A DNA stretch of 64,000 nucleotides, taken from positions 868,001 to 932,000 of the forward strand of contig NZ_NBWU01000001.1 of NCBI RefSeq assembly GCF_002514735.1, written 5' to 3'. Made by a program: the position numbers and the translations under genes. Positions 1-64,000 of the stretch are shown here, one piece after another. The notes under the pieces were generated by a model. That model saw only the letters and a list, made by a program, of their open reading frames with translations. It did no database searches and was not told where the DNA came from. The stretch's first letter is position 1. Each line of letters starts with the position of its first letter. Origin of the DNA: Sediminicola luteus (GTDB taxonomy: Bacteria > Bacteroidota > Bacteroidia > Flavobacteriales > Flavobacteriaceae).

Positions 1-6
1 AAACCA

Positions 7-738
7 TTATACCAATCCCTCTAAAATCGTATTTCGGATCCCCTCACGAAACCCCTCCAAGCCATTTTGATTGGGTTGTGGCGGATCGACAAAGCAGTGC
101 ACCTGAGCCCGAAGTTTACCCGGACCACCATGGGTCAGTTCAAAAGGCAGTCTTTTTTTAGAGTCGTAAAAGGTCATGGGCACTACGGGAATTTGATGGT
201 CTATGGCCATTTTAAAGGCACCATCCTTAAAGCGATCCAATACAATATGGGGTTCGGGTACCCCGCCCTCAGGAAAAATACAGATTCCCAAGCCTTGATC
301 TAAACGGCGTTGCGCCCTTTTGTACACCGCAGTGCGGCTTCGCACGCTGGAACGATCCACCATAATACAGACCCGTTTATAGAAATAGCCAAAAACCGGA
401 ATTTTTACCAACTCCTTCTTACCCACGAAGACAAAGGGGGTTTTACTTACCCGAAGCATAAGCATAATATCGAGCATTGAGGTATGGTTGGCCACCAACA
501 TATAACTTTTGCCACATTCCAGTTTTTGGGCATAACGAATTCGGGGTGGACAGCCACAGGCGTATAAAATGGGTAGGGCCCAAAGATTACGGGCACACCA
601 ATAAAACTGGGGGTATCGCTTTTCGCTAGCGGCAAAGATCAATAGAAAAGGTGCAAAAACGAAGATAGGTATGGCCACCCATAAGTAGAACCAGACCCTA
701 AATAACAGCTGCACCGTTTTGGTTAGCAAGTTTCGCAT
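7..738 (-). CDS. 1-acyl-sn-glycerol-3-phosphate acyltransferase (PlsC-like)
   Basis: Predicted to transfer an acyl chain to lysophosphatidic acid at the inner membrane, the second step of phospholipid synthesis. Seen: a hydrophobic N-terminal segment (about residues 8-40), the acyltransferase motif NHTSMLD (H-x4-D catalytic pair, about residue 85) and the FPEGG substrate-binding block (about residue 155). About 243 aa, normal for the family. The ATG at 738 is preferred over an in-frame TTG three codons upstream. It is divergent from trpS. Flavobacteria often carry several paralogues, so the exact acyl acceptor is uncertain. Confidence 0.88.
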   Translation of the reverse strand: MRNLLTKTVQLLFRVWFYLWVAIPIFVFAPFLLIFAASEKRYPQFYWCARNLWALPILYACGCPPRIRYAQKLECGKSYMLVANHTSMLDIMLMLRVSKTPFVFVGKKELVKIPVFGYFYKRVCIMVDRSSVRSRTAVYKRAQRRLDQGLGICIFPEGGVPEPHIVLDRFKDGAFKMAIDHQIPVVPMTFYDSKKRLPFELTHGGPGKLRAQVHCFVDPPQPNQNGLEGFREGIRNTILEGLV

Positions 739-794
739 GGGAACCAAAAATAAGGATTTTGCCCACTTCCCTACGCCGAAGCCATATAAACTTT

Positions 795-802
795 TACCTT
801 TG
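795..802 (+). promoter_or_regulatory. TAnnTTTG -7 element for trpS
   Basis: TACCTTTG matches the Bacteroidota primary-sigma -7 consensus TAnnTTTG. It implies a transcript start near 807, upstream of the ATG at 826. It overlaps the GTG at 802, which argues that the GTG is not the start. No well spaced -33 TTG was seen. Confidence 0.55.
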
Positions 803-825
803 TGCCCAATTTGAAACCAAGCACT

Positions 826-1794
826 ATGGCCAGAATCTTAACAGGTATACAAAGTACGGGCACCCCACATTTGGGTAATATTCTTGGGGCGATTATGCCC
901 GCTATTGAAATGGCGCAGAATCCGCAGAACGAATCATACCTCTTTATTGCCGATATGCATTCGCTTACCCAGATAAAAGATGGGGCCCAGTTGAGACAGA
1001 ACACCTATGCCACGGCCGCAACCTGGTTGGCTTTTGGCTTGGATATCGATAAAACGGTTTTCTATCGCCAATCGGACGTGCCACAGGTCACCGAACTGGC
1101 TTGGTACTTGAATTGTTTTTACCCCTATCAACGCTTGACCTTGGCCCATTCGTTTAAAGACAAGGCAGACCGTTTGGAAGATGTGAACGCCGGACTTTTT
1201 ACCTACCCCATGCTTATGGCGGCCGATATACTGTTGTACGATGCCGATATTGTGCCCGTAGGTAAAGACCAATTACAGCATTTGGAAATGACCCGCGACG
1301 TGGCCTCGCGATTCCATACCCAGCTCGGGGAAACCTTTGTACTGCCCGAAGCCAAGGTACAGGAAAGCACCATGTACGTGCCGGGTACCGATGGGGTTAA
1401 GATGAGTAAGAGTAAGGGCAATACCATAGACCTGTTCTTAACCGATAAAAAGTTGCGCAAACAACTTATGGGCATTAAAACGGACAGTACCCCCATGGAA
1501 GATCCGAAAGACCCTGAAAACGATAATGTATTTGCCCTGTACCGCTTGTTGGCCACCACGGAACAAACCGAAGCCATGCGACAAAACTACTTGGGCGGTA
1601 ATTACGGTTATGGCCATGCCAAACAAGCCCTTTACGATTTAATCTTGGAAAAATTCGGCCCGCAACGCGAGCGGTTCCATTACTATATGGAAAACCTACA
1701 TGAAATAGACGAGGCCTTGGCCAAAGGCGCCGAAAAAGCCAAAACCGTAGCCGATAGCGTATTGGAAAGGGTACGTGAGAAGGTGGGGTATTAA
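826..1794 (+). CDS. trpS: Tryptophanyl-tRNA synthetase
   Basis: Charges tRNA-Trp with tryptophan in the cytoplasm (class I aminoacyl-tRNA synthetase). Seen: the HIGH-type motif as HLGN about residues 16-19 after the typical ILTGIQSTG start, and the KMSKS signature (VKMSKSKGN) near residue 195. Length of 322 aa is normal for bacterial TrpRS. I chose ATG 826 because family members begin just before the ILTGIQ block and a promoter element covers the upstream GTG. It is convergent with the next gene, with only 4 bp between the stops. Confidence 0.96.
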   Translation: MARILTGIQSTGTPHLGNILGAIMPAIEMAQNPQNESYLFIADMHSLTQIKDGAQLRQNTYATAATWLAFGLDIDKTVFYRQSDVPQVTELAWYLNCFYPYQRLTLAHSFKDKADRLEDVNAGLFTYPMLMAADILLYDADIVPVGKDQLQHLEMTRDVASRFHTQLGETFVLPEAKVQESTMYVPGTDGVKMSKSKGNTIDLFLTDKKLRKQLMGIKTDSTPMEDPKDPENDNVFALYRLLATTEQTEAMRQNYLGGNYGYGHAKQALYDLILEKFGPQRERFHYYMENLHEIDEALAKGAEKAKTVADSVLERVREKVGY

Positions 1795-1798
1795 TAAA

Positions 1799-2308
1799 CT
1801 ATTGTTCAATTTGAAACTGGTTCTTGAATCTCTCGGCCTGTTTTACTAAATAAATACTATAACCTAAGCTCCCGATAATTATCAATTTAAAGATTATACC
1901 CCGAAATATCGATTCAGGCGAAATCGTAAAATTGATGATATAAGTAGCAACTATTAAAATCAAAGGAACAAGGGTAAAGAAAACCGGTTGCTTTTTAATG
2001 AATACCCCGCATAATAAAATGGTTACCGTTACTATTAAAGTTAACCCGAACCCAAGGACATCCATACCCCCATTAACGGCACCGATAACCATGAAAACAG
2101 TATTAACCGCGGCAACGGCAAATATTATTTTCTGACTTCTTAAAATTGAATCTTCCGCGTCGGCCACTACACCTTTGGCATCGATGAAACGAGCAATATG
2201 CACAGACCTTTCTTTGTCAGTCCCACTGAAAGGGTAATTGCAATTATCACAAAAATGATGCGCCTCCAAACTGTAGAAGCCGCATGCCGGGCAAACTTTT
2301 TTTTCCAT
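1799..2308 (-). CDS. Zinc-ribbon membrane protein, function unknown
   Basis: A 169-aa protein that I cannot assign to a characterised family. Seen: an N-terminal zinc ribbon with CPACG (residues 6-10) and CDNC (about 20-23), a hydrophilic linker to about residue 60, then four hydrophobic segments between about 63 and 158 consistent with an integral membrane protein whose ribbon is probably cytoplasmic. Convergent with trpS. More AT-rich than its neighbours by eye. Confidence 0.75.
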   Translation of the reverse strand: MEKKVCPACGFYSLEAHHFCDNCNYPFSGTDKERSVHIARFIDAKGVVADAEDSILRSQKIIFAVAAVNTVFMVIGAVNGGMDVLGFGLTLIVTVTILLCGVFIKKQPVFFTLVPLILIVATYIINFTISPESIFRGIIFKLIIIGSLGYSIYLVKQAERFKNQFQIEQ

Positions 2309-2363
2309 TTGTTGGTATTGATTGGTTTATGAACCCAATATCCAAATAATCTATCTAACCACC

Positions 2364-3470
2364 TTACAATTTCTCGTACATTTTCCCGGGCAAAGGCCTA
2401 ACTAAGCCTTGCATCTCTAAATTCAGCAATAGGGGACTCAATTTAAAAACAGGCACCCCCAAATCCAGGGCTATGGCATCTATATGTGTTTTTCCATTTT
2501 TTTTGAGGTAATCACATACTTTTTGCTCCTCAGGGGGTAGCGTAACGAACAGTTGGGTCTGTACCGGGGCCGGTTTTTCGATTTCCCAACCCAGATGGTA
2601 TACCAAATCGGCCGCAGTGGTCAGTATTCGCGCCTTCTGGGCTTTAATCAAGCTATTACAGCCTAAACTCTGGCTGTCTCCTGGTCGGCCAGGCACGGCA
2701 AACACATCCCTGTCATAACTATGGGCGATATCGGCGGTGACCAGACTGCCACCTTTTGCCCCCGATTCTATAACGATGGTGGCTTCCGAAAGCCCGGCTA
2801 TTATGCGGTTGCGCTGTAGAAAATGTTCCCGGTCGGGCTCGGTGTCGCTCCAAAAGTCGGTGACCAAGCCGCCGTGTTCACATATTTGCTTTGCATATTT
2901 GGCATGGGCACGCGGATAGGTTTGGTTTAGCCCATGTGCCATACAGGCTATGGTCTGTAGACCATGGGTAAGGGCCGCTTTATGGGCCGTAATATCGACC
3001 CCATAGGCCAAGCCACTAACGATTATGGGGTCTAAAGGCGCCAATTCGGCCACCAATTCCTCGCAAAACCTGCGGCCATGGGCAGTCATATCTCGGGTAC
3101 CTACTATACTGATTATTCGTTGGCCCTGCCAGTTAATATTTCCTTTATGGAACAATAATATGGGACCATCTACCGCATGGCGTAACCATTCCGGGTATTC
3201 GGGATCTTTGAAATAGGTATAACCCCAATTCATTTTCTGTAATACTTCCCATTCCACTCGGGCCGCCTCCTCGAACTTTGGGTCTTTTAAATGCGTCAAT
3301 GTCCGACTGCCTATACCCATGATCTTTTCCAAGGTTTGGGGTGCCGTTTCAAAAACCGCCTGGGCACTACCGCAATGGGCAATGAGTTTTTTCGCGGTAA
3401 CATCGCCCACCAGCGACATGGCCTGTAATCGTAAAACCGCTAAAAGTTCTTTTTCGACCATATCAGTCAT
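2364..3470 (-). CDS. dprA: DNA-processing protein DprA
   Basis: DprA (Smf) binds incoming single-stranded DNA and loads RecA during natural transformation. Seen: N-terminal helix-hairpin-helix-like region (about 1-75), a central Rossmann-like DNA-binding domain with SIVGTRDMTAHG (about 125), SGLAYGVDITAHKAA (about 155) and RNRIIAGLS (about 220), and a C-terminal winged-helix region (about 305-368). Length of 368 aa is typical. An internal ATG three codons downstream is an alternative start. It is divergent from the HU/SPOR gene at 3602, an arrangement I recall as frequent in flavobacteria. Confidence 0.95.
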   Translation of the reverse strand: MTDMVEKELLAVLRLQAMSLVGDVTAKKLIAHCGSAQAVFETAPQTLEKIMGIGSRTLTHLKDPKFEEAARVEWEVLQKMNWGYTYFKDPEYPEWLRHAVDGPILLFHKGNINWQGQRIISIVGTRDMTAHGRRFCEELVAELAPLDPIIVSGLAYGVDITAHKAALTHGLQTIACMAHGLNQTYPRAHAKYAKQICEHGGLVTDFWSDTEPDREHFLQRNRIIAGLSEATIVIESGAKGGSLVTADIAHSYDRDVFAVPGRPGDSQSLGCNSLIKAQKARILTTAADLVYHLGWEIEKPAPVQTQLFVTLPPEEQKVCDYLKKNGKTHIDAIALDLGVPVFKLSPLLLNLEMQGLVRPLPGKMYEKL

Positions 3471-3601
3471 TTCTTACAAAGTAATCAAAAAATGTGATTC
3501 GACTGATTACCAGCACCTGCGGTCGATCGTGTATGGTTCTGTTAATAAAAATTGTGTAACCTTATTTTGAAATCCCGTAAATTTTCCAATATTTGTCCAC
3601 T

Positions 3602-4549
3602 ATGAAAACCGGAACCTATATCAAGGAATTGCTTTTTACCCACGATTGTGTCGTGGTTCCGGAGTTCGGTGCCTTTTTGTCGCAAAGCCAGTCGGCACGT
3701 GAAGAAGGCCATACCCTTTACCCCCCCACAAAAACCCTAAGTTTTAACGCCCAGTTGGTTTCCAACGACGGTCTTTTGGCCAAATATGCCTCGGAGGCAG
3801 AAGGTGTTCCTTATGAAGCGGCTTTAAAGCAATTGTTGGATGTTACCCGCCAGTGGAAAAAACAGATTGCCATTGGTATTCCGGTAAGCTTGGAGGGTAT
3901 TGGTAAACTAACCGCCAACAAAGAGGGTAATCTGGTGTTCACCCCATTTGAAAAGGAAAACCTATTACTGACTTCCTTTGGGATGGCCCCTGTGCTGGGC
4001 AAACCTATTTTAAGGGAAAGTCTTAAGGAAGAAGTAGTGGAAATGGAAGAAAAAATCCCGTTTATCATTACCCCGGAACGTAAAGAAAAAGGCGGACTTC
4101 GTCGCAGCCTTAAATATGCCGCCGTAATCTTGTTGGCCGTGGCTAGCGGACTAACCGTTTTTACCTCTTACCAGCAAGGAAAACAGCAAGAGCAGTGGGT
4201 AGACCAACAGGTTAAGGAACAGGTCTCCAAAAACATTCAGGAAGCTACCATCTTCGATACCCAACCCATGGAACTCGATGCCCTGGATCTTACTTTCGTT
4301 GAAAAACCAAGTCAGACCGATTACCATGTTGTCGCCGGTGCCTTTCGCGTGCGTACCAATGCCGATAAAAGAATCGCCCAATTACAATCCAAAGGCTACA
4401 AGGCTACCTATTTGGGCGTAAACAAATACGGCTTGCACCAAGTGGGTTATGCCAGTTTTGAAAGTAAACGTGACGCCATTAACTACCTCTACAAGGTTCA
4501 GCGTAACGAATCTTCGGAAGCCTGGTTGTTATACCAACCGGCCCAGTAA
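3602..4549 (+). CDS. HU-CCDC81-type / SPOR-domain membrane protein
   Basis: Probable envelope/division-associated protein. Seen: an N-terminal half (about residues 1-130) of the type annotated as two HU-CCDC81-like domains in Bacteroidota, with the characteristic VVPEFGAF block near residue 18; one transmembrane helix at about 163-182; and a C-terminal SPOR domain (about 240-312) beginning YHVVAGAF, expected to bind denuded septal peptidoglycan. This topology puts the HU-like part in the cytoplasm and SPOR in the periplasm. ATG 3602 is preferred over a TTG at 3593. Role in division is inferred from SPOR only. Confidence 0.85.
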   Translation: MKTGTYIKELLFTHDCVVVPEFGAFLSQSQSAREEGHTLYPPTKTLSFNAQLVSNDGLLAKYASEAEGVPYEAALKQLLDVTRQWKKQIAIGIPVSLEGIGKLTANKEGNLVFTPFEKENLLLTSFGMAPVLGKPILRESLKEEVVEMEEKIPFIITPERKEKGGLRRSLKYAAVILLAVASGLTVFTSYQQGKQQEQWVDQQVKEQVSKNIQEATIFDTQPMELDALDLTFVEKPSQTDYHVVAGAFRVRTNADKRIAQLQSKGYKATYLGVNKYGLHQVGYASFESKRDAINYLYKVQRNESSEAWLLYQPAQ

Positions 4550-4763
4550 TCTCACATAAAATTTTTGATTGAAGAGTATCGCATCGTTCGATAGGCTTTG
4601 TTATGTTTTGGTTTGATAAAACCGCGACCACCAAGAAGCTAACATTCGTTTGAATAGATGAAAATCTTACTTACGCCTGCCTATTGGATTATTGATAAGG
4701 TGCAATCATTCCGTGGTAGATTTAGTGAGAACTTTGGTTTCAAATGACCGGAACTGCGAACAG

Positions 4764-4798
4764 CTCCCTCTCCTTTGGGGGAGAGCGGGGGTGAGGGT
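4764..4798. repeat. GC-rich REP-like dispersed repeat, copy 1
   Basis: A CTCCCTCTCC arm, a short spacer, then GGGGGAGAG and GGGGGTGAGGG. A second copy of the same design and orientation lies at 20398-20436. Such CCCTCTCC/GGAGAGGG elements recur between genes in many bacterial genomes; their origin here is unknown. Confidence 0.6.
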
Positions 4799-4979
4799 AA
4801 ACCGAAAGCATATTTTATTGGATGGTTTTAAAATTCCTGTTAGAAAACACGTTCACTAGTTTGTTTTCGCTACCGAAACTCCGTTGAAAGTGACACTTAG
4901 GCTAGCTGCCAAACACCTCAAGAGCCTATGCCCTACCCCATTTTCAAGGTAGTTAGCGACATATAGCTAATTGTAGGCA

Positions 4980-5009
4980 TTGCCATTACGTTTCTCCGCT
5001 CTATCTTTG
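4980..5009 (+). promoter_or_regulatory. Promoter for acyl-CoA thioesterase (-33 TTG, -7 TATCTTTG)
   Basis: TTG at 4980-4982 and TATCTTTG at 5002-5009 are separated by 19 bp, the best match to the Bacteroidota promoter consensus in the window. The expected transcript start (about 5013-5015) is next to the ATG at 5017, so the message should be nearly leaderless. Confidence 0.7.
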
Positions 5010-5016
5010 CCCAAAA

Positions 5017-5535
5017 ATGAGCATGGAACCCAAAACCCCAGCGCAGTCGCGCACTATATTGACCGATTTGGTCTTACCCAGTGAAACCAACCCTTTGAAC
5101 AACCTTTTCGGGGGCGAACTATTGGCCCGTATGGATCGTGCCGCCAGTATCGCCGCCCGTAGGCATAGCCGTAGGATCGTAGTTACCGCCTCGGTAAACC
5201 ACGTAGCCTTTAACCGGGCCGTGCCGGTGGGTTCGGTGGTTACCGTAGATGCCGCCGTTTCGCGCGCCTTTAGTTCTTCTATGGAAATCTTTATAGACGT
5301 TTGGATCGAAGACCGCTACTCTGGCGAGCGTACCAAGGCCAATGAGGCCATTTATACCTTTGTTGCCGTAGATGATACCGGAAAGCCTACCAAAGTTCCG
5401 GAAATACGCCCTGAGACCGATTTGGAGAAGGAACGGTATGCCGCCGCCTTAAGACGTAAACAATTGAGTTTGGTGTTGGCGGGGAAAATGGATCCTTCCC
5501 AAGCTACCGAGCTGAAGGCTTTGTTTATGGGGTAA
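5017..5535 (+). CDS. Acyl-CoA thioesterase (hotdog fold, YciA/BFIT type)
   Basis: Hydrolyses acyl-CoA to free acid and CoA in the cytoplasm. Seen: single hotdog domain (about residues 10-130) with the N-N-L-F-GGELLARMD block (about 24-40) that carries the catalytic Asp in this family, and the V-A-x-N-x-A-x-P-V-like stretch near residues 60-75. Length of 172 aa fits single-domain members. ATG 5017 and ATG 5023 (MSM) are both possible; the promoter position allows either. Its last codons are duplicated 3.3 kb downstream at 8803-8847, see the repeat entries. Confidence 0.9.
   Translation: MSMEPKTPAQSRTILTDLVLPSETNPLNNLFGGELLARMDRAASIAARRHSRRIVVTASVNHVAFNRAVPVGSVVTVDAAVSRAFSSSMEIFIDVWIEDRYSGERTKANEAIYTFVAVDDTGKPTKVPEIRPETDLEKERYAAALRRKQLSLVLAGKMDPSQATELKALFMG
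5504..5531 (+). repeat. Direct repeat, left copy (3' end of thioesterase gene)
   Basis: 28 bp encoding the thioesterase C-terminus (TELKALFMG). 27 of 28 bases recur in the same orientation at 8816-8843, on the far side of the Fur/TonB module. Confidence 0.85.
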
Positions 5536-5644
5536 AAATCTGGCGCTCCCTTTCACCCTGGTTGTTCTATTTACGGTCTAAAATCTTCCTTTTATTTTAA
5601 ACCTCATGCTAAAGGTCATTTAAGAAAAAGTGAAGCAGCTGCAT

Positions 5645-6061
5645 TTAGGATCCGTTACATATATCGCAGATACCTTTAACAACTACGTTGGCATTTTTTG
5701 AAACAAAACCAATGGGTACTTTTATTTCTGGAATTTTATAATCAGTTAAACAAACGGTCTCATGGCAATGATCACAATGAAAGTGTAGGTGTAAATCGGA
5801 CTCCATCGCACATGTACATCCTTGCTCGCATAAAGCGTATTTGGTGATTCCGGTACCATCATCTATTTGATGTACAATATCTTTTTTTTCAAATGTTTTG
5901 ATGGTTCTATATAATGTTGTCCTATCGACTTTATCGAAAGTGTTCTCTAGGTCACTTAACGTAACCGCCACCTTTTTATTCGCAAGAAACTTATAGACAA
6001 GCAATCGCATAGCTGTAATGCGAATATTTTTTGATTTTAATCGTTGTTCTATGGTTTCCAT
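5645..6061 (-). CDS. Fur-family metalloregulator
   Basis: Winged-helix metal-sensing repressor. Seen: N-terminal HTH with TAMRLLVYKFL and the recognition-helix stretch DRTTLYRTIKTFEK (about residues 45-60), then a metal/dimerisation half with the His-rich segment HLHFHCDHCHETVC (about 92-105) and a terminal CDIC, giving two CxxC pairs for a structural zinc. 138 aa, normal. It starts 2 bp after the stop of the TonB receptor, so it is cotranscribed with it and likely autoregulates the module. Zinc (Zur-like) or another divalent metal is inferred; the sequence does not settle which. Confidence 0.88.
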   Translation of the reverse strand: METIEQRLKSKNIRITAMRLLVYKFLANKKVAVTLSDLENTFDKVDRTTLYRTIKTFEKKDIVHQIDDGTGITKYALCEQGCTCAMESDLHLHFHCDHCHETVCLTDYKIPEIKVPIGFVSKNANVVVKGICDICNGS

Positions 6062-6063
6062 GA

Positions 6064-8250
6064 TTAATGATGTTCTTCGTTTCCAAACGGTTTAATAATT
6101 AGTCCTACACTAAAAATGAACCCATCCGTAGGTGCATAAATCTCAGGGAAAACCGGGTTTTCGTGGGGTGGTAATACCAATGGCGAAAACCTGCTTTGTC
6201 TTCTATCGGTAAAGTTTTCGAAGTTTACAAAAACACTACCCAACTTAAAGTTACGCATTACCAACAAACCCATGGTTACAAAATCCGTGGTTTTATTCCC
6301 ATTGGATAAGAACTGTTTGCCTGTGTAATAGGTTTCATAGCCAATTCGCCACGTATCGGATTCGTACATTAAAACACTGCCCGCATTGTGTTTTGCCGTT
6401 AATGGTTTTTGTGGATTTCCCGCTAAATAATTCAGCTTGGTATCGATCAAGGCATAATTTAAGAACCACCTAAAATCTTTATAAGTAAACTTAATATTGG
6501 TCTCCGCACCTTTGCTCAAGATGTTATCCGGGGCATTTTCGAATTTAAAAAACCCATTGTCCACTGAATTTAAAAGTAATGCATCATGTATTGCCGTAAC
6601 ATAGAATAATTGATTCATTGAAAACCCTACTTCATCGGTTATGCGGGTTTGATAGTTCACATCAAAATTTATCCCATACGAGCGTTCGGCATCTGTAGCA
6701 GATTTATCGATGGCCAATACATTTTCAAAATTTATATATTCTGCTTCCTCTGTAAACATATCAGGTATCTTATACCCTAATCCACCACCGATTCGACTCG
6801 AAAACCCACCATTGGTTTTGTAGAGCAACGAAACCCTCGGCAAAGGAAAAAAGCCGAAATCCGTATTATAATCCGCTCTCAACCCTGTTTCTAAAATCCA
6901 ATGTTCAGACAGGTCGAAGATGGTGTTTGCAAACGCACCCAAGGTTATATCCCTTTGATTGCGTTGCATAGGCGAATCTTCATTCTCCACAAAACTTGAG
7001 GTGTACAGATTGGCGCCGGTTATCCAATCTGATCTATCTAATGTTCTGGCATAGGTGAGCTCAGAAAATGAATTGATTTGTTGACCTTCAAACCTTAAGT
7101 CGGGAACGATAAGGTTTCTATCAAAGAAAGAAACACTATTCTTAAACTGTAACGAACTCACAGTATCTAACTGTGTTCGATACACCAACTGACCGCTCAG
7201 CCGTTTTGAATTGTTTTCTTCGGTATATTGATGAATGCCATTCTCGCCATTCTCTATTTTATTAATATCGCCACCAATTCTGTCGTCATAAGTACCGTTT
7301 AACCCAAACCATATCGTTGTTTTGTCTGATGGATAATAAAACACTTTTGGGTTAAACGAAATAGAGGTTGTTTTTGGCAGATTACTAAACTCATCATCAT
7401 CTGGGTCGTAGGCTTTTTGGTAATGGCCAGAACCATAAAGTGAAAATCCGAATTTCTTATTGCGCTGGCTATAAAAAATATTCGCCGTACTTCCCAAGGC
7501 TTGTGTCTGGGTAAGCATAATATCAAATGTAGGTTCTTCATTTGGTGTTTTGGAAACCATATTCACCAATCCAGCAATGGCCCCACCACCATAAAGAGTC
7601 GATGAACTTCCTTTTATGATTTCAAATTGTTGTAAGTCTAATGGTGGAATTTGTAAAATACTTAAACCACTTGAAAAACCTCCGTATAAAGGAAACCCAT
7701 CTCGTAAAAGTTGGGTATATCTGCCGTCAAGACCTTGTATTCTAATATTAGTATTTCCACTACTTAAAGAGGTTTGTTGCATTTGAATTCCCGTACTTTC
7801 ACGAAGAACCATCGAAATATTGGTTGGGTTCATAATGGCTTTTTCACCTAATTCCTCAACACCGATAAATTCTATTCTTGTTGGAATTTTCTGCACCGTC
7901 CGCGTGCTTCGTGTAGATTGCAAAACGACCTCTTCCAGTTCATGACCACCTTCTTTAAGATAAAATGCATAGTCGGTATCACTAGGTACTTTAATGGTGG
8001 TTTCCAAGGTCTCAAATCCTATAAATGAGATGGAAACCACATATTGGCCATAGGGTATTTCAGTAAAATGGGCAATGCCATCAAAATCTGAAACTGCACC
8101 TTTTTCTAGTGCCTCAAAAAATACGGTTGCGCCCATCAAAGGCTCGTTATCTGCCTCAGAAACGATTTTAATAGGTATTTCGGTGCTTTGCGCTTTTGCC
8201 AAAAAGCACAAAAAAGCGGTGAGCAAGATGCTCAGCATGTGTTTTTTCAT
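6064..8250 (-). CDS. TonB-dependent outer-membrane receptor with carboxypeptidase-like N-terminal domain
   Basis: Predicted energy-dependent importer. Seen: signal peptide ending near AKAQ (about residue 21), a CarboxypepD_reg-like beta-sandwich (about 25-105; PLMGATVFFE, GQYVVSISFIGFE), a plug domain with IRIQGLDGRYTQLLRDGFP and SSSTLYGGGAIAGLVNM (about 165-230), and a 22-strand-type barrel to a C-terminal beta strand ending near FSVGLIIKPFG. 728 aa from ATG 8250; an upstream in-frame TTG is less likely. No SusD partner follows, and a Fur-family gene sits immediately downstream, so a metal or metal-chelate substrate is inferred. Confidence 0.9.
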   Translation of the reverse strand: MKKHMLSILLTAFLCFLAKAQSTEIPIKIVSEADNEPLMGATVFFEALEKGAVSDFDGIAHFTEIPYGQYVVSISFIGFETLETTIKVPSDTDYAFYLKEGGHELEEVVLQSTRSTRTVQKIPTRIEFIGVEELGEKAIMNPTNISMVLRESTGIQMQQTSLSSGNTNIRIQGLDGRYTQLLRDGFPLYGGFSSGLSILQIPPLDLQQFEIIKGSSSTLYGGGAIAGLVNMVSKTPNEEPTFDIMLTQTQALGSTANIFYSQRNKKFGFSLYGSGHYQKAYDPDDDEFSNLPKTTSISFNPKVFYYPSDKTTIWFGLNGTYDDRIGGDINKIENGENGIHQYTEENNSKRLSGQLVYRTQLDTVSSLQFKNSVSFFDRNLIVPDLRFEGQQINSFSELTYARTLDRSDWITGANLYTSSFVENEDSPMQRNQRDITLGAFANTIFDLSEHWILETGLRADYNTDFGFFPLPRVSLLYKTNGGFSSRIGGGLGYKIPDMFTEEAEYINFENVLAIDKSATDAERSYGINFDVNYQTRITDEVGFSMNQLFYVTAIHDALLLNSVDNGFFKFENAPDNILSKGAETNIKFTYKDFRWFLNYALIDTKLNYLAGNPQKPLTAKHNAGSVLMYESDTWRIGYETYYTGKQFLSNGNKTTDFVTMGLLVMRNFKLGSVFVNFENFTDRRQSRFSPLVLPPHENPVFPEIYAPTDGFIFSVGLIIKPFGNEEHH

Positions 8251-8295
8251 TGAAAACAAAAATTGATTAACTAAATTTTGACCCTAAGTCTTGTA

Positions 8296-8613
8296 TTAGC
8301 CAATCAATTGTGGCGGTTGCCAGATGTTGTAAAGAAAATCGAACCTGTAAATAGGTTGGTAGGTCGCTATTACTTGCGTAGAAATCTTTGGGTAAACTTT
8401 AAGTTCATAAGCTTCAATTGCCTGATAGGTAATTGACATTCCACAGCAGTTACATATACAAGTACTAGGGCAAGAATCGTCGTTATCTTGGCCATGGTCG
8501 TGATTTGAACTCAATTCATCAAGATGTAAATCTTCTTTATTCGTTCCATCAGAACAAGGCGTAACAGCCAAAATCAGAAACAAAACCGCTAATATGGTCG
8601 AGAAGTTTTTCAT
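8296..8613 (-). CDS. Small Cys/His-rich exported protein (resembles DUF6660)
   Basis: 105-aa protein, probably exported: hydrophobic N-terminus MKNFSTILAVLFLILAVTPC, then an acidic His-containing stretch (HDHGQDNDD) and a dense cysteine cluster CPSTCICNCC near residues 49-58, suggestive of metal binding. The size and CxxxCxCxCC pattern resemble proteins annotated DUF6660 next to TonB receptors in Bacteroidota, by recollection. First gene of the three-gene module; ATG 8613 chosen because the promoter element lies just upstream, excluding the longer reading. Confidence 0.7.
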   Translation of the reverse strand: MKNFSTILAVLFLILAVTPCSDGTNKEDLHLDELSSNHDHGQDNDDSCPSTCICNCCGMSITYQAIEAYELKVYPKISTQVIATYQPIYRFDFLYNIWQPPQLIG

Positions 8614-8618
8614 CACCG

Positions 8619-8626
8619 CAAAGATA
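8619..8626 (-). promoter_or_regulatory. -7 element TATCTTTG of the Fur/TonB module
   Basis: Read on the minus strand, TATCTTTG matches TAnnTTTG. Expected transcription start is around 8614-8616, directly at the ATG (8613), so this message should be leaderless. There is no TTG at the usual 17-23 bp spacing, which is consistent with a regulated promoter. Confidence 0.6.
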
Positions 8627-8638
8627 ACCATTAAAAGA

Positions 8639-8653
8639 TGCAATGCCATTGCA
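8639..8653. promoter_or_regulatory. 7-1-7 palindrome, candidate operator for the Fur-family regulator
   Basis: TGCAATGCCATTGCA is a perfect inverted repeat of 7 bp around one base, the geometry typical of Fur-superfamily boxes. It lies 12 bp upstream of the -7 element, where it would overlap the -33 region, and in front of a module that encodes a Fur-family protein. Confidence 0.5.
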
Positions 8654-8802
8654 AAACCAACTCAAGCACTGTTTCTTAACCCCGTATCGAACACGTTTTG
8701 CCCAGTGACTTTTTATCCTAAAGAAGTTTGTATCGATTCTTTCTATACCATAAACCAGCAAAAGACAGGGGTACCACCAACGCCATTCGACCGTCTTTTT
8801 AC

Positions 8803-8847
8803 TTGCCGGAAAAATCTACCGAGCTGAAAGCTTTGTTTATGGGTTAG
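8803..8847 (+). pseudogene. Relic of the thioesterase 3' end
   Basis: Read in frame, this stretch gives LPEK-STELKALFMG-stop, matching the intact gene's C-terminus LAGK-(MDPSQA)-TELKALFMG-stop with a short internal deletion. Upstream of 8803 the similarity disappears. It includes the right direct repeat (8816-8843), and its stop overlaps the stop of the DsbA-like gene on the other strand. Confidence 0.75.
8816..8843 (+). repeat. Direct repeat, right copy
   Basis: Differs from 5504-5531 at one of 28 bases. Together the two copies bracket about 3.3 kb holding the Fur/TonB/Cys-rich module. Confidence 0.85.
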
Positions 8848-9476
8848 AGATTTAGCTTTTCACTTAATCCCAGAATCAAATTTTCCGGTTTAAAATACCC
8901 TGAAGCAATCACCCGTGCTGTTTCGTCTTCTTGCAATACCAAGGTCGGGAATCCTTGGGCCCATTTCCGGGCCTCTTGGAATTCGGTTTGGGTTTTCCCT
9001 TTATTTTCGGCCGACAACCAATCCGTTGTAAAATCACTATAAGGTAACTCAAGGGCTTCCATTAGACTTTGATAGCTTTCAGGCACATCCAATCTTTTCC
9101 CTTTTTGGAACAATAATGTTTGTATGGCAGAAGCAATATGAACCGAATGTTCGGGCCGTTGCGATTTGGCCCATACAAAGGCCGCACAGGGCTCCTGGCT
9201 ACTAAAAACATAATTGGAATCCTGTACCAAATCAAAATAGGCTTGGGAGATGGTCACCCCTGTAGTCTGCTCCAGTCTTGGGGTATGTTGGGAAATAAAT
9301 CCGTAGAGATCCGTTCCTCCAGCCGGGGCCTGGGGTGGCAACCACATGCCACCTACTAATACTTCAATGGGCAGGCTGTCACCGAAATGATTTTGTACTT
9401 CTTTTATACTCGCACTGTTGCCATAACACCAGCCACAATGCGGATCCATGATATAGATCAACTTCTTTTGGGTCAT
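8844..9476 (-). CDS. DsbA-family thioredoxin-fold protein
   Basis: Thiol oxidoreductase of the DsbA/FrnE-like superfamily. Seen: active-site CGWC (HCGWCYG, about residues 14-20) after the first beta strand, an inserted helical domain, and a C-terminal thioredoxin strand with the cis-Pro region GFPTLVLQED (about residue 180). 210 aa from ATG 9476; a GTG start 13 codons upstream would overlap the next gene. No signal peptide, so it is probably cytoplasmic. The substrate is unknown. It ends where the thioesterase relic ends, suggesting these two genes were once directly convergent. Confidence 0.85.
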   Translation of the reverse strand: MTQKKLIYIMDPHCGWCYGNSASIKEVQNHFGDSLPIEVLVGGMWLPPQAPAGGTDLYGFISQHTPRLEQTTGVTISQAYFDLVQDSNYVFSSQEPCAAFVWAKSQRPEHSVHIASAIQTLLFQKGKRLDVPESYQSLMEALELPYSDFTTDWLSAENKGKTQTEFQEARKWAQGFPTLVLQEDETARVIASGYFKPENLILGLSEKLNL

Positions 9477-9496
9477 AAACTGTTTAAGATTTGAGA

Positions 9497-10720
9497 TTAC
9501 AGCGGATGTATCCACTGTTGAGGATTCAATTTTTTCGAATCTTGGTAGAGATAGAATTTTAGTCGGGTCTGCTGCGTATTCCGATTGGTATAAATTTCTC
9601 CCAAAGCTTCTTTGGCCGCCACTTTATCTCCCTTTTTTACATAGAGTTTGGATAGGTTGTAGTAGGTGGTAATATAGTTTCCGTGTTTTACCTGTACCCC
9701 GAGATTACCCCCTGGCACCGATAAAATCGCGATAACCTCCCCTTTAAATATGGACCGGGCCGGGGTACCAGCATCGGTAGCAATAATAACCCCATTGTTT
9801 TGGTGTTTTATCCCCGGATAAACGGCATCTTTGTACACCCCAAAGCCCTTGGATATAATGCCGCGCTCCACGGGCCAGATATGGCGCCCTTTATTGGCCG
9901 AAAAATTATCGGCGACCAACTTGGCCTCCGGGGTCAACGCGAACTTGGTACTGCTGCCCTTTTTACCCGATTTTTTGTTGCTGGCGGCAATGGCGGCACG
10001 AATAAGCTTGTCGATCTCCCTATCGATCCTACGGGCCTCTTGCTGTTTCTTTTTTAAACTTGCGGCGTATTTGCTTTCGTTCTTTTTTATACTGGCCAAA
10101 AGGGAGTTTTGGGTCTCTTTTTCGGCCATCAGGGCCTGACGCTCCTTTCTATTCGCTGCCAATAGGGCTTCTTTGGTCTTGCGCTGCTCGGCCAACTCTT
10201 GGTTCTTTTTGGTCAACACCTCTGTCTTAACCACGATCTGCTCCCCTTGTTCTTTACGATAGCTGGCGTATTGTTTTAAATACTGCAGCCGTTTATAGGC
10301 CTGTAAAAAGTTCTCGGCAGACAATAGGAACATGACCCGGTTTTGCTGGGAACGGTTTTGGTAGGACTTTTGGATCATGGCGGCATAATCTTCCCGCAAG
10401 AGCTTTAAATCGTTTTTAAGCTTGCCTACTTGGCGCACATTGGCATGGATCTGACGGTTGAGTAGATTGCTTTCCCTATTGGTCAATCGAATAAGTTGTT
10501 GTCTCTTATTGATCCGGGTATCTAAAGCCTCCATTTGGTCGAGTACCGAACCTTTTTCTTTGCGCTCGGCCGAAAGCAAACGGTTCATTTCGGCAATCTC
10601 TTTCTGTAAGCGCTTGCGCTGGGCCTCCAGTTCCTTTTGTTCTTGGGTTTGGGCCAAGGTCAGAAAAGACGCCATTAAAGCACAAAAGAGTAAAAAAAGG
10701 TATTTTGGTTTGGCCCTCAT
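9497..10720 (-). CDS. EnvC-like coiled-coil protein with degenerate LytM/M23 domain
   Basis: Predicted periplasmic activator of cell-wall amidases. Seen: signal peptide ending about residue 23 (LTLAQ), a long coiled coil rich in Gln/Glu/Lys/Arg (about 25-255), and a C-terminal M23-like fold (about 285-400; TDAGTPARSIFKGEVIAI, HGNYITTYYNL). The canonical zinc-ligand pattern HxxxD ... HxH is not conserved (YNL in place of AHL), as in EnvC, which activates rather than cleaves. 407 aa. It follows the DUF4292 gene with no gap, so translational coupling is likely. Confidence 0.88.
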   Translation of the reverse strand: MRAKPKYLFLLFCALMASFLTLAQTQEQKELEAQRKRLQKEIAEMNRLLSAERKEKGSVLDQMEALDTRINKRQQLIRLTNRESNLLNRQIHANVRQVGKLKNDLKLLREDYAAMIQKSYQNRSQQNRVMFLLSAENFLQAYKRLQYLKQYASYRKEQGEQIVVKTEVLTKKNQELAEQRKTKEALLAANRKERQALMAEKETQNSLLASIKKNESKYAASLKKKQQEARRIDREIDKLIRAAIAASNKKSGKKGSSTKFALTPEAKLVADNFSANKGRHIWPVERGIISKGFGVYKDAVYPGIKHQNNGVIIATDAGTPARSIFKGEVIAILSVPGGNLGVQVKHGNYITTYYNLSKLYVKKGDKVAAKEALGEIYTNRNTQQTRLKFYLYQDSKKLNPQQWIHPL

Positions 10721-11500
10721 TTATTTCAGCACGATTTCTTTGTAACCTTCCGGGACCCGGTACGGAAAACGCATATTGGCATTGAGTTCCATATTTCGGA
10801 ACTCAAGGTCAATGGTACTACTGTCCTTGTCCGTCATGGCCTCAATATGCACTTTATTGGGCAGGGCCTGCCCCGCTACTTCCTGGTAATCGGTATAGGC
10901 GATATGCAGCTTCCGGTTTTTGGCCGGTTGGATCAATTGCTGGTCGTCTACCCTTAGGTTACGGGGTTCGAGGCGCAACACGGATTTGAAGAATAGATCG
11001 GCTGCCTTGGGTTTTAATTCATAGGCATCGGCCAAGGTCTGCATACGGTATTTCCGTTCACGTAAATCTTCCAAAGCCTGTCCCAGCAATAGATTTTGCA
11101 CTTTGTCAAAATCGAGCTCTACCCCTAATATTTCCGATAGGTATGAAAAATCACCTTCAAAAAACTCGCCCTCCAGTTTGTTATAGAAAGAAACCTTTTC
11201 GGGCGTAATCTTGGCTTTTACGATACCGAGGGTGGCCGAAATCCAGATGACCGAATCCTTTTGCATACGAAGGCTTACATTAAAACCTTGGGAATCGTCG
11301 CCATTGGTATGATCGATCTTTACCCTTCCGCTTAGTGTATTAAAGCGTAATTGATTGTCGTAATGTCCCTTGATCACCCCTTTTACCGAAGCTTTTGGGT
11401 CTACTTCGGCCCCCGCCAATACCTTTTTTGATGAACAGGCCGTCAGCAGGGTAAAACATAACAGCAGACCGAATAGGTTTATGGACTTCAACTTCGTCAT
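10721..11500 (-). CDS. DUF4292-type lipoprotein
   Basis: 259-aa lipoprotein: signal peptide with lipobox LTAC (Cys about residue 22), then CSSKKVLAG, with no acidic residues after the Cys, so probably facing the periplasm. The body is beta-rich with the pattern seen in DUF4292 proteins of Bacteroidota (LSGRVKI near 58, VWISATLGIVKAKITP about 88, LLLGQALEDLR about 137) and resembles LolA/LolB-like lipoprotein carriers, which is inference. It overlaps the TPR gene by 4 bp (ATGA) and abuts the EnvC-like gene: one operon. Confidence 0.85.
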   Translation of the reverse strand: MTKLKSINLFGLLLCFTLLTACSSKKVLAGAEVDPKASVKGVIKGHYDNQLRFNTLSGRVKIDHTNGDDSQGFNVSLRMQKDSVIWISATLGIVKAKITPEKVSFYNKLEGEFFEGDFSYLSEILGVELDFDKVQNLLLGQALEDLRERKYRMQTLADAYELKPKAADLFFKSVLRLEPRNLRVDDQQLIQPAKNRKLHIAYTDYQEVAGQALPNKVHIEAMTDKDSSTIDLEFRNMELNANMRFPYRVPEGYKEIVLK

Positions 11501-12402
11501 TGGATTATCTTGCTAAAATAGGTATTTGCCTTGTTTTGATCGCCAAGAGCGGTATAGGCATCCCCAAGGGTTTTGTACAATTTGTTTGCCAAAGGGCCTT
11601 CTTCCAATAAAAAATCGAGGCCATCCTTTAAATAGCTTACGGCTTCTTTGGGCTTACCTGTTTGTAAAAGCGCTTGGCCTTGGGCATAATAGAGATAAGG
11701 CTGGGCCGGGAAAAGCTCCAAGGCCTCGCCCGACACTTGGGCCGCTTCCTTGAATTTTCCTTGCGCCAATAGGTTTTCCAATTGGGTGGTATAGGCCTGC
11801 ATGGGATTCTCCTTTTTGGGAGTAGCCTGCACCTCAGGGGCCGTGGCTATGCCCTGGCTTGGTTTGGGTGGTGCCATTTGATCCAACTTGGCCGTATAGT
11901 CCGATTTAAAATCGCTTTGGGGTAGTTCTTGAAGCCATTTACGGGCCAAGGCCCATTGCCCGTGGGTATAGAACACCTTCACTAGGTTTTTCCCTACCTC
12001 TGGATGGGAACGGAGTTCGGCGGGCGCCATGGTTTCAAAAGGTTTTCCCTGTACCGCGAGTACCTTAATGTATACCTCCAAAAACCAAGGGTTGGCCGGC
12101 TCAAGTAACAACACATCCAATGAGGTGGTTTCGGCATTCGGATAATCCTTGAGTTGCAGATACACTTTAGAGAGTTCGTGCATTACCGCCCGGTTTTCGG
12201 GTTTAATGGACTGGGCCACCAATAAAGCATCGCGGGCACGGTCGTAATTTTCAATGCCTTTTTGGGTGAGGGCCTCGAAAAAACTTTCTTGAAAATCATC
12301 GGAATACTCCTCTAAGAACAATTCAGCACTTCCTTCTTCTTGGGCATAGGTAAACCCAATAAAAAGCAATCCGAGCAGCAATGTCTTGAAAATTCGTTCC
12401 AT
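11497..12402 (-). CDS. Tetratricopeptide-repeat protein, exported
   Basis: 301-aa protein with signal peptide (MERIFKTLLLGLLFIGFTYAQ) and two TPR blocks, one at about residues 30-110 (NYDRARDALLVAQSIKP, LKDYPNAETTSLDVLLLEP) and one in the C-terminal third (GKFKEAAQVSGEALELFP, GKPKEAVSYLKDGLDFL, GDQNKANTYFSKII), joined by a Pro/Ala/Gln-rich linker. A protein-interaction scaffold is inferred. ATG 12402 was chosen because the signal peptide starts there. First gene of the TPR-DUF4292-EnvC-like set, which may act together at the envelope. Confidence 0.85.
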   Translation of the reverse strand: MERIFKTLLLGLLFIGFTYAQEEGSAELFLEEYSDDFQESFFEALTQKGIENYDRARDALLVAQSIKPENRAVMHELSKVYLQLKDYPNAETTSLDVLLLEPANPWFLEVYIKVLAVQGKPFETMAPAELRSHPEVGKNLVKVFYTHGQWALARKWLQELPQSDFKSDYTAKLDQMAPPKPSQGIATAPEVQATPKKENPMQAYTTQLENLLAQGKFKEAAQVSGEALELFPAQPYLYYAQGQALLQTGKPKEAVSYLKDGLDFLLEEGPLANKLYKTLGDAYTALGDQNKANTYFSKIIQ

Positions 12403-12504
12403 ACGTCCACTGGGCACGTAATGCGCCACTTCAATTCGAATTTACGGGTTTGTAGGGAACTAGGACACCTAATTGATGAAATTTTATGATTAGGCTCAGC
12501 CCAA

Positions 12505-12539
12505 TAGACCTGTCAGGTTTCTAAAACCTGACAGGTCTA
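12505..12539. repeat. Perfect 16-bp-stem hairpin (REP-like)
   Basis: Arms TAGACCTGTCAGGTTT and its exact complement separated by the loop CTA. It lies downstream of dut on the minus strand but is not followed by a T-run on either strand, so it is more likely a dispersed palindromic repeat than a classic terminator. CCTGTCAGG palindromes are common in Bacteroidota intergenic DNA, by recollection. Confidence 0.75.
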
Positions 12540-12548
12540 GGTCTCCGC

Positions 12549-12983
12549 TTATTTTGTTCCGGTACTGCCAAAGCCCCCGGCGCCCCGTTCGGTCTCCGAA
12601 AGGGTTTCGACTTCAATCCACTCGGCCCGTTCGTGTTTGGCGATAACCATTTGGGCGATACGTTCGCCATTTTCCACCGTAAAGGGTTCGTTGGATAGGT
12701 TGACCAAAATCACCCCAATCTCGCCCCTATAATCGGCATCGATGGTTCCGGGTGCATTGAGCACACTAATGCCTTTTTTGGCCGCCAGACCACTCCTAGG
12801 ACGTACCTGGGCCTCATAACCGATAGGCAGTTCAATAAAGAGTCCGGTTTTGATTACGGCCCGCTCCAAAGGCGCCAAGGTTATGGGTTCGCCCAATTGA
12901 GCCCTTAGGTCCATGCCGGCCGAGGCTTCGGTCTCATAATGGGGTAAGGCATGTTCGGAACGGTTGATGATCTTTATGGTCAT
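12549..12983 (-). CDS. dut: dUTP diphosphatase
   Basis: Hydrolyses dUTP to dUMP and diphosphate, keeping uracil out of DNA and supplying dTMP synthesis. Seen: the five dUTPase motifs, including AGMDLRA (about residue 22), [11 protein letters not shown] (about 62-72), [13 protein letters not shown] (about 80-92), ERIAQMVI (about 107) and the terminal Gly-rich [10 protein letters not shown] arm. 144 aa, typical homotrimeric type. The start overlaps the end of the flippase gene by 4 bp, so the two are coupled. Confidence 0.97.
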
Positions 12984-14428
12984 GTTTTCTGCAATATTTT
13001 ACGAATGTTCTGATGTTCGAGTTTATAAGTAAGGGCCAAAAAGGCCAGTAAAAGCGGAATACCCAGCCATACGTTTCGGTTAAAGCCATAGAAAGCGATG
13101 ACGGACAATAGTACAGAAACGGACATATAGAACACGATCTTGCGATTGTTGTATGGCACCGGATAATAACGTTTTCCGATAAAGTAGGACAACAAGGCCA
13201 TACTACCATAGGCGGCCAAAGTAGCCCAGGCCGAGGCCATAAATCCATATTTGGGTATAAAAACAAAGTTGATGACCAGGGTCAATGCCGCGCCCACCAA
13301 TGAAATATAGGCGCCCCAACGGGTGCGGTCGGTAACCTTGTACCAAACCGATAGGTTGTGGTAAATGCCCAAACAAAAGGCGGCCAACAATAAAATCGGT
13401 ACCACGTCCATGGCCTCAAAATAATCCTCGTTCCGCATTAAAATATGTTTGAGCCAATCGGAAAAAACCACCGTGGCCAATAAAATTATCGAGCCAATGA
13501 CCACAAAATAGTTGGTGACCATGGCATAGGCTTTTTGCGGGTTTTTGTTATTGGCATGGCTAAAGAAAAAGGGTTCGATACCCAGGCGGAATGCCGTAGC
13601 GAAAAGCGTCATAAACACACTCATCTTATAACAAGCGCCATAAATACCTACTTGATCTTCGGCTATATCATCCGGAAGTAATTGCATTAATAAGATTTTA
13701 TCGAAAACCTCATTCACGGTAAAGGCCAGACCGGCCACAAGTACGGGAAAAGCGTACTTCATCATCCGTTCGAAAAGCTCTAGATCGAAATAGTAGTGCG
13801 AGCGCAGGTAAATACCTCCCACCAAGGCCAGGGTAACCAAACTAGCGATCAAATTTGAAATGAATACGTAGTGTATTTCAAAATCCGGTTTATAAAGTCC
13901 TCCCAAAAAGCTATCGGCCATTTTGGGCAGTAGGATCAAAAAGAAAAGGTTTAATCCCAGATTAATGAGCACATTGGTGATCTTTACCCAAGCATAGCGT
14001 CCGGGTCGTCCTTTAGCCCTAAGATAAGCAAAGGGGATTACAGCCAGGGCATCGAGCACCAAAATGAAAATAAAGTAACTCAAATACTCTAACGGAATAT
14101 TTATCCAGTAGGTCAGCGACGGTTTTATGCTTAGGCCCAGCACCAAAAAGAACATGGAACTGGTGAGCATACTGAGCAAGCTGGTGGCTATGACCTTGGG
14201 CTTGTTGGGCTCTTGGTTGAAAAAACGGAAAAAAGCCGTTTCCATACCATAGGAAAGGAGTACGTTAAAAATCGCGAAATAGGAAAAATAGTAAGTGACC
14301 TTTCCATAGTCGCCCGTTTCCATAACCTCTGTATACAAAGGGGTAAGGATAAACGAGAACATACGGGGCAGTACCGTAGCCAGTCCGTATATGGCCGTTT
14401 GATGGAAAAGTTTTTTAATCGCGCTCAA
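12980..14428 (-). CDS. Lipid-linked oligosaccharide flippase-like membrane protein (MOP superfamily)
   Basis: 482-aa polytopic protein with 12-14 hydrophobic segments, of the polysaccharide-biosynthesis (Wzx/MurJ-like) branch of the MOP exporters. N-terminal [20 protein letters not shown] and repeated aromatic helices fit the family. It should move undecaprenyl-linked sugar intermediates across the inner membrane; the substrate is unknown. The only in-frame start compatible with the family N-terminus is TTG at 14428: upstream codons hold no ATG before a stop, and the next ATG would cut into helix 1. Confidence 0.85.
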
Positions 14429-14740
14429 ATCGGGAGGGAAATGCTAGGGGTAAAAGTAAGGATATTAGAATAAAGACCGTTATGCTGGAGGAAGAAAGCT
14501 CAAGGACCGCTGCGCTAAAGGAAGAAAGACCGGCTTCCTTTGCCATTATCATTTTAGTTCATGACAAAAAAAGAGATGTCATATTGAGCACCGTATCAGC
14601 TAGACAGACAGGTAGTCGAAATGCTAAAAATCATTTTTCCATTTGTCTTCGACTGCGCTCAGACTGACATTTAGGATAGAAATTAATTTTGTTATGTATT
14701 GAACAATAGCATTCAACTTTCGAACCACACGATGTAAAAC
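14429..14740. other. Intergenic stretch between flippase and atpG terminator
   Basis: About 310 bp without a credible gene. It holds the nested inverted repeat at 14577-14669 and a short duplicated GGAAGAAAG. No promoter matching TAnnTTTG was found for the flippase gene. Confidence 0.5.
14577..14669. repeat. Nested imperfect palindrome (REP/MITE-like)
   Basis: Outer arms 14577-14589 and 14657-14669 are complementary at 11 of 13 positions (TGTCATATTGAGC with GCTCAGACTGACA); inner arms AGTCGAA (14614-14620) and TTCGACT (14648-14654) are perfect. The TTCGACTGCGCTCAGACTGACA-type end is one I recall as widespread in flavobacterial intergenic DNA. Confidence 0.6.
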
Positions 14741-14770
14741 AAAAAACCCCACCGAAATCGGCAGGGTTCT
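14741..14770 (-). terminator. Rho-independent terminator of the atp operon
   Basis: On the minus strand AACCC-TG-CCGA-tt-TCGG-TG-GGGTT folds into a stem with a 2x2 internal mismatch and is followed by a run of T. It starts about 45 bp after the atpG stop. Confidence 0.7.
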
Positions 14771-14813
14771 TATGATATATATGTAGTAAACGGGGAAGAC
14801 TACATCTGTGCCC

Positions 14814-15674
14814 TTAGTTAGCCAAGGCTTCGGCACCACCAACAATCTCAAGGATCTCGTTGGTAATGGCAGCCTGACGGGCTTTGTTATAGGTCAATGT
14901 CAATTCGTCCCTTAGGGCACCGGCATTATCGGTTGCCTTGTGCATGGCCGTCATACGGGCGCCATGCTCTGAGGCAAAAGAATCGCGGATTCCTTTGAAC
15001 AATTGCGTTTTCAACGATTTTGGGATCAATTCCATGACGATCTCGGCCTTACCTGGCTCAAAGATATAATCGGCTGAGCTGTTCTCGGCACCTTCTACTG
15101 GCAGGATTGGCAAGAACTGTTCGGTCATTACAATCTGCGTAGCGGCATTCTTGAACTTGTTGTACACCAATTCAATCTTGTCGTACTCGCCTTCGGCAAA
15201 GCGGTCCATAAGCTCTTGGGCAATGGCGGCCACATTCTCGAAGGTTAAGTCGTCGTATACCCCTGAGTGGTTGGCGATAACATTACCACCTTTAGCCAAA
15301 ATATCGTCACCTTTCTTACCAATGGCCATAATATCTACCTGCTTTCCGGCATAGACCTCATTGCTCAATTGGTTTACCTTTTTGATGATATTCGAGTTAA
15401 AGGCACCACAAAGCCCCCTATTGGAGGTTATGGCCACAACCAATACCTTGTTTACCTCACGATCTTCGGAAAAGGCGCTTCCGGCCCCTTCTTCCAATGC
15501 CCCACTAAGGTTCTGTAACAACTCGGTCAATTTATCGGCATAGGGTCGCATGGCGGTAATCGCATCTTGGGCCTTTTTCAATTTGGCCGCCGATACCATC
15601 TTCATGGCAGAGGTAATCTGCATGGTCGATTTTACCGAGCTGATCCTATTCCGTATTTCCTTTAAATTAGCCAT
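14814..15674 (-). CDS. atpG: F-type ATP synthase subunit gamma
   Basis: Central rotor stalk of F1, transmitting c-ring rotation to the catalytic alpha/beta ring. Seen: N-terminal IRNRISSVKSTMQITSAMKMV, which forms the first long helix, the Rossmann-like middle with SNRGLCGAFN (about residue 82) and the C-terminal helix ending AITNEILEIVGGAEAL. 286 aa. Last gene of the operon, followed by a terminator; a tandem/inverted repeat lies between it and atpA. Confidence 0.97.
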   Translation of the reverse strand: MANLKEIRNRISSVKSTMQITSAMKMVSAAKLKKAQDAITAMRPYADKLTELLQNLSGALEEGAGSAFSEDREVNKVLVVAITSNRGLCGAFNSNIIKKVNQLSNEVYAGKQVDIMAIGKKGDDILAKGGNVIANHSGVYDDLTFENVAAIAQELMDRFAEGEYDKIELVYNKFKNAATQIVMTEQFLPILPVEGAENSSADYIFEPGKAEIVMELIPKSLKTQLFKGIRDSFASEHGARMTAMHKATDNAGALRDELTLTYNKARQAAITNEILEIVGGAEALAN

Positions 15675-15688
15675 GTATCGTTAATTAT

Positions 15689-15716
15689 GAATTCTGAATC
15701 CAGAATTCTGAATTCA
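15689..15716. repeat. 14-bp tandem repeat forming a hairpin between atpA and atpG
   Basis: Two copies of GAATTCTGAATYCA (one mismatch) in tandem. GAATTCTG at 15689-15696 and CAGAATTC at 15701-15708 are exact complements around AATC, giving an 8-bp stem within the operon. Confidence 0.7.
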
Positions 15717-15722
15717 AAATGC

Positions 15723-17300
15723 TTAAGCGTATTTAGCAGCCAAATCTTTACAAACCGAGGTTAAGGTATCGGTTACCTCGTCGGTCAGTTTACCTGATTT
15801 GATGGTATCTAAAATATTGCGGTGCTTGGCGTTCATAAACTCGATGAACTCACCTTCGAACTCTTTTACTTTCTCAACAGGAACATTCCTAAGCAAGTTC
15901 TTGGAACCAGCATAGATAATGGCCACCTGATCTTCTACCGTATACGGGTCGTTCTGGGCCTGCTTAAGAATCTCTACGTTTCTACGCCCTTTTTCAATTA
16001 CATTCAGGGTTGCAGCATCCAAATCGGAACCAAACTTGGCAAAGGCTTCCAATTCACGGAACTGAGCCTGATCCAGTTTCAAGGTACCGGCTACCTTTTT
16101 CATAGACTTGATCTGGGCCGAACCTCCTACACGAGATACGGAGATACCTACGTTAATCGCCGGACGCACCCCTTGGTTGAACAAATCTTGCTCCAAGAAA
16201 ATCTGACCATCGGTAATCGAAATCACATTGGTAGGGATATAGGCTGATACGTCACCCGCTTGGGTTTCGATAATAGGTAGGGCAGTTAATGAACCACCAC
16301 CTTTTACCTTATCTTTCAAAGACTCCGGAAGGTCGTTCATATCCTTGGCAATGGTATCATCGGCAATAACCTTGGCGGCACGCTCCAACAAACGCGAGTG
16401 TAGGTAGAAAACATCACCAGGGTAGGCCTCACGTCCTGGAGGACGACGAAGCAACAAAGACACCTCACGGTAGGCTACCGCTTGCTTGGACAAATCATCG
16501 TAAATGATCAAAGCAGGACGACCGGTATCACGGAAGTACTCTCCGATAGCGGCACCGGCCATTGGGGCGTATACCTGCATTGGTGCAGGATCCGAAGCGT
16601 TAGCGGCTACGATTGTCGTATAGGCCAAAGCCCCTTTATCTTCCAAAGTCTTGGCAATAGCGGCCACGGTAGAAGCTTTCTGACCAATGGCTACATAGAT
16701 ACAGTATACAGGCTCGCCTGCATCGTAAAATTCTTTTTGGTTGATGATGGTATCGATACAAACCGTAGTCTTACCGGTCTGCTTATCACCGATTACCAAC
16801 TCACGCTGACCCCTTCCGATCGGAATCATGGCATCTACCGCCTTAACCCCGGTTTGAAGTGGCTCGTTTACCGGCTGACGGAAGATTACACCTGGGGCCT
16901 TACGCTCCAAGGGCATTTCGTAAGTCTCACCGGAAATAGCACCTTTACCGTCAATAGGCTCTCCTAGGGTGTTCAATACACGACCAACAACACCTTCACC
17001 TACCTTGATCGAGGCAATGGTCTGGGTGCGCTTTACGGTATCGCCCTCTTTAACTTCTTTAGATGGACCCAAAAGTACCACACCTACGTTGTCTTCCTCG
17101 AGGTTAAGTACCATACCTTGCATTCCACTACCGAACTCTACCAACTCCCCGTACTGAACGTTGGAAAGACCGTACACACGGGCAACACCATCACCCACCT
17201 GCAATACGGTACCTACTTCGTTCAAGGATGCAGAGGCCTCAAATCCTGATAATTGCTCTTTTAAGATTGCTGATACTTCAGCGGCTTTTACTCCTGCCAT
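15723..17300 (-). CDS. atpA: F-type ATP synthase subunit alpha
   Basis: Regulatory nucleotide-binding subunit of the F1 hexamer. Seen: beta-barrel N-terminus, Walker A GDKQTGKT (about residue 170), the [12 protein letters not shown] Walker B region (about 265), and the family segment [15 protein letters not shown] (about 370). 525 aa from ATG 17300 ([10 protein letters not shown]), which is the usual family start; the seven-codon upstream extension was rejected. Beta (atpD) and epsilon (atpC) are not in the window. Confidence 0.98.
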
Positions 17301-17349
17301 TTTACTTTGTATAAAATGCAAGGCCCCCCGGCCTTGACGGTTGTTTTAA

Positions 17350-17889
17350 TTATATGCTGTTTACAAAACTTCTTTTAACCTCGCTAAGCTTGTTCGCGAT
17401 ACTGGCATCGTACTGTGTATCGCCAACCCTAAGGATAAACCCACCCAATACGGCCGGATCTACCACGCTTTTGAGGCTTACTTTCTTTCCGGTCAATTCG
17501 GCTACCTTGGCCAATACCTGCTTTTCCATATCGGCAGTAAGCGGTACGGCAGTGGTAACGGTAGCGGCCTCTTCGCCACGAAGGGCCTCGCTCAAGGCGA
17601 TGAATTTCTGGGCCACCTGGCCCAAAAGCCCTACCCGTTTATTGTTGACCAATAGTTTGATCAAATCCAAAGTACCTTGTTGCGACCCTTTGAAAACGGA
17701 TTCCAACACCTGTTGTTTGGCACTACCGTTTATTACGGGATCGGCCAATACTTCCTGTAGTTCGGTACTATCGTTCAATGTGTCCAACACGGTACGCATA
17801 TCGGCCTCCAAGGCTTCGGTAGATTTTTTCTCTACAGAAAGCTCCAACAGGGCTTTGGCGTAACGTATGGCTGCTCTAGATTCGCTCAT
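17350..17889 (-). CDS. atpH: F-type ATP synthase subunit delta
   Basis: Peripheral-stalk subunit that ties the b dimer to the top of F1. Seen: all-helical N-terminal domain beginning RAAIRYAKALLELS and the C-terminal motif SVVDPAVLGGFILRVGDTQYDAS (split here as the conserved D-P-x-LGGF and G-D-x-x-YDAS parts, about residues 140-165). 179 aa. Nine bp separate it from atpF and about 49 bp from atpA. Confidence 0.96.
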   Translation of the reverse strand: MSESRAAIRYAKALLELSVEKKSTEALEADMRTVLDTLNDSTELQEVLADPVINGSAKQQVLESVFKGSQQGTLDLIKLLVNNKRVGLLGQVAQKFIALSEALRGEEAATVTTAVPLTADMEKQVLAKVAELTGKKVSLKSVVDPAVLGGFILRVGDTQYDASIANKLSEVKRSFVNSI

Positions 17890-17898
17890 TCGTCTTAA

Positions 17899-18396
17899 TT
17901 ATAAGGTAACGTCAGACAACATATCGGCAACCAATTTCTCTTGCTTGGCACCGTCTTTCAATTCTTCCTTCAACACTTTCTCGGCAATGTCCAATGAAAG
18001 GCTGGCCACTTGGTTTTTGATATCGGCAACCGCGGCTTTCTTTTCACTTTCAATGGTAGCCTGGGCCTGCTGGATCATTTTATCGCCTTCTAGCTGTGCG
18101 GCTTCCTTGGCATCGGCAACGATCTTGTCTTTAATCTCACGGGCCTCTTTTAACATGGCATCACGCTCTTCGCGGGCCTCTTTAAGCAAACGTTCGCTAT
18201 CGGCACTGATGTTCTGCATTTCCTTTTTGGCCTCTTCAGCGGCGTCCATAGCCTTACGGATACCCTCTTCGCGCTCGTTTACGGCATCTAAAATCGGTTT
18301 CCATGCGAATTTCTTCAGCAATACCACCAATAAGATGAAGATGGTCAACATCCAAAAAAATAGGCCAAAAGAAAATTCATTCATTAATTTCTCCAT
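17899..18396 (-). CDS. atpF: F-type ATP synthase subunit b
   Basis: Membrane-anchored peripheral stalk. Seen: one N-terminal transmembrane helix (about residues 6-26, FGLFFWMLTIFILLVVLLKK), then a long charged helix with heptad character (EEGIRKAMDAAEEAKKEM onwards) expected to dimerise. 165 aa from ATG 18396 (MEKLMNEFS), the usual flavobacterial start; the longer upstream reading runs into the untranslated gap after atpE. Confidence 0.95.
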   Translation of the reverse strand: MEKLMNEFSFGLFFWMLTIFILLVVLLKKFAWKPILDAVNEREEGIRKAMDAAEEAKKEMQNISADSERLLKEAREERDAMLKEAREIKDKIVADAKEAAQLEGDKMIQQAQATIESEKKAAVADIKNQVASLSLDIAEKVLKEELKDGAKQEKLVADMLSDVTL

Positions 18397-18478
18397 GTCG
18401 AAACTATATCTTGATTCTAATAATTCAATGTAATAAAGTGCAGTTGCAACCAACCGTTACAACTGCACTCGTTTAGCC

Positions 18479-18670
18479 TTAGGCTGCGAATAGGGCAGCA
18501 AAACCGATACCTTCGATAAGGGCCGCAGCAATAAGCATAGCGGTTTGAATCTTACCTGAAGCTTCTGGCTGACGGGCGATGGCTTCCATAGCCTGTCCAC
18601 CAATTCTACCAATACCAAGGCCAGCTCCGATTACGATCAAACCTGCACCTACGATTTCTGGAATTTGCAT
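18479..18670 (-). CDS. atpE: F-type ATP synthase subunit c
   Basis: Proteolipid of the rotor ring. Seen: two hydrophobic hairpin helices, the polar loop ARQPEASGKI (about residues 32-41) and the essential carboxylate Glu in ALIEGIGF. The residue after Glu is Gly and not Ser/Thr, so the sodium-binding ES/ET pattern is absent and proton coupling is likely (inference). 63 aa, at the short end for the family. Confidence 0.96.
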   Translation of the reverse strand: MQIPEIVGAGLIVIGAGLGIGRIGGQAMEAIARQPEASGKIQTAMLIAAALIEGIGFAALFAA

Positions 18671-18702
18671 AATGTATCTAATTAATTATTAAACATTCAA
18701 TA

Positions 18703-19782
18703 TTAATGGTGACCTTCTTCTACCGCGGCACCAAAATACAATGCCGACAACATGGTGAAAATATAGGCCTGAAGGGCGGCAACCAACAATTCCAACAACG
18801 ACAAGGCAAAGGCCAAGGCGAAGGAAAGCGGACTACCGATCCAGTTTTTAAAGATGAACATCAATCCAATGATACTCATCAATACGATATGCCCTGCCGT
18901 AATGTTCGCATACAAACGAATCATTAATGAGAAAGGCTTGATAATGGTACCCAACAATTCGATGGGTGCCAATATTATTTTCATTGGGGTAGGTACACCT
19001 GGCATCCAGAAGATATGCCCCCAGTAGTTTTTGTTTCCTGAAAAAGTGGTAATGAAATAGGTAATCAGGGCCAAAGCCAAGGTCACGGCTATATTGTTGG
19101 TTACGTTAACCCCAAGCGGTGTAAGCCCGAATAGGTTTACGATCCACACAAAGAAAAATACGGTCAACAAATACCCCATAAACCTACGGTAGTGCTTCTC
19201 TCCGATATTCGGTCTTGCGATATCGTCGCGGATGTATAGGATAATAGGCTCCAACAAACGTCCAAAGCCGGTGGGCATGGCGCTGTTTTTATAATTCTTG
19301 GCCATACGGCTAAAAATCAAGAACATGATGATACTCACCAAAAGTATAAAGAACACGTTTTTGGTGAAAGAGAAATCCAACGGCTTTTCGTTGGTCGGGT
19401 GATGGTCGGCATCGTAGTTGATGGTACCGTTGGCATCGGTCTTGTAAATCTTATTGTGATACAAAGCGTAGTGGTTGCCCCCTACCTCAGCCACGGTCTC
19501 ACCGTGATGGAACTTAGATGAAGAAAACACCTTTAGACCACCATCCCAAAGAATGACAGGCAACGGAAAACCAACATATTTATGCTCGCCGGCATCATTG
19601 GTGTAAGAATACAAAGAGAAGTCGTAAGAGTCCAACAAGTGGTGAGCGATATACTCCTTGATCTCGGTTTTTAAGTCCTTCTCCCCGGCTTCTTCCCCAT
19701 GTTGTTTTTCTTTGGCAAAGGCATTGACGGTCAAAAGCAAGGCCATCGCCACAACTATCTTGGAAATAAAAGAATTTCGCAT
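18703..19782 (-). CDS. atpB: F-type ATP synthase subunit a, with N-terminal signal peptide and extra domain
   Basis: Stator channel subunit. Seen: the conserved SLMIRLYANITAGH helix with the essential Arg (about residue 290) and five or six transmembrane helices between about 140 and 350. Unlike the usual roughly 250-aa form it is 359 aa: a signal-peptide-like start (to about NAFAK, residue 24) and about 115 extra residues with several His precede the first membrane helix. Such extensions occur in Bacteroidota AtpB. It has its own candidate promoter at 19824-19831. Confidence 0.95.
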   Translation of the reverse strand: MRNSFISKIVVAMALLLTVNAFAKEKQHGEEAGEKDLKTEIKEYIAHHLLDSYDFSLYSYTNDAGEHKYVGFPLPVILWDGGLKVFSSSKFHHGETVAEVGGNHYALYHNKIYKTDANGTINYDADHHPTNEKPLDFSFTKNVFFILLVSIIMFLIFSRMAKNYKNSAMPTGFGRLLEPIILYIRDDIARPNIGEKHYRRFMGYLLTVFFFVWIVNLFGLTPLGVNVTNNIAVTLALALITYFITTFSGNKNYWGHIFWMPGVPTPMKIILAPIELLGTIIKPFSLMIRLYANITAGHIVLMSIIGLMFIFKNWIGSPLSFALAFALSLLELLVAALQAYIFTMLSALYFGAAVEEGHH

Positions 19783-19823
19783 ATCGTTCCCTAAAATAAA
19801 TTTTCGGTCTCTAAAAATCGGTG

Positions 19824-19831
19824 CAAATGTA
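19824..19831 (-). promoter_or_regulatory. -7 element TACATTTG upstream of atpB
   Basis: Matches TAnnTTTG on the minus strand, with an expected transcript start near 19820 and atpB ATG at 19782. It would let atpB-E-F-H-A-G be transcribed independently of the upstream sprE block. No clear -33 TTG at standard spacing. Confidence 0.5.
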
Positions 19832-19881
19832 GTCCATTTTACGAAAAGGTAAAAGGCATTACCCCTTTATTTTTCCGACAC

Positions 19882-20307
19882 TTAGATCTCATCGGGTTTT
19901 GGGGCATCGGTATCCATGGATTGCAGCATTTTAGCGGTGAAAAGGGTTCCGACGGATAAACAAATGACATAGGGCGCGAAAAAACTTAGGAATTCGGCCC
20001 GTACCATGTCGCCATCGGCCTGGTAACCGGGATAAAAAATGAAGAAGAAAAGCGCGAATTTTAATAGACTGCCCGCCATATACAGAAACCCAAGTTGATG
20101 TTTTAACCGCTTTCGAAACGCGTATAAAAGGATATAGATTCCCAAGGCCATAATACCATTAAAAAGGTAGGTACCCCGGATCTGATGCGCCCATAGATCC
20201 GAATCCTGTAGCCATCTCACGCCTAAATGGATTGCGAAGCCCAACCCTAATACCAAGGGTAAGACCCAAATGAAACGTAGCGTGATTTTTTGTTGGGGAT
20301 GCGCCAT
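19882..20307 (-). CDS. Small polytopic membrane protein upstream of atpB (DUF6168-like)
   Basis: 141-aa protein with four hydrophobic segments (about residues 9-30, 45-65, 70-92, 108-128) and a short charged tail. Its position between an AtpZ-like gene and atpB matches small proteins annotated DUF6168 in flavobacterial atp clusters, by recollection. It could be an assembly or ion-supply factor in the place of AtpI; this is inference from position. ATG 20307 was chosen over an in-frame start four codons upstream. Confidence 0.7.
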   Translation of the reverse strand: MAHPQQKITLRFIWVLPLVLGLGFAIHLGVRWLQDSDLWAHQIRGTYLFNGIMALGIYILLYAFRKRLKHQLGFLYMAGSLLKFALFFFIFYPGYQADGDMVRAEFLSFFAPYVICLSVGTLFTAKMLQSMDTDAPKPDEI

Positions 20308-20335
20308 GGAAATAAACAAGCCTTTTTAGAGCGCA

Positions 20336-20343
20336 CAAAATTA
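20336..20343 (-). promoter_or_regulatory. -7 element TAATTTTG upstream of the DUF6168-like gene
   Basis: Matches TAnnTTTG on the minus strand, about 29 bp before the ATG at 20307. No -33 TTG at standard spacing was found, so support is moderate. Confidence 0.4.
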
Positions 20344-20397
20344 AGGGATTTCAATGCAATGGCATCGTTATGATCCCAAGTATCGAAAATGTTTGGA

Positions 20398-20436
20398 GTT
20401 CCCCTCTCCCCGAGGGAGAGGGGCTAGGGGTGAGGG
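20398..20436. repeat. GC-rich REP-like dispersed repeat, copy 2
   Basis: CCCCTCTCCCC, GAGGGAGAGGGG, then GGGGTGAGGG: the same layout and orientation as the element at 4764-4798. It sits in the 158-bp gap between the AtpZ-like and DUF6168-like genes. Confidence 0.6.
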
Positions 20437-20465
20437 CCTTTTCGCCCAAGGTAAATTGGCACGAC

Positions 20466-20690
20466 CTACTTCTGCAACCGCTTCAACGAAGCCAACACCC
20501 TATAAATAGCTATGGCCACACCGAGTAGTGTGGCCATAGCCGTAAATATCCGTTTTTCATTTCCGTAGTGATCGTCTAACCATTTGCCCCCTTTGGCGGC
20601 CAAAAATATGGTAATGCCCATCTCTAACCCTATACCAGATAGGGCCACGGCTTTTTTATAAGGATTGTTCTTCTTAGGAGGCTTTTGCAT
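20466..20690 (-). CDS. AtpZ/AtpI-family protein
   Basis: 74-aa two-helix membrane protein: a Lys/Pro-rich start (MQKPPKKNNPYKK), a helix with GIGLEMGITIFLAAKGGKWLDD, a short loop and a second helix TAMATLLGVAIAIYRVL. This is the AtpZ/AtpI pattern of small proteins encoded before F-type ATPase genes, implicated in c-ring assembly or Mg/Ca uptake. ATG 20690 overlaps the 3' end of the bactofilin gene by 17 bp, indicating translational coupling. Confidence 0.88.
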   Translation of the reverse strand: MQKPPKKNNPYKKAVALSGIGLEMGITIFLAAKGGKWLDDHYGNEKRIFTAMATLLGVAIAIYRVLASLKRLQK

Positions 20691-21090
20691 TGGTGGTCGC
20701 GGTATGGGTCTTGATAGCCGCCCCACCTTTCATGGAACAGCTAGCGTTAAAGGTAGCTCCAGGCTCTACGGCCAATTTAGCTACGGAAACCGTTCCGTCG
20801 ATTACCGCTGAAGCTTTTAAAGACAACAGATCGCTTACCATAAGCTCTCCATTGAACTTGCCCTCAATATCGGCATTAACACATTCTACCTTACCTTGGA
20901 TCTTGCCTTCGCGACCGATTACCACTCGGCCTGAGGTTTTGATATTCCCCTCCAATTGGCCATCGATCCTAAAATCGGCCTGGGAAATGATATCCCCTTT
21001 GATCTGGGTGTTCTTCTCGATTCGGTTTGGCTGTCCGCCGCCCATTTCAGTCACGGGACGACCTCCTTTTTTATTGTTGTCTGAAAACAT
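20674..21090 (-). CDS. Bactofilin (polymer-forming cytoskeletal protein)
   Basis: 138-aa protein with a central right-handed beta-helix of about six turns (residues 28-115; repeats such as IKGDIISQADFRIDGQLEGN and GREGKIQGKVECVNADIEG), and short disordered ends. Bactofilins self-assemble into filaments without nucleotide and scaffold envelope proteins. The N-terminus is not a signal peptide, so it is cytoplasmic. Six bp after sprE; cotranscribed with it and the AtpZ-like gene. Confidence 0.92.
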   Translation of the reverse strand: MFSDNNKKGGRPVTEMGGGQPNRIEKNTQIKGDIISQADFRIDGQLEGNIKTSGRVVIGREGKIQGKVECVNADIEGKFNGELMVSDLLSLKASAVIDGTVSVAKLAVEPGATFNASCSMKGGAAIKTHTATTNAKAS

Positions 21091-21096
21091 AGCAAT

Positions 21097-23643
21097 TTAT
21101 GGTTTTGGGGTTAACAGTCCTTTTCTATAATCTTCTAAATTCTTATGGATCTGGACAATAGCATAATTACCCGATAAAATTACAAAATTTCGATCCTTTA
21201 TACGGTAGTCCTTATTATTTTTTATGAGTTCGGCATAACCCAAGGCCCTATCTTGACTACTAAAGCCATGTACCACTACAAATTGGGTAGTTAGATCATA
21301 CAGGTCTTGGGAAACCGTATTGCGGTATTTCAAGTCTTTTATCGATTGCTCTAACCGCTCTTTTAACTTGGCGATTTTTTCGGTATCAGCTGCCGCCAAG
21401 GGGAATACCACTTTCCAATTACCGGTTCCGGTTTTTGAAAATTCCCTTTTGGCCAAATTGCTGAGTTTATTGTCCAGTATATCCTGGGCTTTCTTCCCTT
21501 CTTCGTTATTCGGATAGGTTAGGGCCACATAATTCAAACTCTCACGGTAGGCTTGAAAACCATTTAAACGCCCATTGGCATTGGCTTTGAGCATTTCCAA
21601 TTTAGGTACAATGGCATCGCCGGTAAATCGACTGATAGCCTCTTCGGTACCCACCATAACCTGTAAGTATTCTTGGGCCTGGTATTTTCTGTACAACCCA
21701 TTGTAGGTCGCATCGGGTCCGTTCGAATCGCCCTCCAATACCAATTCCGGGTTTTGAATGATCAATGCATAGCGGGAAGTCGGGTGGTTCTGCACGATAT
21801 CTTGCCGCATTTGGTCGGCCAGCGGACTGCCTTCCTCTTGGTAGATTTTATAGAGGTTGTATTTAGAAGGAAGTATCAAACGTTTTTCAGGGGCATTGGC
21901 CAAAACGGATTCCAATTTACCAGCAGCCAATACATTCTCCTTGAATTTTTCCTTATAGATTAAACCCAATTGATAATTCGCAAAATTCTTTTCGGCTTTT
22001 AAACTATCGATAACCTTGGGGTCGTTAGGAATCTGCTCTAAATAATAATCCAATTCGTATTTACGCCCCGCTACTGCCATGGCCGCGGCTGCACCCGTGG
22101 TATCTATTTGCTGGGCAATGGCGATATCTTCTTGCTGGATGATACTCTTGTTGGCCCAACGCCAGTTGTCTTCCAACTTCCTATTGCCCCAATAGTTTTG
22201 GAACTTGGTTTTCCCATAGCCCAAACTGGTTACGTTATAGAAATAGAACTTACCTTGGTTTTCTTGTCCGCCCGGAGATTCCATAAAAGTGGCGAACCCC
22301 TGCTCCATCTTAGCTTCCTCTTCTTGGGCTTTGGCCTCTTCTTCGGCGATCATGGCATCGATATGCTCTTGGTAATAGGCGCGGCGGGCTATATCCTTCA
22401 TCCCATAGACCTTAACGATACTATCGGTACGGCTGACCACCTCTTCATAGGCGATCACATCTTCGAGATTGTCCAATTTTTTACGGATCCGACGGGCTTT
22501 TAGGGTATGCTCCTGTAAATTGGTGAGGGTACTGTCGTAATAGGCCCCGGCATCTTTATAGGCATAGCGATCAAAATAATAGTCGGCCAGATCTTCGTAG
22601 TTGAGGGCATTCAATTTATCATCGCCCTGGGTGGCCCGTAACGATTTGTCGTAATAATCCAAAGCCACGGCATCTTCGCCATTGTTCATATGGTAACGGG
22701 CAAAACCGCGGTATACCTTATCGAGATACGGACGGTTTTCCCTATTCTCGGCCAGTTTGGTGAAATGTTCTAAAATGGCCTCTCGGTTTTGATCGGTTAT
22801 CTCGGTATTTCTCAAAATGGCCACCTCGGCATTGATCATATAGACCCGGGGCGATTTTCTTTTGAGTTCAATGATCTTGTTATAAGCATAGTTGGCACTG
22901 TCTTTATGGCCCATACGATCGAACAATTGGCCAATGATGTAGTAGTACCTACCTTTTTCGGCCTTGCTTTTGGTATAGGTCGAAGCGATCTTAAGCTGAT
23001 GGATCGCCGTATCGAGTACTTTTTGGTTGATGTAGGCCTGAGCCATTACCGCCCGTGCATCGGCATATTCTTGATCGGTAAGCTCGTCGTATTTAAAGAG
23101 TTTTTTCAGGTTTTCAATGGCCAGCTCCACATTTTCGAGCCTTAAATTGGTCTTCTCCCGCCATATACGGGCCTCGGTAAGCTTATCGGAATAGGTGTGT
23201 TTTCTAAGGATGTAGTTGAAGGCCTCTAGGGCGGGAATAAAACGCTGGTCAAAGTAACGGGCCTTGCCCAATAGCAAAAAGGCTTCATCGGTCTGCGGAT
23301 TGCGCTCCCGATCTTTGATTTCCATGCCATGTTTTTGCACGGCCTTGGTCGCCTTTTCTTCAGCAATGGCAAATTTAGGGTGATTGTCTTCAGAATCGAG
23401 CTTCACTTCATCTCGTACCGCCATACGTTCTACCGGAAGTATTTCCCAATAATCGTCTACATAGGAAGCATTAAGTTCTTCCCGCCCTTCCTCAAAGGCG
23501 ATATTACCATTGTACAACACATTGTACTTGGTATTTAGGGCATGCCAATTGCGGTTCATAAAGGCATCCTTGGTGGTAGAACAGGCCGAAATGACCAGCA
23601 CCAACGCCAAAAGACCCCAACTGTAGCGACGATACGACTTCAA
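21097..23643 (-). CDS. sprE: Gliding-motility / type IX secretion TPR lipoprotein SprE (PorW)
   Basis: 848-aa lipoprotein: signal peptide with lipobox ISAC (Cys about residue 21), then CSTTKDAFMNRNWHALNTKYN, the conserved start I associate with SprE/PorW, followed by many TPRs (about 120-400) and a long helical C-terminal half. SprE is needed for type IX secretion and gliding in flavobacteria. No acidic residues follow the Cys, so it probably faces the periplasm. The only usable start is TTG 23643; the nearest in-frame codon upstream is a stop with no ATG between. Confidence 0.85.
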   Translation of the reverse strand: MKSYRRYSWGLLALVLVISACSTTKDAFMNRNWHALNTKYNVLYNGNIAFEEGREELNASYVDDYWEILPVERMAVRDEVKLDSEDNHPKFAIAEEKATKAVQKHGMEIKDRERNPQTDEAFLLLGKARYFDQRFIPALEAFNYILRKHTYSDKLTEARIWREKTNLRLENVELAIENLKKLFKYDELTDQEYADARAVMAQAYINQKVLDTAIHQLKIASTYTKSKAEKGRYYYIIGQLFDRMGHKDSANYAYNKIIELKRKSPRVYMINAEVAILRNTEITDQNREAILEHFTKLAENRENRPYLDKVYRGFARYHMNNGEDAVALDYYDKSLRATQGDDKLNALNYEDLADYYFDRYAYKDAGAYYDSTLTNLQEHTLKARRIRKKLDNLEDVIAYEEVVSRTDSIVKVYGMKDIARRAYYQEHIDAMIAEEEAKAQEEEAKMEQGFATFMESPGGQENQGKFYFYNVTSLGYGKTKFQNYWGNRKLEDNWRWANKSIIQQEDIAIAQQIDTTGAAAAMAVAGRKYELDYYLEQIPNDPKVIDSLKAEKNFANYQLGLIYKEKFKENVLAAGKLESVLANAPEKRLILPSKYNLYKIYQEEGSPLADQMRQDIVQNHPTSRYALIIQNPELVLEGDSNGPDATYNGLYRKYQAQEYLQVMVGTEEAISRFTGDAIVPKLEMLKANANGRLNGFQAYRESLNYVALTYPNNEEGKKAQDILDNKLSNLAKREFSKTGTGNWKVVFPLAAADTEKIAKLKERLEQSIKDLKYRNTVSQDLYDLTTQFVVVHGFSSQDRALGYAELIKNNKDYRIKDRNFVILSGNYAIVQIHKNLEDYRKGLLTPKP

Positions 23644-23775
23644 ACTTATCTCTATTGTTTGGTATTCTTAACTAAAAAATGACCGCTTTAGTATATAGAA
23701 AGGCCTAATTTAAGGGTTTCATCCGCTCGCTTGCCCCACTTGACCATTTCAAGATCGCTTTTCTAGCGTTTTCCG

Positions 23776-23783
23776 TACATTTG
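23776..23783 (+). promoter_or_regulatory. -7 element TACATTTG
   Basis: Matches TAnnTTTG, with an expected transcript start near 23788 and the ATG at 23808. It excludes an earlier in-frame start at 23781. Confidence 0.5.
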
Positions 23784-23807
23784 GGTATAACCCTTTGTCC
23801 GATCTTC

Positions 23808-25682
23808 ATGAGGTTTCTTGCACTTTCGTTCCTTTTCCTTTTTACCCTGCAAACGACTTTTGCCCAAAAACATTATGGCATCGATTTTTCGGCTGCCGGA
23901 GGCCCGCAATGCCATGCCTTTACCCAGGCTTTTCACAATAAGGCCAAGGAGGTCAATTTCTCCATTGCCCGCGAAGGTAATGCCCTGTTTTTCGAAACCA
24001 ACGACAAAAACTGGTTCAGCCAATTGTTCCAAGGGAAAAACGACGGAATCGCCCTGGACCTTGTGCCCCGGGATCGTTATGCCTGCAACTATCAGGCCCC
24101 TCCGGCCCAGATCAAAGGCCTGCTTTTGGCCCCTGTGTATAGCAAAGCCCTAAAGCAAGGGTTACGGCCGGCCAAAGAAAACCGGTATCGGGTCAAGGTG
24201 GGTACCATACCCCAAACCCTGGCGAACGACGATCTGGAGTTCAACATTCTTTTCCTGAACGATAAAAAACTGTGCCTCTATTATGTAATCTATAACCTGC
24301 CCTCTTACCCCTGGGATTTGTTGGATATGGGCATGTACCTGGACAGCCTTACCTATAGCGACCGAAAAATTCCGGGTGCCTCGGACAGCGGTACGGTCTA
24401 TAAATTCAAGAGCCTCACCTTTACCGTTCCCTTTGAAAAGAACAAGACCAACTATGCCCCGGCCGATATAAAACCGCTGTACGATTCGCTGCGACTGACC
24501 GATTTCAATATCAAAAGTATCGATATACATGCCTATGCCTCGGTAGAAGGAAGTACCGCCCGTAATGCCGAATTGCAACAGGGCCGTGCCGAGAGCATTA
24601 TAGCGGCATTGCAGAGTTTTCAAAAACCGACCATAGCTACCCAGATCGAAACCTCGGAAAACTGGGTAGAGTTCTTAAAGGATATTGAGGGTACCCCACA
24701 TGCCCAAATGGGCCAACTGCCAAAGTCTGAGATCAAAAAACGTTTGGTTGGCCAGACTTCAGCGGCCCTGGAACCCCTCTTAAAAAACCATAGAAAGGCC
24801 ATTATTCGTCTAGAACTCGATAAAAAAGATCCCTATAAAAATGAGCGTCCCGAACAATTGGTGCAGTTGTTCAATGGGGCCGTAAAAAAGGAAGATCTCG
24901 CAGAGGCCCTGGCCATTCAGAACTCCTTGTTCGAAAAAATGCGGCAAAATATGGCCAATCCCGAATTGTTGCGACAACTGGAAGTGCCGGAACAATCGAA
25001 ATTCTTACCGCTTTTACTTAAAAATGCGGTCTATAGATCTATGCTCGATGAGAAATACATCTTGATTTCTAGGAACCAGTTACGCCGACTAAAGCAATTA
25101 GATCCCAACAATGCCAAACTCGACTATAATATCGCGGCCCTGAACCTTAAAATATGGCGTTACAATGCCGAACCCGTAGATGCCCGTAAATTGAAGCAGT
25201 CCATCGAAGGTCTGGCGCAAAAAGGTATCGAACGCCCCCTGATTCAACGTATGCTGGTCAACTACCATATCATTAAGGCCGAGCAGCATATGCGGAAGCG
25301 TGAGTACGATCAAAAAGACCGCTCGGTGGCCTTTATCAATGCTACCTATAACGACTTCCCCAAATCGGATTTCGATTATTTAAGTCTGGCCCAGTTCCTG
25401 ACCTATTATGCCAATAACGAAGATGCCGTGGCCCTGTTGAACGACAAGGCACAACAGCTCGATGTGAACAGCGAGCTGCTTTTCTATTACATAAATTTAA
25501 CCCTGATCGACCAGCAGTTGACCGCTACCGAAGACTACCGCCGGATAATGCTGAACGCCCACGATCTGGACCCCCAACGTTTTTGTAACCTTTTTGCCTC
25601 CCCGGCCCAGGGCGGGGTAACCTTCCAACTGCTCGAAGACCCTTTTTTAAAGCAGTATTATTGCGAGAATTGTGGTAATTAA
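23808..25682 (+). CDS. Exported protein with OmpA-like patch, function unknown
   Basis: 624-aa protein with a signal peptide (MRFLALSFLFLFTLQTTFAQ). I do not recognise a named family. Residues about 232-275 (IKSIDIHAYASVEGS, NAELQQGRAESIIAAL) have the look of the peptidoglycan-binding OmpA C-terminal fold, though the canonical GHTD is replaced by HAYA. The remaining C-terminal 300 residues are helical, with TPR-like spacing. Possibly an envelope-spanning structural protein; this is inference. No neighbour is tightly linked: the next gene begins 64 bp downstream and differs in base composition. Confidence 0.75.
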   Translation: MRFLALSFLFLFTLQTTFAQKHYGIDFSAAGGPQCHAFTQAFHNKAKEVNFSIAREGNALFFETNDKNWFSQLFQGKNDGIALDLVPRDRYACNYQAPPAQIKGLLLAPVYSKALKQGLRPAKENRYRVKVGTIPQTLANDDLEFNILFLNDKKLCLYYVIYNLPSYPWDLLDMGMYLDSLTYSDRKIPGASDSGTVYKFKSLTFTVPFEKNKTNYAPADIKPLYDSLRLTDFNIKSIDIHAYASVEGSTARNAELQQGRAESIIAALQSFQKPTIATQIETSENWVEFLKDIEGTPHAQMGQLPKSEIKKRLVGQTSAALEPLLKNHRKAIIRLELDKKDPYKNERPEQLVQLFNGAVKKEDLAEALAIQNSLFEKMRQNMANPELLRQLEVPEQSKFLPLLLKNAVYRSMLDEKYILISRNQLRRLKQLDPNNAKLDYNIAALNLKIWRYNAEPVDARKLKQSIEGLAQKGIERPLIQRMLVNYHIIKAEQHMRKREYDQKDRSVAFINATYNDFPKSDFDYLSLAQFLTYYANNEDAVALLNDKAQQLDVNSELLFYYINLTLIDQQLTATEDYRRIMLNAHDLDPQRFCNLFASPAQGGVTFQLLEDPFLKQYYCENCGN

Positions 25683-25746
25683 CAGGTACGTTCGGGAAGT
25701 AGGCAAATTGATAAAATGCCTATATTAGAGTTCCTAAACCAACGTT

Positions 25747-27570
25747 ATGAAAACCAACACAATCCTACAGCTATTTTTCTGTCTTTTCTTTTTTCAAATT
25801 GGAATTGGCCAAGAAATCGAAGGTATAGTCCTAGACGAATCCAATCTACCTCTTCCAGGTGCAAATGTTTTGGAAAAGGGAACCTCCAATGGCACCCAAA
25901 CCGATTTTGATGGTCGATTTAAGATTACGCTTCAATCCAATAAAAAGGCACTAATTATCTCATATATAGGCTATATAACCCAAAAAATAAACCTTAAAAA
26001 GCAAAGTTCTCCTATTAAAGTGATTATGCAGCCAGACCATAGCTCCTTAGAAGAAGTGGTCGTTACCGGAATGGGAATAAAACGTGTACGAAAATCCATA
26101 GGGTATGCCGTATCCACGGTACCAGCAGAATCCTTTTTCTCGAATGAAGGTTATGCAGAAATTGAGGAAAATGGATTTCTCAAAGCAAACAAAAAACCAC
26201 TTTCTACCTTTTCCGTTGATGTAGATGCAGCTTCCTATAGTAATATGAGAAGGTTCTTAAACGAAGGCCAACTTCCGCCAAAAAATGCGGTTCGAATTGA
26301 AGAGATGATTAATTACTTCAATTATGATTATCCTAACCCAAATAGTGAACTCCCATTTTCGGTAACCACTGAATTAGCCACTTGTCCTTGGAACGACAAA
26401 AACCTACTATTACATGTTGGATTGCAAGGCAAAAAATTGGCCCTGGACAAACTTCCCCCTTCCAATATTGTTTTCCTATTGGATGTATCTGGATCTATGA
26501 AAAGTTACAATAAACTACCCCTAGTCAAAAAATCACTGACCCTTTTATTGGATAGTCTCGGGCCAAAAGATAAAGTCGCCATTGTAGTTTATGCTGGTAG
26601 TTCTGGCTTGATTCTACCTTCTACTACTTGTGATGATAAAGAAAAAATCCTATCGGTCCTTGACAATCTATCCGCTGGAGGGTCTACCGCTGGCGGTCAA
26701 GGCCTAAAATTAGCCTACAAAATTGCAGAAGAAAATTTCATTGAAAAAGGAAATAATAGGATCATAATGGCCACTGATGGGGATTTCAATGTTGGCCTAA
26801 GTAGTAATTCAGAAATGGAGACCTTGATTACCAAGCAAAGGGATAAAGGAATCTTCATTTCGGTATTAGGATTTGGTATGGGCAACTACCAAGATGATAA
26901 AATGGAGATTATCGCAGATAAAGGCAACGGTAACTACGCCTATATCGATAACCTATTGGAGGCAAAAAAAGTCTTGGTCAGTGAATTCGGCGGAACTTTC
27001 CATACCATTGCCAAAGACGTAAAGTTCCAACTCGAATTCAACCCCTATTTGGTATCGGAATACAGACTAGTTGGATATGAAAATCGATTACTGGAAGATG
27101 AGGATTTTGACAATGACCAAAAAGATGCCGGCGATATTGGTTCAGGACATTCCGTAACCGCATTATACGAAATCATCCCTAACAAAAAAAAGGTCAAAAA
27201 ATCTAAAAATCTGAAATACCAGGAATCGGTTTTGACTGCCGAAGCCTTGACTGGAAATGATATAGTATGGCTTAAGTTAAGGTACAAATCGCCAAAGAAA
27301 AATCGAAGTGAATTTATAGAACTAAGTGTCGAAAATTCAAGAATTGAATTAAAAAATACCAGCGAAAACTTTCGGTTTTCTGCAGCCGTTGCCCAATTTG
27401 GAATGTTACTTAGGAATTCAAAATACCTTGGAAAAACTACTTGGCAATCTACTATCTCCCTAGCAAAACAATCCAAAGGGATAGACAAGAATGGTTATCG
27501 GAGCGAAATGATCCGACTTGTAGAATCTGCCGAATTGATAGAGAAAACCAGCAAATCGAAAAGCAGGTAA
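25747..27570 (+). CDS. SusC-like N-terminus fused to von Willebrand factor A domain (YfbK-type)
   Basis: 607-aa exported protein. Domains: signal peptide (to about residue 22), CarboxypepD_reg-like sandwich (about 23-95), a short TonB-receptor-like segment LEEVVVTGMGIKRVRKSIGYA (given here as two parts: LEEVVVTGMG and IKRVRKSIGYA, about 99-119), a vWA N-terminal module (PLSTFSVDVDAASYSNMRR, about 157), the vWA domain with MIDAS DVSGSM (about 247) and ATDGDFN, and a C-terminal DUF3520-like region to about 600. It has the entry motifs of a SusC transporter but no barrel. Noticeably AT-rich beside its neighbours. Role unknown. Confidence 0.88.
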   Translation: MKTNTILQLFFCLFFFQIGIGQEIEGIVLDESNLPLPGANVLEKGTSNGTQTDFDGRFKITLQSNKKALIISYIGYITQKINLKKQSSPIKVIMQPDHSSLEEVVVTGMGIKRVRKSIGYAVSTVPAESFFSNEGYAEIEENGFLKANKKPLSTFSVDVDAASYSNMRRFLNEGQLPPKNAVRIEEMINYFNYDYPNPNSELPFSVTTELATCPWNDKNLLLHVGLQGKKLALDKLPPSNIVFLLDVSGSMKSYNKLPLVKKSLTLLLDSLGPKDKVAIVVYAGSSGLILPSTTCDDKEKILSVLDNLSAGGSTAGGQGLKLAYKIAEENFIEKGNNRIIMATDGDFNVGLSSNSEMETLITKQRDKGIFISVLGFGMGNYQDDKMEIIADKGNGNYAYIDNLLEAKKVLVSEFGGTFHTIAKDVKFQLEFNPYLVSEYRLVGYENRLLEDEDFDNDQKDAGDIGSGHSVTALYEIIPNKKKVKKSKNLKYQESVLTAEALTGNDIVWLKLRYKSPKKNRSEFIELSVENSRIELKNTSENFRFSAAVAQFGMLLRNSKYLGKTTWQSTISLAKQSKGIDKNGYRSEMIRLVESAELIEKTSKSKSR

Positions 27571-27588
27571 TCCTACCACCCCAAGCAT

Positions 27589-28533
27589 ATGTACCACATT
27601 AAAACGAGAACATTAATCTTGTTGTTTTATTTCCTTGGGCTTACTACGGTTTTTACACAACCAAAAGCCATAGAGATCGAATACAAACGAAACGATGATA
27701 ATTCGGTCGATTTCACCTATATCAAACATAAGCCAGGAAGTTTTCAAGTCGTTATGACCTTTAGCCAACTCAGTAATTGTAGGCAGGGTAAATATAGTGC
27801 CATCATTAAGGCTAAAACGGGCCGCTTGTTGCGCCTAAAACCCATAGACCCGGAACAACCCATCAATTTCGCTTATAGCACCCGAACGGGTCGGGGAACC
27901 CCCAATCCGAAAATTGACCCTGAACTGAAGTACCTCTTGCCTTTTGCCACAGGTAAAACGGTTTCGGTAGATGAAAGTACCCAGCTCAGGGCCCAGTATT
28001 TTAAAGCCAAAGCCAATGCGAGCTGGAAAGCCTTTCATTTTAACCTTCCTGAAGCCGAAACCGTATATGCCATACGAAAAGGCATTGTGGTAGAAATAAA
28101 AGATGGCCAAAAACATGAGGTATCGAACAACATTTCCTATACCAGTAAATTAAACGAAGTACTTATAGAACATAAAGATGGCACTTATGGAAGGTATTCG
28201 GGCTTTGCCAGAGGATCTATAACGGTCAAACTAGGCCAAATGGTTTATCCCCGGACCCAACTAGGCAAATTGACCCAGTTTAATGAACGGGATTACCGAC
28301 TGTATCTTATGGTGTACTACCTGACGCAAAATATTGAAGATTACAAAAAACAAAGCCTACAATCCGAGGACACCCATGGGTATGTAGATCCATGGTTCGT
28401 AACCGAGAAAGGGGTAGTTAAGCTTCAAGATGACCATCAATATACGGTTCAATTGAACGAGGAAGTCATTTTACAAGAGTTTAGCCGGAGAGAGAAAAAA
28501 CGGTATAAGAAAGATCCCGTTAGTTTTCAATAA
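27589..28533 (+). CDS. Exported protein with degenerate M23/LytM-like domain
   Basis: 314 aa with signal peptide (about residues 1-24, ending FTQ). Residues about 160-230 (VYAIRKGIVVEI, VLIEHKDGTYGRYSGF, VYPRTQLGKL) trace the strands of an M23 peptidase fold, but the HxxxD and HxH zinc ligands are missing, so it is probably a non-catalytic wall-binding or scaffold protein. It starts 18 bp after the vWA gene, likely cotranscribed. Confidence 0.75.
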   Translation: MYHIKTRTLILLFYFLGLTTVFTQPKAIEIEYKRNDDNSVDFTYIKHKPGSFQVVMTFSQLSNCRQGKYSAIIKAKTGRLLRLKPIDPEQPINFAYSTRTGRGTPNPKIDPELKYLLPFATGKTVSVDESTQLRAQYFKAKANASWKAFHFNLPEAETVYAIRKGIVVEIKDGQKHEVSNNISYTSKLNEVLIEHKDGTYGRYSGFARGSITVKLGQMVYPRTQLGKLTQFNERDYRLYLMVYYLTQNIEDYKKQSLQSEDTHGYVDPWFVTEKGVVKLQDDHQYTVQLNEEVILQEFSRREKKRYKKDPVSFQ

Positions 28534-28642
28534 TAAGGGAATCGTATAACCGTCTTGTTCCAAAATGGCAATACTATTATTTATTCCATTCAGAATTTTC
28601 GTACCTTTTTGCTGTTATTAAAATTCATTAAACAAAAAACCT

Positions 28643-29014
28643 ATGAACACACAAGAAGTCGCCAACAAGCTGGTCGGGTATTGCCGAAACATGCAATTCG
28701 AAAACGCCATGAACGAATTGTATAGCCATGATATCGTAAGTATCGAACCCAAGGGATCACCAGCCGAAGAAGTTCGGGGCATTGAAGCGGTACGGCAAAA
28801 AGGGGAACAGTTCGAACAAATGGTTGAAGCCATGCATGGCGTGGAAGTCTCCGAACCCCTAGTGGCCGACAACTTCTTTAGCTGTACCATGAAAATGGAT
28901 GTTACCTTTAAAGGCGCCCCAAGGAGTACCATGGAAGAAGTATGTATCTACCAAGTAGCCGACGGTAAGATCGTTAGCGAACAATTTTTCTTTACGCCTA
29001 TGCCGCAGGGATAA
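28643..29014 (+). CDS. NTF2-like / SnoaL-like cytoplasmic protein
   Basis: 123-aa single cone-shaped NTF2-fold protein: N-terminal helix (VANKLVGYCRNMQFENAMNE), the loop and strand YSHDIVSIEP, GIEAVRQKGEQFEQM, and terminal strands MEEVCIYQVADGKIVSEQFFF. No signal peptide. The fold is used by isomerases, dehydratases and ligand binders; the specific reaction cannot be read from sequence. Followed by a strong terminator. Confidence 0.8.
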   Translation: MNTQEVANKLVGYCRNMQFENAMNELYSHDIVSIEPKGSPAEEVRGIEAVRQKGEQFEQMVEAMHGVEVSEPLVADNFFSCTMKMDVTFKGAPRSTMEEVCIYQVADGKIVSEQFFFTPMPQG

Positions 29015-29039
29015 ACTGAATAATATAAGCAGATTAGGA

Positions 29040-29073
29040 CCAAGGAATGGCACTGTCAGTTCCTTGGTTTTTT
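29040..29073 (+). terminator. Rho-independent terminator
   Basis: Perfect stem CCAAGGAA/TTCCTTGG with a 12-nt loop followed by TTTTTT, 25 bp after the NTF2-like gene. Confidence 0.85.
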
Positions 29074-29083
29074 GATTTGTATA

Positions 29084-30427
29084 CTACTCCACTAGAATCA
29101 TAACCCCATCCTTACCCCCATGATGTGTGTTGCCCTGAAAAGAGGTTTGAACCTCGCCAACCAAAATCAATTTGCCCGTAGCATCTTGAATGGCATCAAA
29201 GCCAAAATCAAGCGCGTTGCCACCAAAGCTTTTTTGCCACAGTATTTTTCCTGCTTCGTTGGTTTTTAGCAACCAGAGGTCATTCTCCCCATGGTTTTCG
29301 GTTAAATCGCCATCGGTGCTTTTGGAGTTGCCCGCCAAAATAATCTCGCCCTGATTATTTACGAAAACACTGGCCCCGGCATCAAAACCGGATCCGCCCA
29401 AGGTTTTTTCCCAGAGCAATTCGCCTTGATCACTGACCTTGATCAACCAAAGATCGGATTCGCCCCGGTTTTTGGAAATATCGCTATCGGTACTAAAGGT
29501 ATGTCCGGTGACCACATAGGCCCCATCGGGTGTCTTGGCAATATCTTGGGCAATTTCTATACCGCTGCCCCCAAACGACCTTTCCCAAACCATTTGACCC
29601 GTGGCCGAAATTTTGACCACCCAAAAATCGTAGCTACCTTGGGTATCGGAAACATCGAAATCGTCACTTTCGGAAAATCCGGCCATAACAATACCGCCAT
29701 CGTCGGCCTGTACCACACTATGGGCCCGATCGTTGTTCGTGCCCCCGAAATAACGACGCCATTGTAAATTACCGAACTTATCGAGTTTGGTGGCCCAGAA
29801 CTCCCCAACCCCGTGCCTTACCAGACCTGAGGTATTCTTTTTTCCAAAATTACCCTGGCCATTGGCCGCGGTTACATCTAAAAACCCAACAAATAGGAAG
29901 CCCTCGTCAGCCGTTTCTACCAAATCATAGGCATGATCGTGACCAGAAAACCCAAAACTATATTGCCAAGCAATAGCCCCGGAAGCATCGAGTTTCAATA
30001 TCCAATTGTCATGAAAACCTTCATTATTGCTACCATCGCCATCGTCGCTCATGGCATAACCCACTAGGGCATACCCCCCATCTTGGGTCTGTACCAAACT
30101 TTGTCCGCGATCGTCTTTGCTGCCCCCGTAGGTCTTGACCCATTCCGTTTCGCCTTGGGCATCGATTTTCAATAACCAATAATCGTTTACGGCCGTATTT
30201 TTACCTTGCAAATCGCCATCGGTACTATTGCTATAGCCCAGGAGGGCGTAGCCGCCATCGTTTGTGGCAATGATTTCTTGAAAGGTATCGTCACCCGACC
30301 CTCCGAATTGTTTGGCCCATACCATTTCCCCTTTAAAAACTATGGGGTCGGCTAGGGCCCCGACATCATCATCGGATACACAAGAGACGCATAATAAAAC
30401 AAGGCAAAACAAAAGAAAGTACCTCAT
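29084..30427 (-). CDS. Seven-repeat beta-propeller lipoprotein
   Basis: 447 aa: lipobox VSC with CVSDDDVG after it, an acidic patch matching surface-export signals. The rest is seven repeats of about 57 residues, each with a W-x3-[FY/L]-GG-S-x-D core, a DGGY strand and a G-x-[ST]-D-G/D-D segment followed by WLLK-type strands. Seven repeats fit a seven-bladed propeller. No catalytic signature. Probably a surface adhesin or ligand-binding protein (inference). Confidence 0.82.
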   Translation of the reverse strand: MRYFLLFCLVLLCVSCVSDDDVGALADPIVFKGEMVWAKQFGGSGDDTFQEIIATNDGGYALLGYSNSTDGDLQGKNTAVNDYWLLKIDAQGETEWVKTYGGSKDDRGQSLVQTQDGGYALVGYAMSDDGDGSNNEGFHDNWILKLDASGAIAWQYSFGFSGHDHAYDLVETADEGFLFVGFLDVTAANGQGNFGKKNTSGLVRHGVGEFWATKLDKFGNLQWRRYFGGTNNDRAHSVVQADDGGIVMAGFSESDDFDVSDTQGSYDFWVVKISATGQMVWERSFGGSGIEIAQDIAKTPDGAYVVTGHTFSTDSDISKNRGESDLWLIKVSDQGELLWEKTLGGSGFDAGASVFVNNQGEIILAGNSKSTDGDLTENHGENDLWLLKTNEAGKILWQKSFGGNALDFGFDAIQDATGKLILVGEVQTSFQGNTHHGGKDGVMILVE

Positions 30428-30466
30428 GGCCAGGGCATTTTAGGTGGTTTAGCTGCGGAAGAATTC

Positions 30467-31675
30467 TTAATTCGATTCTCTTAATACGAATAATCCCGAG
30501 TTGATATCACTCACAATAATCTTGCCACTTTCAAAATACGGATAGACACTCCACACCCCTTTGAACTCAGGGGCATCGTGATTTGGATAGGTGTCGAAAT
30601 GGGCTCTTTCGGTCAATTGCCCATTGGAAATATCCATGATACGGATTCCGGCCGTATAGTTAGCCAAATAAAACGCATTGCCCTTTACATAACCATTATG
30701 ATCAATGGCCGAGGTTTTACCCAAATAGGTGTTATCTAAAACCGGTTTGTCCAAATCGCTAAAATCGAACACCAAAGTTCGGGACGATAGGCCAAAATTA
30801 ACCTCATCCAGCTCATCGCCTAAAATAAAGTAGCGCTGGTCTTCGGTAAACCAGCCCTGATGGGTATAGGCGATATTATCGTATTGTATACTTGCGATCT
30901 GCTCAGGATTCGATTTATCGGTCACATCGACCAAAACCACCCTATTTTCATTGGCACCGATAAAGATTTCCTTGCCCTGATAATCGGTATCCGGCCCTTG
31001 ATAGCTTACCACTTGGGCATCGTGGGTATAGGCACTGCCCCCATAGCCTCCGGCGGCAGTCGGATTTTTAGGGTCGTTCACATCTATAAAATGAACCCCG
31101 CCCTTATATTGATCTTGACGATCGGTACCCACCACATAGGCATAACCCGTGGCCTCATTTATCATAAGGTTATGGGCATTTCCGAAGCCAGCGAAAGTTG
31201 CATCGGCAGTAAGGGTCTCGGGGGCGTTGTTTATCGCGGCCAGCCGGCCAAGATCAAATACCTGCAAACCGTGTCCGGCGGCTTCAGACACCACAAAGGC
31301 GTGGTTTTTAAATACTTTGACATCGCGCCATGAACTGTTTACGGTAGCCGTAGGCATTTTCCCTAAATATACCGGATTTAGGTCATCGCTGATATCTACG
31401 AAGGCCGTACCATTGTCCAATCCGATTATGGCGTATTCCTTGCCGGAGCCTGGATCTTTCCATCCCCAGATATCATTGGCAGAAGCCGCCGAAAAATCGG
31501 ATAAGGCTATTTGCGACCGCAGATCTATTCCGTTACAAGGGAAATTTCCGGCCATACCATTTTCGCAAGGCGTGCCTTCGGTTGGGGTGCCGTTACCTGT
31601 ATCTGAATCATCATCGCTGGAACAACCCAAAACACCTAGGTAAAGACAAGCTAATAAGACCAGTTGTTTACGCAT
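30467..31675 (-). CDS. LVIVD-repeat (choice-of-anchor B type) lipoprotein
   Basis: 402 aa: signal peptide MRKQLVLLACLYLGVLGC with CSSDDDSD after the cleavage site, predicting surface display. The body holds LVIVD-like blades (AIIGLDNGTAFVDISD, LQVFDLGRL, GVHFIDVND, VVLVDVTDKSNPEQIAS, GIRIMDISN, GLFVLRES), the pattern of choice-of-anchor B propellers. Function unknown. ATG 31675 chosen because the signal peptide begins there; the upstream extension has no such feature. 39 bp downstream is the other propeller lipoprotein. Confidence 0.85.
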   Translation of the reverse strand: MRKQLVLLACLYLGVLGCSSDDDSDTGNGTPTEGTPCENGMAGNFPCNGIDLRSQIALSDFSAASANDIWGWKDPGSGKEYAIIGLDNGTAFVDISDDLNPVYLGKMPTATVNSSWRDVKVFKNHAFVVSEAAGHGLQVFDLGRLAAINNAPETLTADATFAGFGNAHNLMINEATGYAYVVGTDRQDQYKGGVHFIDVNDPKNPTAAGGYGGSAYTHDAQVVSYQGPDTDYQGKEIFIGANENRVVLVDVTDKSNPEQIASIQYDNIAYTHQGWFTEDQRYFILGDELDEVNFGLSSRTLVFDFSDLDKPVLDNTYLGKTSAIDHNGYVKGNAFYLANYTAGIRIMDISNGQLTERAHFDTYPNHDAPEFKGVWSVYPYFESGKIIVSDINSGLFVLRESN

Positions 31676-31747
31676 ACTTAAAAGTTTTATAAACCTCAAG
31701 GCTTTTTAATAAGAACAATCCAGCAGCTGTTTTCCCTACTCCAAGTC

Positions 31748-33217
31748 TTATAAGCCACTAATGTAATTGCCATACAGATCCTTGAACTGTAGGCCTTGTT
31801 CAAAACGCTGCTTGCTCAATTTGTCGTGGGCCACCAAGCCCCATAACAAAAACTCTTTTAAAAAGGGCCTATCGTTTTCGGGCACTTCTTGGGCATATTG
31901 GACCATGATTTCATTTAAAGGTGGAATACCGTTCAAGAAATTTTTATAATCGTCATCGGTACTATCGTCCCAAATTTCAAAACCTCCTTCTTCGAAAAAC
32001 CAGTGCAATAGTTCGTCGTAAGGGGTTTCGGCATCACGCTTTTCCAGCTTCTTGATTTCGGGAAAATAAGCCGGAAACAAACTTTTAACCCCCGATTCCA
32101 ACAACCGTTGCGCTACAATGTCGGCCCCTTCCTGTTCGCCTTCGTAAACGAGCTCAATCTTTCCGGTTATGGCCGGAATAATGCCCAAAAAATCGCCCAT
32201 ACGAATGGTGGTTCCCTTTTCGCCACTCCTCAGTATCCGTCTTTCGGCCGTACTTAGCAGATTTTCGTAGGCGGTAATGGCCATACGGGCACTCACCCCA
32301 CTTTTTATATCTACATACTCACTTTCGCGCGCTTCAAAACCAATCTGTTCTAAAAGATCTTTGGCCAGTTCGGGTACATGGATCTTACCGTTCAGATATT
32401 CGGTATCGGCTTCTTGGGCCGTAATTTTTTTAGCAGTGGTAAGGTCTTTCGGATAATGGGTCAGTATCTGTGAACCTATCCGGTCTTTTAAGGGGGTTAC
32501 GATGCTGCCCCGATTGGTATAGTCTTCGGGATTGGCAGTAAACACGAATTGAATATCCAGTGGCAAACGGAGTTTAAACCCGCGTATTTGGATATCACCT
32601 TCTTGTAAAATATTGAACAGAGCCACCTGGATTCGGGCCTGAAGATCGGGCAGTTCATTGATCACGAAAATACAGCGGTTGGCCCTGGGGATCATTCCAA
32701 AATGAATGACCCGATCATCGGCATAACTCAGTTTTAAATTGGCCGCTTTTATAGGATCTACATCGCCAATGAGATCGGCTACCGTAACATCGGGGGTAGC
32801 TAATTTTTCGGAGAAGCGTTCGCTTCTATGTAGCCAAGCGATAGGGGTATCGTCGCCTTTTTCATCAATACGTTCGCGTGCATATCGCGAGAGGGGCGCC
32901 AATGGATCGTCGTGTATCTCGGAGCCCGCTACATAGGGAATATACTCGTCCAAAAGGTTTACCATCAGTCGGGCCAAGCGGGTTTTGGCCTGACCGCGCA
33001 ACCCCAATAGGTTGATGTTGTGTTTAGATAATATGGCGCGCTCCAGTTCGGGGATTACCGTTTGTTCGTACCCCCAGATTCCTTCAAAGACCGATTTGCC
33101 TTTTTGGATATGATCGATAAGGTTCCCGCGTAATTCTTCTTTGATGGAACGCGGCTTATAGCCCGACTCTTTTAAGGCTCCTAAGGTTTTTATCTGGGAT
33201 ATATCTTTGTTGTTCAT
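31748..33217 (-). CDS. MoxR/ChlI-type AAA+ ATPase
   Basis: 489 aa. Seen: Walker A GLRGQAKT (about residue 75), the Walker B-like CIFVINELPDL with Glu (about 180), sensor-like VFTANPEDYTN (about 225) and an Arg-rich lid domain (about 300-345). Homologous to the Mg-chelatase ChlI/MoxR clade, which remodels protein complexes with a vWA partner. A vWA protein is encoded directly upstream (33337-34494) in the same orientation, 119 bp away, so the two are the likely pair. No chelatase large subunit is present, so chlorophyll chemistry is not implied. Confidence 0.88.
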   Translation of the reverse strand: MNNKDISQIKTLGALKESGYKPRSIKEELRGNLIDHIQKGKSVFEGIWGYEQTVIPELERAILSKHNINLLGLRGQAKTRLARLMVNLLDEYIPYVAGSEIHDDPLAPLSRYARERIDEKGDDTPIAWLHRSERFSEKLATPDVTVADLIGDVDPIKAANLKLSYADDRVIHFGMIPRANRCIFVINELPDLQARIQVALFNILQEGDIQIRGFKLRLPLDIQFVFTANPEDYTNRGSIVTPLKDRIGSQILTHYPKDLTTAKKITAQEADTEYLNGKIHVPELAKDLLEQIGFEARESEYVDIKSGVSARMAITAYENLLSTAERRILRSGEKGTTIRMGDFLGIIPAITGKIELVYEGEQEGADIVAQRLLESGVKSLFPAYFPEIKKLEKRDAETPYDELLHWFFEEGGFEIWDDSTDDDYKNFLNGIPPLNEIMVQYAQEVPENDRPFLKEFLLWGLVAHDKLSKQRFEQGLQFKDLYGNYISGL

Positions 33218-33336
33218 AGGTTTTAAAACTGATTTCTTAACGTTTCTTTCTTTTCTAGTGCCGATTCCCCCGTTTTAAAATAATGTGATATCTCCCGTAG
33301 GTCGATATGACAGGGTATTACATTTGGCGGCCTATA

Positions 33337-34494
33337 TTATTTGATGCGTTTTTTTCTATTGTTCTCGTAATCTTCAAAAATCATTTCGCCAAGGCCTTTG
33401 AGACCGGTATACAAGGCCTTGCCCCTATTGGTAGCGGTAAACTCCCTAACGAACTGCATTAAATAGGGGTCTTGGGCAATCATAAAAGTGGTAATGGGTA
33501 TATGCAACTTACGGGCTTGGGCCGCCATATTGTAGCATTTCTCTACGATATATTCATCGAGGCCCACACTGTTCTTATAGTATTCGCCATTGGGCAAGCG
33601 CAGACAGCTTGGCTTACCATCGGTAATCATAAATATCTGTTTGTTGGTATTCCGCTTTCTACGCAGCATATCCATCGCCAATTGCAGTCCGGCTACGGTA
33701 TTGGTGTGGTAGGGGCCCACTTTTAAATAGGGTAGCTCTTTTATGGGAATGGGCCAAGCATCGTTACCGAACACCAAAATATCCAAAGTGTCTTTCGGGT
33801 AGCGGGTGGTAATCAATTCGGCCAGTGCCATGGCCACTTTTTTGGCTGGGGTTATCCGATCTTCGCCATAGAGGATCATGCTATGGCTAATATCTATCAT
33901 AAGCACCGTACTCATCTGGGCCTTATGTTCGGTGTCTTCGACCACCAGATCGTTCTCGTTTAAATTAAAATTTCCGATTCCGTGGTTTATCTGGGCGTTT
34001 TTTAGACTTTCGGTCATAGAGATACGCTCCAAGGCATCGCCATAACGGTATTCGCGATATTCACCCGTATGCTCGTCACCCTGACCCAACTTACCGGTCT
34101 TATGGTGGCCCGAGCCCGAGCGTTTGATCTTGCCAAATATCTGGTCCATGGCCCTTTGGCGTAATAAGCGCTCCAATTTGGCCGTAATCCCAATTTTTCC
34201 GGGTCCACGATTGCCTTCGGCACCTTCTTGTCCCCCTTGGGTAGGGTCGTCTTTAAATTCTTCCCGAATGTAGCCCTTCCGTTTTAGTTCTTCGATAAAA
34301 TCTTCAATGGTATAGTCGTCGTCGGTAAGCTGGTATTCGGTATCCAATTGCCGTAACCAAGCTATGGCCTCATCAAAATCGCCCGAAGTATGGGTAATGA
34401 GTTCCTGGAAAATATCGAACAAGCGCTCAAAAGGCGATTTCTCTTTAGCATTGAAAGTAGTAAACAGAAATCCGGTACGTTGGGCATCCTCCAT
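33337..34494 (-). CDS. vWA-domain protein, partner of the MoxR-type ATPase
   Basis: 385 aa, cytoplasmic. Helical N-terminal part (about 1-190) with a Gly-rich basic linker, then a vWA domain (about 195-370) with MIDAS DISHSM (D-x-S-x-S), and the later TDGKPS loop. It resembles the ChlD-like metal-binding partner of ChlI/MoxR ATPases. Client protein unknown. Confidence 0.87.
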   Translation of the reverse strand: MEDAQRTGFLFTTFNAKEKSPFERLFDIFQELITHTSGDFDEAIAWLRQLDTEYQLTDDDYTIEDFIEELKRKGYIREEFKDDPTQGGQEGAEGNRGPGKIGITAKLERLLRQRAMDQIFGKIKRSGSGHHKTGKLGQGDEHTGEYREYRYGDALERISMTESLKNAQINHGIGNFNLNENDLVVEDTEHKAQMSTVLMIDISHSMILYGEDRITPAKKVAMALAELITTRYPKDTLDILVFGNDAWPIPIKELPYLKVGPYHTNTVAGLQLAMDMLRRKRNTNKQIFMITDGKPSCLRLPNGEYYKNSVGLDEYIVEKCYNMAAQARKLHIPITTFMIAQDPYLMQFVREFTATNRGKALYTGLKGLGEMIFEDYENNRKKRIK

Positions 34495-34614
34495 ATCCTA
34501 AAAATACGATATTATGGATGGAAGTAGGTCGTATTTATAAAACCTTAACGGTATGTACCCTTAAAAGAAAGTCGACAGAATTCGAACCTTTATAATTAAT
34601 AATCTTACGAAAAT

Positions 34615-34850
34615 ATGGCAACCTTAGATTTAATACAGCCTGTTCTGGTTTATATCGAAAAAGCCGACGATCGGCTTTAACGTTTTGTACAAGCCATGGC
34701 AGACAACTATCTAGAAGAAGATGAAAGCGTGGTCTATTCCGTGGATGGAATACCCTTAATACGAGAAAAAGACCCACAAGGGGCAGCAAACGTAGTTCAA
34801 GACCTGATAGAAGTTAGCCGGGGTATTCACTATTTCGGAGCCATTTTTGG
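34615..34850 (+). pseudogene. Decayed ORF with in-frame TAA, antitoxin-like start
   Basis: ATG 34615 opens MATLDLIQPVLVYIEKADDRL, then TAA, then the same frame continues RFVQAMADNYLEEDESVVYS to a region that runs into the downstream PIN gene. A single CAA-to-TAA change would explain the stop. The opening resembles antitoxin-type ORFs such as 39422-39664 (MATVNEI..., short helices, acidic stretch), but similarity is weak. The downstream half after the stop has no recognised domain. Also possible: readthrough or a chance ORF. Confidence 0.4.
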
Positions 34851-34856
34851 GTGTAG

Positions 34857-35279
34857 TTATATTTTACTCAGACTTTTCAAAAATTCATCAGCTGTCATTA
34901 CTGGCAAAAGAGATTTCTTAAAGTCCTTTCCGTTCCTTGTTATTATTATTTCACAATCGGATTCCGTCGCACTAAAATATTGAAGTGCATCTTCAAAATC
35001 CTTTATCGAGGAATTAAGTCCTTTTTCAATGGTTTGTTCATCCAACGAGCATATTTCACTTATTATCTTGAACTTCCTCAGTTTTTCTTTGGCAATTTCA
35101 GCGGTTTCAAATTTTGCAATAAAATAGTTTACCGTTGCAAATGATATTGGTGATACGACCATTGTCAGTTTTTCCTTTTCCGCCAGTGTTGCAATTTTCG
35201 CAATGGGTTCATAAAATGGTTTTCGTTCTCCCAAAAAATCCAACATTATATTGGTGTCTATAAAAACCCTTTTGCTCAT
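34857..35279 (-). CDS. PIN-domain ribonuclease toxin (VapC-like)
   Basis: 140 aa. Seen: the opening FIDTNIMLDFL with the first catalytic Asp (about residue 8), DFEDALQYF (second acidic cluster, about residue 95) and IITRNGKDF (last conserved Asp, about residue 115), the PIN_3-type pattern. Predicted to cleave RNA when free of its antitoxin. Its ATG overlaps the antitoxin stop by 4 bp. AT-rich relative to the surroundings, consistent with recent acquisition. Confidence 0.87.
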   Translation of the reverse strand: MSKRVFIDTNIMLDFLGERKPFYEPIAKIATLAEKEKLTMVVSPISFATVNYFIAKFETAEIAKEKLRKFKIISEICSLDEQTIEKGLNSSIKDFEDALQYFSATESDCEIIITRNGKDFKKSLLPVMTADEFLKSLSKI

Positions 35280-35524
35280 TTATATTTTTCCATTAAATGG
35301 TCAGAGTAATGTTTTTTATAATCCAAATCAGAAGGAATTTCAACGCCTGTCGCTATACTTTTTATAAAAGGGGAAATCTCAAATTCTGGATTTTCATCTT
35401 CCGAGGTCAATGTTTGCAAATAAGCTTCTATTATTCGGGAAAGACTCATTTTCTTATTAGAAGCATACGCTTTTGCCTTTTCAATGACACCTTTATTTAG
35501 TTTTAATGTCAGTTTTGCGTCCAT
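35276..35524 (-). CDS. Antitoxin of the PIN module (DUF6364-like)
   Basis: 82 aa: an N-terminal ribbon-helix-helix-like DNA-binding part (MDAKLTLKLNKGVIEKAKAY, then SLSRIIEAYLQTL), and an acidic C-terminal tail (EDENPEFEISPF) of the sort that wraps the toxin. Matches proteins annotated DUF6364 next to PIN toxins. ATG 35524 is the sensible start; upstream codons are rich in Tyr/Ile. A short inverted TTGTA/TACAA pair (35535-35554) lies just upstream and could be the autoregulatory site. Confidence 0.78.
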   Translation of the reverse strand: MDAKLTLKLNKGVIEKAKAYASNKKMSLSRIIEAYLQTLTSEDENPEFEISPFIKSIATGVEIPSDLDYKKHYSDHLMEKYK

Positions 35525-35734
35525 AATGTTTATGTTGTACGTATAAATATACAAAAACAATCCGTACTGCTAAATTTTGTTGGTTTTGGATTAATTACAC
35601 TCAACAACCGGATAACATTAACCCGAATTACCGACGCAGAGTAATCCCTATTGTTTACCAGTTCAAAATACAGCTCTACTTCAAAACGACCCTTCTCAAA
35701 ACCTACAGAAAGGGAGTCTCTCTACTTCCTTTAC

Positions 35735-38575
35735 CTATTCCACGCTAAACCCTTGTTCTGCTTTGGTCTTCCCTTTTTGAAGCACTACCCTGTATTTGCC
35801 TTTTGGCAGATAGGTCTTCCCGTTTTTGGCGGCCTTAGGGGCTTCTTTTTTATGTTTCTTTTTATAGGATTGTAAACCATTGGCATCATAGGCGACATCG
35901 TATGACAAAATATTCAGGCCTTTGTCGGCTTCCGTACTTACCTCACTCACTACCACCCCTTTTTCGTCTAGGACCTGGGTGGTTACCGTTCCGGCCTCGG
36001 CAGCCGTAAAATAGAGTTCTTGCCCGGGAGTATCGGCCTTGGCCCAAACGCTATCGTTACCCCAATTGCCTTTGTGTTTCAGGTTTTCTAGTTTAAAAAA
36101 GTGTAGGGGTTTGGCCAACACCTCGGTCGAAATCTGTTGTAATTGATCTATATCGGCCTTGTAAATACTTCTACCATGGGTACCTACCAACAAATGTTTG
36201 GCCTTGGGCTGTACGATTAAATCATGTACCGCCACGGCAGGCAACCCTTGGTTGGTATGCTGCCAGCTAGTACCACGATCCAGCGAAATATAGACCCCGT
36301 TGTCGGTACCTATATACAGAATATTGGCATTTTCAGGGTCTTCGGTAATTACGTTAACCGGACTCTTGGGTAGATTGGCCGCAATGGAAGTCCAGGTAGC
36401 CCCGTAATCTTCACTTACATACACATAGGGGGTGAAATCGTCCCAACGGTAGCCGTTCAAGCTTACATACACCCTTTCTTTTTGGTGCTCGGAGGCCCTT
36501 ACCCTACTCACCCAAAGATCTTTGGGCAATCCGGCGGACCGGTCTTTCCATTGACCGTCTTGGTAAAGGTGTACCAAACCATCGTCGGAACCGGTGTAAA
36601 GCAAGCCAAATTGTGAAGGTGACTCCGAAAGGGCGGTAAGGGTACCATAGGCCACATTGCCTTTTTTGCCCCCTTGGGTAAGGTCTTCGGAAATGGTTTC
36701 CCAAGTATTGCCTTGATCTAAGGATCGGTGCAGTCGGTTACTGCCCAGATACAGAATATCTTGGTTGTGTTCCGAGAGTAAAATGGGGGTTTGCCAGTTA
36801 AAACGGAACGGACTATCGCCCAATTCGTGTTTGGGCTGTATGTAGGTAAAACCATCGTTCTCTAGATCCAAGCGGTAATAATTTCCGAATTGGTAGCCGG
36901 TGTACACGATATTACTATTACGGTTATCTACTTGTACCTGCATTCCATCCCCTCCCATAATGGTTTTCCAGGGGTATTGGCCTTCTTGTTCCCAAGTACG
37001 ATCTTCCTTGGCCGTATGGGCGCCTTTCCAGACCCCGTTATCCTGAAGGCCACCATAAACGTTGTAGGGTTCTTCGTTATCTACGGTTATGTAGTAAAAC
37101 TGGCCTACCGCAGGAGAATTGTTCTTGGTCCAGTGGGCACCATCGTCATAGGTGATATTGATGCCCCCGTCGTTTCCGTTAATGATATGTCCGGCTCTTT
37201 TCGGGTTCAACCAAATGGCATGGTGATCGGCATGTACGTTCTCTTTTTGAATATTGGCAAAGGTTTTACCGCCATCTTCCGATTTAAAAAGAAGTACCCC
37301 ACCAAGGTATACCTGGTCTTTGTCTTGGGGTGCCACACAGATCTGGGCAAAATAATAGCCATAACTGAAAAACAGCCCTTCGATATCGGCTTCGTTACGT
37401 TTGGTCCAGCTTTTACCCCCATCGTCGGACCTATACAATTCACCACCGATTACCGGAGTATCGAACAATAATGAATTGGCATCTTCGAGATAGGTGGCCA
37501 AATCGGCAGGTTTTACGGTTCCCGAACGCACCAACTGCTTTACGTTCTCAGCCCTATATTTTTCCTGAAACCCGTTGGTCTTTAAAAAGTTGTTGAGCTT
37601 TTTGTCTTCCAAGGCTAAAAAAGTAGCATTATCCATGGTCTTGAAATCATCCTTGTCTAGGCCTTCTTTTTTCTTTTCCCCGGGTTTCTTCTCTTGCCTG
37701 AACTGACTATCGTGAACGGCATAAATCGTTGTGCCATCAAAAGCGGCCAAACCGATCCTACCCACACCCTTTCCAGTGGGGAAACCACTTTCAGGGCCAC
37801 TGACCAAGGTCCAACTTTGCCCAGCATCGGTACTTTTGTAAATGCCCGAACCGCTACCGCTGCCTTCAAAATGCCACGCCTTACGATCTTTTTGCCAAGC
37901 CGAAGCGAAAAGGGTATTGAAATCGCCCGGTACGGCTATTAAATCGATGATTCCAGTCTCGGTATCTACGAATAGGGTCTGGTTCCACGTTTTTCCGCCA
38001 TCGGTGGTTTTGTAAATACCCCTTTCGGCATTGGGCGAATACAAATGACCGGTAACACCGACCACGACCTCATCGGGATCGTTCGGATTGATCAAAATCC
38101 TACCGATATGATGGCTATCGGCCAAGCCCACATGATGCCAGGTTTTGCCTTTATCGGTGCTTTTTAAGATCCCGATGCCCGCATAGGAAGATCGAGAGGC
38201 ATTGTTCTCGCCCGTACCGGCCCATAGGGTCCCATTTTTCCAATCTACGGCAATGTCGCCCAGGTTTTGGGTAGGGCTTTCATCCATGACCGGGCTAAAG
38301 GAAGTACCATTGTTGGCAGTATACCATAAACCGCCCGAGGCGTAGGCCACATAAAACTCGATCGGATTGTCGGGATTCACGTCTACATCTACCACCCGGC
38401 CACTCATAATAGTGGGACCAATATTGGTATAGGGTAGGTTTTTAAGCCATGAATTTTGGGCCATATCCATTTTTTGGGCAATGGCCTGTTTTTGATCTGA
38501 CTTTGAGGTGGCTTGCGGTTGGGCTTGAACATTGTATACCCAAAGCGCTAGCAGTAGGGGGAGTACTTTTTTCAT
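35735..38575 (-). CDS. Large exported Asp-box propeller (VPS10/sortilin-like)
   Basis: 946 aa with signal peptide (MKKVLPLLLALWVYNVQAQ). At least eight S/T-x-D-x-G-x-[TS]-W Asp-box turns are visible (e.g. KSTDKGKTW, KTTDGGKTW, KSTDAGQSW, RSDDGGKSW, RSLDQGNTW, VSEDYGATW, ISLDRGTSW), the hallmark of BNR/sialidase and VPS10/sortilin-type propellers. No sialidase catalytic residues are recognised, so an adhesive or protein-binding role is likelier. The C-terminal 150 residues (about 800-946) form a separate beta domain with TonB-like fold not identified. Confidence 0.82.
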   Translation of the reverse strand: MKKVLPLLLALWVYNVQAQPQATSKSDQKQAIAQKMDMAQNSWLKNLPYTNIGPTIMSGRVVDVDVNPDNPIEFYVAYASGGLWYTANNGTSFSPVMDESPTQNLGDIAVDWKNGTLWAGTGENNASRSSYAGIGILKSTDKGKTWHHVGLADSHHIGRILINPNDPDEVVVGVTGHLYSPNAERGIYKTTDGGKTWNQTLFVDTETGIIDLIAVPGDFNTLFASAWQKDRKAWHFEGSGSGSGIYKSTDAGQSWTLVSGPESGFPTGKGVGRIGLAAFDGTTIYAVHDSQFRQEKKPGEKKKEGLDKDDFKTMDNATFLALEDKKLNNFLKTNGFQEKYRAENVKQLVRSGTVKPADLATYLEDANSLLFDTPVIGGELYRSDDGGKSWTKRNEADIEGLFFSYGYYFAQICVAPQDKDQVYLGGVLLFKSEDGGKTFANIQKENVHADHHAIWLNPKRAGHIINGNDGGINITYDDGAHWTKNNSPAVGQFYYITVDNEEPYNVYGGLQDNGVWKGAHTAKEDRTWEQEGQYPWKTIMGGDGMQVQVDNRNSNIVYTGYQFGNYYRLDLENDGFTYIQPKHELGDSPFRFNWQTPILLSEHNQDILYLGSNRLHRSLDQGNTWETISEDLTQGGKKGNVAYGTLTALSESPSQFGLLYTGSDDGLVHLYQDGQWKDRSAGLPKDLWVSRVRASEHQKERVYVSLNGYRWDDFTPYVYVSEDYGATWTSIAANLPKSPVNVITEDPENANILYIGTDNGVYISLDRGTSWQHTNQGLPAVAVHDLIVQPKAKHLLVGTHGRSIYKADIDQLQQISTEVLAKPLHFFKLENLKHKGNWGNDSVWAKADTPGQELYFTAAEAGTVTTQVLDEKGVVVSEVSTEADKGLNILSYDVAYDANGLQSYKKKHKKEAPKAAKNGKTYLPKGKYRVVLQKGKTKAEQGFSVE

Positions 38576-38737
38576 GATCTTTAGTTAAAGCCGTAAAATA
38601 CGGAAATGATTCGGCAATAGTATTCCATTTTGGTCGACATCTAAACCTTGAAGGCATACCATAAAACGAATCTTATTTGATTTTTTGTAAGGTTTTTCGT
38701 TACTTGAATTCGTTAATAACCTTAAAACCATTCTTTT

Positions 38738-39019
38738 ATGGAAGAGTATTTACCGCTGATTATTCAGCTATTGTCGGGTGCCCTAGGGGGTAACCTGGCC
38801 GGAAAACTCATGAAAAACCTTTCCTTGGGAACCTTAGGGAATTCTTTGGTCGGTATTTTGGGCGGTGGCCTGGGCGGTTCGCTTTTGGGCATGATCGGAC
38901 TCGGTACCGACGGAGGTATGGACATATCCGGAATCCTGGGCTCAGTGGCCGGAGGTGGTGTTGGTGGTGGTGTACTTATGGCCATCATCGGGCTCATCAA
39001 AAAAGCCTTGGCCAAATAG
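38738..39019 (+). CDS. Small glycine-zipper membrane protein
   Basis: 93 aa, rich in Gly/Leu with GxxxG steps throughout (GALGGNLAGKLM, GGGLGGSLLGMIG, GGGVGGGVLMAIIG) and a Lys-rich tail (LIKKALAK). Two or three membrane helices are likely. Resembles small YmgE-like/GlsB-like or stress-related hydrophobic proteins; the function is unknown. Preceded by no obvious TAnnTTTG and followed by a good terminator, so it is a monocistronic unit. Confidence 0.7.
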   Translation: MEEYLPLIIQLLSGALGGNLAGKLMKNLSLGTLGNSLVGILGGGLGGSLLGMIGLGTDGGMDISGILGSVAGGGVGGGVLMAIIGLIKKALAK

Positions 39020-39038
39020 CCAGATCCACATAATTAGC

Positions 39039-39066
39039 AAAGGGACTCGTATGGGTCCCTTTTTTT
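39039..39066 (+). terminator. Rho-independent terminator after the glycine-zipper gene
   Basis: Stem AAAGGGAC/GTCCCTTT with an 8-nt loop, followed by a run of T. Confidence 0.85.
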
Positions 39067-39128
39067 GTCTATAAAACGATGCCAACTTATTAAAATCGAA
39101 ACCCTTTATTAAATTGCCTAACAAACCA

Positions 39129-39440
39129 TTATTGCCCCTTTAATATCTGAAATAACTTTTGTGGATCTTGCCTATTATCCCAAAATGCGGTTATCAAAAT
39201 TTCGCTATCGGTAACCTTATAGAATATGCTGAAATTTCCTAGGGAAGCCACCCTAGTATTCGGGAATTCTGCCTTTTTACAAACAAAGGGTGCCTCGGCC
39301 AATTTATTCGTTCGTGCGGTAACAAGCTTAACCAGTTTTTTAGAATAGGTAGCCGATTTATTCCGTTCAACCCAATATTCAAGAATCCCGACAAACTGTA
39401 TATCCGCAGTACGCGTCCATCTTACAGTCCGTTTAACCAT
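39129..39440 (-). CDS. RelE/ParE-superfamily toxin
   Basis: 103 aa. Typical ParE-type layout: MVKRTVRWTRTADIQFVGILEYW start, two helices, then KAEFPNTRVASLGNFSIFYKV and a terminal beta strand SEILITAFWDNRQDP (each quoted in short pieces). Probably a gyrase or ribosome inhibitor; which cannot be told. Overlaps the antitoxin gene by 19 bp, antitoxin first. Confidence 0.88.
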   Translation of the reverse strand: MVKRTVRWTRTADIQFVGILEYWVERNKSATYSKKLVKLVTARTNKLAEAPFVCKKAEFPNTRVASLGNFSIFYKVTDSEILITAFWDNRQDPQKLFQILKGQ

Positions 39441-39664
39441 TCTAGGTTTCGTTTATCCATGGCTTCTTGGGAAATCAAACGACCATTTTTGATATCCTCA
39501 TCACTCATTTCCAACATCTGTTTCTGTTCACTGCTGAGTTCTACCATGTCATTTGTGGTCGCACTTGAAGAAATCAGTTTATCGAGTGCAACTAAAAACT
39601 CCTTGTTTTTAATGCTCAAAATTTTATCGATCAGTCCACTGCGAATTTCATTTACCGTTGCCAT
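39422..39664 (-). CDS. Antitoxin of the RelE/ParE module
   Basis: 80 aa: starts MATVNEIRSGLIDKIL, a helical protein with VELSSEQKQMLEMSDEDIKNG (acidic hinge, described here in part) and the conserved end ISQEAMDKRNLEWLNGL. This matches flavobacterial antitoxins paired with ParE-like toxins. ATG 39664 is used because the longer reading adds an unrelated Pro/His-rich extension. AT-rich. Confidence 0.83.
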   Translation of the reverse strand: MATVNEIRSGLIDKILSIKNKEFLVALDKLISSSATTNDMVELSSEQKQMLEMSDEDIKNGRLISQEAMDKRNLEWLNGL

Positions 39665-39862
39665 AAGGATTCTATTTAATTTACAATTTCCGAAATTAAA
39701 GTGAGGTTTCATAATATGGGGCAGCGGCGGATTCATTCTCTAAACATGATTCATTGCTTAAAACAATCCCTCTCTTGAATTACTGGATGTTTGGGGTTTT
39801 CATGGTAGGAAATTTACATCGCTACTGCTTCATTTTGTACCTTTATACCAAATTCTCAATAC

Positions 39863-41158
39863 ATGAAATACCTCCCTATAGCATCTGATTTGTTCGTAAA
39901 AAACCGTAGCAAATTCATGGGCCGGATGAAACCCAAAAGTTTGGCCGTGTTCAACTCTAACGATATTTATCCGATCAGTGCCGATAGCACTATGCCCTTT
40001 CAACAGCATCGCGATATTTTTTACCTCAGCGGGGTAGATCAAGAAGAGAGTATTTTGGTACTTTTTCCCGATGCCCTCAACGCTAAGCATAAAGAGATTT
40101 TATTCGTGCGCGAGACCAACGAACATATTGCCATCTGGGAAGGCGCCAAACTGACCAAGGCCCAGGCCACCGAAACCTCGGGCATTAAAACCGTGTACTG
40201 GCTCAGCGATTTCGACAAGATCTTTTTCGACCTGATGACCGAGGCCGAGACCGTATATTTCAACACCAATGAACATTACCGCCAAGCGGTAGAGACCCAA
40301 ACCCGAGAAGATCGTTTTATCGCGAAATGCAAACAAGATTTCCCTGCCCATAGCTGGGCCAAGAGCAATCCGATCTTGCAACAGATCCGTGGGGTAAAGG
40401 AAACTGCCGAGATCTACTTAATCCAACAGGCCTGCCGAATTACCGAAAAAGGTTTTAAACGCATATTGCAGTTCGTAAAACCCGGGGTCATGGAATACGA
40501 GATCGAGGCCGAATATATGCACGAGTTCCTGCGTAACCGATCCAATGGCTTTGCCTATACGCCCATTATTGCCAGTGGTTTTAATGCCAATGTGCTGCAC
40601 TATATCGAAAACAACAAGGTGTGTAACGATGGCGATATGCTACTGATGGACGTGGGGGCCGAGTATGCGAATTATGCCAGCGATATGACCCGTACCATAC
40701 CGGTAAACGGTCGGTTTACCGAGCGCCAAAAAGCGGTATATAATGCCGTACTAAGGGTAAAGAACGAAGCCACAAAGATGTTGGTACCCGGTACGCTTTG
40801 GGCCGAGTACCATAAAGAGGTGGGCAAGATCATGACGGCCGAACTTCTAGGTTTGGGGTTATTGGACAAAGCCGATATACAAAATGAAGACCCCAACTGG
40901 CCGGCCTATAAAAAGTACTTTATGCATGGTACCAGCCACCATATGGGCCTCGACACCCACGACTATGGTGCCCTTAAAACCCCTATGGTAGCGAATATGG
41001 TGTTCACGGTGGAGCCGGGTATCTATATCCCTGAGGAAAATATGGGAATCCGTTTAGAGGATGATGTGGTAATCCAAGAAAACGGAGCGCCTTTGAACCT
41101 TATGGCCGATATTCCTATTGAAGTGGAAGATATAGAAGCCTGGATGCATAAAAAGTAA
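39863..41158 (+). CDS. Xaa-Pro aminopeptidase (peptidase M24B)
   Basis: 431 aa, cytoplasmic metallopeptidase releasing N-terminal residues before proline. Seen: a creatinase-like N-terminal domain (about 1-170) and a pita-bread catalytic domain with dinuclear metal ligands: Asp in LLMDVGAEY, Asp in ASDMTRTI, His in HGTSHHMGLD, and Glu in FTVEPGIY and IRLEDDVVI. All five positions are present, so it is likely active. Typical length. It has a poor promoter match (TACCTTTA) upstream. Confidence 0.95.
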   Translation: MKYLPIASDLFVKNRSKFMGRMKPKSLAVFNSNDIYPISADSTMPFQQHRDIFYLSGVDQEESILVLFPDALNAKHKEILFVRETNEHIAIWEGAKLTKAQATETSGIKTVYWLSDFDKIFFDLMTEAETVYFNTNEHYRQAVETQTREDRFIAKCKQDFPAHSWAKSNPILQQIRGVKETAEIYLIQQACRITEKGFKRILQFVKPGVMEYEIEAEYMHEFLRNRSNGFAYTPIIASGFNANVLHYIENNKVCNDGDMLLMDVGAEYANYASDMTRTIPVNGRFTERQKAVYNAVLRVKNEATKMLVPGTLWAEYHKEVGKIMTAELLGLGLLDKADIQNEDPNWPAYKKYFMHGTSHHMGLDTHDYGALKTPMVANMVFTVEPGIYIPEENMGIRLEDDVVIQENGAPLNLMADIPIEVEDIEAWMHKK

Positions 41159-41223
41159 TACGTACTGCGTTTTTATTACACAGTTTTAGGGATTGTTAGT
41201 ATCTTGAGGGCAAATCGCTAATT

Positions 41224-42657
41224 ATGCCTTTTCGAATCCTTATTCTGTTTCTGGTCTTTTCTGCCCCGCTTTTGGCTCAAAACGAGCGCCCTAATATCTT
41301 ATTCTGCATCGCCGACGATTGGGGCTGGCCCCATGCCGGAAGTTATGGCGATACTGTGGTGCAGACCCCAACCTTCGATGGGTTGGCCCAGCAAGGTATT
41401 TTATTCGAAAACGCTTTTGTATCGAGTCCGTCCTGTACCCCGAGTAGGGGTGCCGTACTTACCGGTCAGCATTTTTGGCGACTGGGCGAAGGCGCCAACC
41501 TATGGTCTACCTTAGATGTCGCACATCCGGTATATCCGTTGTTGTTGGAACAGGCGGGCTACTTCGTAGGCTCTTGGCGAAAGGCTTGGGGGCCCGGAGA
41601 TCTAAAAGCTGGGGGATATACTGACCATAACCCCGCTGGGAAGGTGTACAAAGGTGGATTAGAACAGTTTTTGGCCGAAAAGCCCCAAGAGAAACCTTTT
41701 TGTTTTTGGTTGGGGGCTTCCGACCCGCATCGACCCTATGAAAAAGGGAGCGGAGCAACCTCGGGTATAGATTTGAATGCCATTGAACTGCCTCCCTATT
41801 ATCCAGATTCAAAAGAAATTCGAAGCGACATTGCCGACTATTATTATGAGGTACAACGTTTTGATAAGGATGTAGCCCAAGCCCTGGCCTTGCTTCAAGA
41901 AAAAGGCGAACTCGAAAACACCCTGATCGTCGTAACCGGCGACCATGGCATGCCTTTTCCAAGGGCCAAGGGCAACCTGTACGATATGGGTGCCCGTGTA
42001 CCCTTGGTCATCTCATGGCCCCGAAAAATCAAATCGCCAAAACGAATCCAAAGCCCGGTTTCCCTTACCGACCTGGCGCCAACGTTTCTAGAAGCTGCCC
42101 GGGTTGCCATTCCCGAAGCCATGACCGGAAAGGCCCTGAATGGATACTTTAATCCTTCGAGTACCTCCAAAAATGAATCTGATTTTGTACTACTTGGCCG
42201 CGAAAGGCATACCCCGGCGCAAAAGGCGCCCTCTTTAAACGGTTACCCCAGTCGGGCCATTCGCACCAACGATTACCTCTACATTTGTAATTATGCCCCC
42301 GACAGATGGCCCGCCGGTGTGCCCGAAGGGGCCACCCACCCAAAGAATAGTTTTACCGATTCCGATTCCGGGCCTACTAAAACGATTATCCTTGCCCAAA
42401 AAGATCAAGCCGGTTATTCTAAATACTACGACTGGTGTTTTGGCCCCAGACCGGCCGAAGAATTGTATGCCATTGCCCAAGATCGCTATCAAACCAACAA
42501 CCTAGCTCAGCAGCCGGAATATGCGGAAATCAAGAAAAGCCTCGCCCAGCAACTGGAGGCCGAATTGATCGTAGCCAAAGACCCGAGGGTACTGGAACAA
42601 AAACCAGCCTTTGACAGTTATCCGTATCGGGCTAGGTATAAACTTAAGGGGCAATAA
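41224..42657 (+). CDS. Exported sulfatase (heparan N-sulfatase-like)
   Basis: 477 aa, signal peptide MPFRILILFLVFSAPLLAQ. Formylglycine motif SCTPSRG (CxPSR, Cys about residue 68), metal-binding start PNILFCIADDWGW (two Asp) and GDHGMPF later. Cys-type sulfatase requiring a formylglycine-generating enzyme, not encoded in this window. Likely hydrolyses sulfate from marine polysaccharides; the substrate is not resolved. 65 bp separate it from the peptidase gene and 67 bp from the Crp/Fnr gene. Confidence 0.92.
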   Translation: MPFRILILFLVFSAPLLAQNERPNILFCIADDWGWPHAGSYGDTVVQTPTFDGLAQQGILFENAFVSSPSCTPSRGAVLTGQHFWRLGEGANLWSTLDVAHPVYPLLLEQAGYFVGSWRKAWGPGDLKAGGYTDHNPAGKVYKGGLEQFLAEKPQEKPFCFWLGASDPHRPYEKGSGATSGIDLNAIELPPYYPDSKEIRSDIADYYYEVQRFDKDVAQALALLQEKGELENTLIVVTGDHGMPFPRAKGNLYDMGARVPLVISWPRKIKSPKRIQSPVSLTDLAPTFLEAARVAIPEAMTGKALNGYFNPSSTSKNESDFVLLGRERHTPAQKAPSLNGYPSRAIRTNDYLYICNYAPDRWPAGVPEGATHPKNSFTDSDSGPTKTIILAQKDQAGYSKYYDWCFGPRPAEELYAIAQDRYQTNNLAQQPEYAEIKKSLAQQLEAELIVAKDPRVLEQKPAFDSYPYRARYKLKGQ

Positions 42658-42703
42658 CAGCTATAGCTATAAGTCACATATCCCTTATTTACCATAAAGG
42701 TTA

Positions 42704-42711
42704 TATTTTTG
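42704..42711 (+). promoter_or_regulatory. -7 element TATTTTTG for the Crp/Fnr-family gene
   Basis: Matches TAnnTTTG. The expected start is around 42715, near the ATG at 42725. No -33 TTG at standard spacing. Confidence 0.4.
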
Positions 42712-42724
42712 GTTTTCATTCGTG

Positions 42725-43312
42725 ATGTCGCCTATGCTGTTGAACCAACTCGAAATAATTACACTGCTTACTACCTATTGCCCTGATATTTCTGCTGAAG
42801 AGGGGGAACTATTCCTCTCTATTTGTAAGTACAAAAAGGTAAAGAGTAAAACCCATTTGTTAAAAGCTGGTCGTACCGATAAAAAAGTGATTCTAATACT
42901 AAAAGGAGCAGCCCGTGCCTATTGTATTAGTGAAGGGGGCCAAGAGCTAAACAACTACATCCGCCAAGAAGGGAAACTTGTGGGCGATGCCCGCGTCTTT
43001 GGAAACGATTCCCAAATATTGGATGTGGAATCGATTGGGGAGACCCACTATCTTGAATTCGATATCATGCTTTTGGAAGAGCTAGGCTTCGAAAACCGTG
43101 GTTTGATGAAATTCTATTTAAGCTTTCTCAAAGAAATAGCGATAACCCTTTCGCATCGGGTAAATACTTTTGTTACCATGAACGCCGAAGAACGCTACGA
43201 AGATCTCGTAAAATGGAATCCAAGTTACCTTAAATCGACTTACGATAAACATCTGGCCAGCTTTTTGGGCATCAAGCCGCTTACCCTGTATAGGGTTAAA
43301 AACAAAAAGTAA
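42725..43312 (+). CDS. Crp/Fnr-family transcriptional regulator
   Basis: 195 aa. N-terminal cyclic-nucleotide-binding-like jelly roll (about 30-120; LKAGRTDKKVILILKGAARAY) and C-terminal winged HTH (about 145-190; SFLGIKPLTLYRVKNKK). No cysteine cluster for an Fe-S centre, so not a classical Fnr. Members of this branch in Bacteroidota have unknown ligands. It sits between two sulfatase genes in the same direction and could control them (inference from position). GTG 42722 and ATG 42734 are alternative starts. Confidence 0.85.
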   Translation: MSPMLLNQLEIITLLTTYCPDISAEEGELFLSICKYKKVKSKTHLLKAGRTDKKVILILKGAARAYCISEGGQELNNYIRQEGKLVGDARVFGNDSQILDVESIGETHYLEFDIMLLEELGFENRGLMKFYLSFLKEIAITLSHRVNTFVTMNAEERYEDLVKWNPSYLKSTYDKHLASFLGIKPLTLYRVKNKK

Positions 43313-43498
43313 GGTTTCTGAATGTACTTTAGAGGAAGGTGCCTTGAAATGGTACCAATCCGTATCATTTAGCACCCATTAGACGCCCAGATTGCCACGT
43401 ACGATTTATTAATCCCTTTTATCTGGAAAAACCAATCATTTGATGTTTTTTTAGTCTTGGGCCCACCCTAGCTTTACCGAAAATTTCACGAAACAGTT

Positions 43499-45931
43499 AT
43501 GGGAATACAAAGTAGAGGAGGCTGGGTATCCACTCTCCAGACGGGCTTTTTGTTGCTTTTACTTATTGGGTGTAACTCCAAGGGTAAAACAGACACAAAG
43601 GCCGAACCAACTTCAGATTTTCAAGGCAAAATAGCTTTGGACGTGCGCGATTCGGAAGCCGATTGGGCTCCATATACCCCAAAAGCCGCTCCAAAAGATG
43701 CCCCAAACATCCTTTTTGTGCTTTATGATGATACCGGGTTAGCTGCTTGGTCACCTTATGGAGGTGCCATTAATATGCCTACCATGGATAAATTGGCAGC
43801 AAACGGACTCACCTATACCCAATGGCATACCACGGCCTTGTGCGCCCCTACACGTTCAACCATTATGACCGGAAGGAACCATCATTTGAACGGTATGGCA
43901 TCCATAACCGAAACCGCCGACGGATTTCCCGGGGCCAACGGAAGGATATCAGAAGAGGTCGCCCCACTCTCCAAAATTCTACAAGACAACGGTTGGAGTA
44001 CTTTTTGGGTGGGTAAGAACCACAATGTTCCGGAACAAGATGTGGCGGCCGGTGCGACCAAAAAACAATGGCCCCTGCAAATGGGATGGGATCGTTTTTA
44101 TGGATTCTTAGGTGGTGAGACCAATAACTGGTACCCAGATTTAGTCGAAGACAACCACTTTGTTGAAGCAGAATATGGCCCTGAAGACGGTTATCATTTG
44201 TCCAAAGACTTGGCCGACCATGCCTTGGAAATGATCCGGGATCAACAGGCTACCAATCCTTCAAGACCTTGGTATATGTGGTTCAACCCTGGGGCCAACC
44301 ATGCCCCTCACCATGCCCCAATGGAGTACATTGCCAAATATAAAGGTAAATTCGATTCGGGTTATGATGCCTATCGGGAGTGGGTGACCGCGCGAATGGT
44401 TGAGAAAGGAATATTACCCGAAGGCACCAAAAACACCCCAATCAACCCTATGCGCGAAGATATGGCAGCACATATCGACGATGTACGCCCATGGGATAGC
44501 CTAAGCGCCGATGAAAAAATCCTATTTGCACGAATGGCTGAAGTATATGCTGGTTTTTCTGAATATACCGATGCCCAAATCGGAAGAATAATAGATTATT
44601 TGGAAGAAACGGGGCAATTAGAGAATACCATAGTGCTTTATGCTGCCGATAACGGCGCCTCCGGAGAAGGATCGCCCAATGGCTCGGTAAACGAAAACAA
44701 GCTGTTCAACGGTTATCCCGATGAACTGTCGGAAAACCTAAAATATCTTGAAGTATTAGGCGGACCGGAAACCTATAACCACTTCCCTACCGGATGGGCT
44801 TCTGCTTTTTCGGCACCTTTTAAAATGTTTAAGCGCTATGCCCAATATGCTGGGGGCACCAACGATCCTTTGGTTATTTCATGGCCTAAGGGTATTAAAG
44901 CCCGCGGTGAAATTCGCCATCAGTACCACCACTCTGTAGATATCGTTCCTACTTTATTGGAAGTCTGCGGACTCGAAATGCCCAAAGTTTATAAAGGCGT
45001 GGAACAACTGCCGCTTTCCGGGGTGTCTATGGCCTACACCTTCAATGCCCAACCCAACGACCCCACCCAAAAGAAGATCCAGTATTACTCCATGTTAGGT
45101 TCTAGGGGCATCTGGAAAGAAGGTTGGAAAGCCGCTGCCATTCACGCCCCATTATCCGGAAAAGGCAATTTTGACAAAGACGATTGGGAACTTTACCATG
45201 TAGACGAAGACCGATCCGAATCGACCGACTTGGCCGAGACACATCCTGAAAAACTGGAAGAATTAATAGCGGCATGGTACGATGAGGCCGAAAAGAATAA
45301 TGTACTGCCTTTAGACGACCGAAGCGCGGTTGAAGTCCTTGGTATTAAAAGACCTTCGAGCGAACCCGCCCGAGATCGTTATGTCTACTACCCAAATACC
45401 GCCCAAGTTCCTGAAGGGGTGGCCGTGAATATAAGGGGGCGTTCGTACAAAATCCTCGCCAATGTAGAACTCACCAATGCTTCGGAAGGGGTTTTATTCG
45501 CACATGGTTCCCGTTTCGGCGGACATAGTTTATTCATTAAAGAGGGTAAACTGTTCTACAGCTATAATTTCTTAGGTATTCAACCCGAGCAAGTCATGGC
45601 ATCAAAACCCCTTAGCCCTGGTAAGTATACCCTGGGCATGGAGTTCATTAAAGAAAGTCAAGGGGAAAATGGCGAAACCTGGGGTACGGCCAAGTTATAT
45701 GTAAACGAGCGGGAAGTTGCCCAAAGTAAGATTCGCACCCAACCAGGCAAATTCACCCTTTCAGGAGATGGCCTTTGTGTAGGTTATGACAGTGGCGATG
45801 CGGTTAGTAACCTATATCCCTCACCCAGTAAGTTTAGAAACGGAAAACTAGATTTTGTTGCGGTTACCGTAGAGGGCACCCCTTATATCGATTTGGAAGC
45901 CGAGGCGAAAAGGGTTATGATGAGCCAATAG
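43499..45931 (+). CDS. Arylsulfatase, lipoprotein form
   Basis: 810 aa. Signal peptide with lipobox LIGC (Cys about residue 25), followed by CNSKGKTDTK, no acidic cluster, so probably periplasmic-facing. Formylglycine motif LCAPTRS (CxPxR type), metal ligands from NILFVLYDDTG and AADNGASGEG. The C-terminal 200 residues (about 600-810) form an extra beta domain (YVYYPNTAQVPEGVAVNI). Bacteroidota AtsA-like aryl sulfatases have this shape. Substrate unknown. Needs the same formylglycine maturation as the smaller sulfatase upstream. Confidence 0.93.
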   Translation: MGIQSRGGWVSTLQTGFLLLLLIGCNSKGKTDTKAEPTSDFQGKIALDVRDSEADWAPYTPKAAPKDAPNILFVLYDDTGLAAWSPYGGAINMPTMDKLAANGLTYTQWHTTALCAPTRSTIMTGRNHHLNGMASITETADGFPGANGRISEEVAPLSKILQDNGWSTFWVGKNHNVPEQDVAAGATKKQWPLQMGWDRFYGFLGGETNNWYPDLVEDNHFVEAEYGPEDGYHLSKDLADHALEMIRDQQATNPSRPWYMWFNPGANHAPHHAPMEYIAKYKGKFDSGYDAYREWVTARMVEKGILPEGTKNTPINPMREDMAAHIDDVRPWDSLSADEKILFARMAEVYAGFSEYTDAQIGRIIDYLEETGQLENTIVLYAADNGASGEGSPNGSVNENKLFNGYPDELSENLKYLEVLGGPETYNHFPTGWASAFSAPFKMFKRYAQYAGGTNDPLVISWPKGIKARGEIRHQYHHSVDIVPTLLEVCGLEMPKVYKGVEQLPLSGVSMAYTFNAQPNDPTQKKIQYYSMLGSRGIWKEGWKAAAIHAPLSGKGNFDKDDWELYHVDEDRSESTDLAETHPEKLEELIAAWYDEAEKNNVLPLDDRSAVEVLGIKRPSSEPARDRYVYYPNTAQVPEGVAVNIRGRSYKILANVELTNASEGVLFAHGSRFGGHSLFIKEGKLFYSYNFLGIQPEQVMASKPLSPGKYTLGMEFIKESQGENGETWGTAKLYVNEREVAQSKIRTQPGKFTLSGDGLCVGYDSGDAVSNLYPSPSKFRNGKLDFVAVTVEGTPYIDLEAEAKRVMMSQ

Positions 45932-45960
45932 ACTATTAAAATTTAATTCCAAACAAATTG

Positions 45961-45993
45961 AAAGCCACCTGAATTTTATTTAGGTGGTTTTTT
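45961..45993 (+). terminator. Bidirectional-type terminator between arylsulfatase and brnQ
   Basis: Stem AAAGCCACCT/AGGTGGTTTT with an 11-nt loop and a following T-run, overlapping the 3' end of brnQ. Confidence 0.8.
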
Positions 45994-47253
45994 ATTATTA
46001 AACCCTATCGAGAATATTAACGATATTAAAGCCGGAAGCACCCACCCCATACCATATTCGGCCAAGGGCAACCATGCTAACCAAGGAGCCTCCTTTTCTA
46101 GGAGCCCAAGACTTATCAACAGATCGGGCAGACTAAACAATAACGTAGTGACTACCACAGCCCTAAAGACGGTGGCACTGGCCCATCGCGATGGTAAAAG
46201 ATTCAACAGAATCAGCACTATGGTTACCGGATAGATCAGCATTAAGGCAGGCATTGCCACGGCAATAATATAGGCCACATTGAATTGCCCCATGAGTACG
46301 CCAAGTATACAACCGATTAAAGCGGTAATTCGGAAAGCCATTTGTGAATCTTTAAAATACCATTTAAAAAAGTCGGCCGTACCCGTAACTATACCCACCG
46401 CCGTAGTAAAACAAGCTAGGGAAACCAATACCGACAAAAACAACTGTGCCGTTCTGCCCAGGGTTTGTTCGGACAATCCGTTCAAAAGATCGGCCCGACT
46501 GATATCGGCCGGGAAAAGTCCTTCCATAAGGGCACCACTGTACAATAAACCGGCATAGATTATCAAAAGACCCATACCTGCAATCCAACCGGCCCTACCG
46601 ATGATCTTTTTGTTAACCCCATGGTCAGTGTTTCCGTCCAGTTGCAAGGAAACTATAATTACTCCACCCACAACCACCGAGCCTATGGCATCGAAGGTGT
46701 GGTAGCCTTCCAGTACCCCGTCGAAAAAGGGTGCCGCCATGGCCGGATCTTGGGTCAAAGGGCCAAAATCTAGCAAGGCCACACCAAAAATGGCCAATAG
46801 GATCAATACGATAATGGGGGTCAACCATTTTCCGATCAGCTCCAACAATCGCGAGCGATTGACCACAAAAATATAGACCAAGATAAAATATACGATGGCC
46901 GTGATCCATGGGGAAACACCTGTCCAAGGCCCCAAGGCGATCTCGTGGGTTACCGAAGCCGTTCGGGGTGCCGGTAAACTTATAGAGATGGCATAGACCA
47001 AAAAACAATAGCCCAAGGCAAAGGTTTTGTTCACCTTTTTACCAAAATCGAACATGGTACCCTGCAAACGGGCATGGGCTTGTATCCCTAAAATGGGAAT
47101 GATAACGGCAGAAAGGGCAAAGCCCAAAAGGATTAAAGGCCAGGCTTTGCCTCCCTGAAACCCCAAAAGCGGCGGTAATATAAGGTTACCGGCCCCAAAG
47201 AAAAGGGAAAATAGGGCCAAGCCGGTTACCCAGGTTTTTGTATTGGTTTTCAT
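45976..47253 (-). CDS. brnQ: Branched-chain amino acid:cation symporter BrnQ (LIV-II family)
   Basis: 425-aa inner-membrane transporter with 12 hydrophobic segments. The start KTWVTGLALFSLFFGAGNLILPP is the LIVCS family signature, and LQLDGNTDHGVNKK is in a cytoplasmic loop. Predicted Na+ or H+ symport of Leu, Ile and Val. Typical length. Its gene ends inside the terminator shared with the arylsulfatase gene. Confidence 0.92.
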   Translation of the reverse strand: MKTNTKTWVTGLALFSLFFGAGNLILPPLLGFQGGKAWPLILLGFALSAVIIPILGIQAHARLQGTMFDFGKKVNKTFALGYCFLVYAISISLPAPRTASVTHEIALGPWTGVSPWITAIVYFILVYIFVVNRSRLLELIGKWLTPIIVLILLAIFGVALLDFGPLTQDPAMAAPFFDGVLEGYHTFDAIGSVVVGGVIIVSLQLDGNTDHGVNKKIIGRAGWIAGMGLLIIYAGLLYSGALMEGLFPADISRADLLNGLSEQTLGRTAQLFLSVLVSLACFTTAVGIVTGTADFFKWYFKDSQMAFRITALIGCILGVLMGQFNVAYIIAVAMPALMLIYPVTIVLILLNLLPSRWASATVFRAVVVTTLLFSLPDLLISLGLLEKEAPWLAWLPLAEYGMGWVLPALISLIFSIGFNNKKPPK

Positions 47254-47605
47254 GGGTTTGAAGATAGGGTAAAATTAATCTAATGTCCAATGCCAAAAGT
47301 CTAATGTCCTATCGGTGATTATCAAAAATCCATCCCGTGGGGCTTTTTAGCAACTCGCCTAGGAACACGATCCCTAAATCATGTGATAGTCCGTTGAGCT
47401 ACTAAAGGCAAACCTTCGACCTGAAAGTTTTACCCTCTCTTTCCCCTATAAAATGACCTCGGATCGCATTTGGTCGAAAAAACAAAAAAAAGAGTGTGTA
47501 GGTTTCAATAAAATCGTAGATGGTACCGTTGTCTCATTAAAGTAGTTCCCCCAACTGCCTTAAACACTGCCAAATCTTAATTGTGAACCTAATGCCTACT
47601 TAAAC
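47254..47605. other. Intergenic region, 352 bp
   Basis: No gene supported. It has a short direct repeat (TCTAATGTCC at about 47279 and 47302, probably by chance) and no clear promoter motif. Confidence 0.5.
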
Positions 47606-47863
47606 ATGAAGAAGATGCACACAGGCTATGGCGCCAAGTTCAAGGCCTTTTATTGCGGTTTGTTCGGACACCATTATTCCGTAACCAAAAAAATCACCAA
47701 TCACATCAAGGAATACGAATGCATACATTGCGGCAAACAGGTTTCTACCGATGTTAAGGGGAATCTATCAAAGCTCACGCCACAACGGCGCGACATCAAC
47801 AGAACACTCGAAAATTTATATAGTAAGAGACACCGGGCCACCGCTCATCAGCAGGTGGCCTGA
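47606..47863 (+). CDS. Small zinc-binding-type protein (DUF1660-like)
   Basis: 85 aa. Start MKKMHTGYGAKFKAFYCGLFGHHYSVTKK (seen in parts: a YCGLFGHHY block and ECIHCGKQVST), giving a C-x-H-type plus CxxC zinc ribbon; the C-terminus is basic/helical. Matches a common flavobacterial small hypothetical similar to prophage DUF1660. No signal peptide. Function unknown. A 7-bp hairpin (GGCCACC/GGTGGCC) covers the gene's end just before convergent thiL. Confidence 0.7.
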   Translation: MKKMHTGYGAKFKAFYCGLFGHHYSVTKKITNHIKEYECIHCGKQVSTDVKGNLSKLTPQRRDINRTLENLYSKRHRATAHQQVA

Positions 47864-47867
47864 CTAT

Positions 47868-48917
47868 TTATGCTTTGGCAAAAGAATTCCAACCTTGCGC
47901 TGTTAATGGAATTTTAGCATTATTTCTTGAAATCAAATGGGCGCCTTCGGCCTGTTCCGCGATGTGCCCCACCACGGTAAGGTTAGGGTTGCCTTTGATT
48001 TTAGGATAGTCTTCTTGAGCGATAGTGAAAAGTAGTTCATAATCTTCTCCCCCACTCAAGGCGACCATGGTACTGTCTAGCTTAAACTCTTCACAAGTAC
48101 TTATTACCGTAGGATCTAAAGGAATCTTATCTTCAAACAGGTTACAGCCTACCCCACTTTGCTTACACAAATGCAATATTTCGGAAGAAAGTCCGTCGCT
48201 GATATCGATCATGGCCGTAGGTTTTACTTCCAACTTCTCCAAAATATCGACAATATCTTTTCGGGCTTCAGGTTTTAACTGCCGTTCTACGATATAGGAA
48301 TATGGGTCGAGATCGGGTTGGTTCTGCGGATTAACCTTAAACACCTCTTTTTCGCGGTTCAATACTTGATAGCCCAAATAGGCCCCGCCTAAATCGCCTG
48401 ATACCACCAAAAGATCGTTGGGTTTGGCCCCATTGCGGTAACATAGCTTTTCTTCTTGGGCAACCCCCAAGGCCGTTACACTGATCAGCATACCTTTGGT
48501 AGAAGAAGTGGTATCTCCCCCGACCACATCTACCTTATAGATTTTGGCCGCCATAGCCACCCCGGCATAAAACTCCTCTAAAGCCTCTAAGGGAAAACGG
48601 TTGGACACGGCAATGGATACGGTAACCTGTGTCGCCCGTGCATTCATGGCATAGATGTCTGAAAGGTTTACGATGACCGACTTGTACCCCAAATGTTTTA
48701 AAGGCATATAGGCCAGATCAAAATGCACCCCTTCTACCAATAGATCGGTAGAGACCACGGTTTTTTGTCCGCTATGGTCCAATACCGCGGCATCGTCGCC
48801 AATGCCCACTATAGTACTCTCCAATTGGGGTTTTAAAAACTGGGTTAGGTGCTCGATCAGTCCGAACTCGCCCATTTGGGTAAGGTCGGTCTTGTTTTGG
48901 TCTTTGTTTTCGATCAT
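47868..48917 (-). CDS. thiL: Thiamine-monophosphate kinase
   Basis: Phosphorylates thiamine monophosphate to thiamine diphosphate using ATP in the cytoplasm. Seen: the PurM/ThiL fold with IVGIGDDAAVLD (metal ligands, about residue 43), DLLVEGVHF, VVGGDTTSSTKG (about 135) and GLSSEILHLCKQSG, ALSGGEDYELLFT. 349 aa, usual length. A TACCTTTG element ends 5 bp before the ATG, so the message is expected to be leaderless. Confidence 0.96.
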   Translation of the reverse strand: MIENKDQNKTDLTQMGEFGLIEHLTQFLKPQLESTIVGIGDDAAVLDHSGQKTVVSTDLLVEGVHFDLAYMPLKHLGYKSVIVNLSDIYAMNARATQVTVSIAVSNRFPLEALEEFYAGVAMAAKIYKVDVVGGDTTSSTKGMLISVTALGVAQEEKLCYRNGAKPNDLLVVSGDLGGAYLGYQVLNREKEVFKVNPQNQPDLDPYSYIVERQLKPEARKDIVDILEKLEVKPTAMIDISDGLSSEILHLCKQSGVGCNLFEDKIPLDPTVISTCEEFKLDSTMVALSGGEDYELLFTIAQEDYPKIKGNPNLTVVGHIAEQAEGAHLISRNNAKIPLTAQGWNSFAKA

Positions 48918-48921
48918 GCCG

Positions 48922-48929
48922 CAAAGGTA
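48922..48929 (-). promoter_or_regulatory. -7 element TACCTTTG for thiL
   Basis: On the minus strand TACCTTTGCGGCATG places the TTTG only 4 nt before the ATG, so transcription should begin at or next to the start codon. No -33 TTG at standard spacing. Confidence 0.6.
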
Positions 48930-49018
48930 GGATAAGCAGACGAAATGTTATACATGAGCAAACCGCCATCCGAAAACTGAAGGCTTCAGATGAAAAGAGC
49001 ACAGAATAAGAATGGAGT

Positions 49019-49393
49019 TTATGCGTTGGATCGTTCTTTGATCAATTCGCGGATTTCTTTTAAGGCCTCGCCCAGTTCGTCATAAACGGCCTTGGCCTTT
49101 AACCTAACCACTTTAAACCCCCATTGTTCCAAACAAGCGGTCTTTTCCATCTGACGGATGGTATCGGCAAAATTGGAGTAGTTGTTCTTTTCGAGTTCGA
49201 TGACCAATTTTTTGGAGGGACAGCAAAAATCGACCACATAATCGCCGATATTATGCCGCTTACGGATGTCGGAAGCCCAGTGTTCTTCCTTTAAACGGTT
49301 CCATAGGTTACTCACGGCCCAACTCTTGTGATTGACCAATTTTTGCCTCCGTTTTTCCCAGAAAGGGTATTGTTTTTTTCCATCCTGCTCCAT
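49019..49393 (-). CDS. DUF559-family (Vsr-like) endonuclease domain protein
   Basis: About 124 aa. Seen: the N-terminal basic helix (FWEKRRQKLVNH), RLKEEHWASDIRKRHNIGDY, the catalytic-type segment VDFCCPSKKLVIELE (D and ExE-like Lys/Glu positions of the PD-(D/E)xK fold) and a basic C-terminus. DUF559 proteins relate to Vsr mismatch-nicking endonucleases; no methylase or mutL partner is near, so a role in DNA repair is only possible. ATG 49393 chosen to drop an unrelated 11-residue leader. Confidence 0.8.
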   Translation of the reverse strand: MEQDGKKQYPFWEKRRQKLVNHKSWAVSNLWNRLKEEHWASDIRKRHNIGDYVVDFCCPSKKLVIELEKNNYSNFADTIRQMEKTACLEQWGFKVVRLKAKAVYDELGEALKEIRELIKERSNA

Positions 49394-49510
49394 GTGTCCA
49401 ATATAGCAAAAAAGAGAAACCGGCAAGGGTAATTAACGTTAAAAAGCGATCAAATTCCCATTAACGACATTACAAAATTACTTTCCTTTTTAGGAAACAA
49501 AAATGTTGAC

Positions 49511-50464
49511 CTAGTGGGGTTTACCCAAATGGAAAAGGGCATCGCCTTGGTTTACCACCGCCTGGTGGTTGAGGCATATCAAATACCCATCGAAAGGTGC
49601 CCTTATTTTCTTTATCCGCTTCGAATTGGTGTCGGTTACCAACCCGACCACAGCATCCTTCTTTACGAATGCCCCATTTGTAAAATGTGGTAGAAACATG
49701 CCGGCCATGGGTGCCCGAAGCCATTTTCTTTCCGTTAGGGCCACCGATTTTTGTTCCGCCGGCGTTCCCTCGGTCTTCAATCCATAGGCATACATAACCC
49801 GTTCAATACCGGCCATGCCGAATTGTATGACTTTTTCATCGAAACGCATACTTTCGCCTCCCTCGAAAACGATTGTGGCTATATTTTTCGCATAGGCGGT
49901 TTTACGAAAAGACCTCGGAATCAAGGTAGAGGCAAAATAAAAAGGTGCACCAAAGGCTTCTGCCAGGGCCATACTTTGGGGATCGGCCTCGGTATAACGG
50001 ATCTGCGGATAATTATGGCGTTGGGCACCCCCCGTATGTAAATCGACGGCCATTTGGGCCAAGGGCAATAGTTCTTTGTTTACCGAACGGGCCACCCGAG
50101 AGGCCAAAGAGCCATTTTTACTGCCCGGAAAACTGCGGTTTATGTCCTTACCATCGGGCATATCACGTGAAAAATGGATAAAGCCGTACACATTTACGGT
50201 CGGTACCACCAGTACGGTGCCCCCCGAAATTTGAAATCTCTTTTCATAGATCATACGGCGTAAAATCTCTACCCCATTGATCTCGTCACCATGTAAACCG
50301 GCCTGGATCAACAGAACAGGGCCTTTCCGTTTTCCATTGAAAACATATACCGGCATATCGATCAAGGTTCCGGTAGGTAATCTACCGATATTGATCTTAA
50401 CCATGCCATTGGTTTCTGGGGCAAATATTTCGCCCCCAACGGTTATACTAGCTTGTTTCGACAT
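49511..50464 (-). CDS. Succinylglutamate desuccinylase/aspartoacylase-family zinc hydrolase
   Basis: 317 aa, cytoplasmic, M14-like amidohydrolase. Seen: the zinc-ligand HxxE as GLHGDEINGVEI (about residue 60), a later His in AVDLHTGG (about 140) and FEGGES (catalytic Glu, about 198). The gene starts 17 bp inside the end of rimK, so the two are translationally coupled and probably act on the same glutamate-linked product. The natural substrate is not known. Confidence 0.85.
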   Translation of the reverse strand: MSKQASITVGGEIFAPETNGMVKINIGRLPTGTLIDMPVYVFNGKRKGPVLLIQAGLHGDEINGVEILRRMIYEKRFQISGGTVLVVPTVNVYGFIHFSRDMPDGKDINRSFPGSKNGSLASRVARSVNKELLPLAQMAVDLHTGGAQRHNYPQIRYTEADPQSMALAEAFGAPFYFASTLIPRSFRKTAYAKNIATIVFEGGESMRFDEKVIQFGMAGIERVMYAYGLKTEGTPAEQKSVALTERKWLRAPMAGMFLPHFTNGAFVKKDAVVGLVTDTNSKRIKKIRAPFDGYLICLNHQAVVNQGDALFHLGKPH

Positions 50465-51332
50465 GCTTTTCTATCCATTTGATTATGGCCGCCGCAACAT
50501 CCATTCCCGTTGCATGCTCTATACCTTGTAGGCCCGGGGAGGCATTCACCTCTAGCAGTAAAGGACCGCGTTTCGATCGGATTAGGTCTACCCCGGCCAC
50601 ATCGAGCCCCAAACGTTTGGCGGCGGTTAGGGCAATATCCATTTCAGCCTCGGTAGCCTTTACGGCCGTAACTTGACCGCCCCGGTGGAAATTGGCCCTA
50701 AACTCATCGCCACCACTTTGGCGTTTCATACTGGCTACCACCTTATCGCCCACCACGAACATGCGAATATCGGTACCCTTGGACTCGGCAATGAACTCTT
50801 GCACCATAATGGGGGTATCTAGTTTACATAAGGCATCTATGGTCGAATGGGCCGCCGCCTGGCTTTCGGCCAAAATAACCCCTATGCCCTGGGTACCTTC
50901 CTGGACTTTGATAATATAAGGTGGCTTGCCCAACAGTGGCAGCTGTGAACGCAGCCCATAGGCGTTCATGGCGAACAAGGTCTTGGGCATGGGTATTTTT
51001 CGCTGGGCCAAAAACTGTAAGGCCGTAACCTTATTGCGGGCCCTTAATATGCCTTTGGAATGGGCGGTACTATAACAACCGTCGTCTTCGAACTGCTTTA
51101 CGATGGCTGCCCCATGACGGGTAACATTGGCCCCAATGCGTGGAATTATCGCATGGAACTGCCCCGATAGGTCTTCATTTTCAAAAAGTAATTGCGGATG
51201 CGTTCCCCCTAGGGCCACAAGGGTACGGGTATGATCTATGGCTTCTACATAGTGCCCCAATTTAACCCCGGCCTCGGCAATACGCCGCGAAGAATACGAT
51301 TGGATCTGAGTGGTGAACAAGGCAATGTCCAT
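50448..51332 (-). CDS. rimK: Ribosomal protein S6 glutamate ligase-type ATP-grasp enzyme (RimK family)
   Basis: 294 aa. Adds glutamate (or a related residue) to a C-terminus or amine through an acyl-phosphate. Seen: ATP-grasp features KVTALQFLAQRKIPMPKTLF, IIKVQEGTQGIGVILAES, VQEFIAESKGTDIRM, and the Mg ligands VDLIRSKRGPLLLEVNASPG. The family standard, S6 modification, is by homology; marine members adjacent to aspartoacylase-like genes may modify something else. ATG 51332 is the conserved start; the 14-residue extension is rejected. Divergent from the HTCS gene. Confidence 0.88.
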   Translation of the reverse strand: MDIALFTTQIQSYSSRRIAEAGVKLGHYVEAIDHTRTLVALGGTHPQLLFENEDLSGQFHAIIPRIGANVTRHGAAIVKQFEDDGCYSTAHSKGILRARNKVTALQFLAQRKIPMPKTLFAMNAYGLRSQLPLLGKPPYIIKVQEGTQGIGVILAESQAAAHSTIDALCKLDTPIMVQEFIAESKGTDIRMFVVGDKVVASMKRQSGGDEFRANFHRGGQVTAVKATEAEMDIALTAAKRLGLDVAGVDLIRSKRGPLLLEVNASPGLQGIEHATGMDVAAAIIKWIEKHVETS

Positions 51333-51428
51333 GGCTACTGTTGGTTTTCTGAAAAACCAATATCGCAAATTCATAGAAAAATGCCTAACCTAATTTTTTA
51401 GTAATTTTAGTACACAACACTATTCCGC

Positions 51429-54400
51429 TTGCCAACACTAATTAAAAATACCTGCCAACCTTTTCGCACCCGTATCTTATGGGTACTCCTTGCCATTTTC
51501 TCGTATGGACTATGCCTAAGCCAAGACCCCATTTCCTTTAAAAATCTATCGGTTAGGGATGGTTTATCACAAAACAGTGTAGTCGATGTGGTACAGGATA
51601 GCTTGGGCTATTTATGGCTGGCTACCCAAGACGGATTGAACCGATACGACGGTCATGAGTTTAAACAATATCCGTTTCAGTATGTAGATGTTACCCGACC
51701 CAACTTCAGTGCCTTGGGTAAATTATACCTTGATCGCCAGGGTCATTTATGGACCATACCCCAAGATGGGGGCCTATATAAACTCGAAAAAGGAAAAGAG
51801 GAATTCGTAAAAAACCCTGAGGTAAAAGGGGCCTATACGGTGTTTCAAGACACCAATAAGCACGTATGGGTAGGCACGGACCAGGGCCAGGTATTGTTTA
51901 AAGCCGAGGGCTCGACTTCATTTATACCCCTACTTTCGAAACCTCATGACCAAGGTGGCGTACGCCAAATCGAAGCATTGGGTAACGACCAAGTTTTGGT
52001 ACAGCTACTACATGGCCTTTATCAAATAAACGCCCAAGGCCAAGCCCAACCGATCGCCCCCCCGCTTCAGCAAATGGCATTTAGCGCGTTGATTCCGCAG
52101 ACGGCCCATAGTTTTTGGGTAGCCACCCATGGCCATGGCCTCTGGAAACTGGAATATTCCGAAAAAAAATGGCAGTGGAGCCAGGTAGCCTGGCAAAACC
52201 TTCCGCAAGACCTCAATATTTTAGACCTTTACCAAGACCGGCGCAACAGACTTTGGTTGGGCACCTATGGCAATGGCCTATATTTATTTGAACCCCAATT
52301 GGAAAAGCTAAGCCACTTTATGCCGAACAAAGGCGAAAAAGGGTCGCTTCATTATAAAGACATCCTATCGATTTACGAAGACTATCTAGGCGTACTTTGG
52401 TTCGGTACCGATGGGGCCGGAGTATCATTTTACGATCAAAACCTAGGTAAATTCAAATCCATAACCAACGATCGCTCGCCAAAAGATATCGAGGTCGATG
52501 TGGTCAGGGCCATAACCACCGACACTTTGGGGCATATTTGGATCGGTACCTCGGGCAAAGGATTGACCCGATACCATCCGATCCAGAAAAGCTTCCGATC
52601 GTTTAGTACCTCCAACTCCGCTTTGGGTTCCGATCGGATCATGAGCCTTTTTTCCGATCCCTCAGATCAAAACCTATGGATAGGCACCCAGGGTGCAGGT
52701 TTATACAAAATGGATCCCCAAGGAAAAATCGCCCCCATCGACATCCCTGCGAAAACCATTTGGGCCCTTTATCAAGATCGCGAAAACGGATTATGGGTAG
52801 GAAGTCGAAACCAAGGCTTGCTTTTGCTGGACTCAGGAGGTGCCCTGGTCAAACAGTACCAAAAAAACCAAGAATCCCATATATGGCCCGATAACAATAT
52901 TAGGGCCATTGCAAAAGATGCGGATGGTAACCTGTGGTTGGGCACCGATGCCCAAGGGATTATAAGGTTGAACGATGCCGATGTAGAACATCTGACCACT
53001 GAAAACTCTAACTTGACTTCCAATGGCATTAAAACCTTATGGTTCGAAGAAGCTTCCGGTTTGCTCTGGATCGGCACCAATGGTTCTGGTTTGCAAGCCT
53101 ATGATACTGCTACTAAAACCTTTTATCGGTACACCCAAAAAAATGGCTTGGCCAACGATGTTATCTACGGCATTTTACCCGATAAGGAAGGTTCCCTTTG
53201 GTTAAGCTCGAACAAAGGCGTGAGCAAATTCGATACTAGTAAGGGTTTGGCCAAGCCCGCTATCATAAATTATACGAATTACGATGGCTTGGCCACCGAA
53301 TTCAATACCGGGGCCTATCATCGCAGCGAAAACGGTCAATTGTACTTTGGTGCCCTAGATGGCTGCTACTGGTTCGACCCCTCGGAGGTTAATCCCAATA
53401 CCGATGCCCCTCTTACCAATATTACAGACTTTGCGATTTGGGACCAAAATCGGCCCATGACCCCCAATGCCCAGTTCCCCCATAACGAAAACACCTTGTC
53501 GTTCCGGTTTTCGAGTATGCAATTCTCTTTACCCAGTCGAAATCAATTTCAATATAGGTTGTTGCCCTTTGAACAAAACTGGACCCAGGCCCAAAACCAA
53601 ACTTTTGCCCGTTACCCTAATTTGCCCCCCAACGCCTATGTTTTTCAAGTAAAATCTACCAATTACGATGGTATCTGGAGCCCCAACATGGCCGAGTACG
53701 CTTTTAGTATAGCTCCGCCTTGGTATTGGAACCTCTATAGTAAAAGTACCTACGCCCTGTTCATTCTAATTTTACTCTGGACCTTTTATCGTTATTTGAA
53801 ATGGCGTTGGCAAATGCGTTTAAACCTCCAATTAAAAGAAAAGGAAACGCAGCGCCTTAAGGATTTGAACACTTTCAAGTCAAAATTGTATGCCAACATT
53901 GCCCATGAATTCAAGACCCCTTTGAGTTTGATTGGGGATCCCTTGCGTAACTACTTGAAAGGAAACAAGTCAGAAAACAAGCAACATCTAGAACTAGTCC
54001 AAAGAAACGTGGAACGGCTAGATGATCTCGTAGACCAATTACTGCAATTATCGCGATTGGAGGAGGGCCGTTACCAAAAAAAGCCCATTCATAGCGACAT
54101 TTACCTATATACGCAAAGCCTTTGGGCTTCCTATGCCTATCCGGTGAAGGAAAGGGGGTATACCTTAGAGACCCAGCTACAAGCCATGCCCTGGGTTTGG
54201 TACGACGAAGATATGCTGCAAAAGATCTGGAACAATCTGTTAAGCAACGCCCTGAAGTATAGTACGCCTAATGCCACCATACATGTAGGGGCTTTTGTCG
54301 AAAATGGCCATTACCGTTTATGGGTTGCCAACCCGGTTACCCATGCCGTTGATCTAGACAAGCTTTTCGATCGCTATTACCAAGCCCGAACCGAGGACGA

Positions 54401-55364
54401 AGGTATGGGCATAGGTCTGGCCTTGGTACGGGAGCTCTTGGATCTATTCGGGGGTTCGGTACGGGCCAGTCAGCAAAACCACCAATTACGATTCGATATT
54501 GACTTACCCGTATCCAAGACCGCCTTTACCCCAAAGGAATTGGATTGGAAAGGGGGAAACCAGGCCAACACCACAAGCACCACCGGTAAGGCCCCGGATA
54601 AAGAAGCCCCTTGCCTGCTCATCGTTGAAGACGATTGGGACACCCAACAATATATGGCCCGATTCTTAAGCGAACATTTCCAAGTATTGACGGCCAAACA
54701 CGGACAAGAAGGTTTCGAAAAAACAGTGGCCAAACTGCCCGATATCATTATTTCGGACGTAATGATGCCCGTAATGGACGGCATTCAATTCTGTAACCTG
54801 GTAAAAAACGACCCCAGGACCAGCCATATTCCCGTGGTATTGCTCACGGCATCCCAATCGGTTCAAAATGAACTACAGGCCCTTAAGTACGGCGTGGATG
54901 CCTATGTAGCCAAACCCTTTAATTCGGCACTTTTGCTGCAACGTATCCAAAATCTGGTAACGCAAAGGAAGGAACTGGCCAAGTCCTATGCCTCGAATTG
55001 GGACTTGGATCCCAAAATAGATCTGACCCCCATAGAATCACAATTTTTGGAAAAGGTACAACGGTTATTACAGGAAGCATTGACCCAACCCGATTTCAAT
55101 GCCACCACCATGGCCGAAAGATTAGGCGTTAGTAGAATGCAACTACACCGAAAACTACAAGCCTATACCGGCCAAAGTACTTCGGCCTTTATACGTTCGC
55201 AACGTTTAAAATTGGCCAAGGATCTTTTGACCAAAGGAGAACTCACCGTAAGTGAGGTGGCCTATGCTTCCGGCTTTAACACCCCTAGTTATTTTATGAA
55301 AAGTTTTAAGGCCCAATATGGTATGACGCCTTCAGAATTTGTGACACAGCAAGATTTTCGGTAA
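51429..55364 (+). CDS. Hybrid two-component system sensor-regulator (HTCS)
   Basis: 1311-aa membrane one-protein two-component system. Domains in order: signal peptide (to about 31); two-component-regulator propeller repeats to about 690; a Y_Y_Y beta domain (about 690-770); a transmembrane helix (about 773-792); HisKA with phospho-acceptor His in NIAHEFKTPLS (about 825); HATPase with N-box WNNLLSNALKYS and GMGIGLALVREL; a receiver domain with Asp in IIISDVMMPVMDG (about 1107); and AraC-type HTH (about 1205-1305). HTCS usually control polysaccharide-utilisation loci; no SusCD pair follows here, only lipoproteins. The only usable start is TTG 51429; an in-frame TAG is 18 bp upstream with no ATG between. 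Confidence 0.93.
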   Translation: MPTLIKNTCQPFRTRILWVLLAIFSYGLCLSQDPISFKNLSVRDGLSQNSVVDVVQDSLGYLWLATQDGLNRYDGHEFKQYPFQYVDVTRPNFSALGKLYLDRQGHLWTIPQDGGLYKLEKGKEEFVKNPEVKGAYTVFQDTNKHVWVGTDQGQVLFKAEGSTSFIPLLSKPHDQGGVRQIEALGNDQVLVQLLHGLYQINAQGQAQPIAPPLQQMAFSALIPQTAHSFWVATHGHGLWKLEYSEKKWQWSQVAWQNLPQDLNILDLYQDRRNRLWLGTYGNGLYLFEPQLEKLSHFMPNKGEKGSLHYKDILSIYEDYLGVLWFGTDGAGVSFYDQNLGKFKSITNDRSPKDIEVDVVRAITTDTLGHIWIGTSGKGLTRYHPIQKSFRSFSTSNSALGSDRIMSLFSDPSDQNLWIGTQGAGLYKMDPQGKIAPIDIPAKTIWALYQDRENGLWVGSRNQGLLLLDSGGALVKQYQKNQESHIWPDNNIRAIAKDADGNLWLGTDAQGIIRLNDADVEHLTTENSNLTSNGIKTLWFEEASGLLWIGTNGSGLQAYDTATKTFYRYTQKNGLANDVIYGILPDKEGSLWLSSNKGVSKFDTSKGLAKPAIINYTNYDGLATEFNTGAYHRSENGQLYFGALDGCYWFDPSEVNPNTDAPLTNITDFAIWDQNRPMTPNAQFPHNENTLSFRFSSMQFSLPSRNQFQYRLLPFEQNWTQAQNQTFARYPNLPPNAYVFQVKSTNYDGIWSPNMAEYAFSIAPPWYWNLYSKSTYALFILILLWTFYRYLKWRWQMRLNLQLKEKETQRLKDLNTFKSKLYANIAHEFKTPLSLIGDPLRNYLKGNKSENKQHLELVQRNVERLDDLVDQLLQLSRLEEGRYQKKPIHSDIYLYTQSLWASYAYPVKERGYTLETQLQAMPWVWYDEDMLQKIWNNLLSNALKYSTPNATIHVGAFVENGHYRLWVANPVTHAVDLDKLFDRYYQARTEDEGMGIGLALVRELLDLFGGSVRASQQNHQLRFDIDLPVSKTAFTPKELDWKGGNQANTTSTTGKAPDKEAPCLLIVEDDWDTQQYMARFLSEHFQVLTAKHGQEGFEKTVAKLPDIIISDVMMPVMDGIQFCNLVKNDPRTSHIPVVLLTASQSVQNELQALKYGVDAYVAKPFNSALLLQRIQNLVTQRKELAKSYASNWDLDPKIDLTPIESQFLEKVQRLLQEALTQPDFNATTMAERLGVSRMQLHRKLQAYTGQSTSAFIRSQRLKLAKDLLTKGELTVSEVAYASGFNTPSYFMKSFKAQYGMTPSEFVTQQDFR

Positions 55365-55516
55365 TCCATTTCTAATCATCTATTTCCATAGTAGCCCATA
55401 CATGGTGTGAAAACCATTTTTGCTAACATTATCCTATCTTATTTACATTCAATTATATAGGATACCCTTTCCCAATTAACCAATACATTCGATTTGTAAT
55501 CTATAAATCGAAAACT

Positions 55517-56338
55517 ATGAGAGCGTTTGCCATTTTACTCCTTCTTATTTTGGTTTCATGTGATGCCGAAGTATTCGTACCGGAAGAGGAACAATTAGAG
55601 ACCACAAGCTTGATCCATTCGGTAGTTTGTGAGGACTTTACCAATGAACCCGACTTATTCGATCATTTTTTCGTGAGTGCCGGAACCCCTAAAAACCACA
55701 CCAAATACCGAAGTCCTAGACGAATTATCCTACCCATTAACCCTGAAACGGGAAGGCGGTATTTCAAAAGGGATGTGGTAGGTATGGCAACGGATGGCCA
55801 TCCCGACCTTCACTTTGTTTGGTATAAAAATCGACGATACAGTGCTGGAAAATCGCACGACCTAGATAGCAGTAGAAAACCCGAAGACTTCACCTACATA
55901 CTTCCTATAGATCCTGAAGGTAATGGGCAGCGCTATACTCCGGAAGACATCGCCGGTATGGCTATAGACGGAACAAGCAATTGGGTATTCACTTGGTATA
56001 AAAACGGATTTGTAAGTGCGGGTAGCCCAAGCAATCTGGGAAAACATAGAGAGCCACAACCCGTTACTTTTCCCACAAATCCCCGCACTAACAGCCCATT
56101 TAAAGGAACCCAAATAAGGGCAGTAGCCATAGATGGTAGATATAACCGTACCATTATGTATTTTAAGTATAATTACATGAGTGAAGGAATATCACACGAA
56201 CCAGGAAGATATGCGGATCCTTACTGCGTAGAAAACAGAGCGGCCGGCAACATTGAGCCAAGACACTATATTGGTGCAGGTATCGACTATACCAATAATC
56301 ACATGTTCTTTTGGTTTCGGGCCAGGAATAGCGATTGA
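55517..56338 (+). CDS. Lipoprotein of four roughly 57-residue repeats
   Basis: 273 aa. Signal peptide with lipobox LVSC (Cys about residue 15), then DAEVFVPEEEQ, an acidic stretch. The rest is four repeats: three with the pattern [YF]-x-SAG-x-[ST]-x-[NL]-x3-[YR]R-x-P-...-[LIVF]P-[IT]-[ND]P, ...-[DG]-I-x-G/A-[MV]A-[TI]DG-x5-F-x-WYKN, and a fourth, decayed one (GAGIDYTNNHMFFWF). Similar WYK-[DN]-G-x-SAGTS repeats occur in lectin-like/extracellular proteins of other phyla by recollection. Function unknown. It follows the HTCS gene after 152 bp and may be its target. Confidence 0.75.
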   Translation: MRAFAILLLLILVSCDAEVFVPEEEQLETTSLIHSVVCEDFTNEPDLFDHFFVSAGTPKNHTKYRSPRRIILPINPETGRRYFKRDVVGMATDGHPDLHFVWYKNRRYSAGKSHDLDSSRKPEDFTYILPIDPEGNGQRYTPEDIAGMAIDGTSNWVFTWYKNGFVSAGSPSNLGKHREPQPVTFPTNPRTNSPFKGTQIRAVAIDGRYNRTIMYFKYNYMSEGISHEPGRYADPYCVENRAAGNIEPRHYIGAGIDYTNNHMFFWFRARNSD

Positions 56339-56364
56339 TCCTCCTAAAAAATTGATTTACCGTT

Positions 56365-56391
56365 GAAATGCCCCAAATTCAGGGGCATTTC
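56365..56391 (+). terminator. Hairpin after the four-repeat lipoprotein
   Basis: Perfect 10-bp stem GAAATGCCCC/GGGGCATTTC around AAATTCA. No clear T-run follows, so termination strength is uncertain. Confidence 0.5.
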
Positions 56392-56484
56392 GCCCTTTGG
56401 TTACATTTGAATACCCTTTAGTTACATACTTACAGCGACTGGCCCCGGGCCTAAAATAGCTTTACCCTAAAAAAGGAAAAAGCT

Positions 56485-57360
56485 ATGCAAGCACAACTAT
56501 ACCACCTCGAAGAACTCAAGGCCATCAGTTACTTTTCATCTTCATTATACCTCAAGGAAACCGAGGAAGAAGTACTGTGGGACATCACTAAAAACGTAAT
56601 CCATCACCTTGGGTTTATAGACTGCGTAATCTACACCCTGGACCACGAACGACATAAACTGATCCAACGTGCGGCCTATGGCACCAAAAACCCCTGCCAA
56701 GAACAGATCCATAACCAGATCGAGCTCGAAATGGGCCAAGGTATCGTAGGTAGTGTAGCCCTGGCCAAAAGGGCCGAAATCGTGCACAATACGGCCGACG
56801 ACCCTAGATATTTGGTAGACGATGCCTGCCGACTTTCTGAAATCAGTGTGCCAATTATAGTAGGTAAAAAACTATATGGGGTTATCGACTCAGAACACCC
56901 AGAGGCCCATTTTTTTAACGAAAGACATCTGCACCTGCTTAAAATAGTGGCGGCCCTTTGCGCACAAAAAGTAAAGGAATTGGGAAGCCAAAGACGCAAG
57001 ATCTTTACCAAATCGAATCCGTATTTCAAAAGGCTCGAGAACATGATGCGGATCAAAAAAATATACCGCGACCCCTGCTTAAGTCTCGGAAACACCGCTG
57101 AACGTCTGGGTATCTCGGCATGCTACCTTTCTAGCTTGGTCAATAGCCTACTTCAAAAAAGCTTTAACGACTTTGTAAACGAATACCGTATTGAAGATGT
57201 GAAGGAAAACCTAGGCTCAGATTCCTTTTCCCATTATACGGTGGTCTCCGTGGGCCTCGAAGCCGGTTTCAATTCCAAATCGGCCTTTTACGCGGCTTTT
57301 AAAAAACATACGGGTATAACCCCGGTGCAGTTTAAAAACAGTTTGCTGGGAATGGCCTGA
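56485..57360 (+). CDS. GAF-domain AraC-family transcriptional regulator
   Basis: 291 aa, cytoplasmic. GAF-like sensory domain (about 15-165; FIDCVIYTLD, IELEMGQGIVGSVALAKRAEIV, ISVPIIVGKKLYGVIDSEHP in part), then a linker and an AraC HTH (about 190-285; ERLGISACYLSSLVNSLLQKSFNDFVNEYRI, AGFNSKSAFYAAFKKHTGITPVQF, seen in parts). It is not a kinase and has no membrane part, so it reports an internal ligand or redox state. It sits 103 bp before a run of lipoprotein genes and is the likely local regulator. Confidence 0.85.
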   Translation: MQAQLYHLEELKAISYFSSSLYLKETEEEVLWDITKNVIHHLGFIDCVIYTLDHERHKLIQRAAYGTKNPCQEQIHNQIELEMGQGIVGSVALAKRAEIVHNTADDPRYLVDDACRLSEISVPIIVGKKLYGVIDSEHPEAHFFNERHLHLLKIVAALCAQKVKELGSQRRKIFTKSNPYFKRLENMMRIKKIYRDPCLSLGNTAERLGISACYLSSLVNSLLQKSFNDFVNEYRIEDVKENLGSDSFSHYTVVSVGLEAGFNSKSAFYAAFKKHTGITPVQFKNSLLGMA

Positions 57361-57375
57361 ACATCTAAAAATGCG

Positions 57376-57406
57376 TCCCGTTTTTTTTCATTTCCAAAAA
57401 ACGGGA
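57376..57406. repeat. 11-bp-stem hairpin upstream of the lipoprotein array
   Basis: TCCCGTTTTTT and AAAAAACGGGA separated by about 9 nt. In the 103-bp gap between the GAF-AraC gene and the first array gene; could be a terminator or leader hairpin. Confidence 0.5.
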
Positions 57407-57463
57407 TACCCATGGGATAGGGCCAATCTAGTTTAGCGGTATAGAAACCAAAGTATAAAAATC

Positions 57464-58036
57464 ATGACCACCGCTTCGCTCAAATACGGCCTATGGATAC
57501 TTGGCTGCATGATGCTTTGCCTTTCCTGTTCCAAAACGGAAGAAGAAGCACCCCTAGAAGATGTTTCCTACCTACAATTCGAAACCAAAACAAACACGAA
57601 TGGTACAAAGGTATTGTACTCGGAATGGGTAGACAGTGAACTGCCGAATTCCAGTGTTTATGGGGCCGCATTTTGTGATCTACCAAAGGTAAAAAAATCC
57701 CTATTCGATATAGATCGTGATTTGGTCATGTTTTTTGCCAAACGCAATAGTATTATGCCGCTACCCGTGAGTATCCCCGTTAGTCGGGAACATTATATGG
57801 TAGAAATGGCCCCACATCTCTGGTATAATATCTATATCCCAAGAATACGGGTTACCGCAACCGATTGGGAAACAGAGCCCTTAGATGACATTTTCTTTAG
57901 TCCGAACAACAATACCAAGTTCAGGATTATGATCATACCCGGTAACACCCCCTTTCCCTCAAAAGGAACACCAAGACCCGACTTTACAAAAATGGACTAT
58001 GCCGAGATCTGTAACTACTTCGGTATACCACAATAA
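57464..58036 (+). CDS. Array lipoprotein 1: family C-terminal motifs without the collagen stretch
   Basis: 190 aa. Lipobox LSC (Cys about residue 22), then SKTEEEAPLED, acidic. It lacks Gly-X-Y repeats but shares family landmarks with the next three genes: TKVLYSEWVD (about residue 48), KFRIMIIPGNTP (about 160) and the ending FTKMDYAEICNYFGIPQ. So it is the variant of the family lacking the triple-helix part. No known domain. Ends 26 bp before the next gene. Confidence 0.7.
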   Translation: MTTASLKYGLWILGCMMLCLSCSKTEEEAPLEDVSYLQFETKTNTNGTKVLYSEWVDSELPNSSVYGAAFCDLPKVKKSLFDIDRDLVMFFAKRNSIMPLPVSIPVSREHYMVEMAPHLWYNIYIPRIRVTATDWETEPLDDIFFSPNNNTKFRIMIIPGNTPFPSKGTPRPDFTKMDYAEICNYFGIPQ

Positions 58037-58062
58037 TCGATAATTAACATAAACCAATTGTA

Positions 58063-58689
58063 ATGAAAACGAAACATGTATGTAAGGCCCTATTTTTATC
58101 CTTTAGCCTCATTTTTTTGATCAACTGTTCGCCCGAAGATGGTGAAATGGGCCCTCCCGGACCCCAAGGTGAGCAAGGCCCCGTAGGTCCTGCGGGTGTA
58201 GATGGCCAAGACGGTGCCGATGGAGCAGACGGGGCTGACGGTACCGATGGCGAGACCGGTACGGCCAATGTAATCTATTCCGACTGGCTCGATTCGCCCA
58301 TTGTCGACAACGACAACAACATTATGGCGCCCACCGCCAATGGTTCGTACGATGTGCCCTCTTTAGATGCCGCCATAGTAGAAGAAGGTGTCGTTTTGGT
58401 ATATGGTAGGACCACAACCAACAATTTTGTCTTCGCCCTACCTTTCATAGGAAGTTCGGGGGTTTCTTACTACTTCCGCTACGAAGAAAACGACCTCAAC
58501 ATCAGATTGGCCAAAATCGATGGTTCGAACATCGGTACACCACTGTTCGATCAATACCGCTACATTTTGATTCCTGGTGGCACCCAAGCCAGTAATGGTA
58601 CTGGCGGAATCACCGGAAAAACGGCCGACCTAGATCTAAATAATATGAGTTACGAAGAAATTCTGGAGCATTTCAATATCCCAGAATAG
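58063..58689 (+). CDS. Array lipoprotein 2: collagen-like (14 Gly-X-Y triplets)
   Basis: 208 aa. Lipobox with INC-SPEDG, then 14 uninterrupted Gly-X-Y triplets starting at GEM (about residues 28-69) rich in Ala-Asp, ending GTAN. Next NVIYSDWLDS, a beta-rich domain with EEGVVLVYGR, FALPFIGS, YRYILIPGGT, and the terminal MSYEEILEHFNIPE. Triplets without Pro-Pro stabilisation predict an acidic triple helix or extended stalk on the cell surface. A terminator follows. Confidence 0.82.
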   Translation: MKTKHVCKALFLSFSLIFLINCSPEDGEMGPPGPQGEQGPVGPAGVDGQDGADGADGADGTDGETGTANVIYSDWLDSPIVDNDNNIMAPTANGSYDVPSLDAAIVEEGVVLVYGRTTTNNFVFALPFIGSSGVSYYFRYEENDLNIRLAKIDGSNIGTPLFDQYRYILIPGGTQASNGTGGITGKTADLDLNNMSYEEILEHFNIPE

Positions 58690-58700
58690 TGTCTAACCGG

Positions 58701-58736
58701 TTCCTCGGGATCCCTGTTTTCCCGGGGGACTTTTTT
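58701..58736 (+). terminator. Terminator between array lipoproteins 2 and 3
   Basis: TCCTCGGGA pairs with TCCCGGGGGA (one bulged G, one G-T pair), followed by six T. Confidence 0.7.
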
Positions 58737-58746
58737 AAAAATTGCC

Positions 58747-59406
58747 ATGAAGTACTTGAGATATTTTCTTTGCTACCTTTTACTACTGGGCTCCTGTAGC
58801 CCGGAAGATGGAGCGGCCGGTGCCATAGGCCCCGCCGGACCACAAGGCGAACAGGGTATTCCGGGTGAGACCGGACCCAAAGGCGATACCGGGGATCAAG
58901 GCCCGGCCGGTGAAGATGGAGCCGACGGAACCGATGGCGCAAACGGAAACGCCAATGTAATCTATTCAGAATGGATTCCACTGGATCTACCCGACCCCGT
59001 TCCCTTTAGAAATATAGCCCGATATCTAGATGCTCCTGGGATAACCTTGGAAATAGCGGAGACTGGAGACATTCGTGTCTTTGGTACAAAATTACCCGTA
59101 AAGGAATCCGATATCGCCGTTTTCCCTATCCCCTACACTTTCTATGGTAACCGTTACCAACATTATACCTATTGGATAGAAGACCCGGAAGTAATCAATT
59201 TGGAATTGCATAGTATCGACCCTGATCCAGACGCCCCTTTTGGTAAACCGGCCTTCAATGCGATCCGCTATATAATAATTCCTGGTTCAACCAAGATCGA
59301 CGACAACGAAGGGCCGGGATCGTTCGGAAAACACAAAGAAGCCCCTTGGCAGGATATGGGTTACCACGAGTTATTGGATTATTTCAATATCCCAGAATAC
59401 CCCTAG
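58747..59406 (+). CDS. Array lipoprotein 3: collagen-like (16 triplets)
   Basis: 219 aa. Lipobox LGSC (Cys about 19), CSPED, then 16 Gly-X-Y triplets (about residues 23-70), ending GNAN, then NVIYSEWIPL, a beta-rich domain with AVFPIPYTFYGNRY and RYIIIPGSTK, and the end MGYHELLDYFNIPE. Its first 100 bp after the lipobox are about 94 percent identical to the next gene by eye, indicating a recent duplication or gene conversion. Confidence 0.82.
   Translation: MKYLRYFLCYLLLLGSCSPEDGAAGAIGPAGPQGEQGIPGETGPKGDTGDQGPAGEDGADGTDGANGNANVIYSEWIPLDLPDPVPFRNIARYLDAPGITLEIAETGDIRVFGTKLPVKESDIAVFPIPYTFYGNRYQHYTYWIEDPEVINLELHSIDPDPDAPFGKPAFNAIRYIIIPGSTKIDDNEGPGSFGKHKEAPWQDMGYHELLDYFNIPEYP
58834..58894 (+). 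repeat. 61-bp repeat in collagen-like gene 3
   Basis: Differs at 1 of 61 bases from 59525-59585 in gene 4; both encode the G-P-A-G-P-Q-G-E-Q-G-I-P-G-E-T-G-P-K-G-D-T triplets. Confidence 0.8.
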
Positions 59407-59437
59407 GGTTCGAAAAAACATCTAAATCGAATTCAAA

Positions 59438-59698
59438 ATGAAAACATACCCCATTCTTTTATTAAGCCTGTTTCTCCTTTTTTCATGTAGCCCGGAAGAC
59501 GGAGCGGAAGGTGCCACAGGCCCTGCCGGACCACAAGGCGAACAGGGTATTCCGGGTGAGACCGGTCCCAAAGGCGATACCGGGGAAGCAAACATCATTG
59601 CTTCGGATTGGATTACCGCAACTACCGGAAAACCCAGTATAGACTATAGCCAAATGTCTTATGACGAAGTTGTAACCCTCTTAAATCTGGAACCATGA
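59438..59698 (+). CDS. Array lipoprotein 4: shortened collagen-like protein (10 triplets)
   Basis: 86 aa. Signal peptide, lipobox FSC, CSPEDG, 10 Gly-X-Y triplets (about 23-52) ending GEAN, then IIASDWITATTGKP and MSYDEVVTLLNLEP. The roughly 110-residue beta domain of genes 2 and 3 is absent, leaving head and tail: a minimal natural variant. Its TGA overlaps the ATG of the kelch gene by 4 bp, so expression of the two is coupled. Confidence 0.75.
   Translation: MKTYPILLLSLFLLFSCSPEDGAEGATGPAGPQGEQGIPGETGPKGDTGEANIIASDWITATTGKPSIDYSQMSYDEVVTLLNLEP
59525..59585 (+). repeat. 61-bp repeat in collagen-like gene 4
   Basis: Partner of 58834-58894 (60 of 61 identical). Confidence 0.8.
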
Positions 59699-60786
59699 GA
59701 ACAGTAACTCTTTTTTTGACCCTAGGTCTGGCAATCTGGACGATTTCCTGCGAAAAATCGGAGGTTCAAGCTGTAACCCCACCGGATGCGCTACTAACCG
59801 ACGGAAAAATCATCGTAAAAAACCCCCAACCCACTACACTGATCCCCAAAGAGATGAGCAAATCCGTTCCCTTTAACGCACGTCATGGGCATGAGGTCTT
59901 GGTATTCCATAAAAAACTTTGGGTAATCGCCGGAGATGGTATGGGCGATTTCTATAACGATGTTTGGGCCAGTGAAGATGGCCTACATTGGGAGACCATG
60001 GTTGAAACGGCCCCATTCTTGGGCCGACGCCATTTTGGCGCCTCGGTAATGCAGGATCAAATTTGGTTGGTCGGGGGCGAATTAGGCCAGCCCAACAACC
60101 TAACGCAGACCAATGAGGTGTGGACCTCAAAAAACGGATCGGAATGGTTTCAGGTCGAACCCAAATCCCCGAATGCCATTTTTTCACCTAGAAGAAGGCA
60201 TACCCTGACCACCTTTAATGATAAATTGTTCCTAGTTGCCGGGGGCACCCATGGCACCTATGGGCAATCGCGTAACGATGTTTGGAGTACAAAAGATGGA
60301 GCGGAATGGAAAATCGCCATTTTTAACGCGCCTTTTGCCCCCAGGGAAGATCATGCCGCCTTGGTGTTCGAAGACCGACTTTGGATTGTTGGTGGTTTTA
60401 GCAAGACAACGGGCAATCCGGTTTTCTTAAATGATGTCTGGTTCACCAAAAACGGGGTCGATTGGCATCAGGCTACCGAAAATGCCGCCTTTACCGCCCG
60501 AAGGGGACACAGCCTAACTACCGACGGAGACTATATGTACCTCATCGGGGGCGATTCCGAAGACTATGTATACCATAACGATATTTGGCGCAGTGCCAAT
60601 GGTATCGATTGGGAAATGGTGACTACCGAAGACAGTTCTTTTGGTCCACGATCCGATCATGCCTCGGTCTATTTTAACCAATTACATTGGATCATTAACG
60701 GCTATCCGATCTACAGTGCCTTCGAAAACGGCAGCGTTGACCAATGGGGCTTTTACGATGACATTTGGGCTTTTGAAACCAACTAA
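59695..60786 (+). CDS. Kelch-type propeller lipoprotein
   Basis: 363 aa. Signal peptide, lipobox ISC, then EKSEVQAV. Six kelch-like blades with RHGHEVLVFHKKLWVIAG, RRHFGASVMQDQIWLVGG, RRHTLTTFNDKLFLVAGG, REDHAALVFEDRLWIVGG, RRGHSLTTDGDYMYLIGG and RSDHASVYFNQLHWIING (each under 20 residues), alternating with W-S/T-K-[DN]-G-x-[ED]-W. Expected to be a six-bladed propeller on the surface. Its start is coupled to array lipoprotein 4. Confidence 0.85.
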   Translation: MRTVTLFLTLGLAIWTISCEKSEVQAVTPPDALLTDGKIIVKNPQPTTLIPKEMSKSVPFNARHGHEVLVFHKKLWVIAGDGMGDFYNDVWASEDGLHWETMVETAPFLGRRHFGASVMQDQIWLVGGELGQPNNLTQTNEVWTSKNGSEWFQVEPKSPNAIFSPRRRHTLTTFNDKLFLVAGGTHGTYGQSRNDVWSTKDGAEWKIAIFNAPFAPREDHAALVFEDRLWIVGGFSKTTGNPVFLNDVWFTKNGVDWHQATENAAFTARRGHSLTTDGDYMYLIGGDSEDYVYHNDIWRSANGIDWEMVTTEDSSFGPRSDHASVYFNQLHWIINGYPIYSAFENGSVDQWGFYDDIWAFETN

Positions 60787-60796
60787 AATATAGGCT

Positions 60797-61597
60797 ATGA
60801 AGATTTTGAAACTCCTTCTATTCGGATGCCTTGTTTTACTAAGTTCCTGTTCCAATGACGACGGAATTGAAACAACACCCATGCCTAAGACGGAAACCAT
60901 TTCGGTACCTACTTCGGTTTTTATGGAATACCATACGGGCGAAACCGTAGACTATTCAATGCACTATTCGGCCAATAACCAACTCGAACGGATTGAATAC
61001 AACCGAAACTTCGATGGGCTCGCCAATAAGGCCCTAGTCGATTTTACGTATAACCAGAACGGACAATTGATCGAGGTGATGACTACCAATACCATCATCG
61101 ATAAACAATTCCAAATCGCATTTCAATACTATGAAGATGGTACCATTGCCTACCTAAACGCCACCATGGATGGCGAAGCCAAAGCCTGGGACCTTTCTTA
61201 TTCGAAAAATGAAAACCAATATACCTTGGAAGGTGAACTGGCGACCATGCCCATGGTGTGGCAATTTGGCGACAACAATCAATTACAGACCCTAAGTATG
61301 GGTGAAACGGTTACCGAAATAACCTATACCAATGCCGAAAAAGGCTGTTTCCATGCAGTTCCTTTACAACCGGCCCACCGCATTTGGCATAGCATCATTT
61401 TTACCTATAACCACTTTGAGCTCTTGTATTTCTCACAAAACAGTATTGGATCGATTATTCATGCAGGGGGCCCAACTCCCCTAAGATTTTCCAACCACTT
61501 ACGGGATATGGCCGGTTATCCTATTTCATTCACCCTTAGCCAGGCACCCCATTTTTCCTCTAAATATACAATTCGGTATGAAAAACGTGAACTTTAA
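60797..61597 (+). CDS. Lipoprotein with YD-like repeats, A
   Basis: 266 aa. Lipobox LSSC, then SNDDGIE, an acidic export-type signal. Body of alternating short beta strands with N-N-Q-L-x-R/E-I-x-Y (HYSANNQLERIEYNRN, TYNQNGQLIEVMT, YYEDGTIAYLN), reminiscent of YD/RHS-type repeats. It shares layout and some motifs with the next gene (Y-T-x3-G-x-F-x2-x-x-L-P; a C-terminal G-Y-x-x-S-x2-Q), so they are apparent paralogues. Next gene overlaps it by 20 bp. Confidence 0.7.
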   Translation: MKILKLLLFGCLVLLSSCSNDDGIETTPMPKTETISVPTSVFMEYHTGETVDYSMHYSANNQLERIEYNRNFDGLANKALVDFTYNQNGQLIEVMTTNTIIDKQFQIAFQYYEDGTIAYLNATMDGEAKAWDLSYSKNENQYTLEGELATMPMVWQFGDNNQLQTLSMGETVTEITYTNAEKGCFHAVPLQPAHRIWHSIIFTYNHFELLYFSQNSIGSIIHAGGPTPLRFSNHLRDMAGYPISFTLSQAPHFSSKYTIRYEKREL

Positions 61598-62444
61598 CAA
61601 CCCTAACACTTGGGTGCTAATAAGCTGTTTCTTTTGCTGGCTGTTTATCGGCTGCTCCAAAGATGATGACCATTCGATGGAAGTAAAAGCGATCGCTAAA
61701 CCTTTTCGGATCATTTCGGACAGGACGGATGGCGATTATTCTTCCTATAGGTTCGTGTACGATGAAAAAGATCGGATCCAATCGATAGCGATGGTCATCG
61801 GCAAGCGGATTGCGGATAGTGACTTCGATCAAATCCTCAACGAATCGCAAATAACCTTCGGTTACCATAACGATGGCCAACTGAACACCATTCGTATGGA
61901 GCACCCCGAAGATGGGTTACAGGTACGATTCAATTGGAAATACGACACTCAAGGCGAGTTGACAGGTATGGAGGTAAATTGGCCCGACTCTTCACAAGAC
62001 TATACCCTCGAATACGATCCAAATTCCCGTAGATTGGACTATACGGCGGAATCGATAAGTTCGGCCTTCCCGTTTTGGGTCGACTTCGATACCAGTGGCA
62101 AACCCACAGCAGCTGCATTCGCCGGAAGCCAAAGGGTGTATACTTATTCCGATAGACAAGGTGCTTTTAAAGATATTGAGTTACCTAGGGCCCTTACCCT
62201 TTTTTCTCTGTATTTAAACATTATCTACGATCATACCATACCGCTTCAATTGGGCCAGCCCATGGTTCTTGACAGTTATGGCCTTGGATCGCAACATTAT
62301 CGGGCCAGTGGTTTTGAATACGATACCGAAGACCGGATTACCGGCTATTCATTAATCCAAGAACTACCGGAAGGAACACAGAACGATTTTCTTTTCAAAA
62401 TAGATTATTTAGATGAAACCATTACGAATGAAACCAGGCCCTAA
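61578..62444 (+). CDS. Lipoprotein with YD-like repeats, B
   Basis: 288 aa. Lipobox IGC, then SKDDDHS. Same design as the previous gene: DEKDRIQSI, YHNDGQLNTIRM, YDTQGELTGMEV, YDTEDRITGYSL. ATG 61578 is inside the preceding gene (20-bp overlap), so the pair is translationally coupled. No characterised domain recognised. Confidence 0.7.
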   Translation: MKNVNFNNPNTWVLISCFFCWLFIGCSKDDDHSMEVKAIAKPFRIISDRTDGDYSSYRFVYDEKDRIQSIAMVIGKRIADSDFDQILNESQITFGYHNDGQLNTIRMEHPEDGLQVRFNWKYDTQGELTGMEVNWPDSSQDYTLEYDPNSRRLDYTAESISSAFPFWVDFDTSGKPTAAAFAGSQRVYTYSDRQGAFKDIELPRALTLFSLYLNIIYDHTIPLQLGQPMVLDSYGLGSQHYRASGFEYDTEDRITGYSLIQELPEGTQNDFLFKIDYLDETITNETRP

Positions 62445-63153
62445 ACCCCTAAGTGCCGAATACCTAGCCACCCTAATGTTCTTGGGGTTTCTTGGCGCTT
62501 GCAGTTCGAACGACCCCCAGGTTCAAGAAACACCCATACAGTTCCAATACGCTTCCGATAGTATGGTCGTTAGGCTCGCATCTGCCGGTACCATACCAAA
62601 ACCAGAAATGGAATGGTCGGGCAATACCGGTAGTTTCTCATTGGTCGGCAATTTGGATGGCCTTGAGATCGATTCCGAGACCGGTGCCATTGAATGGACC
62701 CGCGACCTACCCATTGGCCATAATACGGTGCTGGTCAATGCCGTAAACGACCAAGGCAATTGGCATACCGGCTTCGTACTGACCAAGAGTGTCGAGAATA
62801 GCTTGTGGGCCGTATCCTATGCCGAACACGATAAGCCGGAAACGGAAGCTGCTACCTATTATTTGAGACTTGGGTATGACAACCAGCTGCAAGTATTGCC
62901 TTTGGACGACCCGGAAAACCCCATTGGCAAAGGAATTTGGCAACAAGTTGAAGATGCGGTGGTGATGCAGTTTTGCGACGACTGCCCCGAAATAACCCCA
63001 AAGGCAGTTTTAGAAAGACCCTCATTCCTTTTGGTGGAAGCCACGGCCAGAAACGACTCCCCATTCTATTTCATGCGTGGAAAACTGTATAACTATTCCA
63101 CAGCAAACTCAAGTAAGACCTTCAGCAAGAATTGTTACTTAGGGTTTGACTAA
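62428..63153 (+). CDS. Lipoprotein with putative Ig-like module
   Basis: 241 aa from ATG 62428 (ATG 62413, five codons upstream in the same frame, is possible). Lipobox LGAC, CSSNDPQVQE. Residues about 65-110 (LVGNLDGLEIDSETGAIEW, IGHNTVLVNAVNDQGN) match the putative Ig (He_PIG-like) pattern of extracellular proteins. Overlaps the previous gene by 17 bp. Cys-rich patch FCDDCPE near residue 190 may form a disulfide. Function unknown. Confidence 0.68.
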   Translation: MKPGPKPLSAEYLATLMFLGFLGACSSNDPQVQETPIQFQYASDSMVVRLASAGTIPKPEMEWSGNTGSFSLVGNLDGLEIDSETGAIEWTRDLPIGHNTVLVNAVNDQGNWHTGFVLTKSVENSLWAVSYAEHDKPETEAATYYLRLGYDNQLQVLPLDDPENPIGKGIWQQVEDAVVMQFCDDCPEITPKAVLERPSFLLVEATARNDSPFYFMRGKLYNYSTANSSKTFSKNCYLGFD

Positions 63154-63214
63154 GACCCACCCAATAATCCACAGGAATTTTATCCTCCTCTAACCCATTT
63201 AAACTAAAAAAACC

Positions 63215-63820
63215 ATGTTAAGAATACTGCTTTTCGTACTGATCTGCCCCCTAATCGGTTGGTGTCAACAACCCACAAAGATCACGGTCTCGGGCCAGGC
63301 TAGCCTTATACCTAAAGATATGGTATACAAGGCCAATATGACCTTAAGTAAAAACCTTGGGGGTAGCTCTCGAGACGATTATGAAATGTCGAACCTTAAA
63401 GATCTTTATACCTCACAATTACAAAAACAGGGAATGGCACTCAACAAGCTAGAAGAGTTTCCGTTGGACTATAAACTTACCTATTCGCATACCGAGGGTA
63501 CCAAATATGTTTTTAAGACACGTTCTTTAGAAGAATTTAATACCTTTCTCGACATCAGTTCGGTGGGACTGGAAAGGGGTTACGTTGACATCGAGACCAA
63601 AATCTCGACATCCGAAGCCTTACAACTTAAAAAAGCCGCCATAGACCATGCCCACCAACAGGCCGAACTCACGGCGGAAGCATTGGGTAAAAAACTAGGT
63701 GACATAGTTTCTATAGAAGAGGTTACCGCAATTCCTATTAATACCACCCACATTCTTTATTTTAAATTGCCATTGGAAGGGTATACCCACCATCTTAGCA
63801 TTACCTATACCTTAAAGTAA
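63215..63820 (+). CDS. SIMPL-type (DUF541) exported protein
   Basis: 201 aa with signal peptide (MLRILLFVLICPLIGWCQ). Pattern ITVSGQASLIPKDMVYKANMTLS, SEALQLKKAAIDHAHQQAELTAEALGKKLGDIVSIEEV (seen in sections) fits the SIMPL fold: a swapped beta-sandwich with the DHAHxxAExxAxxLGxxLG helix. Several oligomerise in the periplasm. Function not established. It lies 61 bp after the Ig-like lipoprotein and could be in the same transcript, ended by the terminator at 63864. Confidence 0.8.
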   Translation: MLRILLFVLICPLIGWCQQPTKITVSGQASLIPKDMVYKANMTLSKNLGGSSRDDYEMSNLKDLYTSQLQKQGMALNKLEEFPLDYKLTYSHTEGTKYVFKTRSLEEFNTFLDISSVGLERGYVDIETKISTSEALQLKKAAIDHAHQQAELTAEALGKKLGDIVSIEEVTAIPINTTHILYFKLPLEGYTHHLSITYTLK

Positions 63821-63863
63821 TTTCGGCCAAAAAGCCTCCCCACTAAAACCTATATAACAACCC

Positions 63864-63907
63864 AGCCATCCTTTGTAGCACATGCATCGGATGGCTATTC
63901 TTTTTTA
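63864..63907 (+). terminator. Rho-independent terminator ending the lipoprotein region
   Basis: Perfect stem AGCCATCC/GGATGGCT with a 17-nt loop followed by ATTCTTTTTT. Confidence 0.8.
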
Positions 63908-64000
63908 AATAGTTACACTGATAAAAATCATTGTTTATTTCGTTTTTGAAAAAATATATGTCGTCCATTTCCGGCATCTCTCTTTATACCCATTCTAAAT

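What the first reader, a model, noticed from the sequence alone, without database searches (positions are those of the whole stretch)
5504..8847. Fur/TonB/Cys-rich module bracketed by duplicated 3' end of the thioesterase gene
The last 28 bp of the thioesterase coding region (5504-5531) recur with one mismatch at 8816-8843, and the flanking relic (8803-8847) still reads as its C-terminus up to the stop, with a short deletion. The module in between runs opposite to the thioesterase gene and looks AT-richer than its surroundings. Without it, the thioesterase and DsbA-like genes would be directly convergent. This is the signature of an inserted island, either by integration at a gene 3' end or by homologous exchange that carried along a foreign copy of the tail. 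No integrase is present inside.
Basis: partly seen in the sequence, partly recalled or inferred. Interest (0 to 1): 0.72.

Follow-up and report, generated by a model that had tools for sequence, protein, structure and literature searches.

The report
Metal-type cassette inserted beside thioesterase gene
A three-gene, probably metal-related cassette acquired from a relative landed just after a housekeeping gene and left a second copy of that gene's tail behind; two other genera show similar tail scars beside extra genes, so this is a readable example of how bacteria pick up genes without a dedicated integration enzyme.

Summary
The last ~31 bp of the thioesterase (TE) gene (5501-5531) recur at 8813-8843 (94%), the only significant second match in the 4.56-Mb genome (E 2.7e-6), in frame to a stop. 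Between the copies lies an AT-rich opposite-strand trio: Fur-family regulator, TonB-dependent receptor, Cys-rich DUF6660 protein. It looks foreign: GC3 0.30-0.38 against 0.44-0.58 in the adjacent genes; its receptor is most similar (83%) to genera with distant core genes; in 15 other genera the receptor lies at other places, in some beside metal-efflux and mobile-element genes. In relatives TE faces an M23 peptidase gene. That gap is a hotspot: convergent in 99 of 99 resolved genomes, under 150 bp in 39, at least 1 kb in 21. Two other genera carry extra in-frame TE tails beside toxin-like cargo: G305 in the same gap, G038 at a distant site absent from a congener. No integrase lies in the insert. 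I favour recombination anchored in the TE 3' end (homology-facilitated illegitimate or single-crossover) over site-specific integration. No congener of the host is held, so donor, empty site and exact junctions here remain unproven. New member of a known kind, with a bolder reading open.

The parts
5017..5535 (+). acyl-CoA thioesterase (4HBT) gene; left flank and bearer of tail copy 1
   Evidence: Pfam 4HBT E 7e-16; single copy in own genome; matched at E 1e-40 in 139 of 149 family genomes
5501..5535 (+). tail copy 1: last codons of the thioesterase
   Evidence: direct repeat with 8813-8847
5610..8655 (-). widest extent of DNA homology with the cassette in other genera (left edge from L096-L099, right edge from L102; 69-77% identity over 15 loci)
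   Evidence: blastn against 15 module loci
5645..6061 (-). Fur-family metal regulator gene
   Evidence: Pfam FUR E 2e-8; subtype not resolved, NCBIfam PerR/Zur/Fur all far below cut-off
6064..8259 (-). TonB-dependent receptor gene
   Evidence: Pfam Plug E 9e-18 and CarbopepD_reg_2; 65-83% matches in 15 of 148 other genomes
8296..8649 (-). small Cys-rich protein, DUF6660 (start perhaps at 8613)
   Evidence: Pfam DUF6660 E 7e-9
8656..8805 (.). filler between cassette homology and relic; no match found; its last ~16 bp may be a decayed LAGKM stretch of a TE gene
8806..8847 (+). tail copy 2 (relic): PEKSTELKALFMG and stop, in frame
8844..9515 (-). DsbA-family / DsbM-like gene, rare in the family and probably an earlier arrival; its stop overlaps the relic stop
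   Evidence: PDB DsbM 5hfg E 2e-13; 8 of 397 genomes
9497..10720 (-). M23 peptidase gene, the conserved right-hand core neighbour
   Evidence: Pfam Peptidase_M23 E 5e-15; convergent with TE in 99 of 99 resolved genomes

Best explanation
A horizontally acquired Fur / TonB-receptor / DUF6660 cassette (likely metal acquisition or homeostasis) was inserted downstream of the thioesterase gene, at a family-wide hotspot between the thioesterase and the M23 peptidase gene. Insertion was anchored by homology in the thioesterase 3' end: one side by crossover in the thioesterase, the other by illegitimate joining inside the resident thioesterase tail (or single-crossover duplication of it). The gene therefore has one tail, and a second tail stays against the DsbM-like gene. 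Shown: repeat, foreign composition, patchy cassette, conserved flanks, hotspot, similar tail scars in two other genera. Inferred: the recombination route, the order of events and the metal role.
For: Repeat unique in the genome and in frame. GC3 contrast. Incongruence: G102 (M23 64.5%) has a receptor of 74%, G085 (M23 47.0%) one of 83%. Receptor at 65-83% in 15 of 148 other genomes, with no TE gene in the 15 regions. TE/M23 convergent in 99 of 99 resolved of 110 genomes, gap under 150 bp in 39, at least 1 kb in 21. G305: second TE tail of about 195 nt, 87%, in frame to the stop, in the same gap between toxin-like cargo units; 17 of its 26 differences from congener G107 are at third codon positions. 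G038: 84-nt in-frame TE tail (9 differences from the own TE, 8 at third positions) beside toxin-like genes, 392 kb from the TE gene; congener G260 lacks tail and cargo there and has an 80-bp TE/M23 gap where G038 has 2.5 kb. In all three the tail stop faces cargo on the opposite strand. Relic lengths differ (about 42, 84 and 195 nt), which suits recombination better than a fixed crossover site. No integrase in the insert.
Against: No congener of the host is held, so neither an empty site nor a donor with the cassette beside TE was seen; 0 of 15 cassette regions contain a TE gene. Extra tails are rare: 3 of 397 genomes gave two tail matches (G038, G305, and G004 with two whole TE matches), and the window's short relic is below that search; the exact pattern gave a close same-strand pair in 2 of 397. 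In G305 the intact gene keeps the genus-like tail and the relic is the divergent one, and in G038 the tail sits away from TE; neither follows from a single one-sided event at the TE locus. Host competence is untested; one flavobacterium, F. johnsoniae, was reported not competent under the conditions used (PMC7965970, abstract start).
Confidence: 0.58

Rival explanations
1. Site-specific integration: the TE 3' end is an attB for a tyrosine recombinase (as the icd 3' end for e14, recalled), the two 31-bp copies are attL and attR, and the integrase was lost or acted in trans.
For: Direct repeat ends at a gene 3' end and the reading frame of the gene is kept; some cassettes in other genera lie near tyrosine integrases.
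Against: No integrase between the repeats; the other tails are about 84 and 195 nt and diverged, not a fixed core; one of them is not at the TE gene; flank repeats well above shuffles were seen at 1 of the 15 other cassettes (L104; L100 marginal), and not of TE sequence.
Confidence: 0.18
2. Local tandem duplication of the TE 3' end happened first, and the cassette entered later between the two copies by an unrelated route.
For: Relic and own tail are very similar (1 of 23 differences); G045 shows that a TE tail can be amplified locally as part of a non-coding repeat array.
Against: Needs two independent events; in the window and G305 cargo sits between the copies, and in G038 a tail lies far from the gene beside cargo.
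Confidence: 0.15
3. Old resident genes: the cassette is ancestral here and the repeat is coincidence.
For: None found beyond the host genus holding a single genome.
Against: Repeat E 2.7e-6 genome-wide; GC3 contrast; cassette not hit in the TE loci held for 109 other genomes.
Confidence: 0.02

Closest known systems
[quoted passage not shown] passages seen)
   Same: Conserved flanking core genes, variable cargo, no integrase seen
   Different: Their model is double crossover in both flanks, which leaves no extra tail; recombination rates of the flanks were not measured here
Sequential displacement of T6SS effector/immunity modules in Vibrio, proposed to run by homology-facilitated illegitimate recombination (PMC5361080; passages seen)
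   Same: New module enters by one anchored end and displaced gene ends stay behind in an array; close to the G305 case
   Different: Here the extra tails belong to a housekeeping thioesterase, the window's cargo is a metal-type cassette, and one tail (G038) is at another locus
Elements integrating in 3' ends of protein genes with replacement tails, such as e14 in icd (recalled; search listing only)
   Same: Gene frame kept at the junction; direct repeat at the far end
   Different: No integrase; tail lengths differ between scars

Membership tests
Integrase-less core-gene-flanked hotspot | same core genes flank the site in many genomes | tested here: met
   99 of 99 resolved genomes convergent TE/M23; 11 of 110 unresolved
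Integrase-less core-gene-flanked hotspot | varied cargo at the site | tested here: met
   gaps from a 6-bp overlap to 6.8 kb with different ORFs; 21 of 99 at least 1 kb; congeners G260 and G038 differ, 80 bp and 2.5 kb
Integrase-less core-gene-flanked hotspot | raised homologous recombination in flanking core genes | not tested
   needs several strains of one species; the host genus holds one genome
Homology-facilitated illegitimate recombination | one end joined through homology | tested here: inconclusive
   second TE tail present, donor unknown
Homology-facilitated illegitimate recombination | other end joined at microhomology or no homology | not testable with these tools
   donor and empty site not in hand
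Integrase-mediated island at a gene 3' end | direct repeats, att-like, at both ends | tested here: met
Integrase-mediated island at a gene 3' end | integrase gene in the element | tested here: not met
   three genes only, none an integrase
Integrase-mediated island at a gene 3' end | constant crossover core among insertions | tested here: inconclusive
   three tails of about 42, 84 and 195 nt all end at the stop, but start at different points

The most novel reading that the evidence does not exclude
The thioesterase 3' end serves Flavobacteriaceae as a portable homology handle: cassettes (toxin/immunity-like, metal-type, disulfide reductase) travel between species joined to a piece of this housekeeping gene's tail, are stacked one after another in the TE/M23 gap, each leaving a tail, and now and then land elsewhere with the tail still attached (G038), all without a recombinase of their own.
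Probability: 0.3. Interest if true: 0.58.

Novelty: new member of a known kind. Interest (0 to 1): 0.4.

Why it matters
It adds a family-wide hotspot in Flavobacteriaceae with readable scars in three genera, which makes a usually invisible route (recombination anchored in a core gene) traceable by sequence. It also shows a Fur/TonB-receptor/DUF6660 unit away from the metal-efflux genes it accompanies in some other genera, a lead on the role of DUF6660 (no paper with that term in the library).

Tried and rejected
Chance repeat: rejected. Cassette on phages or plasmids: no DNA match in plasmids (near mode) or phages (distant mode); ten plasmid records have receptors, all under 46% identity. Empty TE/Dsb junction: not found; the one genome-contig scan with the Dsb protein gave a single 21% match in Marinomonas. 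G045 as a scar: rejected, its repeats are a non-coding tandem array that includes the TE tail. Other double matches of the tail pattern: of 16 genomes with two matches, those outside the own genome and G305 lie on different contigs, except G038 (same contig, 392 kb apart, opposite strands); of the four places fetched for G063, G239 and G038, L121 and L123 are not TE sequence, L122 holds G239's real TE gene, and L124 is the G038 tail. Flank repeats around the other 15 cassettes: only L104 stands out (121 nt, not TE), L100 marginal. Origin of the filler 8650-8812: no match beyond the possible LAGKM stretch. A 47-nt match on the far side of the G038 cargo is a short palindromic repeat and was not used as evidence. 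Efflux partners elsewhere in the own genome: MerT-like and DUF3703 proteins not found, without positive control. Fur subtype and receptor ligand: not resolved. Promoter and terminator scan: within the range of shuffles. Paper searches: DUF6660 none; metal element with receptor in flavobacteria none with 5 of 6 terms.
Full report
What is there. The thioesterase gene (TE, 5017-5535, +, Pfam 4HBT) is followed by three genes on the other strand: a Fur-family regulator (5645-6061), a TonB-dependent receptor with plug and carboxypeptidase-regulatory-like domains (6064-8259) and a small Cys-rich DUF6660 protein (8296-8649); then a DsbA-family gene (8844-9515) and an M23 peptidase gene (9497-10720). 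The DsbA-family protein resembles the solved cytosolic disulfide reductase DsbM (E 2e-13).

The repeat. 5501-5531 and 8813-8843 agree at 94%; in the own 4.56-Mb genome the next match to the right-hand region after the TE tail has E 0.06 against 2.7e-6. The right-hand copy reads PEKSTELKALFMG and a stop; the TE ends MDPSQATELKALFMG. The relic stop overlaps the stop of the DsbM-like gene, as expected if the relic was once the real 3' end of the thioesterase in a tight convergent pair. A further 5' extension of the relic (LAGKM codons, 14-nt deletion) is possible but not significant.

Foreign origin. GC is 0.37-0.41 in the insert and 0.43-0.53 next to it. GC3 is 0.302, 0.359 and 0.381 for the three genes; in the 14 other ORFs measured in the first 17 kb it is 0.438-0.578 except 0.394 for 1799-2308. 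In 149 family genomes, 23 (own included) have a receptor match at E 1e-100 or better; the own one and 15 others are at 65% identity or more. Identity does not follow kinship: M23 64.5% but receptor 74% in G102; M23 47.0% but receptor 83% in G085. No TE gene was found in the 15 other cassette regions (10.9-18 kb each).

What the cassette is. Regulator, receptor and DUF6660-type protein are detected together in 6 of the 15 other loci, the regulator in 12 and the DUF6660-type protein in 8 (one partial regulator and five at 46% counted). In L096 the neighbours are an E1-E2 ATPase with a His-rich N-terminus, a MerT/HMA protein, DUF3703 and a tyrosine integrase; other loci show, by eye only, CusB-like, cation-diffusion and conjugation genes. 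So the cassette is probably metal-related cargo of mobile regions; metal and direction of transport are unknown. The own genome gave no match to the L096 MerT-like and DUF3703 proteins (no positive control).

The site. 110 genomes were looked at (own and G305 included; G305 was chosen for its double tail and G038 was among those with two pattern matches, the rest for similarity or assembly quality). TE and M23 were both found in 99, convergent in all 99; 11 were unresolved within 6.7-9 kb. Gaps: under 150 bp in 39, 150-500 in 17, 500-790 in 1, 790-1000 in 21, 1000-2000 in 5, 2 kb or more in 16. Of five loci of the 790-1000 class that I read, four hold an aldo/keto-reductase-like gene (named by eye) and one another gene. 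Larger gaps hold varied genes. Neither the cassette nor the DsbM-like gene was hit (E 1e-10) in the TE loci of the 109 other genomes, as far as the stretches held reach. The DsbM-like gene is rare (8 of 397), so it too is probably an arrival, older and partly ameliorated (GC3 0.438).

Scar in G305. A degenerate pattern for the TE tail matched in 301 of 397 genomes and twice in 16; only in the own genome and G305 do both lie on one contig within 4 kb on one strand. In G305 the TE tail (5900-6093 of L119) recurs at 9314-9508 with 87% identity, in frame to the stop; the cargo consists of paralogous toxin-like genes (one with Tox-MPTase3, E 6.5e-10) and small neighbours that could be immunity genes. 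The second tail differs from congener G107 at 26 of 189 positions, 17 of them third positions; the intact gene's tail differs at 7. So the relic seems to have evolved as part of a working gene in another lineage. The match to G107 covers the tail and about 55 nt beyond its stop (250 bp, 81.6%). In a gapless scan of 122 loci (some genomes twice), L119, L144 and the window scored 258, 86 and 53; the rest 29 or less, like reverse-strand controls (up to 30). L144 (G045) is a non-coding tandem array and is not counted.

Scar in G038, found while checking this report. A 42-aa TE tail searched in 397 genomes matched in 359 and twice in three: G004 (two whole TE matches on two contigs), G305 and G038; the window's own relic is too short to be seen so. 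In G038 an 84-nt tail (LRRKQLSLVLAGKMKLAEATELKALFV and stop) lies 392 kb from the TE gene, its stop facing two opposite-strand genes without Pfam match, the larger weakly similar (25%, E 5e-5) to the toxin-like gene of G305. It differs from the own TE at 9 positions (8 third) and from congener G260's TE at 8, while the two TE genes differ at 11: it looks like a working-gene tail of congener-level origin. In G260 the region is collinear on both sides but holds two other genes instead of tail and cargo, and its TE/M23 gap is 80 bp. Here the tail cannot be the end of the resident TE gene displaced in place; it came with the cargo or was carried there with it.

Mechanism. Double crossover in both flanks would replace a segment and leave no second tail. 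A second tail needs either a circle or tandem carrying a TE tail (single crossover), or one homologous end and one illegitimate end inside the tail. The latter is the published proposal for Vibrio T6SS arrays (PMC5361080, passages) and was reported in competent bacteria and, at low efficiency, in E. coli conjugation (PMC3240628, title and abstract start in the listing). Natural competence is reported for Riemerella in the Flavobacteriaceae, but not for F. johnsoniae under the same conditions (PMC7965970, abstract start). In all three genera the tail stop faces opposite-strand cargo (window: the DsbM-like gene). A stacking order fits: each cargo arrives with TE on its left, and a later arrival pushes the older cargo and its tail to the right. 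In the window the two tails are near identical (1 of 23; other genomes at least 2 from the relic and at least 3 from the own tail, 109 genomes), so both probably belong to the host lineage or a congener.

Odds. The G038 tail, found on checking, moved the best explanation from 0.55 to 0.58, the site-specific rival from 0.20 to 0.18, tandem duplication from 0.17 to 0.15, the bold reading from 0.20 to 0.30 (its interest if true from 0.55 to 0.58) and interest from 0.36 to 0.40.

Verdict. A well-supported horizontally acquired insertion at a hotspot, with a duplicated core-gene tail as scar. The kind is known; the site, the scars in three genera and the Fur/receptor/DUF6660 unit away from efflux genes are the new points.

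Noticed in passing
L124 (G038) 8989-11650: Ectopic in-frame TE tail (84 nt) beside two toxin-like opposite-strand genes, 392 kb from the TE gene; absent from congener G260.
   Followed up: yes
L119 (G305) 6088-12370: Two paralogous toxin-like genes sharing a 1133-nt stretch (95.6%, 5' part and upstream) with different 3' parts, stacked in the TE/M23 gap with a TE tail between the units.
   Followed up: partly
L144 (G045) 579-1949: Non-coding tandem array whose unit includes the thioesterase tail and an intergenic repeat.
   Followed up: partly
L104 (G060), oriented 7053 and 11016: 121-nt direct repeat flanks the receptor cassette there, far above shuffled controls; nature unknown.
   Followed up: no
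TE/M23 gap in G012, G027, G073, G078, G090, G101, G118: A large gene of about 900-1220 aa with a similar start by eye, on the TE strand, sits in this gap in seven genomes, twice in G090.
   Followed up: no
window 8844-9515: DsbM-like gene found in only 8 of 397 family genomes; its start region overlaps the M23 gene end.
   Followed up: partly
window 4757-4800: Intergenic stretch CTCCCTCTCC...GGGGGTGAGGG looks like a dispersed intergenic repeat.
   Followed up: no
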